Position numbers and translations under genes: made by a program
Source: Bacteroidales bacterium
Lineage (GTDB): Bacteria; Bacteroidota; Bacteroidia; Bacteroidales; P3
Assembly: GCA_017522065.1 (NCBI GenBank)
Contig: JAFXAD010000030.1
Span: 1-44,174 of the forward strand
DNA: 44,174 nt
Direction of reading: 5' to 3'
Notes under the pieces: generated by a model
Told to the model about the DNA's origin: nothing
Databases searched by the model: none
The model's input: the letters and a program-made list of their open reading frames with translations, nothing else
In this document: positions 1-44,174 of the stretch, piece by piece
Position numbering within the stretch: position 1 is the first letter of the stretch
How the letters are laid out: each line of letters starts with the position of its first letter

Positions 1-58
1 CCTCCAACCCTCCAACCCTCCAACCCTCCAACCCTCCAACCCATCCACCCCTTCCAAC
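1..58. repeat. 8-bp tandem repeat tract (CCTCCAAC)n
   Basis: Five perfect tandem copies of CCTCCAAC (1-40) are followed by degenerate copies to about 58. The tract is entirely pyrimidine and A on this strand, with no G. It lies just upstream of the imelysin gene and may begin before the window. Its function is unknown. Confidence 0.85.
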
Positions 59-88
59 AAAAGACAAATCAATAAAAAAAATATCTAT

Positions 89-1255
89 ATGAAACGTAAC
101 TACTTTAAACTTGCGATGATTTCGTTCGTCGCTTCAGCTACATTCTTCTTTACATCGTGCAAAGAAGATGAAAAAACTACCAACAACGTCAGTGGTGACG
201 AGAACGCTTCGGCTATCGCTGCGCAGTTCGTCGACCACACCGTGGCTCCGACCTATACGGCTCTTGCTGCTGCAACCGAAGATTTGGCTGACCAACTCGC
301 AGCCCTTAAAGCCAATCCGTCGCAGAGCGCCTTGCAGTCGGCCTGCGACAAATTCCTCGAGGCACGTGCCTGGTGGGAGAAGAGCGAAGCTTTCCTCTTC
401 GGTGCCGCTGGTGATTTCGGCATCGACCCCCATATCGACAGCTGGCCCCTCGACGAGAGTGCCTTTAATACCTTGATGAACAGCCCTTCGATGATTGCTG
501 CACTCGATGATGAAGACGGCGATGTTGTCGCTGGCGACCGTTTAGGTAACGCCCTTCTTGGCTTCCATGGAATAGAGTACATCCTCTTCCGTAACGGAGA
601 GGCTCGCAATGTCAACGACATTACGTCTGACCAATGGATTTATGTCGTTGCCGTTGCCGGCGACCTGCGCAACCGTTGCTACCAGCTCGAGGTGGGTTGG
701 ATGGGCGACGCAGCCCCTGCTGACCATATCGCAAAACTCGACGACCTTGAAATGCCGTACACAGTCGCCAGCAGCGACAACAGCTATAGCGAAAATATGA
801 AGAATGCAGGCAAGGCAGGAAGCACCTACTCGAGCCGCATGGCAGCCCTTATCGCCATTGTGCAGGGCTGCGTCGACATTGCCGACGAGGTTGGAAGCTC
901 GAAAATATATGCTGCATGGCACGGCGAGGACATCACCTACATCGAATCGCCCTACAGCTATATGTCGATCACCGACTTTGCCAACAATATCCACAGCATT
1001 GAGAACGTATGGATGGGCGGTGTCGAAGGCCAGCGCGACAACAGCAAGTCGCTCCACAACTACATCGGCAGCATCAATGCAGACCTCGATGCCAAGGTGA
1101 TGTCGAAAATCGAGAATGCCCTGTCGAAAATCAACGCAATGCCTGTACCTTTTGCACTCCATTACAGCGACGCCGCCAATGGTGAGGCCGTAGAGGCCTG
1201 TGCCGAACTGAGCGAAGCCCTCGATGAGGTAATCGATGCCCTCAGCGAGAATTAA
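89..1255 (+). CDS. Imelysin family (M75) lipoprotein
   Basis: A 388-residue exported lipoprotein. The N-terminus is a lipoprotein signal peptide ending in a lipobox at TSC (Cys about residue 24), followed by acidic residues and a polar linker. The signature GxHxxE motif of the imelysin/EfeO family is visible at residues 158-163 (GFHGIE; His160, Glu163). Family members are periplasmic or outer-membrane proteins linked to iron or heme uptake; peptidase activity is doubtful for most. It lies 40 bp upstream of a di-heme peroxidase-like lipoprotein on the same strand, a pairing that supports a joint role in iron or heme handling. The ATG at 89 is chosen because it begins directly at the signal peptide. 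Confidence 0.88.
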   Translation: MKRNYFKLAMISFVASATFFFTSCKEDEKTTNNVSGDENASAIAAQFVDHTVAPTYTALAAATEDLADQLAALKANPSQSALQSACDKFLEARAWWEKSEAFLFGAAGDFGIDPHIDSWPLDESAFNTLMNSPSMIAALDDEDGDVVAGDRLGNALLGFHGIEYILFRNGEARNVNDITSDQWIYVVAVAGDLRNRCYQLEVGWMGDAAPADHIAKLDDLEMPYTVASSDNSYSENMKNAGKAGSTYSSRMAALIAIVQGCVDIADEVGSSKIYAAWHGEDITYIESPYSYMSITDFANNIHSIENVWMGGVEGQRDNSKSLHNYIGSINADLDAKVMSKIENALSKINAMPVPFALHYSDAANGEAVEACAELSEALDEVIDALSEN

Positions 1256-1295
1256 AATCATAATAATAACAGGATAAATAACAAACATATAAATA

Positions 1296-2906
1296 ATGAA
1301 AAAATACACAATACTCATGAGTTCCATCATGGCTGCCGCTATGATGGTCTCGTGCAACGATGACGAGCCGCAGCCCAATCCTGTTGACCCCAATCTGCCG
1401 GCTTGGGTACAGGAAGAAACCCTCGCAGGCGGCGAATTGGGTACCACCTTCAACCAGTCGGCTTCGGCCTACGAGGACCCCACGCCTGCAACCGAACGTG
1501 CCGGCATGGCTACTGCCTTCAAATATGGTGAGTTCTTCTTCGAACACACTATCACTCAAGATAATCCGCCTTTCAATGGCTTGGGTCCTGTGTATGTGCG
1601 TTCGAGCTGCGAGACCTGTCACCCCGGCTATGGCCACGGTCGCCGTATGGACCGCTACCGTGCCGACGACTGGGCCAACGGATACCTGCTCGTAGTCTAC
1701 AATGCCCAGACCGGCGCCTACGAACCGTCGGTGGCCGGCATGCCGCAGACCAAAGCTGTCGAGCCTTTCAAGGCTCCTATCGATGAGAATCAAATCACAA
1801 TCAACTGGCTTCCCTATACCGACGAATGGGGCAACAAGTTCGAGGACGGCGAGTCGTACGACCTCATCTACCCGGAGGTCAACATTCCGCAGTCGGCCTT
1901 CTATGCTCCGCTCGTCAACGACTATGGCCAGTTGGCTTTTCGTCTCGAAACTACCATCGGAATCTATGGCACAGGCCTGATAGATGCCATCCCAGACGAC
2001 TCGCTGAAGGCTCAGTATCAGCGTGAATATGAGGCCGGCGCCAACCTCAATCCCGCCATTTGGAATGGTGCCGACTGGACTCCCGTCAGTGGATACTATG
2101 GCGGAACGTCCTCCAATCCTACAGGCTCCGGTCATCCACGCAGATTTACCTATGCTCTCAGCCGCGGCCCGCTTCAGGATGCTCCCGGCAGCAACGCCAT
2201 CTGGAACATCACCAACGTCAACCGCAGCAACAAGCGCAGCCACTACCTCAGCCTGACGCCCAGCATCTATGCCGACGCTTCGGCTGCCGACCCCGACGTG
2301 CAGGCCCGCTTCTACGACTTTTTCCCGCAGTGGAACAAGACCGGCGACCCTGCTACCGACATACGTAACTATCTGCTTTGCGATACATTGCCTGTCGAGA
2401 TGAGCGACCAAGACTACATTAATTTTATGATTTGGCACCGTGGATTGGCTGTACCGGCAGCGCGCAACTTGGCCGATGCCGACGTGCAGCGCGGACGTCA
2501 GCTGTTTCGTGAGATGGGTTGTGCTACGTGCCACCGCCCCAGCTGGGAGACCGGCGACGACAACTTCACAGACCCCACCCACTTCTTCAGCGATGGCGAC
2601 TCGCGCCTGCCGCGTTACCCGCATCAGAAGATATGGCCCTACAGCGACTTTGTGCAACACCGCCTCTACATGGTCAACGACATACGCACAGGCTGGTGCC
2701 GTACCACACCGCTTTGGGGTCGTGGATTGGCTCCGCTTTGCAGCGGACATGGCGACCGCTTGCACGATGCTCGCGCTCGTAATGTCATCGAAGCCATCAT
2801 GTGGCACGGCGCTCCGCAGAGCGATGCCCGCTGGACCGTGGAGAAATTCCGCAAGCTGAGCAAGGCCGACCGCGATGCAGTGGTTAAATTTATTAATGCA
2901 ATCTAA
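1296..2906 (+). CDS. Di-heme c-type oxidoreductase (DHOR/DUF1111 family) lipoprotein
   Basis: A 536-residue lipoprotein with its lipobox at VSC near residue 20. Two c-type heme sites are visible: CETCH (Cys105, Cys108, His109) and CATCH (Cys409, Cys412, His413). Length and motif spacing fit the di-heme oxidoreductase family, distantly related to MauG and cytochrome c peroxidase and often found beside imelysin genes. It is probably anchored outside the inner membrane, where heme is attached after export. Its electron donor and substrate are not evident. It follows the imelysin gene by 40 bp and precedes a cytochrome c synthase gene by about 107 bp, so all three may be one transcription unit. 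The product would need the neighbouring CcsBA for heme attachment. Confidence 0.88.
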   Translation: MKKYTILMSSIMAAAMMVSCNDDEPQPNPVDPNLPAWVQEETLAGGELGTTFNQSASAYEDPTPATERAGMATAFKYGEFFFEHTITQDNPPFNGLGPVYVRSSCETCHPGYGHGRRMDRYRADDWANGYLLVVYNAQTGAYEPSVAGMPQTKAVEPFKAPIDENQITINWLPYTDEWGNKFEDGESYDLIYPEVNIPQSAFYAPLVNDYGQLAFRLETTIGIYGTGLIDAIPDDSLKAQYQREYEAGANLNPAIWNGADWTPVSGYYGGTSSNPTGSGHPRRFTYALSRGPLQDAPGSNAIWNITNVNRSNKRSHYLSLTPSIYADASAADPDVQARFYDFFPQWNKTGDPATDIRNYLLCDTLPVEMSDQDYINFMIWHRGLAVPAARNLADADVQRGRQLFREMGCATCHRPSWETGDDNFTDPTHFFSDGDSRLPRYPHQKIWPYSDFVQHRLYMVNDIRTGWCRTTPLWGRGLAPLCSGHGDRLHDARARNVIEAIMWHGAPQSDARWTVEKFRKLSKADRDAVVKFINAI

Positions 2907-2916
2907 ATAATAACCT

Positions 2917-3012
2917 TAACTTTGACCTTGATTTTGAATTTGGAATGATTTGTTGATGTGTATCACTATTAGGTAGTTAATGTTAAAGTTAAGGCTAAAG
3001 TTAAAGTTAAAA
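2917..3012. repeat. Low-complexity (GTTAAA)-like intergenic tract
   Basis: The gap before ccsBA holds short AT-rich words related to TTAAAG/CTTTAA. CCTTAACTTT near 2923 is repeated in inverted form as AAAGTTAAGG near 2986, and near-tandem AAAGTTAA copies follow up to the start codon. No promoter box or gene is clear in it. Confidence 0.5.
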
Positions 3013-3013
3013 A

Positions 3014-5206
3014 ATGAAAAAACTCGAATTGCTGCTAATGGTACCGACGGTGAGTGTCCTCGCCGCCGGCACCATCGTCGAAAAGTTTCATGGTAATGAA
3101 TTTGCCACCACACACATCTACGGTGCGTGGTGGTTTTTTGTCCTTTTGGCGTTGATAGGCATCTATGCCGTCTATTCAATCGTTAAAGAAAAAATGTGGA
3201 CCAAACCGTACAAGCTGTTGCTCTACAGTTCGGTACTGTTCATGCTGGCAGGCGGTGCGCTTACGGCATGGACAGGCAAGCACGGGAGCGTAACGCTTCA
3301 ACCTGGAGTGGCAGTGTCGGAATATCAAGCCGACAACGGCACTGTCGTCAAGCTGCCTGTGGATTTGACACTCAACGGCTTTGAGGTCGTTACATATCCT
3401 GGCACGCATACGCCGATGGATTTTGTGAGTCACCTGTCGTACAAACCTGCCGAAGGCGAGTCGGCATCGGTCGATGTCTCCATGAACAATATTTTCAAAT
3501 ACAAGGGTTTCAGATTCTATCAAGAAGACTATGACGACGAGGGCAATTCTACACTCAGTGTAGCCCACGACCCATGGGGGATAGCAGTGACTTATACTGG
3601 CTATATTCTTATGGCATTGGGTATTGTCTTTCTTTTTGTCTCGCGGAAATCGGGATTCCGCAAATTGTTGCAAAGCCAGGCTGCAGCTACTGTGCTGCTG
3701 ATAGGCTTTCTTACGATGTCAGGCGTTGCGTCGGCAGCACCGCGAACACTGCCAAAATCCACTGCCGACAAGATGGGACAGATGTATGTCCTCTACAAAG
3801 GACGTGTGTGTCCGTTGCAGACGTTGACCAAGGATTTCACCACAAAGCTCTGTGGCTCGGCTCGATATGAGGGTCTTACGTCGGAACAGGTTTTTGCTGG
3901 TTGGATGTTCTATTTCAGCGAATGGGCCGATGAACCGATGATCAAGGTGAAAGGCGACGACGTGCGAGGACTGCTGGGCATCGATGGTAAACGTGCCTCG
4001 TTCAACGACTTTGTGGCACATCAGGATGCCTTTGCGTCGCAACGTTCAATGGGCGCCCAGATGCCTATGGGTATGGGCGGTGCCGTCAAGTCGAAGACTA
4101 TGCGTGCCGCCAGCGAGAAATACAATCTCATACAGATGCTCGTCGGTGGAAAGCTGGCTAAAGAGTTTCCTGTGCGCGACAGTGCCGGTACGGTCGGCTG
4201 GTATGCGCAGAACGATGACCTGCCTTTCGCAACACCCGACGATGATTACTTTTTTATCAAAAAGCAGCTCAGCTATTGTCAAGAACTGGTTCTGAAAGGT
4301 GATTTCGACGAGTTGGAGAAGGTATTCGAAAAGATCAAATCATTTCAAGAAAAACGTGCTGGAAGCGAAGTGCTACCTTCATCAACCTCTTACAATGCCG
4401 AACGGCTTTATAATAGGCTTACTACTGGTAAGTGGCTGGCAATGTTGGTCGTTACTTTGGGACTTCTCTTCTTCGCGTTAAGTCTTTTCAGAGCAAAGGA
4501 CAAAAATCGAGAGTCGAATGTCGACTGGGTGCCGTTCTGCGTCGTTGCTGCGGTCTCGGTGTTACTGCTGACTATTTTTATCCTGCGATGGATTGCGGGG
4601 GGACACATCCCGATGGCTGGAGGGTTCGACAGCATGAACCTCATGTCCATAGCCATAGGAATCATCGGACTTGCGATGTCGCGCCGCTACCGGATGGCGC
4701 CGTCGATTGCACTGTTGACCATGGGCTTCTGCCAACTTGTGGCCATGATGAGCGGCAGCAACCCGCCGGTCACGCATCTCATGCCTGTGCTGAGTTCTCC
4801 GCTGCTCACGCTGCATGTGACGGTGATAATGATTTCGTACGCGCTGTTCTTCTTCGTTATGGTTACGGGAGTGGCCGGTCTGATAGTACCGAGTCGTTCC
4901 AATGAGTTCCGCCGTCTTAACCTGCTGATGCTCTATCCCGCTGTGGCACTGCTGTCTATAGGTATCGTGATAGGCGCTTTGTGGGCCAACATCTCGTGGG
5001 GCAACTATTGGTCGTGGGATCCAAAAGAGGTGTGGGCACTCATCACTCTCTTGGTTTATCTGTATCCGTTGGTGCGATGCCAGCAGGAGGGTGGATTCCG
5101 CTCAGACAGAGCACTGCATATCTACTGTGTTATAGCCTTCTTTAGTGTGATAATCACCTATTTCGGCGTCAACCTCATCCTCGGCGGAATACACTCGTAT
5201 AATTAA
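3014..5206 (+). CDS. ccsBA: Fused cytochrome c synthase CcsBA (ResB-ResC type)
   Basis: A 730-residue polytopic membrane protein of System II cytochrome c biogenesis, which carries heme across the membrane and ligates it to CxxCH motifs. The N-terminal third is ResB/CcsB-like, with several membrane segments and an extracytoplasmic loop. The C-terminal 270 or so residues are CcsA-like, with the tryptophan-rich WWD segment at 662-674 (WGNYWSWDPKEVW) and conserved histidines in the flanking helices. The ccsB and ccsA parts, separate genes in many bacteria, are one polypeptide here. It lies downstream of the di-heme lipoprotein gene, an obvious client. The start at 3014 follows an A-rich stretch and begins directly with a membrane segment. 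Confidence 0.92.
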   Translation: MKKLELLLMVPTVSVLAAGTIVEKFHGNEFATTHIYGAWWFFVLLALIGIYAVYSIVKEKMWTKPYKLLLYSSVLFMLAGGALTAWTGKHGSVTLQPGVAVSEYQADNGTVVKLPVDLTLNGFEVVTYPGTHTPMDFVSHLSYKPAEGESASVDVSMNNIFKYKGFRFYQEDYDDEGNSTLSVAHDPWGIAVTYTGYILMALGIVFLFVSRKSGFRKLLQSQAAATVLLIGFLTMSGVASAAPRTLPKSTADKMGQMYVLYKGRVCPLQTLTKDFTTKLCGSARYEGLTSEQVFAGWMFYFSEWADEPMIKVKGDDVRGLLGIDGKRASFNDFVAHQDAFASQRSMGAQMPMGMGGAVKSKTMRAASEKYNLIQMLVGGKLAKEFPVRDSAGTVGWYAQNDDLPFATPDDDYFFIKKQLSYCQELVLKGDFDELEKVFEKIKSFQEKRAGSEVLPSSTSYNAERLYNRLTTGKWLAMLVVTLGLLFFALSLFRAKDKNRESNVDWVPFCVVAAVSVLLLTIFILRWIAGGHIPMAGGFDSMNLMSIAIGIIGLAMSRRYRMAPSIALLTMGFCQLVAMMSGSNPPVTHLMPVLSSPLLTLHVTVIMISYALFFFVMVTGVAGLIVPSRSNEFRRLNLLMLYPAVALLSIGIVIGALWANISWGNYWSWDPKEVWALITLLVYLYPLVRCQQEGGFRSDRALHIYCVIAFFSVIITYFGVNLILGGIHSYN

Positions 5207-5231
5207 AGTGAATGGTGATTGTGAATGGTTA

Positions 5232-5266
5232 AAAGTGAAGAGAGGATTGTCCCCTCTTCACTTTTT
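5232..5266. terminator. Bidirectional hairpin between convergent genes
   Basis: AGTGAAGAG and CTCTTCACT form a 9-bp stem, flanked by A residues on the left and a T-rich run (CTTTTTCTTT) on the right. It would terminate ccsBA transcription on the plus strand and, with the A run, could act on the minus strand too. The stop codon of the small minus-strand ORF lies inside the right arm. Confidence 0.75.
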
Positions 5267-5350
5267 CTTTCCCTTTTTCCAGTCGAAATATATCATTCCG
5301 GCCATCCATAGCAGGGCGCAGACTATGGCCCAGATTGCTCCTGTGTTCAT
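5258..5350 (-). CDS. Candidate 30-residue single-span membrane protein
   Basis: A short ORF of 30 codons. It encodes MNTGAIWAIVCALLWMAG followed by MIYFDWKKGKKK: one hydrophobic helix, then a Lys-rich tail, as expected for a small inner-membrane protein with its C-terminus inside. Its ATG overlaps the stop codon of the upstream M28 peptidase gene (ATGA at 5350-5347), suggesting translational coupling. The stop falls in the hairpin shared with ccsBA. I recognise no family. The overlap and membrane-like composition favour a real gene, but it is short enough to be chance. Confidence 0.5.
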   Translation of the reverse strand: MNTGAIWAIVCALLWMAGMIYFDWKKGKKK

Positions 5351-6837
5351 AGCAGAAAACTAACGGTTATCCAACGTTGCATCGATTTCATTCTGAACCC
5401 GTAGGCGTCGGGGTCGAGGTATGACGTGCCTTGGTAGAGCATCATATATGCGATGGTGGTGCGCCCCAAGCGAAAGCCGAAGGTCCAATGTACGCCCCAT
5501 AGGTCTGCATTGTACGTCGCAGTGTGGTTCAGCAGGCGGCGGTAGTTGATGCCGGCACCGAGGTAAACATCGCCTTCCGGAATGGCATTCCATATCGCCG
5601 TTACGGGAATCAGAAGACTGGTCTGCGTCTCGCTGCTGCTATGGCCGAAAATGTCGGTTGCGGTTCCGCTCAAGTCGACGTTTGGCATCATTGCTGCATT
5701 GAACAGCGCCTGACCCTGAAGAGTGAACGAACCAAAATTGAGCCGGGTGTCGAGGCCGGCGTGGCATTCCAGTCCCAGTCGGCCCTTCAGCGACGAGTTT
5801 GGGTAGCGCAGGCTGGCGGTTCCGAATCCTGCGGCGGGTCCGATTTCAAACATCGGCAGGTGGTCGCGGTGCTTGGGTGCCACTTTGCCGCTGGCCTTGA
5901 GCGGAGCGCGGTCGGTGGCCCATTGCAGGGTCAGCTCGGTGAGGAAACTGCAGATGCGGTCAAGGCCTTCGTAGTCAATCAGGTCGGCATCGTCTTCGGG
6001 CTTGTGGTAGGGCGATTTCAGGCCCGTGGTGACCGCCAGCGTCGGCAACTGGCCTATGCTGGCGAAGGGTTCGGTGTCGGTGGCTGTCAGTGCCGATGTC
6101 TCAAAACGTTTCAGTTTCAGCGTCATCCCTTGCTCGTCGGCAATCTGTCTCATCGTCTTGTCGGCACCGGTGAGTGTGGCAACGCCTTCGATTTCAAGCG
6201 CGTTGTTGGTGCTGAGCCAACCCACCATATCGATGCTCATCATCACTTTGACCTTATGGATGTCGTCACCCATCATCCGCACCATATCTTTCGAGCCGTA
6301 CAGCCCTTGCTCCTCACTGTCGAAAGCGGCGATGATGATGCTGCGTTTCAGCTCGTTGCGGTGGGCGTAAAGCTCGCGGGCAATCTCGATCAGGGCCGTG
6401 CTGCCCGACGCGTTGTCGTCGGCGCCGTTATGGACCTGCCCGTTTTTTACTCCAATGTGGTCATAATGAGCGCCCAGCACGATATATTCGTCCTTCAGCA
6501 CCGGGTCGTTGCCCGGAATCATCATAATTATGTTGCTGATCATCCCGGTGTCAAAGCCTACCGGCATAACTTGCGACAATCTCGGTCTGAATGGGTAAAG
6601 GCAACTATCGCCGTAGGGCTGCAGACCTATCGTTTGGTATTGGTTCAGAATGTATTGGCGTGCTTTGGCACCGCCCACGCTGCCCGCCAGGCGGCCCTGC
6701 AGGCTGTCGCTGGCCAGCAGGTACAGATGCTGCCGCAGCCGCTGCTGGCGCGACTGCTGCGCGTTGGCCGAGCCGGCACACACCGTGGCCATCAGCGCGG
6801 CGATGGCAATAAAAACAAGAATCCTTTTCTGTCTCAT
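5347..6837 (-). CDS. Secreted M28 family zinc peptidase with C-terminal barrel-like domain
   Basis: A 496-residue protein counted from the ATG at 6837, chosen because it starts the signal peptide (MRQKRILVFIAIAALMATV, cleaved near SANA-QQ); an upstream in-frame ATG at 6861 only adds eight residues. M28 aminopeptidase motifs are clear: GAHYDHIG (zinc His124, Asp126), NGADDNASG, FDSEEQGLYGS and SIDMVG. After the peptidase domain (to about residue 310), some 180 residues look like outer-membrane beta-barrel strands: alternating hydrophobic and polar residues, many Gly and aromatic positions, ending in VSFLL. That would place the peptidase at the outer membrane. The gene overlaps a 30-residue ORF downstream by ATGA. 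Confidence 0.88.
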   Translation of the reverse strand: MRQKRILVFIAIAALMATVCAGSANAQQSRQQRLRQHLYLLASDSLQGRLAGSVGGAKARQYILNQYQTIGLQPYGDSCLYPFRPRLSQVMPVGFDTGMISNIIMMIPGNDPVLKDEYIVLGAHYDHIGVKNGQVHNGADDNASGSTALIEIARELYAHRNELKRSIIIAAFDSEEQGLYGSKDMVRMMGDDIHKVKVMMSIDMVGWLSTNNALEIEGVATLTGADKTMRQIADEQGMTLKLKRFETSALTATDTEPFASIGQLPTLAVTTGLKSPYHKPEDDADLIDYEGLDRICSFLTELTLQWATDRAPLKASGKVAPKHRDHLPMFEIGPAAGFGTASLRYPNSSLKGRLGLECHAGLDTRLNFGSFTLQGQALFNAAMMPNVDLSGTATDIFGHSSSETQTSLLIPVTAIWNAIPEGDVYLGAGINYRRLLNHTATYNADLWGVHWTFGFRLGRTTIAYMMLYQGTSYLDPDAYGFRMKSMQRWITVSFLL

Positions 6838-7173
6838 AATGACTACATAACTAAAAATCACGCTTTTTATTGCTCAGCGACTTTCGTTTTTTTGCAAATA
6901 AAGACAAATAGTTGTCTGCATTATAAAAATGTTCGTATATTTGCACAATCAAACACTGGAATGCAATTATGCGTTAATTTCTGAAAATCATATTTTTAAA
7001 TCGAGAAACATTGTTCGTCGGGTTGCCAAAAGCGTCCTTCGGAAGGGGTGTTGTACGCCTTTTTTGACGCCTTCAGGTCACCGAGGTCTTTGACATAGTT
7101 TCTCCCTTTTGCAAAAGCCTGAGCGACCCGGCCGAATCATCGCTTTTGTAAAACTTTTAAAACATTTAAGAAT
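6838..7173. other. Intergenic region with long leader of the 7174 gene
   Basis: This 336-bp gap separates the divergent M28 and 7174 genes. It contains a plus-strand promoter at 6912-6943 and thus a leader of more than 200 nt. The leader includes the near-palindrome CCTTCGGAAGG (7036-7046) enclosed by GCGTC (7032-7036) and GACGC (7066-7070), and a tiny ORF encoding MQLCVNF at 6961. I could not assign it to a riboswitch or known RNA family. Confidence 0.45.
6912..6943 (+). promoter_or_regulatory. Bacteroidota-type promoter upstream of the 7174 gene
   Basis: TTG at 6912-6914 and TATATTTG at 6936-6943, 21 bp apart, match the Bacteroidota housekeeping sigma consensus (TTTG, 19-21 bp, TAnnTTTG). 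Transcription would start near 6950, leaving an unusually long 5' leader before the ATG at 7174. Confidence 0.65.
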
Positions 7174-7812
7174 ATGATTTACAAGAAAAACGAAAACCAA
7201 AACGTAACTTCGTGCGAAAACCAAAACGAAAACGTAACTTCGTACGAAAACCAAAACGAAAACCAAAAGTCTGGCGCACAGCCGAAAACAAAAGTTATGC
7301 TGGCTTGGAGCAACGGCCGCGAGACGCACCTGCACCCCTCGATGATGCACTTGGTCGAGGAGCGTCACCTGAAGCAGCTGGCAATACTCAAACAACAGGA
7401 AAATGAATTTAAGCTGGGCCCCGAAGGCTATTGCCGCAAGCTCAGCAGCGAGTACGAACGCTATAGCGACGAGCTGTGGCAGCTAGGGCTCCGCATCGAA
7501 AGCTATCGCTTGCTACTCTATGCCGCCGAGGCCCTGTTCGGGACCCCTCGCAGCTGGATCCACAGCATCCACACCAGCTGGTACCACGACAACCTCAGGC
7601 AGTTCCGCCGCCTGTTTCATCGCTGCCGCGAACGTGCCCAGCAGGACACGCGCCTGATGCCCGTCTTCAACGCCAGCCTGGTTAAAAAGCTCTATTTCCG
7701 TATGCTGGATGAATATTCCGGCTGCGCAATCAGCTACCGCGACAAGCGCAAGGACTGGACCCTTTGGGACGACATCTACCACTGGGATGGTGACAACCCG
7801 CTGTGTTCTTGA
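7174..7812 (+). CDS. Hypothetical protein with N-terminal 10-residue tandem repeats
   Basis: A 212-residue protein I do not recognise. It has no signal peptide or membrane segment. Residues 10-30 are a tandem decapeptide repeat (NVTSCENQNE, then NVTSYENQNE, then a partial copy), encoded by a 30-bp DNA repeat. The body (about 45-212) is rich in His, Arg, Tyr and Trp and looks helical and soluble, for example HLHPSMMHLVEERHLKQL and YCRKLSSEYERYSDELWQL. The start at 7174 is the first ATG after the leader; Met42 (in KVMLAW) is an alternative that would omit the repeats. It is the only plus-strand gene in this stretch. Its stop codon overlaps a GA-rich heptamer tract. Confidence 0.65.
   Translation: MIYKKNENQNVTSCENQNENVTSYENQNENQKSGAQPKTKVMLAWSNGRETHLHPSMMHLVEERHLKQLAILKQQENEFKLGPEGYCRKLSSEYERYSDELWQLGLRIESYRLLLYAAEALFGTPRSWIHSIHTSWYHDNLRQFRRLFHRCRERAQQDTRLMPVFNASLVKKLYFRMLDEYSGCAISYRDKRKDWTLWDDIYHWDGDNPLCS
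7202..7261 (+). repeat. Two 30-bp tandem repeats inside the 7174 coding region
   Basis: 7202-7231 and 7232-7261 are identical except at one position (TGC versus TAC); further partial copies of GAAAACCAAAAC lie on both sides. The 30-bp period preserves the reading frame, so copy number could change without breaking the protein. Confidence 0.85.
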
Positions 7813-7882
7813 AAACGGAGAACGGAGAACGGAAAACGGAAAACGGAAAACGGAGAACGGAAAGCGGAGAACGGAAAGCGGA
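7811..7882. repeat. GA-rich heptamer tandem repeat (GGAAAAC/GGAGAAC)n
   Basis: About ten tandem 7-bp units, variants of ACGGAAA, ACGGAGA and GCGGAGA, start at the stop codon of the 7174 gene. Read in one frame the tract gives heptads such as ENGKRKT and ENGERRT. Related segments occur inside the anti-sigma gene near 38.5, 38.7 and 38.9 kb. Confidence 0.85.
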
Positions 7883-8111
7883 ACGACAGTCAGAAAACTC
7901 GGCGTCGAAAAGCACCCTCGCCGAGCCTTATTCCGAAAAAGTTATTAACAACTTCTGACCATCTTCTACTGAGGTAGAATATGGTTAGAATTTGATAAGA
8001 ACTTGGGTAGAATTTGGTAAGAAGATGGTGCCTGGAAAACAGGCAGTTGTGAAATGCCGTTTTTGGCCATTTTTTGGCTTGCCGAAAGGAGAGTTATTAA
8101 CAAAAAAAAGA
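7883..8111. other. Intergenic region with short degenerate repeats
   Basis: No gene is seen here. The stretch contains a 10-bp inverted repeat (ACCATCTTCT 7958-7967, AGAAGATGGT 8020-8029) enclosing near-repeats of GGTAGAATTTGGTAAGAA, and two copies of GTTATTAACAA (7941 and 8093). Its role is unknown. Confidence 0.4.
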
Positions 8112-8148
8112 AGTGTTTTTTGGAGAAAACTCTGCTCCAAAAAACACT
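8112..8148 (-). terminator. Terminator after the NUC1 nuclease gene
   Basis: A 14-bp perfect stem (AGTGTTTTTTGGAG with CTCCAAAAAACACT) and a 9-nt loop. Read on the minus strand it is followed by a T-rich run (complement of 8102-8109), so it fits as the terminator of the minus-strand thioesterase-nuclease unit. From 8149 to 8269 lie only low-complexity words such as TTTAACTTCCC and TTAATTTCC. Confidence 0.75.
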
Positions 8149-8269
8149 GTAGGATTAGTGAATGGTGAATAGTGACCTGTGACCAGTGGCCAGTATACGA
8201 TTTGTCCCTTTAACTTCCCTTAATTTCCTTTAACGTCCCTTAATTCCCCCAATCTCAACTTCCAACTTT

Positions 8270-9067
8270 TCAGAAGGTGCTGATGCTCTCTTTTATGGCG
8301 GTGCGCATTGGCTCTGTCAGGTCGGGGAAGAAGGTGAGGCCGGTGATGCGTTCCACCTCGCGGATGGTGTTGGTATAAAGGTCTTTTTTCTTTGTACCCT
8401 CGTTGTTGCGGCAGATGAAGCCTATGCCTTTGGGGTTGTTCTCGTCCAGACAGACAATAACTTTGAAGAAGGCTTCGGGCACCGGAATGTTGTGTTGGCC
8501 TATGGTGTCATGCTCTTGGTTGAGGAACAGAGGTCCGCAGACGATGTAAATCTCGCCGTATTTGCGAGCCCATTCGCGGCAGTCCATCTCAATCTGGTTC
8601 CAGATGCCGCTGTTCAGTGTCTTGTTTTGCGGGCATGCGTTGGTCATCAGGAAGGTCTCGTACATGGCTGTGCTGTCCCACTTGTTGTCACCGGCAGGAC
8701 ACATGTGTCCGCGATCCCAGCAGGTGCCACGATAGTCCTGATAGTAGGCTCGCGGCTGCGGCACCTCTTTGTCGTCGTGCCATCCCGTCACGGGTCGTGG
8801 TACGGGACCGTCGGTATGGTCGGCAGTGAGACGCCATGCCACCCAATTGGGCTGACGGGTATCTTTGTTGTAGGAAACGACGTAAGATTTGCGCGTCAGT
8901 ATCTGCTCCTCGCGGTCGGTGAGGGGAGAGGGTAGGGGCAGGTCGCATGTCCAGCACTGGGGGTCGGCCTGTTGCACAAATGTGGTTGTCTGCGTGTTGG
9001 CTTGTCGGCACGATGCGGTCGAAAAAAGCAGCAACAGGAGGACGGGTATTATGTGTATGTGTCTCAT
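8270..9067 (-). CDS. DNA/RNA non-specific endonuclease (NUC1 family) lipoprotein
   Basis: A 265-residue exported nuclease of the beta-beta-alpha metal (NUC1, Serratia nuclease-like) superfamily. The N-terminus has a hydrophobic signal peptide with a lipobox-like TASC near residue 20, so it may be membrane anchored. The family signature appears as WDRGHMCPAGD, with general-base His121, and the metal-binding Asn lies in the following NKTLNSGIWNQIE segment. Members cleave DNA and RNA outside the cytoplasm for nutrient use or defence. It begins 23 bp after the hotdog thioesterase gene on the same strand, so the two are probably co-transcribed, although no functional link is obvious. Confidence 0.9.
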   Translation of the reverse strand: MRHIHIIPVLLLLLFSTASCRQANTQTTTFVQQADPQCWTCDLPLPSPLTDREEQILTRKSYVVSYNKDTRQPNWVAWRLTADHTDGPVPRPVTGWHDDKEVPQPRAYYQDYRGTCWDRGHMCPAGDNKWDSTAMYETFLMTNACPQNKTLNSGIWNQIEMDCREWARKYGEIYIVCGPLFLNQEHDTIGQHNIPVPEAFFKVIVCLDENNPKGIGFICRNNEGTKKKDLYTNTIREVERITGLTFFPDLTEPMRTAIKESISTF

Positions 9068-9090
9068 ATTCTATTATGGATTATTGATAT

Positions 9091-9507
9091 TTACTCCTTC
9101 GCTGAAAGCGATGGGCTCTTTTTTGCGTCGGTTTTTTGTTGGAATTTGTCGGTGTCAATGACAAAGCGTTCGTGGGTGCCTTCGCCAATTAGCCCACATT
9201 CGTCGTAGGCGCGGACGCTGAACACTATGCGACGTCTGTCGACCTCAACGACTTCGCTGTCGCACCATACCTTCATGCCTACAGGGGTGGCCGAGATGTG
9301 CGTGACGTCGATGCGTGTACCCACGGTGCCTTGTCCGGGCTCGAGTTGTGGGATAACGCTTTCATTACATGTGCGTTCGATGAGGGCTATCATCATCGGT
9401 GTGGCAAAAACCTTGACGAGTCCGCTGCCGATGCGGTCGGCGCAAATGTCGTCGCTGACGGTCTGCTCGAGGTGTCCTTTTGTTCCTTTTTGTATCATGT
9501 TTTTCAT
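9091..9507 (-). CDS. Hotdog-fold thioesterase (FlK-like)
   Basis: A 138-residue cytoplasmic protein resembling the fluoroacetyl-CoA thioesterase-like hotdog family. Visible family segments include the N-terminal FATPMMIALIERTC helix, GTVGTRIDVTHISATPVGM in the central sheet and the C-terminal GEGTHERFVID. The length is typical for a single hotdog domain. The real substrate in gut-type Bacteroidales is unknown; general acyl-CoA hydrolysis is the safest reading. It is the first gene of a two-gene minus-strand unit with the NUC1 nuclease. Its upstream region carries a degenerate copy of the intergenic repeat family, with a TATATTTG box at 9675-9668. Confidence 0.85.
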   Translation of the reverse strand: MKNMIQKGTKGHLEQTVSDDICADRIGSGLVKVFATPMMIALIERTCNESVIPQLEPGQGTVGTRIDVTHISATPVGMKVWCDSEVVEVDRRRIVFSVRAYDECGLIGEGTHERFVIDTDKFQQKTDAKKSPSLSAKE

Positions 9508-9594
9508 AACGCGAAGTGGTTTTATTTATTGCGTGTGGTAAGACTGGTTCAATGCAATAATATTGAAAATAACGCTTTTGTCAGTAACTAAACA

Positions 9595-9690
9595 GCAATT
9601 ATCATCAAATGTCTTTTTTCTTTTAACAGCAATTATCAGCAATTGAACGGCAAATAACCATAAATGTCAAATATAGTTGACTAATTGATT
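9595..9690 (-). repeat. Diverged copy of the 200-bp intergenic repeat family
   Basis: On the minus strand this reads ATTTGACATTTATGGT, identical over 16 bases to the repeat unit at 36547, then 11-bp micro-repeats (TTATTTGCCGT, TCAATTGCTGA, TAATTGCTGTT) and an A-rich end. The order matches the units at 36-40 kb, where the equivalent word is TAATTCCTG. The remaining 9508-9792 gap holds the OMP terminator and otherwise nothing recognisable. Confidence 0.6.
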
Positions 9691-9733
9691 ATCATGATTT
9701 CGTTCATTGTCGTTGTGTAATAGTGGAATAAGA

Positions 9734-9768
9734 AAGCGGCGGTGCAGGTATTGCATCGCCGCTTATGG
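9734..9768 (-). terminator. Hairpin after the outer-membrane protein gene
   Basis: AAGCGGCG and CGCCGCTT form the base of a long stem with inner TGCA pairing across a short loop. It sits about 25 bp beyond the stop codon of the minus-strand gene ending at 9793. The U tract is weak (TTTCTTATT). Confidence 0.6.
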
Positions 9769-9792
9769 TTTATGTGTTAATAAAGTCGTTGT

Positions 9793-10440
9793 TTACAAGG
9801 CATAGCCGACACCGACGAAGAAGCCTGCGGCTTTGCGTGTGGTGTTGTCGGCGGTGCTGAGGTTGAGCAGGCCAAGGTTGTAGCCGCCATAGACGCGGAA
9901 TTGGTTGAACGAGATGCATGCGCCTGCAGTGGCACCAAGGTCGAAGCGAGAGTTGTTGCTGCCATCGTCGTACCAGTCGTCCTCGCCGTCGGTGCCAAGG
10001 TTGAGAGCCCCAAGTACATTTGCGTTACCGCTCCAAGTGGTTTTGCCTATAAGAGCGAAGCTGATTGTGGGACCTGCGAAGAGGGTGAGGCGGGCACTGC
10101 CGAGGTTGAAGCCATAGTTGAGCAGCACAGGGACGTCGACCAGCAGATGCTTGTAGCTGGCTGTGGCTTTTGCCGAACCGAGCAGGCCGAGGTCAACGGT
10201 GGTCTCTGAACTTGCAAAGCCGTAGCGCCCTTGCAGTCCTACCGACAGGGCGAGGTCGCCGCTGAGCTGGATGTTCTGGTTTATTCCGACAGCTACACCA
10301 TCGAGTCTGATGGTGTCGTGCCAGTTGCCGTTAGAGGAGGTGATGGTTTGAGGCGTGTAGCCGATGTTTAAGCCTGTTTGGGCGTTAGCGGTGGCGAGCA
10401 TTGCAACGGCCACTGCAAAGATTGTGAGTGCTTTTTTCAT
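9793..10440 (-). CDS. Small outer-membrane beta-barrel (porin-like) protein
   Basis: A 215-residue protein. The ATG at 10440 is preferred over one 99 bp upstream because it opens a clear signal peptide (MKKALTIFAVAVAMLATANA, cleaved before QTG). The mature part has the alternating pattern, glycines and aromatic residues of an eight-stranded or similar barrel, for example LALSVGLQGRYGF and RVYGGYNLGLLNLS, and ends in FVGVGYAL. A short acidic loop (DGEDDWYDDG) is probably exposed. It belongs to the broad outer membrane beta-barrel group of Bacteroidota; the ligand is unknown. It stands alone, with its own promoter 160 bp upstream and a hairpin downstream. Confidence 0.82.
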   Translation of the reverse strand: MKKALTIFAVAVAMLATANAQTGLNIGYTPQTITSSNGNWHDTIRLDGVAVGINQNIQLSGDLALSVGLQGRYGFASSETTVDLGLLGSAKATASYKHLLVDVPVLLNYGFNLGSARLTLFAGPTISFALIGKTTWSGNANVLGALNLGTDGEDDWYDDGSNNSRFDLGATAGACISFNQFRVYGGYNLGLLNLSTADNTTRKAAGFFVGVGYAL

Positions 10441-10601
10441 CTGTTTAGAGTTTTTATTATTTGACAAAATGTTTCTTGCTTGTTTCTTTGACGTTATCAT
10501 TGTGAATTGTGGCACGAATGCGCTCGTTTCACAAGCCATGAGTCACTGATTAAACTGGATATTAATATCTTCTGCATTTATGATTTTCCTTTTTCAGGAT
10601 G

Positions 10602-10632
10602 CAAAAATAGCCCCTTTGTCGTTATTGGCAAA
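10602..10632 (-). promoter_or_regulatory. Promoter of the small outer-membrane protein gene
   Basis: On the minus strand TTTG (10632-10629), 19 bp, then TATTTTTG (10609-10602) is an exact match to the Bacteroidota consensus. The start of transcription near 10596 gives a leader of roughly 155 nt before the ATG at 10440. Confidence 0.75.
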
Positions 10633-10670
10633 GGAACTATGGTGATTTGCGACGGATAAGGGTCAACGTA

Positions 10671-11195
10671 TCATACCATCCGCGCAGTAGCCTCGCGGAC
10701 GATGGCGGCCATCTTGGCTGGCGGTTGGTCGAAGTCGCGGATGATCCATTCGCGCAGCACGCCGTAGAGCGAGAAGGCGAACATTGCCGCGTGGTAGGCT
10801 TGCACTGGGTTGTCGGTGCTGTGGTCGTGCATCGTTACTGTGAACGATGCGCAGAGGTCGTCCATCAACCCGCGGCGGTAGAGCAGGCGCGTAGTATCGC
10901 GGATCTCATAATTATATTGGAAGAAAGCTTCTGCTTGCTCGATGCGGAAATCGTTAGGAGCAGGTACGCCGTGCTGTTGGCAGTAATTTTGCCATAGACG
11001 AACCATATAGTAGGTCGCTGCCTCGTGTTTGGAACGGAAGGCGCGAAACCACGAGGCGCGGTGATAGCCACTGGTGTCGCAAATTTGCTTCACCTGTATC
11101 TTGTCGATTGGGTACTGCTCGAGCAGTCTCATCATGGCACCAGCCATACAGTCGCGCAAAAATTCGGAGGGTTGGGGCTGTTTTTTTGTGTGCAT
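10671..11195 (-). CDS. TetR/AcrR family transcriptional regulator
   Basis: A 174-residue regulator. The N-terminal 55 or so residues form a TetR-type helix-turn-helix: MMRLLEQYPIDKIQVKQIC, then DTSGYHRASWFRAFRSKHE. The C-terminal part is helical and would bind a ligand and form a dimer. The usual Thr/Ser-Tyr pattern of the recognition helix is altered (GYHRASWFRAF), as in the shorter DhaS-like TetR members. No target operon is adjacent: the next gene on the same strand is the barrel protein, which has its own promoter. A near-palindrome just upstream (11204-11216) could be an autoregulatory operator. Confidence 0.82.
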   Translation of the reverse strand: MHTKKQPQPSEFLRDCMAGAMMRLLEQYPIDKIQVKQICDTSGYHRASWFRAFRSKHEAATYYMVRLWQNYCQQHGVPAPNDFRIEQAEAFFQYNYEIRDTTRLLYRRGLMDDLCASFTVTMHDHSTDNPVQAYHAAMFAFSLYGVLREWIIRDFDQPPAKMAAIVREATARMV

Positions 11196-11203
11196 AGTAT
11201 TAT

Positions 11204-11216
11204 CTATCGTACGTAG
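11204..11216. promoter_or_regulatory. Possible TetR operator
   Basis: CTATCGTACGTAG is the perfect palindrome CTACGTACGTAG-like core with one inserted T and one change (CTA, CGTACG, TAG). It lies 9 bp upstream of the TetR start codon, a position suited to autorepression. This is inferred from symmetry and position only. Confidence 0.3.
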
Positions 11217-11291
11217 TTGATAATATAACAGATTAACGTTATTTTCATTTGGTTTATTGTATGTGTGTCGGTAATTCTACGTATATATATA

Positions 11292-11326
11292 AAAAAAACG
11301 CTCCTACTTCTTTGGAGCGCTTTTTT
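11292..11326 (-). terminator. Rho-independent terminator after floA
   Basis: CGCTCC and GGAGCG form the stem around a 9-nt loop (TACTTCTTT), with A and T runs on either side. On the minus strand it is followed by GTTTTTTTT, ending the porU-to-floA minus-strand cluster. Confidence 0.85.
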
Positions 11327-11343
11327 ATGTGTTGTGAATGTCG

Positions 11344-12327
11344 CTATTCGTTGCCTTTGGGCTCTTTCACCGTGACGGGTTTGGATATCGACTCGCGCAT
11401 ATCGGTGTCGGCCTGGATGTTTTTCATTCGGTAGTAGTCCATAATGCCGAGGTTGCCGTTGCGGAAGGCTTCGGCCATAGCCAGTGGCACTTCGGCTTCG
11501 GCCTGAATGACCTTGGCGCGGGCTTCCTGAGCCTTGGCTTTCATCTCTTGCTCCTGAGCCACAGCCATTGCGCGACGCTCTTCGGCCTTGGCCTGTGCGA
11601 TGTTCTTGTCGGCATTGGCCTGGTCCATCTGCAGTTGGGCGCCGATGTTCTTTCCGACGTCGATGTCGGCGATGTCGATGGAGAGGATTTCGAAGGCTGT
11701 GCCGCTATCCAAACCTTTGGTGAGGACGAGCTTGGAGATGCTGTCAGGATTTTCGAGCACTTGCTTGTGGCTCTGTGCCGAGCCGATGGAGGTGACGATA
11801 CCTTCGCCAACACGGGCAAGGATTGTCTCTTCGCCGGCGCCTCCGACGAGCTGTTTGATGTTGGTGCGCACGGTGACGCGAGCCTTGGCAATCAGCTGGA
11901 TACCGTCTTTGGCAACAGCGGCGACGGGCGGTGTGTCGATGACCTTGGGGTTGACTGAAGTCTGGACGGCGTTGAGCACGTCGCGTCCAGCGAGGTCGAT
12001 GGCTGTACAGGTTTTGAAATCAAGGTTCATGTTGGCTTTGTCGGCCGAAATGAGTGCCTTGACGACGCTGTTGACACGTCCGCCAGCCAGATAGTGGGCC
12101 TCGAGCTCGTTCTGCGACACTTTCAGTCCGGCCTTGGCAGCAGAGACCATATTGTTGACAATCACTGCTGGAGGTACCTTACGGAAACGCATGAATATGA
12201 GCTGGATGAGCGATGTGTGTACGCCCGAGATAAGGGCCTGGAACCAGATTCCGATGGGTACAAGCCACAGGAAGAGTATCAGAAAAACGATACATGCAAA
12301 GATGATGATTAATGTCATGGGATCCAT
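11344..12327 (-). CDS. floA: Flotillin-like protein FloA (SPFH family)
   Basis: A 327-residue membrane-associated scaffold protein. A hydrophobic N-terminal hairpin (residues 4-40, [17 protein letters not shown]) anchors it. An SPFH domain follows (about 45-220, including [17 protein letters not shown]), then a long Ala/Glu-rich coiled coil ([20 protein letters not shown]) and a short tail. This is the complete architecture of bacterial FloA/YqfA, which organises membrane microdomains. It lies 47 bp downstream of the NfeD gene, its standard partner, on the same strand, and ends at a strong terminator. Confidence 0.95.
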
Positions 12328-12374
12328 AGTTGTTATTTTTAAAGTTTATAGTTTCGGTTTAAAAGTTGGGCTCT

Positions 12375-12836
12375 TTATAACTTTGGTCGTACAATGATTT
12401 TGTACCCTTGTATTTCAATGACTTCGATTGGTTTGTTTTCGTCAATGAACGGGCCGTCGCTATGCACTTCGACAATATCGTTGCCGATTTGGGCCTTGCC
12501 TGCCGGTGCAAGTCGGGAGAGGGTCGTTCCGCAGTCGCCGATTTTGATAGTGCTGTCTATCTGATTCACCTTGCTGTCGCTCTCCTCTTTTAGGCTGAAG
12601 CGTTTCCATGTGCCGCTTTTCATAAGCAACACAAGCATTAAGATGCCAACAACAATACTGCAAATCAGTGTGATGTTGCCTGCTGTGGCTCCGTGGCTGG
12701 TGTAGGTTTGCCATATTCCGACAGCAACCATGATGCCGCCGAAAATTCCGCATATGCCTCCTGGCAGTGCTACGATTTCGAGTGCCACGAGTGCCAAACC
12801 GACAAGGACGATGATGATTATGATTGGCCAGGACAT
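12375..12836 (-). CDS. NfeD-like membrane protein
   Basis: A 153-residue protein with three or so hydrophobic helices (IIIIIVLVGLALVALEIVALPGG, the ICGIFGGIMVAVGIW region and ITLICSIVVGILMLVLL) and a C-terminal OB-fold-like domain of about 70 residues (GTTLSRLAPAGKAQIGNDIVEV). This is the short NfeD form without the ClpP-like protease domain. NfeD proteins pair with SPFH proteins such as FloA in membrane quality control, and floA is the next gene. The LEIVALPGG motif at the end of helix one is typical of the family. Confidence 0.93.
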   Translation of the reverse strand: MSWPIIIIIVLVGLALVALEIVALPGGICGIFGGIMVAVGIWQTYTSHGATAGNITLICSIVVGILMLVLLMKSGTWKRFSLKEESDSKVNQIDSTIKIGDCGTTLSRLAPAGKAQIGNDIVEVHSDGPFIDENKPIEVIEIQGYKIIVRPKL

Positions 12837-12891
12837 TGATGTTTTTTTTAAATTATTATGGATGTCTTGTGTTGAAAATCAGAATGGACGA

Positions 12892-13191
12892 CTATTGTAT
12901 TATTTCGGAGGTCAGTTGCTTGTTGAGCAGTGCGGTGTGCATGGGGAGCAGCTCCTCGTAGCCGCCTGTCTTTACGATGCATTTGCCGGTATAATGGATC
13001 ATGATGGTGCATTGCTCGGCCTGTTCATATGTATGGCGACAAATGTCGACGAGAGCCTTTATGACATAGTCGAATGTGTGGTAGTCATCGTTGTGGACAA
13101 TGAGTTTGCATCCGCTGTCGTCGAGCAGGTCAACGTCTTGTTCTTCTTGTTGCTTGTATTGGTTGTCGTCTTTCATCGATATTAATTTCAT
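12892..13191 (-). CDS. clpS: ATP-dependent Clp protease adaptor ClpS
   Basis: A 99-residue cytoplasmic adaptor. After a charged, disordered N-terminus comes the ClpS core: LIVHNDDYHTFDYVIKALVD, with the conserved NDD that reads N-terminal residues, then CTIMIHYTGKCIVKTGGYEE. ClpS hands N-degron substrates to ClpA or ClpC with ClpP. An in-frame ATG five codons later (13176) is an equally good start. It sits between ispF (51 bp) and nfeD (55 bp), probably in the same minus-strand transcription unit. Confidence 0.9.
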   Translation of the reverse strand: MKLISMKDDNQYKQQEEQDVDLLDDSGCKLIVHNDDYHTFDYVIKALVDICRHTYEQAEQCTIMIHYTGKCIVKTGGYEELLPMHTALLNKQLTSEIIQ

Positions 13192-13242
13192 TAACCGTTT
13201 TCTTGCCTTTGGGCTTTGTTTGCTTAGGCATTACGAAAACGT

Positions 13243-13728
13243 TCAATCGTCGTTTTTTGTTATGAGCACGTTGGCTATGGCTGAGATTCCTTCTTCGCGT
13301 CCCTCGAATCCAAGGTGTTCGGTCGTGGTGGCTTTGACTGACACTTTGTCGATGGCTATGCCCATGGTAGCTGCGAGGGTCTCTCTCATGGCGGGTATAA
13401 ACGGTGCGACTTTGGGCTTCTGCATGCATAGTATCGAGTCGATGTTGCCTATGCTGTAGCCGTTGTCTTTGAGGAGCATGCAAACGTTGGCAAGCAGAAT
13501 CTTGCTGTCGATACCCTTGTAGGCGGGGTCGCTGTCGGGGAAGTGTTTGCCGATATCACCCAGAGCGGCGGCACCAAGCAGTGCGTCGCAGATGGCGTGG
13601 ATCAGCACATCGGCGTCGGAATGGCCTAACAGCCCTTTCGTGTGGGGAACCTGTACTCCTCCCAGCCACAGCGGGAGTCCGTCGCGGAGCTGGTGTACAT
13701 CATATCCTATTCCGGTGCGTATGGTCAT
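13243..13728 (-). CDS. ispF: 2-C-methyl-D-erythritol 2,4-cyclodiphosphate synthase IspF
   Basis: A 161-residue enzyme of the MEP isoprenoid pathway; it converts CDP-methylerythritol 2-phosphate to the 2,4-cyclodiphosphate with loss of CMP. Family motifs are complete: the metal site GYDVHQL (Asp, His), GHSDADVLIHA and GDIGKHFPD, and ATTTEHLGFEGREEGI near the C-terminus. The length is normal. The start ATG overlaps the porV stop codon (TAATG at 13730-13726), so translation is probably coupled to the secretion gene. Confidence 0.97.
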   Translation of the reverse strand: MTIRTGIGYDVHQLRDGLPLWLGGVQVPHTKGLLGHSDADVLIHAICDALLGAAALGDIGKHFPDSDPAYKGIDSKILLANVCMLLKDNGYSIGNIDSILCMQKPKVAPFIPAMRETLAATMGIAIDKVSVKATTTEHLGFEGREEGISAIANVLITKNDD

Positions 13729-14918
13729 TATTTTTTGTTTTTGTCGATGTTGTATGTCAGAGAGACACGCAGGGTGTTGGCCAGCGGGTTGTTGCTGAAA
13801 TTGGAGGTGGGGACAAGGTACGAGAAGTCGAACTCGAGGCGTTTGGCACGGAAGCCGACGCCAAGGGTGAGGTACTGGCGTGCACCTTTGGTCTTGTGCT
13901 CGTAGAAATAGCCGAGGCGGGCGGCAAAGGCATTCGAGTACCAGTATTCGGCACCGAGCGAGAGGCTGATTTCGCGCAGCTCTTCGCCAAATCCGCCGGG
14001 GGCATCGTAGAACGACTGCAACGCACCCATTACAGAACTGGTCTGGTTATAGTCGGTCAGATTGTCGTAAAGTCCGCTCCATGTGGAGTCGCTGCTGTTC
14101 CAGAGTGGAGGTGTCGGGACCAGCAGTTTGTTTAAGTCAAGCAATACGTTGATTTTGTTGTATTCGTCGACTTCGTATGTGTAGCGACCTCCGATTCGGA
14201 GATTGGCAGGCAGGAATTCGTTTTCGGTATCGTCGTCCGAGTATGACAGTTTTGAACCCAAGTTACTAATTGTTAGTGCTCCGGCAACTTGCTGGTTCTT
14301 GTCTATGTCTTGTTGGTAGTAGAGTCCTACGTCGGCGGCCAGTCCGTTGGCCGGTTTGGTAGTCATCTGCTCCACCTCAAGTCCTTGCGTGAGGTCGTCG
14401 TGGATGAAGCGTGCTGTGGCTCCGAGGGCCATGTAGTCAGAGAGTTTCATGGAGTAGGTGACATCGATGGCGAACTCGTTGGGGCGGAACTCACCACGCA
14501 GATTGCCTTGGTCGTCGGTGTGATCGATTTTGCCGAGGGTGAAATAGGTAAGTGATGCTCCTACGGTGCTGCGTTTGTTTATGCGCTTGTATGCGCCGAG
14601 GTAGAGGAAGTTCATCTCCGAGTCGAGTTTGCGCAGCCAGGGGGTGTAGGTGGTGCTGATGCTCATGTCCATGGGCGCGAAGGCAAGCTTGGCGTTGTTC
14701 CAGTGAGCAGAGTAGGCATTGGGCTCGTAGGCTGCACCAGCATCGCCGAGAGCACCGGAAATGGCATCGGGAGCGATTTGCAGAATTGGTATACCGGTGT
14801 GGATATAATTGTTGCTCTGTCCGGTAGCAACGTTGTTGTTGTATTGTGCCATTGCATTGCCTGTAAAGGCGAAGACAGATGTGAAAAGGATGACTCTTCT
14901 TAAAGTGGTTTTATTCAT
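13728..14918 (-). CDS. porV: Type IX secretion outer-membrane shuttle protein PorV (LptO)
   Basis: A 396-residue outer-membrane barrel with a signal peptide (to about residue 24, NAMA-QYN). The PorV N-terminal signature is clear: TGIPILQIAPDAISGALGDA and ANAYSAHWNNAKLAFA-like sequence, followed by FadL-type barrel strands. PorV collects T9SS cargo from the SprA translocon and passes it to the PorU sortase for attachment to the surface. It lies downstream of porU on the same strand (123-bp gap), the usual order in this phylum, and overlaps ispF by one base. Confidence 0.94.
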   Translation of the reverse strand: MNKTTLRRVILFTSVFAFTGNAMAQYNNNVATGQSNNYIHTGIPILQIAPDAISGALGDAGAAYEPNAYSAHWNNAKLAFAPMDMSISTTYTPWLRKLDSEMNFLYLGAYKRINKRSTVGASLTYFTLGKIDHTDDQGNLRGEFRPNEFAIDVTYSMKLSDYMALGATARFIHDDLTQGLEVEQMTTKPANGLAADVGLYYQQDIDKNQQVAGALTISNLGSKLSYSDDDTENEFLPANLRIGGRYTYEVDEYNKINVLLDLNKLLVPTPPLWNSSDSTWSGLYDNLTDYNQTSSVMGALQSFYDAPGGFGEELREISLSLGAEYWYSNAFAARLGYFYEHKTKGARQYLTLGVGFRAKRLEFDFSYLVPTSNFSNNPLANTLRVSLTYNIDKNKK

Positions 14919-15041
14919 GTGTTGATTAATAAATGTCTCCTTTTAACGGAGCTCTTCATTATTTATTGTGTGATGTGAATAAAAAGGCGATGAGGATTTT
15001 TTGTGCACTGTTGCGGGCTGTCGCATAATGCTCTTTAATGG

Positions 15042-18000
15042 CTAATGTACAACGATTTTGCCGTTCTGGATTATCTTTTCACCGTCGGAGGTTGTCACTT
15101 GGAAACGCGCCATATATATTCCTGGGGCGACGCGACGGCCTGAGTATGAGCAAAGATTCCAGTCGACGGGTCCTACCACATAACTGTCGGGATTGACGGG
15201 CGGTGTGAAGGATGCTACTGGCTGACCCTGAATGTTGTAGATGTTGAGCTCTGCACTGACGATAGTGCCTTTGCAGTTGTGCTCCATGCGCAAAAGTGTG
15301 TGGCTCGTTGCCGGATTTGGCGAGGCGTTGAACTGTGTGGTCGTGGTGTCTGTACCGTGGACGTAGAAAACTATTGTCGCGGTATTGGAATAGTTGAAGA
15401 TGTTCCAGGCTTTCACGACGATGGTGTGTCGGCCGGCGGCCAAGTCTTTCAAACTGTAATGTATCGTTCCGCTGTGTTCATCATTGATGTCGGTCTCGTA
15501 CAGATCGTTGAGGACAATGATTTCGTTTGGATTGTTGTCGACAGTTGCCGTGATGTCGTGCCCCAAGCCGCTACCCACGGCGTTGATGCCTATGGTGTCG
15601 TGAAGCATAACCAAAAGGGTGGGGTTCGGATCGGTTATTCCTCCGTTGCGGAAAGTTGTGTCGTTGATGAAGGCTCGGATTTCGGGGCGTGTCTCGGATA
15701 TGACAACCGATTCGTCGAAGCCGCCGAGATAGAGATTCAGGTAGGCTCCGGCAGCGTCTTCGGTGGCGCTTTTGGCATAGTGTGTTATCCGTGCACGGTC
15801 GAATTTATAGGCCACGTCGCGCGGGACAGTGAAGCGGTAACTGAAGTGTCCGCCTTTGACATTGGTCCGCCCACGGTATATAAGGTTGTTCTGTGTGGTA
15901 TATGATACTTCGTGCCCGATGTTGTCGTTGGCAAGTGTGTGTGTTGATATCGGGCGGTCGTATACTTCGGGAAAGATGTCGCCGTCGAAGTCGCTGACCA
16001 CTTCGCCGTTGCTGTCGCGGATTTCGCCTTCGACGGTGACGGTGGAGAGGACAAGTGCCGTGTCGCCCTTCGTACTGTCAACAGGGGTGCCGTTGATGGC
16101 GGTGACAACAACTTGGTTGGTGGGGTGACTGAGCCGGAGTGCCGGGTCGCCCATAAGCGTCAGGGCCTGTGTTGTCACGCGGTGATTCTTGGCAATGCGG
16201 ATGGCGTCGCCTATGGTGTTGGCGGGGTTGAGCGCCTGCAATACTATGTCGGTGTTTACCACCTGGATGTGCGAGATGGGTCGCGAAGCAGCCAAACAAG
16301 CTATGCCGGCTCCGTCGGCCAAAAGGAATTCTTCGGCACCGCAAGTCTCGTCGGGGTCGTCATGGCGACCAAAAGTGCAGGTGCTTGTAATGAAGAATGG
16401 CAACTGGTTATAATTTGTATAGGTACTTATGTCGGATTTCATCATGAAGCGCTCTGTGCCTATGTATTGCGATGAGCCATGTCCTATGTAGTTGAGCAGC
16501 AGGCATCCGTAGTTGATGCGTTTGCGCAGGGCATTGTTGACGTCGGGATAGTATGAGCCGTCGGCGCCTGTTTTTTGGACATAGGCATCGGCATATATTT
16601 TATCGATGGTAATGTGTGGGTACTGACTGTTGATCTGGCGTGCGGTGACTTCTGACGACCAAGTGAACGATGTGTCGCCGCCACAGCTTGGGTCGGCATC
16701 GTCGGCCAGCAGTGCCACGCTGTTGCGCCAATCGCCTCGAATGTTTTCGATAGTGAGGTCTTTACGGGTGATGTAATTCTCTATCTTGTCGACAATGTGT
16801 TTTGCTTCGGCCGCATTCTTTACCGGCAGACGCCCCACGGAGACATCCATGGTCGATGTGCTCGAGAGGCTCTCGCCATTGTCAAGATATGTGAAGATGT
16901 CGTCTGAGGCTATCGATTCACCATCGTCGTCGAACGAAACGAGGGTCTGGTAAGTGACCACATCGGTGTGGTTGTGTCCCAAGATATTGCGATTGTCATA
17001 AGTGCCTTTACCCATGATTAGCAGGTGCTTGGGCGTTGGCAGGTCCGCGTTTGCTGTGGCGTTACTGCGATAACAGCGCAGCAACTCGCGAATAGCCATG
17101 GGGTCCTTACGTCCGCAACCGAACTCGTTGAATACTTGTTCCTGTGTCACGACAACAGCATGAATGCCGTCGTGAATGCTGTGCAACGAGGCCAGGCGTT
17201 CGGCCTCGGCTCTCAGGTCGTTGTGGCATACTATGACCATTTCGGCACTGCCGGTGCCATGGAGGTCTTGGTTGTCGATTTTTGTGACGCTACGGGGAGT
17301 TTTGTACGTCGAGCTGCCAAAGACGATGAAGGTTCTCCATTTGTCCGAGAGGGCGTTGAAGGTTGCATCGCTATTGTTGAATGAAAGTGGGCATTCGTAG
17401 CTGTTGTTGTAGTCGGTTATGTCCCAAATGCGCATCGAGGAGTTTGCACCAGTGAGATGGTGACGGATTTCGGCATTGTTGATGGGCGGCACGCGCATGA
17501 AGGTCTGGCTGGCAGTGGCGGCCATGGGGGTGACTGCGTCGATCTCTATATAGTCAATGTAGCCGGAAGCCATGCTCTCGTTGTAATTATATGTTATATC
17601 AAATGAAATGTTGGTCGACGACGGGGCATCGAACTCGTCCATGAACTCCGAATAGCGGTTGTTGCTGCCAAAACTCTGAGTACGTTGGTTGCTGCCGAGC
17701 GATATCGTGAAACTGCTCGGGGCACTGGAGACCGTGGCCAATGCGTAGCGCACTTTGATGGTGCCGTTTGCGGCAGCGGGCAGCGAGAAGCTGACATTCC
17801 GATGCGTGTTGCTGCCGTACATACGGTCGCCCACCCATATAAGTCCTGATTTGTGAGTGTTTGTTTCGTCGATGTCGTGAACGGCTACGGTGTGGCAAGA
17901 ACTATTGTCCATAGTTGCAGTGGTTTGCTCTTTGGTGCCAACCCTGTTGTGCTGCCCTTCGCGAAGTGTCAGGAAAACGTAATTGGAGGTGGAGTAGTGG

Positions 18001-18398
18001 TTGGGGAAGTGATGGATCGAGGCGTACTGCTCGCTATATTCCCATTTGTCGGCGCCATCGGCATAGAAGAGTATGTAGTCGTTGTTGTCAAAAATACCAT
18101 TGCCGTTGTCGTCGTGGATGTCGATGGCCATTTCGCTTAGGTCGTCGATACGTGCATTGCCGTTTGTCGTGGCCAGTTCGCCACCCGAGTGTCCAAAAAG
18201 TGCAATTTGGTCGATACTGCATGATGATAGCGCGGATATGTCGTTGGTTGTCAGTCTGTAGATTCCTGCATCAGCAATCTCTATTTTCCACCAATCGCCG
18301 TTGCTCAGCACCGAGTGTGCCGCATACTGTGCAGAGACGGGCACGCTTGTCACAACGGCAAGCATAAAAAAGAATAATATCTTAATTTTATTTTTCAT
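15042..18398 (-). CDS. porU: Type IX secretion sortase PorU (gingipain-like, C25)
   Basis: A 1118-residue exported protein with a signal peptide (to about residue 24, VSA-QYA). The middle holds a C25 cysteine protease fold: the catalytic His640 is in YIGHGSSQY and Cys674 is in TSTCTFGRHDD. PorU removes the C-terminal sorting domain of T9SS cargo and links the cargo to lipopolysaccharide or another surface anchor. The C-terminal 80 or so residues form a T9SS sorting-type domain (NASPNPATSHTLLRM, NIYNIQGQPV, GIYMARFQV), kept uncleaved in known PorU. It begins the minus-strand porU-porV-ispF cluster and is divergent from a porP-like gene. Confidence 0.95.
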   Translation of the reverse strand: MKNKIKILFFFMLAVVTSVPVSAQYAAHSVLSNGDWWKIEIADAGIYRLTTNDISALSSCSIDQIALFGHSGGELATTNGNARIDDLSEMAIDIHDDNGNGIFDNNDYILFYADGADKWEYSEQYASIHHFPNHYSTSNYVFLTLREGQHNRVGTKEQTTATMDNSSCHTVAVHDIDETNTHKSGLIWVGDRMYGSNTHRNVSFSLPAAANGTIKVRYALATVSSAPSSFTISLGSNQRTQSFGSNNRYSEFMDEFDAPSSTNISFDITYNYNESMASGYIDYIEIDAVTPMAATASQTFMRVPPINNAEIRHHLTGANSSMRIWDITDYNNSYECPLSFNNSDATFNALSDKWRTFIVFGSSTYKTPRSVTKIDNQDLHGTGSAEMVIVCHNDLRAEAERLASLHSIHDGIHAVVVTQEQVFNEFGCGRKDPMAIRELLRCYRSNATANADLPTPKHLLIMGKGTYDNRNILGHNHTDVVTYQTLVSFDDDGESIASDDIFTYLDNGESLSSTSTMDVSVGRLPVKNAAEAKHIVDKIENYITRKDLTIENIRGDWRNSVALLADDADPSCGGDTSFTWSSEVTARQINSQYPHITIDKIYADAYVQKTGADGSYYPDVNNALRKRINYGCLLLNYIGHGSSQYIGTERFMMKSDISTYTNYNQLPFFITSTCTFGRHDDPDETCGAEEFLLADGAGIACLAASRPISHIQVVNTDIVLQALNPANTIGDAIRIAKNHRVTTQALTLMGDPALRLSHPTNQVVVTAINGTPVDSTKGDTALVLSTVTVEGEIRDSNGEVVSDFDGDIFPEVYDRPISTHTLANDNIGHEVSYTTQNNLIYRGRTNVKGGHFSYRFTVPRDVAYKFDRARITHYAKSATEDAAGAYLNLYLGGFDESVVISETRPEIRAFINDTTFRNGGITDPNPTLLVMLHDTIGINAVGSGLGHDITATVDNNPNEIIVLNDLYETDINDEHSGTIHYSLKDLAAGRHTIVVKAWNIFNYSNTATIVFYVHGTDTTTTQFNASPNPATSHTLLRMEHNCKGTIVSAELNIYNIQGQPVASFTPPVNPDSYVVGPVDWNLCSYSGRRVAPGIYMARFQVTTSDGEKIIQNGKIVVH

Positions 18399-18711
18399 GA
18401 CAAGATAACTCCCTTTTTTCGTTTTTATTGTCCGGACATGAACTTTTGGGTGCGGTAAACTGAAAAAAACAGGCTTGAAAATTGAAACAAAATTTACATA
18501 TTATCGTATTATCATTTCAACAATAATTATATCGAATTTTTTGTATTTGCGATTAGAAAAGAACGCGTTTTATCTGAAGTTTGTTAGTATTTGTAAAGTT
18601 GAATGTGTTGATATATAATGATTTGTAAAATATTTTTCTGAAAACGATTTGCGTTTGAAAGAAAATTCGTAATATTGCCAAATATTTTTAGGCTCATTTT
18701 ATACTTATTAT
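18399..18711. other. Divergent AT-rich promoter region between porU and porP
   Basis: A 313-bp AT-rich gap between divergent T9SS genes. On the plus strand TTTG (18648-18651) and TAATATTG (18670-18677), 18 bp apart, form an imperfect Bacteroidota promoter for the porP-like gene. I saw no convincing box for porU, and no small gene. Confidence 0.45.
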
Positions 18712-19713
18712 ATGATGAAGAATCTTACAAAAATTGCCTTAGTGACAGCATTGCTTTTCGGAGCCATGCAGGGAGTCAAAGCCCAGGATGTCATATTCTC
18801 GCAATTCTATGCTAATCCGCTTTACATGAACCCGGCATTTGCAGGTTCGAAAGTCTGTCCTCGCATAGCGATCAACTACCGTAACCAGTGGCCTGCCCTT
18901 GTGTCGGCATATACCACGGTGTCAGCTTCGTATGACCAGTATTTCGATGCACTCCATGGCGGTCTCGGAGCAATCCTTATGGCAGACCGTCAGGGTGACC
19001 ATGGCGCTTTGTCGACAAGCTCGCTGGGACTCATCTATTCGTTCCGCTTTCAGTTGGCACGCGAACTGTGGGTCAATGCCGGTTTGAAGGCTGGAATAGC
19101 AAATACAAGTCTGAATTGGAATGACTTGCTCTTCCCTGACATGCTTGATCCCGTGATGGGTTTTGTCGGAGCATCGTCGGCCCAGATGCCCGAGAAGACA
19201 AACGTGTGGTATCTCGATTTCGATGCTGGCGCTTTGTTCTATGGTTCTTCATGGTATGCCGGTTTTGCAGCCTCGCATCTTACCCAGCCTTCAAACGGTT
19301 TCTATGGCGTCTGCAAACTGCCTATGAAGTTCACTGGCAATGTCGGAGCTCTGATCAATATCGCCGAAGAGGCTCGCCGTACATCCTCCCTCGGACTTGG
19401 TACCCCGGTGCTTTCGCCCAACTTCATCTATCAGTATCAGGCAGGATTCCATTATTTCAACTATGGTATCTATCTCGACTGGATGCCTTTCCTCGTTGGC
19501 GTATGGTTCCGCAACGGTATCGAGAATGCCGACGCTTTCATTTTCCAAGTCGGATTTCAACAGGACTACTTTAAAATCGGATACAGCTACGACGTGACGG
19601 TTTCCAAACTCTCGAACAACACCTACGGAGCTCATGAATTCAGCATCGGTATTCTGCTGCCGTGCCCCGAGAAGAAACATAAAGTCAAAGCAATCCGCTG
19701 TCCGTCGTTCTAA
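18712..19713 (+). CDS. PorP/SprF family type IX secretion membrane protein
   Basis: A 333-residue outer-membrane protein with a signal peptide ending near VKA-QDV. The PorP/SprF signature directly follows: DVIFSQFYANPLYMNPAFAG, then CPRIAINYRNQWP and SYDQYFDALHGGLGA, and barrel-like strands to the C-terminus. These proteins are required for secretion or surface attachment of particular T9SS cargo, and PorP-type members contact the PorK/GldK ring. It is divergent from porU and 106 bp upstream of the GldJ-like lipoprotein gene, so the two plus-strand genes are probably one unit. Several paralogues usually occur per genome; this one cannot be assigned to a single cargo. Confidence 0.9.
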   Translation: MMKNLTKIALVTALLFGAMQGVKAQDVIFSQFYANPLYMNPAFAGSKVCPRIAINYRNQWPALVSAYTTVSASYDQYFDALHGGLGAILMADRQGDHGALSTSSLGLIYSFRFQLARELWVNAGLKAGIANTSLNWNDLLFPDMLDPVMGFVGASSAQMPEKTNVWYLDFDAGALFYGSSWYAGFAASHLTQPSNGFYGVCKLPMKFTGNVGALINIAEEARRTSSLGLGTPVLSPNFIYQYQAGFHYFNYGIYLDWMPFLVGVWFRNGIENADAFIFQVGFQQDYFKIGYSYDVTVSKLSNNTYGAHEFSIGILLPCPEKKHKVKAIRCPSF

Positions 19714-19819
19714 GGACAATGCCTTTGTTGAAAAGACGACGAAACATTTTTGCGAATTGTACGTATAGAATAAGAACACAAAACGAAATAAGAAAATAGT
19801 AAAATCATATTTATATATC

Positions 19820-21367
19820 ATGAAAAACCTCAGAATTGCATCATTCTTGTTGGTGGCAGCCGTGGTGATTACAGGCTGCAGCAAACAGAAATCGGCTACA
19901 ACAGGGTGGAACTACAATGACCCTGATTGGGGCGGATTCGAAGTGTCTGACTACAACGAGCAGATTACGGCTCCAGGTCTCGTATTTATCGAAGGTGGAG
20001 CTTTCGTTATGGGACGCGTGTCGGACGACTCCCGATTCCAGTGGAACAACGTGGCACACAACGTCACCGTGTCCTCGTTCTATATGGATGAAACGGAGGT
20101 GACTAACCAGTCATACCGCGAATACGTGTACTGGATGCAAAGAGCCTACGGCGAAGAATATCCCGAGCGCGTACGTGCTATCTATCCCGACACCAACTGC
20201 TGGCGCGACAAGCTGGCATGGCGCGAAGGTTTTGTAGACTATTATTTCCAAAGTCCCATCTACGACCAGTATCCCGTTGTCGGTGTGTCGTGGGAACAGG
20301 CTTCGAAATATTGCATCTGGCGTACCGACCGTGTCAACGAAAAGATTCTTGTCGACAAGGGCATCATCGTTCTTGACCTGACAGACCTCCGTGGTGAGAC
20401 TGCCTTCCAGACCGATGTATACCTCGCAGGTCAGTACCGTGGCGAGTCGAAAAACGAACTTGATAATCTCGACCCGAGCGCCGGTGGCGAACCTCGTCAA
20501 GTGCGTCGTGAGGACGGTATCCTTGTTCCTCACTATCGTCTGCCTACCGAGGCTGAATGGGAATTCGCTGCTCTTGGCATGATTGGCAACACCTACGACG
20601 AGCGTGTCGTTGAACACAAGACCTATCCTTGGGCCGGCTCGAGCGTACGTTCTGCAAACAAGAAATACTACGGTCAGTTCCTTGCCAACTTCAAGCGCAG
20701 CCGCGGTGACGCTATGGGCGTGGCAGGCAACCTGAACGATGGTTGGGACTATACTTGCCCAGTCAAGTGGTACTTCCCGAACGACTACGGTCTGTACAAC
20801 ATGGCAGGCAACGTCAGCGAATGGTGTATGGATGTCTATCGTAAAGACCAGAACCCCATCGGAGGCGAAGACCAGAACCCCTTCCGTGGTAATGTTTATC
20901 GCACTCCTACCTATATTGACGAGGAAATTGCAATCAACGATACTACGGGTAGCATCATCTACAAGAACGTTGATGACGACCTGAACCGTCGCAACTACCG
21001 CCAGGCTGACAATATCAACTACTTGGATGGTGACTACGCTTCGAATATCTATGATTACACCACGAACCAAAGTATAACCGAATGGGTCGCAGTCAGTGAC
21101 GACGAAGAAGAGGTTGGCAACGACGACGATTCGATGCTCTCGAATCCTGACAGTGTGACCAACATGATGTATCGTCGTAACGTTACCAACCAGCGTAACG
21201 TAACCTCGCTACTCAGCAACAAGGTCCGCGTCGTGAAGGGTGGCTCTTGGAACGACCGCGCTTACTGGATGCAGTCGGGCACTCGCCGCTTCTACGAACA
21301 GGATCGTTCTACTTCGTGGATCGGATTCCGCTGCGCAATGGATCGCCTCGGACCTCGTGCAGAATAA
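19820..21367 (+). CDS. gldJ: GldJ-like SUMF1-domain lipoprotein
   Basis: A 515-residue lipoprotein (lipobox TGC, Cys20) with a formylglycine-enzyme-like (SUMF1) domain used structurally. It contains GLVFIEGGAFVMGRV, SFYMDETEVTNQSYREYVYW, WRTDRVNE, YRLPTEAEWEFAALG, NMAGNVSEW and a closing GGSWNDRAYWMQSGTRR. The TGWNYNDPDWGGFEV start, the WRTDRVNE segment and the length fit my memory of GldJ better than PorK/GldK. Two context points agree: gldJ lies beside porU and porV in Flavobacterium, and no gldL, gldM or gldN follows here. GldJ is needed for gliding and stabilises GldK in flavobacteria. PorK/GldK remains the alternative. A terminator follows closely. Confidence 0.72.
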   Translation: MKNLRIASFLLVAAVVITGCSKQKSATTGWNYNDPDWGGFEVSDYNEQITAPGLVFIEGGAFVMGRVSDDSRFQWNNVAHNVTVSSFYMDETEVTNQSYREYVYWMQRAYGEEYPERVRAIYPDTNCWRDKLAWREGFVDYYFQSPIYDQYPVVGVSWEQASKYCIWRTDRVNEKILVDKGIIVLDLTDLRGETAFQTDVYLAGQYRGESKNELDNLDPSAGGEPRQVRREDGILVPHYRLPTEAEWEFAALGMIGNTYDERVVEHKTYPWAGSSVRSANKKYYGQFLANFKRSRGDAMGVAGNLNDGWDYTCPVKWYFPNDYGLYNMAGNVSEWCMDVYRKDQNPIGGEDQNPFRGNVYRTPTYIDEEIAINDTTGSIIYKNVDDDLNRRNYRQADNINYLDGDYASNIYDYTTNQSITEWVAVSDDEEEVGNDDDSMLSNPDSVTNMMYRRNVTNQRNVTSLLSNKVRVVKGGSWNDRAYWMQSGTRRFYEQDRSTSWIGFRCAMDRLGPRAE

Positions 21368-21409
21368 GCTTGAAAAGAATTTCATAATAGTTTTAAAGGA
21401 TTATAAATG

Positions 21410-21437
21410 TGGGAAGACTGAAACAGTCTTCCCTTTT
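21410..21437 (+). terminator. Terminator after the GldJ-like gene
   Basis: GGGAAGACTG and CAGTCTTCCC form a 10-bp stem with a 3-nt loop, followed by TTTTT. It closes the porP-gldJ unit and shows that the next gene is not part of it. Confidence 0.9.
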
Positions 21438-21643
21438 TCATGGTCAGGCGTCATTGAAGCTATTTTTGTAAGACAATAAAAAAAAACAGATTATTTAAGG
21501 TGAACTCTATTATTAGATTGATTCGCGTTTTGCATGCAAATCCAATTTTTTAATGGCAACAAGTTAATTCGCTAAATTCGTTTAATTTGCCGTAGAAAAA
21601 CCAATTATCAGGAGTTGACCATCACTTAAAAAACTTCAAAATT

Positions 21644-23725
21644 ATGCGTTACAAGAAACTTTCACATATTTCAAAAAGAAATACCTTCCGTTTCCGTCGT
21701 TTTTGCCGTGCTGCGTATGCAGTCTTCAATTCGCTTCACCGTGAGGTGACAATTGGCAGGTTGGCTACATACGTTGCAGACCACCAGTTGCGCAAGTCGG
21801 CTGTGACGGCATTGTCGATGTTTATGCTCGTGCCATTAATGGCAAATTCGCAGGAGGACGACGCCGTTGATGTCCAGTTACTCCCGGTGCTGCAGATTGT
21901 GGCACCTACATCCACAGCGCTGAGTGCTGCTGAACCTGCGGTTGTGCTCACGTCGCAGGATATCTCAAACCATACTGTTCAGAGTATTGGCGATTTGCTC
22001 ACACTTGTTGCCGGAGTTGACCTTCGGGTGCGTGGCACTGCCGATATTCAAGGAGACCTCTCAATGCGTGGAGGCTCGTTCGACCAGATGCTCGTGCTCG
22101 TCAACGGTATAAATCTGACGGATGCACAGACTGGTCATCATCTGCTTGACATTCCAATAGATATCACGATGGTGGAGCGCGTGGAGGTTCTTACACCTTC
22201 AATGTTGCTCTCTCGGGGCTTTGTTGCTTTTTGCGGTGCTGTCAATATTGTGGTCAATGAAAATGACAAAGACAGGATAATGGCTGAAGTCGGCTTGGGC
22301 TCTGACTGCACTGCTCGTCTGTCGGCTTTGGCGACGGCAGCGCATAAAAACTGGACCCATACAATTGCAGCATCGTATGCGCGCAGCGATGGATATATGA
22401 AAAATACAGACTACAATCAGGCAAACCTATTCCTGCAGTCGGATCGTAAGGGTTTGAGCGACAGGTGGTCGGTCAGCGCAGGAGCACAAATCAAGGATTT
22501 CGGTAGCCAGGCTTTCTACAGCGTCTCGTATCCAGACCAGTTTGAAGCAACACGAACGCTAACGCTCATGGCATCCAATGTGCATCTTTGGAAGTCGGCG
22601 CGTCTGGAGACGGATATATACGGACGACTGCACAGCGACCGTTTTGAACTGTTTCGCGAGGGCAGGGTGGAAGCACCTGCTTGGTACGGGGGACACAACT
22701 ACCACATCTCCGAAATCTCAGGAGTGCGAACTCGTTATGTGCGTCGAATCGCGACAGGCGATTTATTCCTCGGTGTCGAAATGCGCAGCGAAGGCATTGT
22801 CAGTAGCGTTCTCGGTGAACCCGATACTGAATTTGTACTGTGCCGTCAACCGTCGAAATATAACCATAGCGCCTCACGTGTGTCGGCAAATGTCTTTGGC
22901 GGCTATCGCTTTGATTTCAATAGCGGTAGCGTGGAGGGAGTGCTGCTGGGGAGCCATAACAATGTTTTCGGAACAAATTATGGGGCTTCAATCGATGCTG
23001 TATGGCAACCAGCCCGACAATGGCGTTTGGGAGCTTCGCTGACGCGTGCGTTCAGGACTCCCACTTTTACCGATTTGTATTATCAGGGTGTCAACCAAGT
23101 TGCAAATCCGGATCTGAACAGTGAACGAAGCCTTTCGACAGAAGTCAAAGCCCGCTATGTTACGACTTTTTCAGGCTGTCGGCTCGCAGCTTTGGTGTCG
23201 CTATACTATCGCGCCGGTCGTGACATTATCGACTGGGTACGCAGTCCGGACGAAGAGTTGTGGTATTCCATGAACCATACCGTCTTGGATGCGATGGGTG
23301 CGGAATTTACATTTATGCTGCATGTGGGTTCGGGGATTGACGAAGTGGGATGCAGCTATTCGTACTGCACAGAGCGACAGGATGCTGCGGGAATGATGAG
23401 TGCCTACAACCTTGAGTATTTGCGCCACAAGGCAAATATGTACGTTGTTCTGTCTCCCGCCAGGATTCTTTTTGCAAATGACGCGCCAGTCAGTCTGAAA
23501 TGCGATGTGAATTACCGAAACCGGCAGGGCTTTTATATTGATAATCTCGGGAACGAGACTCCTTTTGCCGATGCATTCATTATCAATACCTCGATAGAAT
23601 ATGCATTCCCTAAAGTCACATTGTCGTTCAGAGTACACAATATCGGCGATTGCAAATATCGCGACTATGGGGGCGTTCCACAGCCGGGACGCAGTTTTAT
23701 GTTTGCTGCTAAAATGAAACTGTAG
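21644..23725 (+). CDS. TonB-dependent outer-membrane receptor (BtuB-like plug)
   Basis: A 693-residue receptor. An N-terminal extension (residues 1-50, with RFCRAAYAVFNSLHREV) precedes the hydrophobic signal segment (VTALSMFMLVPLMANS), as in many Bacteroidales receptors. The plug domain shows QSIGDLLTLVAGVDLRVRG, then SMRGGSFDQMLVLVNGINL and DIPIDITMVERVEVL, followed by a barrel ending in MFAAKMKL. The plug resembles the BtuB/cobalamin group, but no cobalamin riboswitch is visible upstream, so the ligand is open. It is monocistronic as far as can be seen: terminator upstream, hairpin downstream. The ATG at 21644 is chosen because it includes the lineage-typical extension. Confidence 0.88.
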   Translation: MRYKKLSHISKRNTFRFRRFCRAAYAVFNSLHREVTIGRLATYVADHQLRKSAVTALSMFMLVPLMANSQEDDAVDVQLLPVLQIVAPTSTALSAAEPAVVLTSQDISNHTVQSIGDLLTLVAGVDLRVRGTADIQGDLSMRGGSFDQMLVLVNGINLTDAQTGHHLLDIPIDITMVERVEVLTPSMLLSRGFVAFCGAVNIVVNENDKDRIMAEVGLGSDCTARLSALATAAHKNWTHTIAASYARSDGYMKNTDYNQANLFLQSDRKGLSDRWSVSAGAQIKDFGSQAFYSVSYPDQFEATRTLTLMASNVHLWKSARLETDIYGRLHSDRFELFREGRVEAPAWYGGHNYHISEISGVRTRYVRRIATGDLFLGVEMRSEGIVSSVLGEPDTEFVLCRQPSKYNHSASRVSANVFGGYRFDFNSGSVEGVLLGSHNNVFGTNYGASIDAVWQPARQWRLGASLTRAFRTPTFTDLYYQGVNQVANPDLNSERSLSTEVKARYVTTFSGCRLAALVSLYYRAGRDIIDWVRSPDEELWYSMNHTVLDAMGAEFTFMLHVGSGIDEVGCSYSYCTERQDAAGMMSAYNLEYLRHKANMYVVLSPARILFANDAPVSLKCDVNYRNRQGFYIDNLGNETPFADAFIINTSIEYAFPKVTLSFRVHNIGDCKYRDYGGVPQPGRSFMFAAKMKL

Positions 23726-23760
23726 TGCCTGCCATATCCGCTTCGGCGGAAGCCGGCACT
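23724..23760 (+). terminator. UUCG-capped hairpin after the TonB receptor gene
   Basis: AGTGCC (23724-23729) pairs with GGCACT (23755-23760), and inside it CCGC-TTCG-GCGG (23738-23749) forms a small stem with a UUCG tetraloop. It overlaps the stop codon. No T tract follows, so it may stabilise the mRNA end rather than terminate. Confidence 0.45.
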
Positions 23761-23838
23761 TGCACCTGTGTTGTCAGACATATTGCACGAACTGTTGCCG
23801 CTACAAAGTTTTTAGTAGAGGGAAAGCTATTTTTTTGT

Positions 23839-23846
23839 ATTTTTGC
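23839..23846 (+). promoter_or_regulatory. -7 promoter box of the OstA-like gene
   Basis: TATTTTTG matches the TAnnTTTG element; no good -33 TTTG is present at 19-21 bp. Transcription would start near 23852, which supports an ATG at 23859 or 23868 over the upstream ATG at 23760. Confidence 0.55.
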
Positions 23847-23867
23847 ATTTTATATGCAATGGTATAT

Positions 23868-25403
23868 ATGCTGCGAAAAAGTCTGAAAATATTAGCTTTA
23901 GTGATGCTGCTGTCTGGTTTTGGACCAGAGCTGTCGGCACAGCGTGTCATAGAATATGTAGCAGGAATGGGCACACGCGACCCGAACAATCCTGATGTTT
24001 GGATTCTTTATCAGAACGTGAAAGCGATGCACGATGGAATGACACTCTATACCGATTCGGCATCGTTCGACACAAGGAACAACGTGTTTGTTGCTCACAG
24101 GAATGTAAGGATATTGTTCACTGACACGACCACGCTGACGGGCGCGACTGCCATATATGACGGCACCACGCGCATCGCTGACGTGTGGGGTGACACGGTG
24201 ACGCTTGTCGATGGCAGGACAATTCTGAAGACAGACTTGCTCAGCTATGATAGAAATACAAGCACGGCATCATATTTCCATTGGGGCCATACGGTGCACG
24301 ACAGCTCCATACTCGACAGTCAGAAAGGATATTACCATTCCGACACACGCGACATATACCTCTTCGACAATGTCGTCCTTTACGACTCGTCGTCTCGCCT
24401 CGAGACAGACACACTGCTCTATAACATGGATTCAAAGATCGCAGTGTTCATCTCGCCAACATACATCTTTAGCGACTCGTCAACGATATACAGTGAGGAC
24501 GGAACCTATAATACTGAACTGCACGAAGCATCGTCGTACATGTCAACCCGATTGTCCAATCGTGAGAAATGGATTACGGCTGACACTCTGTTTTTCAACG
24601 ACATTAAAGAGTATGGCGAAGCTTTTGGCAATGTTGTGATTGTTGATTCGCTCAACGACATTATCTGCAAAGGCCAAGTGGGCATTACCAACCAGGCCGA
24701 ACATTTGTCGTTTGTGACCGATTCGGCCTTGATCGTATTCATCGACAAAGGCGACTCGGTTTTTATGCACGCCGATACTATATGGGCATTCAATAACGAC
24801 AATCGTGAATTCGAATCGGCTAAGGCTTATAGGGGTGTACGTGTATACAGGTTTGATGCACAGGCTGTTTGCGATTCTCTCTTCTTTTCGGCTACCGACT
24901 CAGTTGTCTCTCTGTATTATAGTCCTGTGGTCTGGTATGAAGATTATCAGTGTTTCGCCGACACCATACACTGCCATTACGACACGGGCGGCATTGACCG
25001 CGTATACCTGAATGGCAACATGATGACTATAGAGAAGGTGGATTCGCTGAAATACAACCAGGCGAAAGGTCGCAACTCAATAGTCTATCTTCAGAAAAGC
25101 GAACCTTTGTATGCCGACATTTTGGGGTCGGCGCGTATGGTGTACTATGTGCTCGACGAGGAGTCTATAAACGGTAAAATAGAGAAGAGTCTCATCGGTG
25201 TGAATGCCGGTGTCGGGTCGGATATGCGCATCTATTTCAAGCAACGCAAACCGAGCCGTTTTGTCACCATAGGGCAGCCCGACATGAAGATGTATCCGCC
25301 CGAAATGCTGCCTGCAGACGAAAAACAGCTGCCCGGATTCGAATGGAAAGACCGGATTCGCCCGCAAAATCGCGATGACGTGTTCAGAAAAGTGACAAAA
25401 TGA
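23868..25403 (+). CDS. OstA/LptA-like exported protein (LPS transport family)
   Basis: A 511-residue exported protein. The ATG at 23868 is chosen because it opens the signal peptide (MLRKSLKILALVMLLSGFG, cleaved near LSA-QRV) and lies just after a -7 promoter box. The mature part shows OstA-type repeating beta-strands: TLYTDSASFDTRNNVFVAHR, DTTTLTGATAIYDGTT, GYYHSDTRDIYLFDNV, SRLETDTLLYNMDS. Such beta-jellyroll proteins form the periplasmic bridge that carries lipopolysaccharide to the outer membrane. This form is much longer than enterobacterial LptA and lacks an obvious LptD barrel, typical of Bacteroidota OstA-like proteins. It is followed by grpE after 73 bp. Confidence 0.85.
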   Translation: MLRKSLKILALVMLLSGFGPELSAQRVIEYVAGMGTRDPNNPDVWILYQNVKAMHDGMTLYTDSASFDTRNNVFVAHRNVRILFTDTTTLTGATAIYDGTTRIADVWGDTVTLVDGRTILKTDLLSYDRNTSTASYFHWGHTVHDSSILDSQKGYYHSDTRDIYLFDNVVLYDSSSRLETDTLLYNMDSKIAVFISPTYIFSDSSTIYSEDGTYNTELHEASSYMSTRLSNREKWITADTLFFNDIKEYGEAFGNVVIVDSLNDIICKGQVGITNQAEHLSFVTDSALIVFIDKGDSVFMHADTIWAFNNDNREFESAKAYRGVRVYRFDAQAVCDSLFFSATDSVVSLYYSPVVWYEDYQCFADTIHCHYDTGGIDRVYLNGNMMTIEKVDSLKYNQAKGRNSIVYLQKSEPLYADILGSARMVYYVLDEESINGKIEKSLIGVNAGVGSDMRIYFKQRKPSRFVTIGQPDMKMYPPEMLPADEKQLPGFEWKDRIRPQNRDDVFRKVTK

Positions 25404-25476
25404 CATACATTTATTGTTGGCATTTTTATTGATTCATTCTTAAAAAACAATATAGGAAAAAGATAAAAATATAGAT

Positions 25477-26127
25477 ATGGAAGAAAATGACAATATAAAA
25501 CAGGCTGTCGACGAACAGACAGCAAAAGACGAGGTTGAACAGCAGATGGATGAGAATGCTGCTGCAGAGGAGCCTGAATCGGAAAATGTTGAACGCGACA
25601 CCTCGGACGGCCACGCTAACGATAGCGAACCTCGGGGCCGACGCGCAAAGAAAAGACATAGTATGCAGCAGATTGATGAGTTGAATGCCAAAGTTGAGGA
25701 TATGGGCCACAAACTGGCCGAAATGAACGACAAATATCTACGCATCTATTCTGAGTACGAAAACTACCGTAAACGCACAAGCGCAGAGAAGGCAGGACTA
25801 ATCCTCAATGGTGGCAAAGATGTCATCAAGCTTATGCTCCCTATCATCGACGATATGGAGCGTGCGCTTGCCAATATGTCAGACGGTGACAGCGCTCGCG
25901 AAGGAATGCAGCTGATTTTGAAAAATATGCTTAATGCTTTGCAACAGAAGGGACTAAAGCCAATGGAATCGAAGGGCGAGAAGTTCGACGAGAACTATCA
26001 TGAGGCTATCACTCAAATACCTGCCCCAACTCCCGAAGCCAAAGGAACGGTTATAGATGTTGTAAAAAAAGGTTATTTCCTCAACGACGAAGTGCTCCGT
26101 TTTGCACAGGTCGTTGTGGCAAACTGA
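25477..26127 (+). CDS. grpE: Nucleotide exchange factor GrpE
   Basis: A 216-residue co-chaperone that drives ADP release from DnaK. The first 70 residues are acidic and disordered. The GrpE core follows: a long helix (MQQIDELNAKVEDMGHKLAE), KYLRIYSEYENYRKRTSAEK, the DIKLMLPIIDDMERALA-like hinge, and the C-terminal beta domain with GEKFDENYHEAITQIP and VVKKGYFLNDEVLRFAQVVV. It lies 69 bp upstream of dnaJ; dnaK is not in the window. I saw no CIRCE-type inverted repeat in the short upstream region. Confidence 0.96.
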   Translation: MEENDNIKQAVDEQTAKDEVEQQMDENAAAEEPESENVERDTSDGHANDSEPRGRRAKKRHSMQQIDELNAKVEDMGHKLAEMNDKYLRIYSEYENYRKRTSAEKAGLILNGGKDVIKLMLPIIDDMERALANMSDGDSAREGMQLILKNMLNALQQKGLKPMESKGEKFDENYHEAITQIPAPTPEAKGTVIDVVKKGYFLNDEVLRFAQVVVAN

Positions 26128-26196
26128 AAAAAGTAAGAAAGAAAGGATTCGTCATACCAATAGGGCTCTACCCGTTTGATATCCGGAAAAATAACT

Positions 26197-27357
26197 ATGG
26201 CAAAAAGAGATTATTACGAAGTGTTGGGGGTTGACAAGAATGTAACTCCCGAAGAGTTGAAAAAGGCCTACCGCAAGCTGGCTCTGAAGTACCATCCCGA
26301 CCGCAACCCTGGCGACAAGGAAGCGGAAGAGAAATTCAAGGAGGCTGCAGAGGCATACGACGTGCTTAGCAATCCAGACAAGAAAGCCAAATACGACCAG
26401 TTCGGACATGCAGGACTGGAAGGCGCAGGCGGATTCGGCGGACAAGGTATGAGCATGGACGATATTTTCTCATCGTTCGGAAGCATTTTCGGAGACTTGT
26501 TCGGCGGAGGCGGTGGCTTTGGATTCAGCGGTTTCGGCGATGCCCGCGGACGCGGAGGACGTCCCACATCACGTGGCTCGAACTTGCGTATAAAAGTGAA
26601 ACTCACCCTCGAAGAGATAGAGCAGGGTGTGGAAAAGAAGATAAAGGTTGCCAAATATGTCCCTTGCAAGAGCTGCGGCGGAACGGGTGCACGCAACAAT
26701 AGTTTCGAGACTTGTTCGCACTGCCACGGAACGGGTGTCGTGACAGAGGTGCGCCGCTCTCTTTTCGGACAGATGCAGACGCAGTCGGCTTGCCCCTATT
26801 GCGGCGGACAGGGCAGAATTATCAAAGATAAATGCCACGACTGTCATGGCGACGGAATTGTCAAATCGGACGAAATCATCACTATCAATATCCCTGCCGG
26901 CGTAAGCGACGGAATGCAACTCTCGATGAGGGGACAGGGTAATGCCGCCCCGCACGGTGGCGTGGCCGGCGACCTTATCATTCAGGTGGAGGAAATTCCG
27001 CACGACTTGTTCGAACGTCAGGATAATAACTTGTTCTATAACGCTTTCGTGACATTTGCCGAAGCCGCTATGGGCGCATCGATCGAAATACCTACTCTGA
27101 ACGGAAAGGTGAGAGTGAAAATTGAGCAGGGTACTCCTTCGGGTAAGGTTATCCGACTGAAGGGTAAGGGATTGCCCGACCTGAACGGATATTCGCGCGG
27201 CGACCTCTTGGTCAGTATCAACGTATGGATCCCCAAAAGTCTTACAAAAGAAGAGAAAAATATTTTGGAAGAACTCAATAAGCATCCTAATTTCCAACCT
27301 AATCCGTCGAAACAGGAACGCGGGTTCTTTGACAAGATGAAAGACCTTTTCAATTAG
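26197..27357 (+). CDS. dnaJ: Chaperone protein DnaJ
   Basis: A 386-residue type I Hsp40. The ATG at 26197 begins the canonical [12 protein letters not shown]; an upstream in-frame ATG at 26176 adds seven atypical residues. The J domain has the HPD motif ([10 protein letters not shown]), followed by a Gly/Phe-rich linker (residues about 75-120). Four zinc-binding repeats then follow ([32 protein letters not shown]), with a complete substrate-binding C-terminal region. It works with DnaK and GrpE in folding and disaggregation. It is co-directional with grpE and the DUF2851 gene. Confidence 0.97.
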
Positions 27358-27400
27358 ATGTTCAAGTAAAGTTTACGTGAACGACTAAAACCACAAGAAG

Positions 27401-28681
27401 TTGACTGAAGCATTCCTGCAATATGTATGGCAGCATGAACTGCTTGACAAGCCCCTGACGACAACAGAGGGCTTGTCTGTAGTCGTCGAACGCCCGGGAG
27501 AACTGAACCGCGATGCAGGCCCCGACTTCTTGGATGCTCGCCTTACAATAGGCAATGTGAGCTGGGCAGGCAATGTGGAGGTTCATATCAAATCTTCCGA
27601 TTGGAACCTTCACGGTCATTCAAAAGACAAGAACTACAACAATGTCATACTGCATGTTGTCTATGCCAACGATGCGGAAATTACGCTTCAGAACGGCAAA
27701 AAGATGCCGACGCTTGCTATAGCCGATGCCATACCGCAACATGTGTGGGAGAACTATGAACGGCTTATGAATCCTGACAACGGAAGTGAAATCGCATGTG
27801 AGGACCGTTTGAAAGAGATTCCGGATTTCCTTTTCCAGATGAGTCAGGAAAGACTGCTCGTTGAACGTTTGGAGCGCAAATCGGCCAATGTACAACGTAT
27901 TCTCAAGGAGTCGAAGGGCAACTGGGAGCAGGCTTGCTATATTATGACGGCGCACTATTTGGGTGCTAAAGCCAATGCGTTCCCGTTCGAGTTGCTGGCA
28001 AAAAAAGTACCGATGAGCATCGTCGCCAAGATAAAAGACGACAAGTTCCGTGTTGAGTCGTTATACTTCGGACAAGCGGGCTTGTTGGAAGACGATTTCC
28101 ATGACGATTATCCGCAGGCAATGCAACGGGAATACAAATACATGAGCATAGCATATAAGCTTGAACCCATGGCAGGCCATTTGTGGAGGTTCTTCAGAAT
28201 TCGTCCTGCTGGATTCCCAACGCTACGGATAAGCCAGTTGGCTGCGTTGATGGGTGGTTCGGCAAACATGTTCTCCAAATTGCTCGACACGACGGATATC
28301 GCTAAACTTCGCGAACTGTTCGATGTGCATTCGTCTGAATATTGGCAAACGCATTATTCGTTTGACAATGAAACTCTTCGGCATAGTGTCCACCTCGGAC
28401 AGAGTGTTGTTGATGCAATTATCATCAATGCGTGGGTGCCTCTGCTTTTCGAATATGGGGCTGCCCATGACGATGAAAAACGTAAGGAACAGGCTCTTAT
28501 GATATTGCAGCAACTGCCCGCTGAGAATAACCGTATCGTCAGGCTATGGACATCTGCATCGAAAATGCCTCGAAATGCTGCCGATACGCAAGCCTTTATA
28601 CAACGCTATACGGAATACTGCAGCCGTCGCCGCTGCCTCGATTGCCAGATAGCGTTCAGACTTATCAAATGTAAGAAATGA
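27401..28681 (+). CDS. DUF2851 family protein (TTG start)
   Basis: A 426-residue protein of a Bacteroidota-typical family of unknown function. Recognisable segments are TEAFLQYVWQHELLDK, GELNRDAGPDFLDARLTIG, WAGNVEVHIKSSDWNLHGH and NNVILHVVYAND near the N-terminus. The C-terminus carries a Cys-rich end (YCSRRRCLDCQIAFRLIK) that could bind metal. An in-frame stop at 27386 leaves no ATG upstream, so TTG at 27401 is the best start; it gives the family's usual N-terminus. The stop overlaps the murF-alr start (ATGA at 28678), indicating coupled translation. No function is claimed. Confidence 0.85.
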   Translation: MTEAFLQYVWQHELLDKPLTTTEGLSVVVERPGELNRDAGPDFLDARLTIGNVSWAGNVEVHIKSSDWNLHGHSKDKNYNNVILHVVYANDAEITLQNGKKMPTLAIADAIPQHVWENYERLMNPDNGSEIACEDRLKEIPDFLFQMSQERLLVERLERKSANVQRILKESKGNWEQACYIMTAHYLGAKANAFPFELLAKKVPMSIVAKIKDDKFRVESLYFGQAGLLEDDFHDDYPQAMQREYKYMSIAYKLEPMAGHLWRFFRIRPAGFPTLRISQLAALMGGSANMFSKLLDTTDIAKLRELFDVHSSEYWQTHYSFDNETLRHSVHLGQSVVDAIIINAWVPLLFEYGAAHDDEKRKEQALMILQQLPAENNRIVRLWTSASKMPRNAADTQAFIQRYTEYCSRRRCLDCQIAFRLIKCKK

Positions 28682-31203
28682 AAGTATCAGAAATATCCCA
28701 AATTGTCAAAGCTGTTGAAACGCAGTGTGTTGCTGATGAGGTGACTGTCCTCAATCTGCTTACCGACAGCCGTAAACTCGTCGAAAGCGAAGGCACGCTT
28801 TTTTTCGCCATCCCGACCAAGAGAAACAATGGCGTGAGATATGTTTTCGGACTGTATAATAAAGGAGTCCGCAATTTTGTGGTGGGCGAAGAACTCGATG
28901 ACGTTGTCCGAAGTCGCCTGCAGAGCCTGAAAGAGGCAAATATATGGTATGTGCGTGATGTCGTAGGTGCACTGCAGCGCATAGCTGAGTACCATCGCCA
29001 AAAGTACGAGATACCTGTCATAGGCATCACGGGCAGCAACGGGAAAACAATTGTGAAGGACTGGATTGTGCAATTGATGTCGTCCGACCACAGTGTCGTG
29101 GCCAGCCCGAAGAGCTACAATTCACAAATCGGTGTCCCGCTGTCCGTATGGAATATTTCTGACGATAACGATATCGCTGTTTTTGAGGCTGGTATCTCGG
29201 AGGCTGGAGAGATGGAGGCTTTGCGCTCGGTGATTCAGCCAACCATCGGAATCTTTACTAATATCGGACAGGCTCACGACGAGAATTTCTTGACAAGATA
29301 CCAGAAAATTGCCGAAAAACTGCAACTCTTCACACACTGCAAGGCATTGATATATTGCTTGGATCATCGCGATATTCATTCTGTCGTGTCCGAAAAAGAG
29401 AGCCTGCGACAACTAAGCCGTTTCACGTGGGGACGAACGGATGAAAACCCGGTCCAACTTGTCTCTGTCGAAGTTAAAGAACACCATACCGAGTTGAATG
29501 TCATGCTGCACAATACTGCCGAGTACCCACTGAAGGAGGTCTCTTTCAAAGTCGAGATTCCATTCATCGACAGCGCTTCTGCAGAAAACGCAATGCACTG
29601 CGTGGCATTGATGTGCTACTTGGGGTACGATGCTGAAGAAATAACACGACGCTGCAAAAACCTGATGCCTGTTGAAATGCGTATGGAAATGGATGAAGGC
29701 ATCAACAACTGCCTGCTTATCAACGATAGCTATAGTCTTGATATCAATTCGCTATCGATAGCTCTCGATTTTGTCCAGCATGAGCAGCAACACTTCAACA
29801 AGACACTTATCATCAGCGATTTCCTTCAGTCGGGACTGCCGGAACAGGAACTCTATTCGCAAGTGGCTAATTTGATTCAGCAGCGCGGTATTAACAAACT
29901 GATAGGCATCGGCGAAGCCCTGATGCGCAACAGGTCGATGTTCGGCGAAATGAAGGCGTTCTTCTATCCTTCGACCGAGGATTTCTTATTGAAATGCCAA
30001 CTGTCGGATTTTGAGAACGAAACAATTCTGCTGAAAGGTGCTCGAGTGTTCGGTTTTGAGAACATTGCCAAGGTGCTGCAACGCAAGAGCCACGAAACCA
30101 TTATGGAAGTGAATCTCGACGCAATGGTGCGGAACGTAAATTATTACCGGTCGCTCATAAAACCTACGACGAAACTGATGGCTATGGTCAAGGCATCGTC
30201 GTATGGGGCTGGCAAAGTCGAGGTTGCCAATACATTGCAGTTCAATCATGTCGACTATCTGACGGTGGCCTATTCCGACGAGGGCGTCGAACTGCGCCGC
30301 AATGGTATTTACTTGCCGATAATGGTAATGAATCCGGAAGAAGAGAGTTTTGACAACATTATAAAGTATAATCTCGAGCCGGACATATACAGTTTCCGTA
30401 TCCTTAAACTGTTCTCTAACGTGGCTCGGCTGTATGCATCACGAAATGCCCCGATTCCTATTCATATTGAACTTGATACGGGTATGCACAGACTTGGATT
30501 CGCTGCGTCCCAGATGGACGAGCTGGCCAAACTGTTGATGGCCGACGACTCGCCCCTGACGGTGAAGAGCATCTTCTCCCACCTTGCTTGTAGCGAGGAT
30601 CCCGAGATGGACTACTTCACACGGCAGCAAATCAGCACGTTTGAAGAAGGCTCGTCGCGACTCAAAACTCTCCTCGGTCGTGATGATATATTGTGCCACA
30701 TCTTAAACTCGTCAGGTATCACCAGGTTTCCACAAGCACAGATGGATATGGTACGTTTGGGCATAGGTCTCTACGGTATATCGCCAGAGGAAGATGTGCA
30801 GCGTATGCTCTCGCCGGTGAGCACTCTGAAAACGCGTATCTCACAGCTGAAGGATATTCCTGCTGGCGATTCGGTCGGATACAACCGCCGTTGGATAGCC
30901 GCACGCGATTCGCGCATCGCCATAATCCCAATCGGTTATGCCGACGGTTTGTCGCGTCATTTGGGTTATGGCAACGGTCATTTCCTGATAAACGGCCATA
31001 AGGTTCCGATAATCGGCAGTATTTGTATGGATATGTGCTTTGTAGATGTCACTGGCGTAGAGTGCTCGGAGGGCGATGATGTGGTGATTTTCGGGTCCGC
31101 CAAGTCGCTCTGCGAAATGTCGGATGCTGCAGGAACAATTCCGTACGAGATTCTTACATCGGTCTCGCCACGCGTAAAGCGTGTCTATGTCAGTGAAAAT
31201 TAG
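28678..31203 (+). CDS. murF-alr: Bifunctional MurF ligase / alanine racemase
   Basis: An 841-residue fusion common in Bacteroidota. Residues 1 to about 465 are a MurF-type ligase that adds D-Ala-D-Ala to the UDP-MurNAc-tripeptide, with the ATP loop GSNGKT at 119-124 (Lys123). Residues from about 470 are alanine racemase: VNLDAMVRNVNYYRSLIKP, the PLP lysine Lys505 in MVKASSYGAG, HIELDTGMHRLGF, and the catalytic-Tyr region DSVGYNRRW near the end. The fusion joins production and use of D-Ala in one cytoplasmic protein. It overlaps DUF2851 by ATGA and lies 29 bp before the hemerythrin gene. Confidence 0.95.
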   Translation: MKVSEISQIVKAVETQCVADEVTVLNLLTDSRKLVESEGTLFFAIPTKRNNGVRYVFGLYNKGVRNFVVGEELDDVVRSRLQSLKEANIWYVRDVVGALQRIAEYHRQKYEIPVIGITGSNGKTIVKDWIVQLMSSDHSVVASPKSYNSQIGVPLSVWNISDDNDIAVFEAGISEAGEMEALRSVIQPTIGIFTNIGQAHDENFLTRYQKIAEKLQLFTHCKALIYCLDHRDIHSVVSEKESLRQLSRFTWGRTDENPVQLVSVEVKEHHTELNVMLHNTAEYPLKEVSFKVEIPFIDSASAENAMHCVALMCYLGYDAEEITRRCKNLMPVEMRMEMDEGINNCLLINDSYSLDINSLSIALDFVQHEQQHFNKTLIISDFLQSGLPEQELYSQVANLIQQRGINKLIGIGEALMRNRSMFGEMKAFFYPSTEDFLLKCQLSDFENETILLKGARVFGFENIAKVLQRKSHETIMEVNLDAMVRNVNYYRSLIKPTTKLMAMVKASSYGAGKVEVANTLQFNHVDYLTVAYSDEGVELRRNGIYLPIMVMNPEEESFDNIIKYNLEPDIYSFRILKLFSNVARLYASRNAPIPIHIELDTGMHRLGFAASQMDELAKLLMADDSPLTVKSIFSHLACSEDPEMDYFTRQQISTFEEGSSRLKTLLGRDDILCHILNSSGITRFPQAQMDMVRLGIGLYGISPEEDVQRMLSPVSTLKTRISQLKDIPAGDSVGYNRRWIAARDSRIAIIPIGYADGLSRHLGYGNGHFLINGHKVPIIGSICMDMCFVDVTGVECSEGDDVVIFGSAKSLCEMSDAAGTIPYEILTSVSPRVKRVYVSEN

Positions 31204-31232
31204 TAGTAGAAAACTATTATAACCAGATCTGT

Positions 31233-31913
31233 ATGTTTACACAACGAATGAAACTTGCGGACATAATTGCTGCAAACTACAACCTGATTCTTGTTCTGCC
31301 TCGCATAGGTATCGCTTTGGGCTTTGGCGAAAAGTCGGTCAAAGAGGTGTGTGCCGCTTCGCATGTGCCGGTCGACTTCATGCTAATGATATGCAATCTC
31401 TATACGTTTGATGATTATAGACCAGAGATCGATGAGTTCTCGAAAGTGGATATGTCGCCTTTGGTACCGTATCTAAAGGCATCGCATAGCTACTATACCG
31501 CTGAGCGACTGCCACATATAGGGAAACATATTAACCATATAGCAAAAGGTATCGACGAACGCTATGGTCGCGTACTGAAACAGTTCTATTCGGATTTCAG
31601 GACCGAAATCACCGAACATTTCCTTCTCGAGGAAAAGTATGATTTTCCGAAATTGCTCAGTCTGCAGCAAGGCATCCGAAAACGTGGGTCGGCAAAAACG
31701 CATTCGGAGAAATCGCACAGCATGCTTGTGGACAAACTCAACGACTTGACGCAGATTGTGTACAAATATTTGCCGGGAAATGTTCTGCCTGAAGAGACAA
31801 TGGAACTTGTTTTCGACATTTTGCAGCTCTCGTCCGACATCCAGAAGCATGCTTTGGTCGAGGACCGTATTCTCTTGCCGTATATCGACTGGCTGGAAAG
31901 GAGTGCGGAATGA
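31233..31913 (+). CDS. Hemerythrin-domain protein
   Basis: A 226-residue soluble protein. The N-terminal 60 or so residues form a small helical domain (KLADIIAANYNLILVLPRIG), reminiscent of the N-terminal domain of the RIC/ScdA iron-sulfur repair proteins. A four-helix hemerythrin HHE domain follows, with candidate di-iron ligands in ASHSYYTAERLPHIGKHINHI, ITEHFLLEEKYDFP and HALVEDRILLPYI. Members bind oxygen or nitric oxide or repair damaged iron-sulfur centres. It overlaps the next gene by ATGA (31910-31913), so hemerythrin and regulator are made together, which suggests sensing or stress response. Confidence 0.85.
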   Translation: MFTQRMKLADIIAANYNLILVLPRIGIALGFGEKSVKEVCAASHVPVDFMLMICNLYTFDDYRPEIDEFSKVDMSPLVPYLKASHSYYTAERLPHIGKHINHIAKGIDERYGRVLKQFYSDFRTEITEHFLLEEKYDFPKLLSLQQGIRKRGSAKTHSEKSHSMLVDKLNDLTQIVYKYLPGNVLPEETMELVFDILQLSSDIQKHALVEDRILLPYIDWLERSAE

Positions 31914-32503
31914 AAGCTTTGGTGTCAGTACTTGTCGTTGAGCCCTCGGAAATAATATGTGAAGGGTTGCGTTCGGTCCTTTCCGGTTCGGGCAACTATA
32001 ACGTCCTTGCTCCAATGCACGATGCAACTGGACTTATGGAAAGAATACCCATAATCAGGCCCGATGTGCTTATTATAAATCCTACTCTCTTGTCTTCGAC
32101 CCCAAAGCAACAGCTCGCCTCAATCGTACAGCTGAGACCTGCCATGCCGATAGTGGCTCTGGTATACCAGTATGTGGAACGAAGTGTTCTTGAGCTCTTT
32201 ACTCATGCTATCGATATACGGCAAAGTCGCAGCGTTGTGCTCTCTGTTCTGCATAATTCGCTGTCCGATAAGAAAAGAGAGTCGCAACCTGTCGAGGAAC
32301 AGGAAAACTACGAATTGAGTGATCGTGAAACCGATGTTCTTGTTCTTGTTGCAAAGGGATTGAGCAGCAAGGAGATAGCAAACAGACTGAACATATCGGT
32401 CCATACCGTCAATTCTCATCGCAAAAACATAACGCACAAAACGGGTATCAAATCGGTCGCCGGTTTAGCCGTTTATGCAATGATTCATAATTTGATGGAG
32501 TGA
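31910..32503 (+). CDS. LuxR-type regulator with degenerate receiver domain
   Basis: A 197-residue DNA-binding protein. Residues 1 to about 120 fold like a response-regulator receiver, but the phospho-acceptor Asp is replaced by Asn57 (PDVLIINP), and the acidic pair after the first strand is also changed (VLVVEPSE). The C-terminal LuxR helix-turn-helix is intact: ELSDRETDVLVLVAKGLSSK, EIANRLNISVHTVNSHRKNI. Phosphorylation control is therefore unlikely; it may respond through the coupled hemerythrin or through a ligand. It is the last gene of the unit. A short GC-rich hairpin (CGTCTC-GATG-GAGACG, 32508-32523) follows, before the convergent SulP gene. Confidence 0.87.
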   Translation: MKALVSVLVVEPSEIICEGLRSVLSGSGNYNVLAPMHDATGLMERIPIIRPDVLIINPTLLSSTPKQQLASIVQLRPAMPIVALVYQYVERSVLELFTHAIDIRQSRSVVLSVLHNSLSDKKRESQPVEEQENYELSDRETDVLVLVAKGLSSKEIANRLNISVHTVNSHRKNITHKTGIKSVAGLAVYAMIHNLME

Positions 32504-32533
32504 CGGACGTCTCGATGGAGACGGACAGTCTCA

Positions 32534-34237
32534 TCAGGATTCAATATTCTTGGCAAGGAATTCGGTACACTCTTCGAAGGTCTTGAAGGTGTGCTCTTCT
32601 GGTACAACCTCTGGAATGAGGTTCATCGTTTTGAGCATATACATGGGCTGTGGCTGTATAATGGTCATAAGCACCATGATTCCACGGGCCTGCAGGTCTT
32701 TAATGGCAGTTTCCATAGCATAGAGGCCTGACTGGTCCATGAAACTGACAAGACGCATGCGGATAATGACTATTTTGGCGTGGTCGGGCACGTCGTTCAT
32801 GACCTCCTGGAACTTGGTGATGGTGCCGAAGAAAATCGGACCATTGAGGCGCTGGATATATATATGTTTCCGCATTTCGTCGGTGATTCCGCCCTCGTCG
32901 CTCCAGGGACTCTCCTTGTCGAATCCTGTCATTACTGACGAACTGTAGCCGCCTTCGACAAGGTCGCTGGCTCGCTTCATGAATAGTACGCAGGCAATAA
33001 CCATGCCTATTCCGACGGCGGTGAGCAAGTCGACAAATACGGTCATGAGGAAGACCACGATAAGCACAAAGGCATCGGCTTTGGGAATGCGGAGCAAGTC
33101 TTTGAAACCTTTGAAATCTATTATGCCCCAACCTACAGTGATAAGTATGCCGGCAAGGACTGAAAGGGGTACGTACTTGACAAGACTGCCCAAACCGAGC
33201 AAGATGGCGAGGAGGAACAGCGAGTGGAACATGCCGCTCAGCTGGGTGCGACCGCCACTTTTGACGTTGACGACAGTACGCATTGTTGCACCTGCACCTG
33301 CTATGCCGCAGAATAGTCCACTTATGGTATTTCCTATGCCTTGCCCTATAAGCTCACGGTTGCTGTTGTGGTGCGTCTTCGTGATGTTGTCGGCAACGAC
33401 GGAGGTCAGTAGTGTGTCTATGCTGCCAAGTCCGGCTAAGGTCAGTCCTGGAATGATGCTGGCTTTGAGCACCCCAAACCAATCAACTCCAGCAAGTTCT
33501 ATGCCTTCTTTGGCAAAGAACGGTACCGGCAGACCACTCGGTATCGAGCCGATAGTGAGCTTCTCCGGCATGTTGACAAACAGCGATATGACCGTCATCA
33601 CGATAAGGGCGACCAGTGTGGCAGGGATTTTCTTTGTAATCAGCGGGAAAAGATATATGATGGCGATGGTGCCAAGCCCAAGCCATAAAGCATTGAGCGA
33701 TATGCCTCCGGCAACGCGCGACGGAAGCTCCGTAATCATGTCTATAGCCAAAACAGGTGACTTCAGACCAAACAGCGGATAGATTTGCTGCAAAATGATG
33801 ATGACGCCGATGTCGCTCATGAAACCGGAAAGAACAGGGTAGGGGATATAACGTACATATTTACCTATCTTGATGATACCGAACAGAATCTGGAATAATC
33901 CGCAGAATATTCCGGCCATTGACATGGCAAGCAGAACCTCCGAAAAGGACCCGCCCGACGAAGCCCATACGCCTGATATCATCGAGGCCGTTATAACTGT
34001 CATGGGGCCCGTAGGACCGCTAATCTGCGAATGGGTACCGCCAAAGAGTGATGCGAAGAAACCAAGCAATGTGGCTCCGACAAGTCCAGCCAACGCTCCC
34101 ATGCTGCTCGCAGCAGGATGGTCTATACCACCAAATGCTTGAATGCCAAATGCAAGAGCTAACGGAAGGGCAACAATGCCGGCAGTGATGCCTCCGAAAA
34201 TATCACCTTTTATGTTCTTTGTACTTATAAAAGCCAT
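32534..34237 (-). CDS. SulP/SLC26 family anion transporter with STAS domain
   Basis: A 567-residue membrane transporter. The N-terminal 420 or so residues have about a dozen membrane helices with SulP signatures (GGITAGIVALPLALAFGIQA, SGPTGPMTVITASM, GIAGAGATMRTVVNVKSGG). The C-terminal STAS domain (about 445-560) contains VIIRMRLVSFMDQSGLYAM, with the Asp-Gln-Ser-Gly core. Family members move sulfate, bicarbonate or other anions, often with sodium or protons; the substrate cannot be read from the sequence. It is divergent from the polyferredoxin gene, with overlapping -7 boxes in the shared 211-bp gap. Confidence 0.93.
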   Translation of the reverse strand: MAFISTKNIKGDIFGGITAGIVALPLALAFGIQAFGGIDHPAASSMGALAGLVGATLLGFFASLFGGTHSQISGPTGPMTVITASMISGVWASSGGSFSEVLLAMSMAGIFCGLFQILFGIIKIGKYVRYIPYPVLSGFMSDIGVIIILQQIYPLFGLKSPVLAIDMITELPSRVAGGISLNALWLGLGTIAIIYLFPLITKKIPATLVALIVMTVISLFVNMPEKLTIGSIPSGLPVPFFAKEGIELAGVDWFGVLKASIIPGLTLAGLGSIDTLLTSVVADNITKTHHNSNRELIGQGIGNTISGLFCGIAGAGATMRTVVNVKSGGRTQLSGMFHSLFLLAILLGLGSLVKYVPLSVLAGILITVGWGIIDFKGFKDLLRIPKADAFVLIVVFLMTVFVDLLTAVGIGMVIACVLFMKRASDLVEGGYSSSVMTGFDKESPWSDEGGITDEMRKHIYIQRLNGPIFFGTITKFQEVMNDVPDHAKIVIIRMRLVSFMDQSGLYAMETAIKDLQARGIMVLMTIIQPQPMYMLKTMNLIPEVVPEEHTFKTFEECTEFLAKNIES

Positions 34238-34363
34238 TTCTATTTTTTTTAATGAAAAATAATTGGATTTTTTGTATTCCTAAATACTTTGTGTGTTTGA
34301 TTTGTGATTTAATATTCTGATTTGCAGTGCTTTATGTTGTGATTCGCTCATCAAGCTGATTTG

Positions 34364-34399
34364 CAAAAATACGTAAATAAAACATTTTTTGTAACTTTG
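34364..34399. promoter_or_regulatory. Divergent -7 boxes for sulP and the polyferredoxin gene
   Basis: The minus strand carries TATTTTTG (34371-34364) facing sulP; the plus strand carries TAACTTTG (34392-34399) facing the polyferredoxin gene. The -33 elements are weak on both strands. The 20-bp separation means polymerases would compete at this site. Confidence 0.5.
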
Positions 34400-34448
34400 C
34401 ACTTTATTTTGGTTTTCTATAATAAGTATATATTAAAATATTTAACTG

Positions 34449-35939
34449 ATGATAAGAAAGATACGTACTGTTTTGGCAATTCTGTTTTTTCTATGCCTGA
34501 CAGCCATGTTCCTCGATTTTACGGGGGTGCTGCAACATTATTTCTCATGGATAGCCTCGATGCAGTTTTTCCCAGCTGTTATGGCTGGCAATATTGTTGT
34601 GGTCTGTTTTGTACTGCTTGTGACGTTGCTCTTCGGACGTTTCTATTGTTCGATAATGTGTCCGCTCGGAGTGATGCAGGATGGGTTCAACTTCTTGGCA
34701 CGCAAGGCGAAGAAAAACAGATTCCATTATGTCAAGGAACATGCCTGGCTCCGTTATTCGGTGCTTGCACTGTTCGTGCTGCTGATAATCTTTGGCCTTA
34801 ATGCAATCGCCGTACTCATTGCTCCATATAGCGCATACGGACGTATCGTCACATCGGTTTTCCAGCCGGTTTATATATGGATAAATAATATTTTTGCCGG
34901 CATTGCCGAACGCCATGAAAGCTACGCCTTCTATGGCAGAGACTTATGGCTGAAGAGCGGTGTCTCGCTGGCCATTGCTGCTGTAACCTTCGTAGTCGTC
35001 GCTCTTATGGCATTGCATCGCGGACGCACCTGGTGTAGTAATATCTGCCCAGTGGGAACAGTCCTTGGCCTATTTTCTCGTTTCTCGCTTTTCCGTCCGG
35101 TAATCGACACCGACAAATGCAAGAACTGCCACATGTGTGAGAAGAACTGCAAGGCGTCATGTATCGACATAGAGAATCATTTTATTGACTATTCTCGTTG
35201 CGTGGCTTGCATGGACTGCATCGACGAGTGCAAGTTCGGAGCACTGGAGTATCGCTATTCACGTGGCAAGAAGGCTGACCACGATGCAGCTCACGCTACG
35301 GAAAAAACGACTTCGCCGACCGATACGTCGCGTCGTGCCTTTATCGCAACGACAGCATTGACAGCGGCGGCTGTAGGCCTGCAGGCACAGGAGAAGAAGG
35401 TGGACGGAGGTCTTGCTGTTATCGAAGAAAAACAGATTCCTCACCGCGATGTACCGCTCAAACCTGCGGGGTCGATTGGTTTGAAGAATTTCAGTAAACA
35501 TTGTACCAGCTGCCAGTTGTGTGTCAGCGAATGCCCTAACAACGTTTTGCGTCCATCAACACAGTTGCAGACGCTTTTGCAACCCGAGATGTCGTTCGAG
35601 CGTGGCTGGTGCCGTCCGGAATGTACCCGTTGTGGCGATGTCTGCCCTGCAGGGGCTATCCACTCGGTCAGCAGGGAAGAAAAGACCGACATTCATATTG
35701 GATTTGCCGTCGTCGTGCCTGACAATTGTGTGGCATATCGCGACGGTGTGCAATGTGGCAATTGTGCACGTCACTGTCCTACGGGTGCAGTACGAATGGT
35801 GGAGAGAGGGTCTGGTGTACCGGTCCCTGCTGTCAATGCCGAAGCGTGTATCGGTTGCGGAGCATGTGAGTATCTCTGCCCGTCCAGACCTTTCAGCGCT
35901 ATTTATGTCAACGGAAGAGAAACGCACATTGTGGGCTGA
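34449..35939 (+). CDS. NapH/NapG-like membrane polyferredoxin with internal Tat-type motif
   Basis: A 496-residue protein. The first 200 residues have four or five membrane helices and the two NapH/NosR CxxxCP motifs (YCSIMCPLG and WCSNICPVG). Two cytoplasmic-type iron-sulfur clusters follow (CKNCHMCEKNC and CVACMDCIDEC). A twin-arginine-like sequence, SRRAFIATTALTAAAVG (Arg295-Arg296), then precedes four more cysteine clusters (CTSCQLCVSECP, CTRCGDVCP, CGNCARHCP and CIGCGACEYLCP). This is the pattern expected from fusing NapH and a Tat-exported NapG/MauM protein. It probably passes quinol electrons to a periplasmic acceptor, but no reductase gene is adjacent. A strong terminator follows. Confidence 0.85.
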   Translation: MIRKIRTVLAILFFLCLTAMFLDFTGVLQHYFSWIASMQFFPAVMAGNIVVVCFVLLVTLLFGRFYCSIMCPLGVMQDGFNFLARKAKKNRFHYVKEHAWLRYSVLALFVLLIIFGLNAIAVLIAPYSAYGRIVTSVFQPVYIWINNIFAGIAERHESYAFYGRDLWLKSGVSLAIAAVTFVVVALMALHRGRTWCSNICPVGTVLGLFSRFSLFRPVIDTDKCKNCHMCEKNCKASCIDIENHFIDYSRCVACMDCIDECKFGALEYRYSRGKKADHDAAHATEKTTSPTDTSRRAFIATTALTAAAVGLQAQEKKVDGGLAVIEEKQIPHRDVPLKPAGSIGLKNFSKHCTSCQLCVSECPNNVLRPSTQLQTLLQPEMSFERGWCRPECTRCGDVCPAGAIHSVSREEKTDIHIGFAVVVPDNCVAYRDGVQCGNCARHCPTGAVRMVERGSGVPVPAVNAEACIGCGACEYLCPSRPFSAIYVNGRETHIVG

Positions 35940-35990
35940 AACTCCAGACCAACCGTGCGACCGGCTGGCTGTAGCAATATTTTTACAAAA

Positions 35991-36038
35991 AAGCAATCGC
36001 TTTGAACTCCCAAAGTTCGAAGCGATTGCTTTTTTTAG
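35991..36038 (+). terminator. Terminator after the polyferredoxin gene
   Basis: A long stem pairs AGCAATCGCTTTGAACT with AGTTCGAAGCGATTGCT (one G-U pair) around a 5-nt loop, followed by TTTTTTT; an A run precedes it, so it could work in both directions. Confidence 0.92.
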
Positions 36039-36165
36039 TAATCATTCAAATTTTTTTGACATTTATGGCAATTCACGGACATTTGCGGGCATTCGCGTTC
36101 TATAATATGATATAAGGTTAATTCCTGGACAAATCATGGTAATTCCTGTTTAAAGAAAGTGAAAG
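36039..36165 (+). repeat. Intergenic repeat family, locus A (single truncated unit)
   Basis: It contains TTTGACATTTATGG, then ATTCACGGAC and ATTTGCGGGC micro-repeats, TTAATTCCTGG, and GGTAATTCCTGTTTAAAGAAA. Order and spacing match the units at 36547 and 39809, although the GAGTAATTCGAGAAATTCG end is missing. It lies between the polyferredoxin terminator and the tRNA-Val(GAC) terminator. Confidence 0.75.
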
Positions 36166-36216
36166 TTAAATTTTGATCAGTTGCTTATAATTTGGAACTT
36201 TCTTTTTTTAGATACA

Positions 36217-36243
36217 AAAAAACCGCCCTGTTAAGGCGGTTTG
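36217..36243 (-). terminator. Terminator of tRNA-Val(GAC)
   Basis: AAACCGCC and GGCGGTTT form an 8-bp stem with a 7-nt loop; on the minus strand it is followed by a T run (complement of the A residues near 36216). It starts within 3 bp of the tRNA 3' end. Confidence 0.85.
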
Positions 36244-36245
36244 TG

Positions 36246-36320
36246 TGATCTGCACAAGATTTGAACTTGTGACCTCTTGCCTGTCAAGCAAGCGCTCTAA
36301 ACCAACTGAGCTAGCAGATC
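36246..36320 (-). tRNA. tRNA-Val (anticodon GAC)
   Basis: On the minus strand a 75-nt cloverleaf reads: acceptor GATCTGC with GCAGATC, D arm GCTC-AGTTGGTTTA-GAGC, anticodon stem CTTGC with GCAAG around loop TTGACAG (anticodon GAC), and T arm ACAAG-TTCAAAT-CTTGT. GAC reads GUC and GUU valine codons. CCA is not encoded; ACAC follows the discriminator region. It is transcribed alone from a stable-RNA promoter just upstream. Confidence 0.93.
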
Positions 36321-36344
36321 ATGTTTCGTTGTCGAAATCGGGTG

Positions 36345-36371
36345 CAAAAGTACAACAAAAATTTGAAACAG
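36345..36371 (-). promoter_or_regulatory. Stable-RNA promoter of tRNA-Val(GAC)
   Basis: The minus strand reads TTGTACTTTTGCACCCG: a TACTTTTG -7 box at 36352-36345 followed by GCACCCG. The same 17 bases occur before tRNA-Val(CAC) and at the putative rRNA leader. The -33 TTG is not well placed here. The tRNA begins 25 bp downstream of the -7 box. Confidence 0.75.
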
Positions 36372-36546
36372 AAAAAAAAGTTTTTCTATTTTGGTCTTTT
36401 TTTTCTTCTTGGATTATGTAATGTGTTGGAAAACAAAAATACACTATTGCTGAATTTTTTGTTTTTAGATGATGGTTTTCATTGCTGAGGATTGATAAAT
36501 GTGAGATAAAAACCGCGAATTTTATGAAATTCGTCCTTTTTTTATT

Positions 36547-36875
36547 AAGTAATTATTCAAATTTATTTGACATTTATGGTAATTCACAGATATTTACGGT
36601 TTTTCACGTTCTAAAACATATTTCCTGGTAATTCCTGTCAAAATAAAATGAAAGCTTTTTTGACCGTTAATAATTTATTAGAGTAATTAGCCTGTAATCA
36701 AATCCTGCGTAGCTTAGAGAAATTCGAGAAATTCGCCGTTTAAGTAATAAGTCAAATTTATGATAATTCACAGATATTCACATTCTATAACATAATTTCT
36801 GGTTAATTCTTGGCCAATTCCTGGTAATTCCTGTTAATAATAAAGCGAAAGTTATTTTTGACCGTTTACTTATTC
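36547..36875 (+). repeat. Intergenic repeat family, locus B (two tandem units)
   Basis: Unit B1 spans 36547-36741 (195 bp), and unit B2 runs from 36742 to about 36875 and is cut short. Each begins AAGTAAT, has ATTCACAGATATT micro-repeats, CTGGTAATTCCTGT near the middle and TTTTTGACCGTT; B1 ends GAGAAATTCGCCGTTT. The 36361-36546 stretch before it has no gene, only A/T runs and a CGAATTT-TATG-AAATTCG hairpin near 36514. Codon structure is absent in all frames. Confidence 0.85.
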
Positions 36876-36883
36876 TATGATTG

Positions 36884-36919
36884 CAACCGCCCACCGAAAA
36901 GCCTTTCGGTGGGCGGTTG
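36884..36919 (-). terminator. Strong hairpin after the head-GIN/barrel gene
   Basis: CAACCGCCCACCGAAA (36884-36899) pairs perfectly over 16 bp with TTTCGGTGGGCGGTTG (36904-36919) around a 4-nt loop. It lies 23 bp beyond the stop codon of the minus-strand gene. No U tract follows, but the stem is very strong. Confidence 0.8.
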
Positions 36920-36942
36920 TAATTCGGGAATGGATTGTTGTA

Positions 36943-38238
36943 TCAGAAACTTATCGTGACACCAAGAGTGTGGATTTTGTCGGCATCGGTGCCAGTGCGG
37001 AAAGTGGGCAGCAGATCGTAGGTCAGACCAATTGAGCCTCCGAGGGTGGTGGGACTTCCCAGGCTTACGAATGCGCGCAGCTGCCAGGGATTCATCACAT
37101 CGGTCTTTTCGCGAGTACGGTGCCAGCGGTTGTCGGTACCCATAGTGCGGGTCACGAGGCGTTCGCCAACATTGTACATTGCATCGACACCGAAGTTCAA
37201 GAAGAACGGTTTCTTGCCCGTTTCGGGGTTCCGCTGGCCGAAACTATAGTTGAACTGTAGTTTCACGCCCAGATTCTCGGAATACAAATGCTGCTGCGGT
37301 ATTTCTCCAGAAGATGGAGTGTTGAGCTGCAACGCGTTGCCGTTATAGCTGACGCTGTTCAGCAGTCGGCTCCAGTCACATTCCAGGTTGAACCACGGTT
37401 TGAACGTGAAGTTTTCGGCAAGGCGGAACGGCTTGAGAAAAGAGGCAGCCATCGTGATGCGGTAGTTTTCGCCGCGGTTGTAGGGCGAACCGCTTTTGTT
37501 GTTCATATAGAGCGGAACCGGCGAAGTGAGGCCAAAGCTGACCGACAGACCCTCTAAGTGTTCCGTCCAGCTGCGATTGACGTTCTTGACGCTTAGGTTT
37601 CGGGTGGTGTCGGTCTGGTAGAGCGAACCGAAGCTGTTGATATCGTTCCGGACGTTGGTGTTGCTGCTGATGAGCACGGGGCATTGCACGGTGGCTCTGT
37701 AGGCACGCAGCAGCGTCAGTTCGTCGGCTGCCTGTAGCGTGTCGAGCCGCAGCGTCGCGTCGTGCTCCACGTCGACCTCAAGCGACTTCTCGCCTCTCCA
37801 CGAGCGGCCGCTGACGGTGGCGCTTTCAAAAATATTCACATTGGCACCTTTGCCGTAGAACAGCAGGTCGTCCGTCTGGACGGTGGCGTTTTTCTCGATT
37901 TGCAGATAATGGAGTTTGTGCTTCAGCGTGATTTCCACAACCGTGCTTTTCGGCATCCAGCTGTTGCTCAGCAGGGTCAGCTCGCGACCTTTGACTGCGC
38001 TGATCTGCGGCTCGTTGCCTTCGTCGAAGAAGACGCTGCACGGTGTGACGATAGTCACCGACGACTGCTCGCCGTGGCGGATGCGCACCTGCCATCCGTC
38101 GTAGATGACGAGGCTGCTGATGCTGTCGGGTATGGGTTGGCTGATGCGGTATTCGTTTTGGGCGCTTGCATTTGTGCCAAAGGCGAAAACGATAAGAACA
38201 ATAAATGTTGCTGCTGCTAAAAGAGTTGTTTTTTTCAT
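36943..38238 (-). CDS. Exported head-GIN-like protein with C-terminal barrel
   Basis: A 431-residue exported protein, signal peptide cleaved near ASA-QNE. Residues about 30-215 resemble the DUF2807/head-GIN beta-solenoid: short beta repeats such as GWQVRIRHGEQSSVTIV, TVVEITLKHKLHYLQIEKNA and GANVNIFESATVSG. Residues from about 225 look like an outer-membrane barrel, with alternating strands (VSFGLTSPVPLYMNN, GSIGLTYDLLP) and a terminal LGVTISF with C-terminal Phe. It is the last gene of the sigma/anti-sigma operon and therefore a candidate for the envelope output or sensor of that system. Function is unproven. Confidence 0.75.
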   Translation of the reverse strand: MKKTTLLAAATFIVLIVFAFGTNASAQNEYRISQPIPDSISSLVIYDGWQVRIRHGEQSSVTIVTPCSVFFDEGNEPQISAVKGRELTLLSNSWMPKSTVVEITLKHKLHYLQIEKNATVQTDDLLFYGKGANVNIFESATVSGRSWRGEKSLEVDVEHDATLRLDTLQAADELTLLRAYRATVQCPVLISSNTNVRNDINSFGSLYQTDTTRNLSVKNVNRSWTEHLEGLSVSFGLTSPVPLYMNNKSGSPYNRGENYRITMAASFLKPFRLAENFTFKPWFNLECDWSRLLNSVSYNGNALQLNTPSSGEIPQQHLYSENLGVKLQFNYSFGQRNPETGKKPFFLNFGVDAMYNVGERLVTRTMGTDNRWHRTREKTDVMNPWQLRAFVSLGSPTTLGGSIGLTYDLLPTFRTGTDADKIHTLGVTISF

Positions 38239-38313
38239 TTTGATTCGATTTTTTGTGTTTCTGCCTTAAAGACGAACGGTTTTTGGATTCCTTACAATAA
38301 TTTTGAAAAAAAA

Positions 38314-39024
38314 TCAGAAACCGCTGCTTCCTATACCGATAGTAGTGCCTGTACTTGAGATGTTCGTAAAAGCAAAGCTGGGTGTGTCTTCTTGGTTGTG
38401 ACGCACTTCGGGACGGCATCCCGATCCGCAGACCAGACGCGTCGATGTGCGCTCATAGACAACGGGACTGTTGGACTCATGCTGATACATATCCTGATCT
38501 TTGTCTTCAGTCCTCTGTTCTCCGTTCTGGGTCTCTTCTGCCAAAAGTGGCTCGTCAGGCAGAACAACGGGCATTTCGATAATGGTCTTGTCTTCTTCCG
38601 ATTCGTTCTGCTGCATTCCGTGTGATGGTACCTCGGCGGTGGTTTCGCTGATGGCAAGTACCGCTGAGGTGTTCGGCCTGCGTACTTGGACTACCGATTC
38701 CATTCTCTGCTCTCCGCTCTCCGCACTCTTCTCTTCGCTTTCCACATGTGGCTTGGTTTTTGCAATCAATTGTTGCTGAGATGACGAAGTGCTGCCCTGC
38801 GAAAGTATGCGCAGCCCCACGATGGAAAGAAGCAGAACGCTGGCAGCAATGCCCGCATACGTCCAAAACAGACCGCCTTTCGCTTTCCGTTTCCCGCTTT
38901 CTGTTTTCTGTTCGTTTTTTGCCAGACGATCAATCATGTCGCTCAGTTGTTGCTGGCGGCGTATATCGGCCTCGCGGCGGCGTGCGGCCTCGAAAAGCTT
39001 GTTTATGTCGGGGGTGTCGTTCAT
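38314..39024 (-). CDS. Putative membrane anti-sigma factor
   Basis: A 236-residue single-span protein. The ATG at 39024 is chosen because it overlaps the sigma gene stop codon (ATGA) and opens a charged cytoplasmic helix (MNDTPDINKLFEAARRREAD); longer in-frame starts would run through the sigma gene. The membrane helix is near residues 50-73 (FWTYAGIAASVLLLSIVGL). The periplasmic part is low in complexity and Glu/Ser/Thr-rich. Three segments (near residues 38-48, 95-107 and 168-176) carry GA-rich DNA related to the heptamer tract at 7811. Position next to an ECF sigma gene supports an anti-sigma role; no known anti-sigma domain is obvious. Confidence 0.72.
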   Translation of the reverse strand: MNDTPDINKLFEAARRREADIRRQQQLSDMIDRLAKNEQKTESGKRKAKGGLFWTYAGIAASVLLLSIVGLRILSQGSTSSSQQQLIAKTKPHVESEEKSAESGEQRMESVVQVRRPNTSAVLAISETTAEVPSHGMQQNESEEDKTIIEMPVVLPDEPLLAEETQNGEQRTEDKDQDMYQHESNSPVVYERTSTRLVCGSGCRPEVRHNQEDTPSFAFTNISSTGTTIGIGSSGF

Positions 39025-39518
39025 ATCTTGATGGTTTTGATTTTTTCTTTTAATGACTGTAATGCACGTGAAAGTGTGGTGTAGACGTTGTTGCTGCTCA
39101 TCTGTAAGGCCTGCTCGATGTACTGCGTGTCGCGTTCTTCTATGTATTTCATTTTTATGGCCTGACGCTGTTTTTCGGGTAAGTCGTCGAGCAGGCGGTC
39201 CAGCAAGGCGGCATGGCTGGCAGTCTCTTCGACCTCCATTTCGACCTCCTTGTCGCTTAGGTAAGCAATCTGCTCGTGGTGGAAGGCGTCGCGCTTTCGC
39301 TTGCGGATTATGTCGATGCATCGCAAGCGCACCGTCTGCAGGCAGTAGGCCTGGAGGTTTAGCACCTTGTCAAGGTCGCTGCGCTGATTCCAAAGTGTGA
39401 CAAAGATGTCTTGCACAACATCTTCGGCTTCAGCCACATCTCCAAGCATGCGGTCTGCAAGAAGCTGCATCGCACTTTGAAGTGGTATTATCTGTTGCTT
39501 GAATTTGTCGCTATCCAT
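39021..39518 (-). CDS. ECF-family RNA polymerase sigma factor
   Basis: A 165-residue sigma-70 family protein. Region 2 is seen in LADRMLGDVAEAEDVVQDIF and VTLWNQRSDLDKVLNLQAYC; region 4 is seen in LLDDLPEKQRQAIKMKYIEE and QALQMSSNNVYTTLSRALQS. The length is typical. Such sigma factors in Bacteroidota often regulate surface proteins with a linked anti-sigma; here the next two genes are a membrane protein and an exported barrel-like protein. The upstream region (39519-39668) has no clear housekeeping promoter, consistent with autoregulation, and is followed by the repeat array. Confidence 0.93.
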   Translation of the reverse strand: MDSDKFKQQIIPLQSAMQLLADRMLGDVAEAEDVVQDIFVTLWNQRSDLDKVLNLQAYCLQTVRLRCIDIIRKRKRDAFHHEQIAYLSDKEVEMEVEETASHAALLDRLLDDLPEKQRQAIKMKYIEERDTQYIEQALQMSSNNVYTTLSRALQSLKEKIKTIKI

Positions 39519-39668
39519 TCAGGGTTCATTTCTTATATGACGAACTTGTCTCAAAAATCTTACAACTTTTTTGAAAAATATGAAGTGACCTCAAATAAAC
39601 CGTTGAAAAATAAGGTAAAACCACACGCCCATAATACTCCTGACCACTGTCGAGATCTTATAAACTTT
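39519..39668. other. Gene-free upstream region of the sigma operon
   Basis: About 150 bp between the sigma start codon and the repeat array. I see no small gene and no TAnnTTTG box in the correct orientation. Any sigma-specific promoter would lie here. Confidence 0.4.
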
Positions 39669-40320
39669 AACGAAAATATTTTTTGACCTTTTACTTAATA
39701 ATTTATTAGAGTAATTAGTCTGTAATTGTGTGTTTAGTCTGTTATTAGAGTAATTAGTCTGTAATCAAGACCTGCGTAGCTTCGATTAATTCGAGAAATT
39801 CGCCGTTAAAGAAATAAGTCAATATATGGTAATTCGCGGACATTTACGGTTATTCACGTTCTAAAACATAATTCCTGATTAATTCTTGGCCAATTCCTGG
39901 TAATTCCTGTTAAAAAGAAAACGAAAGTTATTGTTGACTTATTATTTAATAATTTATTAGAGTAATTAGTCTGTAATCAAGACCTGCGTAGCTTCGAGTA
40001 ATTCGAGAAATTCGCCGTTTAAGTAATAAGTCAATTTATGATAATTCACGGACATTTACGGTTATTCACGTTCTAAAACATAATTCCTGATTAATTCCTG
40101 GCCAATTTCTGGTAATTCCTGTTAATAAAATGAAAGCATTTTTGACCGTTAGAGTAATTAGTCTTTCATCAAGACCAGCGTTGCTTCGAGTAATTCGAGA
40201 AATTCGCCGTTAAAGAAATAAGTCAATTTATGGTAATTCACGGACATTCAAAGTTGACGTTAAAGTTTTTCGTTCTCGTACAAAGTATGGTAATTTCTGT
40301 TAAATGAACATTTACTTAAT
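39669..40320 (+). repeat. Intergenic repeat family, locus C (tandem units of 192-212 bp)
   Basis: The units are: C0 (partial, to 39808), C1 39809-40020 (212 bp), C2 40021-40212 (192 bp) and C3 from 40213, decaying after about 40 bp. Full units share: AAGTAATAAGTCAATTTATG, ATTCACGGACATTTACGG, TTATTCACGTTCTAAAACAT, four phased TAATTCCTG-like words, TTTTTGACCGTT, GAGTAATTAGTCTGTAATCA, GACCTGCGTAGCTTCGAG and TAATTCGAGAAATTCGCCGT. In C0 a 24-bp segment (TTATTAGAGTAATTAGTCTG and four more bases) is duplicated at 39703 and 39742. There is no coding potential. Confidence 0.92.
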
Positions 40321-40326
40321 AAAAAA

Positions 40327-40349
40327 AAACGCCATATTGTGGCGGTTTT
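40327..40349 (-). terminator. Terminator of tRNA-Val(CAC)
   Basis: CGCCA and TGGCG form the stem core with a 5-nt loop, extended by A and T runs after one mismatch. On the minus strand it is followed by a long T run, directly after the tRNA. Confidence 0.75.
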
Positions 40350-40426
40350 GGTGGTCTGTTACAGATTCGAACTGTAGACCTCTTCCGTGTGAAGGAAGCG
40401 CTCTGAACCAACTGAGCTAACAGACC
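40349..40426 (-). tRNA. tRNA-Val (anticodon CAC), CCA encoded
   Basis: The minus-strand cloverleaf reads: acceptor GGTCTGT with ACAGACC, D arm GCTC-AGTTGGTTCA-GAGC, anticodon stem CTTCC with GGAAG around TTCACAC (anticodon CAC), and T arm TACAG-TTCGAAT-CTGTA. CAC reads GUG valine codons. Unlike the GAC tRNA at 36246, this gene encodes ACCA at its 3' end (40349-40352). It has its own promoter and terminator. Confidence 0.93.
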
Positions 40427-40462
40427 TTTTCCTTCGGTTCTATTATTGCCCGAAAGCGGGTG

Positions 40463-40492
40463 CAAAAGTACAACTTTTTTTTCATTTTGCAA
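40463..40492 (-). promoter_or_regulatory. Stable-RNA promoter of tRNA-Val(CAC)
   Basis: The minus strand shows TTG (40492-40490), 19 bp, TACTTTTG (40470-40463), then GCACCCGCTTTCG. This is an exact Bacteroidota promoter with the GC-rich start shared with tRNA-Val(GAC) and the rRNA leader at 44054. The gap 40493-40642 holds nothing else recognisable. Confidence 0.88.
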
Positions 40493-40642
40493 CAAAAAAT
40501 GTGCGAAGATTACAAAAAGGAAAGCTTTTCTATTGTTAATATCGTTGTTATTAATGTGTTATGTTCCGCGTGTCGGAAGTGTCCAAGTGCATCTTGTTTG
40601 GAAGTCCGGTTGTTGTGTGGATGGAGTAGGGGTGCAGTTTCT

Positions 40643-41770
40643 CTATTTTTCGGTGTCGAAAAAATAGCATTTTTCGAAGATTTCTCGCAGCGATTCTTCG
40701 TCGTCGATAATGTTCCTCAGATTCTCTAATTGTTCTGCGTTGTTCGACTCCGGAAGCCATAGTTTCAGGTATCCGTTGCGCCCGTATTTTTCGTTCAGGT
40801 GTTCTTTCGCACGCTGCCACTGCTCTTCGTGCCCAAGCTCCGGATAGTGATTCCTGCCATATTGGACGGTACGCATTATTATCTTGAGCGGTTCGATGTC
40901 ACGATCGGCTTCGGCAACGATTTTGCCGTATATGGTTCGTGGAGCGTGGTCGGCCGATGCACGATGGTCCTCAACGGCTTGGGCCATGGTCTCGATTTGT
41001 TCGTCGTCAAACCAGCGTCGCAGGTTCCTGTCGTTTTTGACGATTTCTGCTGATACTATGTGGTGCCTTTCGCGACCGGCGGTCAGCCCCATGTCGTGAT
41101 AGGCCGCAATGGTGTATACCATATTTATTTCTACGTCGTAATGCTGGGCAAGTTCAATGCTGTTTGCTATGACTGTACGTGCATGTCCTTGCTTGTGAGC
41201 ATTGTCAAAGAGGTCATATTGCGGCAGTATGTTTTGCTCGATAAAAGAGGTTAGTGGTGCGCAGAGTCTTTGTGTATCAATTATTTGGAATGCCTGCCGT
41301 GGCGTCCCGTCTGCAATGTAGATGGTGCCGCAGTGCTGGAACCCGTGTTTTGTGATGAGATGAAGCATTATTCTGTTGTCGGCATGGGTGTCGATGCGTA
41401 GTGACGGAATCTGACCCCGACACCAATCTATGCACGTCTCGAAAATGCCGTGATGACCTTCGGCACATGCAATGCGGTGGATGGTTCCGTACGGACGTGA
41501 GTCGTTAAGCCAACTGCCTGATTCAATATACTCGTATGTCGGGTCGCGTCCTATAATGAATGCAAAAGTGCCGGCAATTGCACCATCTTCGCAAATCACA
41601 TAACTGACTTTTTTGTGTATATCGTTGGTAATGACTTCAGTGGACGGGTACCCTGCCACCCATTGGTTTGCGTTGCCATTGTTGCGCATGATTGCGCGGG
41701 AGTGGTCGAAAAGCGGCATGAGCTCCGCAAGGTCGGACTCGGTCGTGTGTCGGATTGTGTATTTGTTCAT
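40643..41770 (-). CDS. GNAT acetyltransferase / HD-domain fusion protein
   Basis: A 375-residue soluble protein with two domains. Residues 1 to about 165 look like a GNAT N-acetyltransferase (IRHTTESDLAELMPLFDHSR, GAIAGTFAFIIG, RPYGTIHRIACAEGHHG, LITKHGFQHCGTIYI). Residues about 185-320 are an HD phosphohydrolase: GHARTVIANSIELAQHYDVE, with the metal motif in IAAYHDMG, HHIVSAEIV and AVEDHRASA. The C-terminal tail is acidic. The HD domain suggests nucleotide or phosphoester hydrolysis, and the GNAT domain acylation of an amine; substrates are unknown. It stands alone between tRNA-Val(CAC) and the divergent hydF gene. Confidence 0.85.
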   Translation of the reverse strand: MNKYTIRHTTESDLAELMPLFDHSRAIMRNNGNANQWVAGYPSTEVITNDIHKKVSYVICEDGAIAGTFAFIIGRDPTYEYIESGSWLNDSRPYGTIHRIACAEGHHGIFETCIDWCRGQIPSLRIDTHADNRIMLHLITKHGFQHCGTIYIADGTPRQAFQIIDTQRLCAPLTSFIEQNILPQYDLFDNAHKQGHARTVIANSIELAQHYDVEINMVYTIAAYHDMGLTAGRERHHIVSAEIVKNDRNLRRWFDDEQIETMAQAVEDHRASADHAPRTIYGKIVAEADRDIEPLKIIMRTVQYGRNHYPELGHEEQWQRAKEHLNEKYGRNGYLKLWLPESNNAEQLENLRNIIDDEESLREIFEKCYFFDTEK

Positions 41771-42103
41771 CTCGAAATACTAAACTGAGAATTGTATTTT
41801 TTATTTTGTAAACCTCCAAAATTCGTATAATTCATGTTTTGTTTGCAAAATAATTTTTACATAAAGTTAAAATTATGGTTTATAGTGATTTGTCTATTTT
41901 ATTTGTGAATTTCGTGCTCGAAACAATTTTTTTTTGGATGTTGCCTTTTGTCACTTTGTTTTTTTGGTGTATTTTTGCATTTCCTTATTCAAATGATGAT
42001 TATAGAAACAGGTCGAATTGTCGTTAACCGCTTTTTTATAATAATCAGAAAATAAATGTCTTTGAACCCCAACCTCTAACCTATATTAAAAAGTGTTCTA
42101 TAA
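41771..42103. other. Divergent AT-rich region upstream of hydF
   Basis: A 333-bp gap between the GNAT-HD and hydF genes, with T-rich runs. Apart from the hydF promoter at 41946-41977, I see no gene, RNA or repeat in it. Confidence 0.4.
41946..41977 (+). promoter_or_regulatory. Promoter of hydF-folA
   Basis: TTTTG (41946-41950), 19 bp, then TATTTTTG (41970-41977) matches the Bacteroidota consensus. The leader to the ATG at 42104 would be about 120 nt. Confidence 0.7.
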
Positions 42104-43306
42104 ATGAAGGGTAACGAATTGAAGCCGCGCATAGGCGTTTTTGGTCGGCGGAACTATGGTAAGAGCTCGCTTGTCAACTACCTTACAGGCCAGAATATTG
42201 CTATCGTATCCGATACGCCTGGGGCCACGACCGACCCCGTCCGCAAAACGATGGAGCTGGGTGGCGTCGGACCTGTCATCTGGGTCGATACTGCTGGAAT
42301 CGACGATGTCGGTGAACTCGGCCAAGCTCGCGTCGAGCGCTCTTTCGCCGAACTCGAACAGTGCGACCTCGCCATCGTTTTGCTCGCCGAAAACCGTTTC
42401 GACGAACACGAACAGTCTTTGCTGGACGCGTGCAAGAAAACGAAAATCCCCTATTTGCTCCTGTATTCGCAGGCCGACAAGGTACCGCCCAGCGATGTGT
42501 TCTTGGATGACGTGCAGCGTATTTGCGGTACGCGCCCGCTGGTCTTTAGCATTTATGACGATTCGCGCCGTGATGTTCTTTTGAACTCAATTTTGCAGCT
42601 CTTGCCAGAATCGGCGTACAAGCACATGTCGCTCCTCGGCGACGTCATTCATGAGGGTGACAAAGTTGTCATGGTGACGCCTATCGACAGCTCGGCACCC
42701 GAAGGTCGTATGATATTGCCTCAAGTACAGGTGCTGCGTGATATTCTGGATAACAATGCAATCGCTCTCGTCTGCAAAGAAAGCGAGCTGGTTCGGACGC
42801 TTGCCTCTCTCGCAGCTCCTCCAAAACTGGTGGTCACAGATAGTCAAGTCTATGACTATGTGGCATCTGTCGTTCCAGACGATATATTCCTCACTTCGTT
42901 CAGCGTTGTCCTTGCACGTGCAAAAGGACTTTTTGACGATTATGTCAAAGGTACACCCAAACTAAGCAGTCTGAACGATGACGACAGGATTCTGCTCCTC
43001 GAGTCATGCACGCACAATGTCACTTGCGAAGACATCGGACGTGTGAAACTGCCCAAACTGATAAAAAAATTCAGCGGAAAAAATATTCATTTCGATGTCG
43101 TGTCAGGACTCTCTTCTCTCGAACGCCCTGTTTCCGACTATGCCCTTGTCATCCAGTGCGGTGGATGCGTCGTCTCGCCAAAACAATTGGCCTCGCGACT
43201 TGCCCCTGCCGTCGAAGCGGGTGTGCCTGTTTCCAATTATGGCCTGGCAATCGCATATATGAACGGAATATTCGAACGCTCGATGCGAATCTTTAATCAA
43301 AATTAA
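42104..43306 (+). CDS. hydF: [FeFe]-hydrogenase H-cluster maturation GTPase HydF
   Basis: A 400-residue maturase. The N-terminal GTPase domain has the P-loop GRRNYGKSSL, SDTPGATTDPV (switch I) and VDTAGIDDVG (switch II). The C-terminal cluster-binding domain holds the HydF signature: CTH (Cys302, His304) and CGGC (Cys352, Cys355), separated by 47 residues. HydF is the scaffold on which the di-iron subcluster is assembled by HydE and HydG before transfer to the hydrogenase. Neither hydE, hydG nor a hydrogenase gene is in the window. It implies an anaerobic, hydrogen-metabolising host. folA follows 20 bp later. Confidence 0.96.
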   Translation: MKGNELKPRIGVFGRRNYGKSSLVNYLTGQNIAIVSDTPGATTDPVRKTMELGGVGPVIWVDTAGIDDVGELGQARVERSFAELEQCDLAIVLLAENRFDEHEQSLLDACKKTKIPYLLLYSQADKVPPSDVFLDDVQRICGTRPLVFSIYDDSRRDVLLNSILQLLPESAYKHMSLLGDVIHEGDKVVMVTPIDSSAPEGRMILPQVQVLRDILDNNAIALVCKESELVRTLASLAAPPKLVVTDSQVYDYVASVVPDDIFLTSFSVVLARAKGLFDDYVKGTPKLSSLNDDDRILLLESCTHNVTCEDIGRVKLPKLIKKFSGKNIHFDVVSGLSSLERPVSDYALVIQCGGCVVSPKQLASRLAPAVEAGVPVSNYGLAIAYMNGIFERSMRIFNQN

Positions 43307-43326
43307 TTATTGTTTCATTATATATT

Positions 43327-43881
43327 ATGGTTTCAATCGACAAACTTCCAAACCTTTCAATCATTGTTGCAATTGCCGAAAACAACGCAATCGGAAAAAA
43401 CAACGACCTCTTATGCCATATTTCCGACGATTTGAAACATTTCAAGTCTATCACATCTGGCCATCCCGTTGTTATGGGACGTAACACATGGAATTCCCTT
43501 CCGCGCCGACCACTGCCAAAGAGACGCAATATTGTGTTGACGCACGATGCCTCGTTCTTCGAAAATGACGTCGAAGTGGCTCACTCCATTCAACAAGTGT
43601 TCGACCTTGTCAGCAGCGAAGAGGAATCTTTCATTATGGGTGGCGCCGCAATTTACAAACAGTTTCTGCCCTTCGCATCGAAATTATATATTACATGGAT
43701 AGATAAGTGTTTCGACGCTGACGTATTTTTCCCCGAAATCGATTTCTCGTTATATTCTAAAATATCTGAGAGTGAACGATTTTATGATGAGAAATCAGAC
43801 GTCGCTTTCCGCTATGCAGAGTATATGAAGAACCCTTCTGTAAATTCAAATAATAAGCTTAATGTTCTGAAATATAGTTAA
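43327..43881 (+). CDS. folA: Dihydrofolate reductase
   Basis: A 184-residue enzyme that reduces dihydrofolate to tetrahydrofolate with NADPH. DHFR features are visible: SIIVAIAENNAIGKNNDLLC, DDLKHFKSITSGHPVVMGRN, TWNSLPRRPLPKRRNIVL, and the NADPH-site IMGGAAIYKQFLPFASKLYI. The usual Trp in the Met20 loop region is replaced (LLCHISDDL instead of LPWHLPEDL-like). A short C-terminal tail of about 15 residues (NPSVNSNNKLNVLKYS) goes beyond the normal end. It is probably co-transcribed with hydF. Confidence 0.95.
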   Translation: MVSIDKLPNLSIIVAIAENNAIGKNNDLLCHISDDLKHFKSITSGHPVVMGRNTWNSLPRRPLPKRRNIVLTHDASFFENDVEVAHSIQQVFDLVSSEEESFIMGGAAIYKQFLPFASKLYITWIDKCFDADVFFPEIDFSLYSKISESERFYDEKSDVAFRYAEYMKNPSVNSNNKLNVLKYS

Positions 43882-44053
43882 ATACTTGTATTTTGACAAT
43901 GTGTTGTAATTTTTTGTCCGATTTTTTTGAATTTTATTCAGAATAACGGCCGAAAATAGTGTCGAAAAAGGTATGGTTAAAAAAAAGTTTCGTTTTTAAT
44001 GTATTGAAGAATAGGGTTAAAGATACAGTTTGAAAGATTTTTTCAAAAAAAAA
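43882..44053. other. Gene-free AT-rich region after folA
   Basis: T- and A-rich sequence between folA and the stable-RNA promoter. I see no gene, clear terminator or repeat in it. Confidence 0.4.
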
Positions 44054-44084
44054 TTTGTCGGAATGGAAAAAGGTTGTACTTTTG
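44054..44084 (+). promoter_or_regulatory. Strong stable-RNA promoter, probably of an rRNA operon
   Basis: TTTG (44054-44057), 19 bp, TACTTTTG (44077-44084), followed by GCACCCGCTTTCG. It is the same extended promoter as the tRNA-Val genes, with ideal spacing. Confidence 0.88.
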
Positions 44085-44174
44085 CACCCGCTTTCGACCG
44101 GAAAAGGAGAGTGAGACAGACGAGAGGAAGCGCGAGAACATTGAAAAGTATGAAACAAGAGATAGCGTGTGTCC
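44085..44174 (+). other. Putative rRNA operon leader, cut by the window end
   Basis: The transcribed region after the promoter contains GAGTGAGACAGACGAGAGG and GAGAACATTGAAAAGTATGA. It resembles the purine-rich leader with a GAACATTGAA-type segment found before 16S rRNA in Bacteroidales. No 16S sequence itself is in the window. Confidence 0.6.

Follow-up and report, generated by a model that had tools for sequence, protein, structure and literature searches.

Intergenic micro-repeat elements of a Bacteroidales genome and the association of GxxExxY genes with inverted micro-repeat arms

A tandem array of two interspersed elements

The DNA analyzed here, referred to as the window, is a stretch of 44,174 nucleotides from a Bacteroidales bacterium (GenBank assembly GCA_017522065.1, contig JAFXAD010000030.1). 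At approximately positions 39669-40320 it contains an array with a GC content of 31%, versus 49% for the window, which has an RNA polymerase sigma-factor gene on one side and is adjoined on the other by tRNA-Val(CAC). Self-comparison revealed a 184-nt block present three times, at spacings of 212 and 192 nt, with the later copies having 93% and 61% identity to the first. The intergenic tandem repeat of 192-212 bp described in a first-pass annotation of this DNA is therefore real, and the conserved blocks which that annotation named are present. The array is periodic, as claimed, but its "unit" is not a single entity: it is a composite of two interspersed elements in alternation, A (64 bp) and B (~125 bp), each of which occurs on its own elsewhere in the genome or genus. 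Further copies of the elements, at 36030-36168 and 36545-36864, flank tRNA-Val(GAC) on both sides. The features are:

36030-36168, plus strand: copy of element B, between the upstream gene and tRNA-Val(GAC) (own-genome search and B search)
36545-36666, plus strand: copy of element B (own-genome search and B search)
36677-36741, plus strand: element A arm, 92% identical to the A core
36742-36864, plus strand: copy of element B, 81% identical to the reference B
39021-39518, minus strand: RNA polymerase sigma-factor gene (identity from reading the protein)
39669-39704, plus strand: tail of element B (TTTTTGACC...TTTACTTAATAA); 39669-39726 is an 88% match to 39920-39977 (own-genome search)
39705-39726, plus strand: 5' fragment of an element A arm, its first 22 nt (blastn with the A core, 100% over 22 nt)
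39744-39807, plus strand: element A arm, 64 bp, with the end AATTCGCCGTT; 98% identical to the A core
39809-39938, plus strand: copy of element B with two word arrays (ATTCACGG and AATTCCTG type); 89% identical to 40021-40148
39956-40020, plus strand: element A arm, reference copy (23 own-genome matches including itself; 21 of 59 sampled genus genomes at E ≤ 0.01)
40021-40148, plus strand: copy of element B, reference (8 of 59 sampled genus genomes at E ≤ 0.001; 35 own-genome places at E ≤ 10 including itself)
40149-40211, plus strand: element A arm, 94% identical to the A core
40213-40320, plus strand: degraded element B, its first 36 nt well preserved (94% over 40213-40248), with the end TTTACTTAAT
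40349-40426, minus strand: tRNA-Val(CAC) (ARAGORN) with a terminator-like hairpin

As the first-pass annotation had remarked, the array has no coding frame (no ORF of at least 80 aa lies inside it, and one unlikely ORF terminates at 39686) and is not CRISPR-like, since its blocks adjoin directly without unique spacers. An Rfam scan of the window at the gathering threshold returned one tRNA only and no match in the array. The tRNA-Val(CAC) at 40349-40426 was called by ARAGORN and was absent from that scan. Other micro-repeats in the window include a heptamer, GAAAACG, present ten times at 7811-7883, a 30-mer (AAAACCAAAACGAAAACG...) in 2.6 copies at 7187-7263, TCCCTTAACT in four copies at 8205-8248 and CCTCCAAC in seven copies at 1-58.

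The units are not confined to this locus; such confinement, without relatives in the genome, was an outcome that the first-pass annotation had named as counting against its proposal. A search of the genome with the unit at 39809-40020 found 73 places at E ≤ 10, self counted, the best non-self match being the next unit (83%, E = 2e-59); units therefore occur beyond the window array, and relatives were found across the genus. At the loci of sigma-gene homologues the array was seen by eye in none of 11 (L230-L240). One of these, L240 in genome G005, has the same gene order as the window (a sigma gene only 43% identical to that of the window, tRNA-Val(CAC), and the next gene, this last recognized by eye) and lacks the array, so that the array was either gained in the window lineage or lost in the L240 lineage. 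That copies up to 93% identical recur in tandem with a period of 192-212 bp indicates that duplication did occur at the array; this duplication of the A-B composite probably came after the array had been added to the locus.

Element A is a 64-bp arm (ATTAGAGTAATTAG...CCTGCGTAGCTTCGAGTAATTCGAGAAATTCGCCGTT) in which the words AATTCG/AATTAG lie 9 bp apart; it ends in CGCCGTT, and GTAG is internal. Among 223 distinct A arms, 518 of 520 intervals of up to 14 nt between TTMG words were 9 nt, in a collection made by a profile search that favours ungapped arms. Element B, of ~125 bp, carries the words ATTCACGG/ATTTACGG followed by AATTCCTG, that is, two arms of non-A words. The word pitch of 10-11 bp put forward in the first-pass annotation applies inside each half of the two best B copies; it does not apply to A, at 9 nt, or to three older B copies, in which the pitch is irregular. 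Curvature through helical phasing, which that annotation had suggested, is unsupported for A given this 9-bp period.

A was found without B in most of the sister species searched, and B without A in genome G005. An exact scan for the A pattern in one genome per species of 84,980 species returned 73 stretches, all of them from Bacteroidales/Bacteroidetes and several from ruminants. Head-to-head doublets of A are frequent in sister species. Among the 122 A islands at the loci fetched, 33 were simple doublets and 27 more included one (60/122 with a head-to-head pair). Fifty-one doublets with different sequences form long imperfect palindromes. The A copies in the window are in direct orientation, with no doublets. 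Three distinct islands lie inside an ORF. Among 82 islands with a usable setting (genes being taken as the longest ORFs), 49 lay between co-directional, 17 between divergent and 16 between convergent neighbours, which is near the background of neighbouring ORF pairs at the same loci (271, 70 and 76, respectively) and argues against a terminator or operator as the general role of A. A terminator role was rejected because the islands have no orientation bias.

Additional repeats were observed at some of these loci. A complete doublet, together with its flank, occurs three times in tandem at L048 (G002:C1:150500-153200), with a 213-bp period, and A arms at L025 (own genome, C13:4000-10000) adjoin long tracts of the hexamer GTTAAG and the heptamer GTTAAAG. 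A third interspersed repeat, AAATCTTGTAGATCTTGTAGATTAATTCCGCC-like, was observed at L017 and L022 (own genome, C20 and C6); its word is common to the arms of another subfamily of the GxxExxY genes described below (L189-L192), and the window's own genome carries one gene of that subfamily (C43:68158-68481).

GxxExxY genes between inverted arms

Seven head-to-head A pairs with a loop of at least 150 nt were present in the first loci fetched, and six of them, representing four distinct places, hold a GxxExxY ORF of 131-137 aa. The ORF of L043 matched TIGR04256 (GxxExxY; E = 1.4e-42, 144.8 bits, cut-off 35), and those of L105 and L075 matched PF13366 (PDDEXK_3; E = 8.7e-40 and 136.2 bits, and E = 1.7e-41 and 141.6 bits, respectively, cut-off 22). 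The ORF of L109, which has a frame change near its end, was detected with a custom GxxExxY profile. The seventh loop, L030, has no ORF longer than 51 aa. The gene between the A arms is thus a clear member of the GxxExxY family.

The reverse search, from gene to arms, found a GxxExxY match in 41 of 59 genus genomes and A arms inverted on both sides of the gene in 11 of the 59, the window's own genome included (L132, G000:C25:9662-10054). When 30 GxxExxY loci of the genus were laid out and ranked by E-value, the first 11 (L129-L139; 58-100% identity to the query) had A arms on both sides, L140-L142 (58-59% identity) had weak or partial A matches, and the remaining 16 were without A-type arms. 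In nine of the 11 A-armed loci a candidate start lies 2-39 nt past the left arm, the exceptions being L133, where it overlaps the arm by 2 nt, and L131, where it is at least 76 nt away. The right arm contains the stop codon in six of the 11 loci and lies at a distance of 253 nt in L132. The cassettes measure 517 to 1470 bp with all tandem arms counted, and L134 has piles of seven and five partly overlapping arm matches. All 11 genomes have additional A matches away from the gene, and a further 10 of the 59 genomes have A matches without an A-armed GxxExxY gene; two of these 10 are marginal (G027 and G066, E 0.004-0.005), and G066 carries the weakly armed L142.

The GxxExxY protein is conserved. 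Among nine genes dN ranged from 0.12 to 0.32; because dS was saturated for 34 of the 36 pairs, the dN/dS ratio is only roughly known. Residues E32, D72, E82, K84 and Q96 were invariant in 25 diverse members. In the PD-(D/E)XK superfamily the active-site residues are D-x(n)-ExK, and the invariant residues are, as far as sequence can tell, as expected for an active nuclease of this kind. An AlphaFold model made from two sequences was poor (pLDDT 41), so the predicted nuclease fold rests on Pfam and the motif residues; among proteins of solved structure the best phmmer match was at E = 0.1. A defence system was considered and rejected, PADLOC giving one weak match (E = 0.003), as was a viral origin of the gene, for which a scan of viral contigs with one protein gave one pattern match and no relative.

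Inverted arms are not restricted to the A type. For each gene examined in the genus, the 400-nt left flank was compared with the reverse-complemented 400-nt right flank. Mispaired flanks from genes under 45% identity served as the null distribution and 28 ORFs of at least 120 codons from the same loci as controls. The genus gave 95 matches, some being pieces, from which 70 loci, corresponding to 69 distinct genes, were examined, with the weakest left out. Fifty of the 69 genes were above the 99% level of mispaired flanks (19 failing) and 54 above the 95% level (15 failing), versus none of the 28 control ORFs above the 99% level. The words of the arms vary by gene and include AATTCG, CACGAATT, GACAAC, CAATCAGATT, AAATCTTGG, AAGAATT, CAGCAATT and others. 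When all pairs were included, similarity of the arms was correlated with that of the proteins, measured as identity (Mantel r = 0.34, p = 0.001); for pairs under 60% identity only, no correlation was found (p = 0.11).

Across the phylum, 59 of the 118 genomes sampled carried members of the family, versus 0 of 14 control genomes. At the 30 best-scoring phylum loci, with 31 genes, the flanks of 18 exceeded all 100 shuffles and those of 13 did not; against mispaired flanks, 15 of the 31 were above the 95% level and 11 above the 99% level. Many of the arm words in these genomes are of CACAGAG or CGCAGAG type. Eight plasmid-borne genes, of which two were unannotated and had their ends guessed, were also compared: arms were significant in three (Bacteroides finegoldii, Bernardetia and Prevotella nigrescens; p ≤ 0.005) and not in those from Treponema, Persicobacter, Gemmatirosa, a Fusobacteria bacterium and Sphingomonas. 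In the last of these (L280, a Sphingomonas parapaucimobilis plasmid record) the gene sits between fabD and fabG with gaps of 33 and 2 bp and no significant inverted arms, and is perhaps a settled form.

In general, an arm consists of a single word recurring every 9-11 bp in a short array, and its outer end is TTAAC-like in about a fifth of cases: TTAAC was found near the outer end of 22 of 100 genus arms and nine of 40 phylum arms, versus 2.9% and 2.0%, respectively, at random positions. The two word arrays of element B resemble such arms, the first those of L156 (85%), L173 and L174 (79%), and the second those of L165 (86%). In the loci compared the resemblance was one of similar words, none of the GxxExxY genes having arms exactly like those of B; we infer that the parent of B is a GxxExxY element.

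Filled and empty versions of the radA-FAD site

The B. finegoldii cassette sits between radA and the gene for a FAD-dependent protein. We searched for this junction in 295 genomes of the order and in 80 genomes of the genus of G234, presumably Bacteroides or a near relative. The 40 best-scoring loci, which are not a random sample and include some that are near-identical, were inspected, and 36 with both anchors were usable. Fourteen of the 36 were filled, with a GxxExxY ORF in 451-590 bp, 21 were empty, with 1-90 bp between the anchors and no gene, and one (L320) had a different insert. The nearest empty locus, L299, has anchors with protein identities to B. finegoldii of 100% (radA) and 93% (FAD). 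This one site is thus polymorphic in occupancy, and loss of the gene is as possible as its insertion. In many genomes the gene keeps to this position, so that the pattern there may also have arisen by vertical inheritance and loss.

The two arms of the filled loci vary jointly. They match each other in word although the loci differ (CACAGAGGA, CACAGATTA and CGCAGATTA types), and the score of a left arm with its own right arm averaged 50.9, versus 30.3 across loci (permutation p = 0.0002, with relatedness not modelled). There were exceptions, as L314 has the gene without arms and L288 scored 25, below the cross-locus mean. By eye, three of the empty loci (L310, L313 and L283) retain arm-like words.

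Possible origin of the arms and of the array

We consider it rather likely that the array in the window is a heap of gene-less arms, or "solo ends", of very small GxxExxY elements. A complete element would consist of one or more arms, the GxxExxY gene and one or more inverted arms. The protein would recognize the words of its own arms and cleave DNA and, with host repair or recombination, may copy or move the DNA that the arms bound. Arms without a gene, whether doublets, single or tandem, would be mobilized in trans as non-autonomous copies, in the manner of RAYT-REPIN. Element B would represent two arms, joined together, with words of other GxxExxY types. Copies of both elements would have landed between the sigma-factor gene and tRNA-Val(CAC) in the window lineage, A as arms, and the A-B composite would then have been amplified in tandem. 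No movement or transposition event was observed in the genomes compared. Also weighing against this origin are the lack of target duplications in 31 clean-ended doublets, the genes that fell short in the flank comparisons (19 of 69 in the genus, 13 of 31 in the phylum and five of eight on plasmids), the loss of the correlation between arms and proteins below 60% identity, and the want of a GxxExxY gene bearing the arms of B. That the words are conserved and the spacers free fits recognition by a protein over a kept hairpin, and the same arms flank a gene of a nuclease family; an array of protein sites, which the first-pass annotation had suggested, is therefore still the reading that we favour, and to it we add the composite unit, its dispersal and the cognate gene elsewhere, which lay beyond the view of that annotation.

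The nearest known kind of system is REPIN/RAYT, with which the elements described here share their logic and from which they differ in enzyme and ends. In REPIN/RAYT (PMC3116915, PMC3733652), as here, short extragenic repeats are found as single copies, as tandems and as inverted doublets, and copies of one repeat stand on either side of a gene for a small enzyme; each of several gene subfamilies has a repeat of its own, and gene-less copies are also found where a genome has no gene. RAYTs are thought to spread REPINs. By contrast, the RAYT (TnpA_REP) is a HUH/Y1 tyrosine transposase, whereas the family here is PF13366 PD-(D/E)XK/TIGR04256; our arms are word arrays of 9-11 bp with no terminal GTAG or CGTC tag, and the spacers of our doublets are non-complementary. 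The BrickBuilt MITE of Porphyromonas gingivalis (PMC4596501) is likewise from Bacteroidales, intergenic and small, with inverted ends and a tandem minisatellite within a dispersed element. Its unit is 23 nt, unlike the short words with a pitch of 9-11 nt found here, and the elements described here have a cognate GxxExxY gene and no target duplication that we could see.

Of the other explanations, the one that survives best is that the arms are operators of the GxxExxY protein kept by the host, the protein being a domesticated nuclease or repressor and the gene-less arms the distant operators of its regulon. In its favour, most of the 11 A-type loci have arms next to the gene's start and stop, the words are conserved while the spacers are free, the protein is conserved, and there are closely packed gene runs, such as the fabD-fabG case, in which a GxxExxY gene has no significant arms. 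This explanation is nonetheless unlikely, as the A islands have no promoter preference, A matches persist in 10 of 59 genomes that have no gene with A arms, and the piles of seven and five overlapping matches in L134 would be odd for an operator.

Alternatively, the arms may be ordinary MITEs of an unrelated transposase, with the GxxExxY gene a captured passenger. They are dispersed, AT-flanked and intergenic with inverted ends, and the link between protein and arm is one drawn from sequence. We regard a passenger gene as improbable, however, because many differing arm words each bracket a GxxExxY gene, the seven long A loops contain no other gene, and left and right arms change word jointly at the radA-FAD site. 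In addition, 31 clean-ended doublets had no excess of duplications of 2-9 nt over shuffled pairs, so that, of the traits of classical DDE insertion sequences and MITEs, filled and empty versions of a site were found and target-site duplication was not.

It is more improbable still that the arms act as RNA or single-stranded DNA hairpins, such as terminators or mRNA stabilizers, with the inverted doublet kept for its fold. The 51 distinct doublets are long imperfect palindromes, as this would predict, but the identity of left and right spacers was 0.32 versus 0.38 ± 0.06 when shuffled between doublets (19 of 51 readable), indicating that base pairing is not maintained in the readable doublets; furthermore, the window copies are direct rather than inverted, there is no Rfam match, and the arms are not in excess downstream of genes. 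Finally, local tandem duplication or intrinsically curved DNA, unconnected to the gene elsewhere, would account for the 192-212 bp period with up to 93% identity and for the micro-repeat words, but is refuted as a full account by the 73 own-genome matches and the matches in other species, while the 9-bp period of A speaks against curvature, leaving this explanation with next to no probability.

What appears to be new here is the association of the GxxExxY family with inverted micro-repeat arms. In the part of the open-access PMC literature that was covered, no link between GxxExxY and repeats was found, the family appearing in the context of reverse transcriptase neighbourhoods and in a virus genome paper, neither apparently concerned with repeats; the TIGR04256 and PF13366 database entries name no repeats. 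To this extent, and with no Rfam match, the description of the array as undescribed in the first-pass annotation agrees with our results.

Returning to the preferred reading of the arms as ends of GxxExxY elements, we tentatively propose, as a serious possibility, that GxxExxY proteins are the enzymes of a large unrecognized class of minimal mobile elements. Each element would encode a single PD-(D/E)XK nuclease, with no known transposase partner, that recognizes ends made of word arrays; these ends would coevolve with the nuclease and spread in trans. Much intergenic micro-repeat DNA of Bacteroidota that has lacked an explanation (AATTCG, CACAGAG, CACAGATT and AAATCTTGG types) may have its source in this class. 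Because the arms vary jointly and the site is polymorphic in occupancy, the idea could be tested directly at little cost, with one small protein and one short DNA. If true, the proposal would provide a parent for the intergenic micro-repeats found beside GxxExxY genes in many Bacteroidota, a first biological role for a family present in half of the phylum genomes sampled, and a REP-like system built on another enzyme fold.
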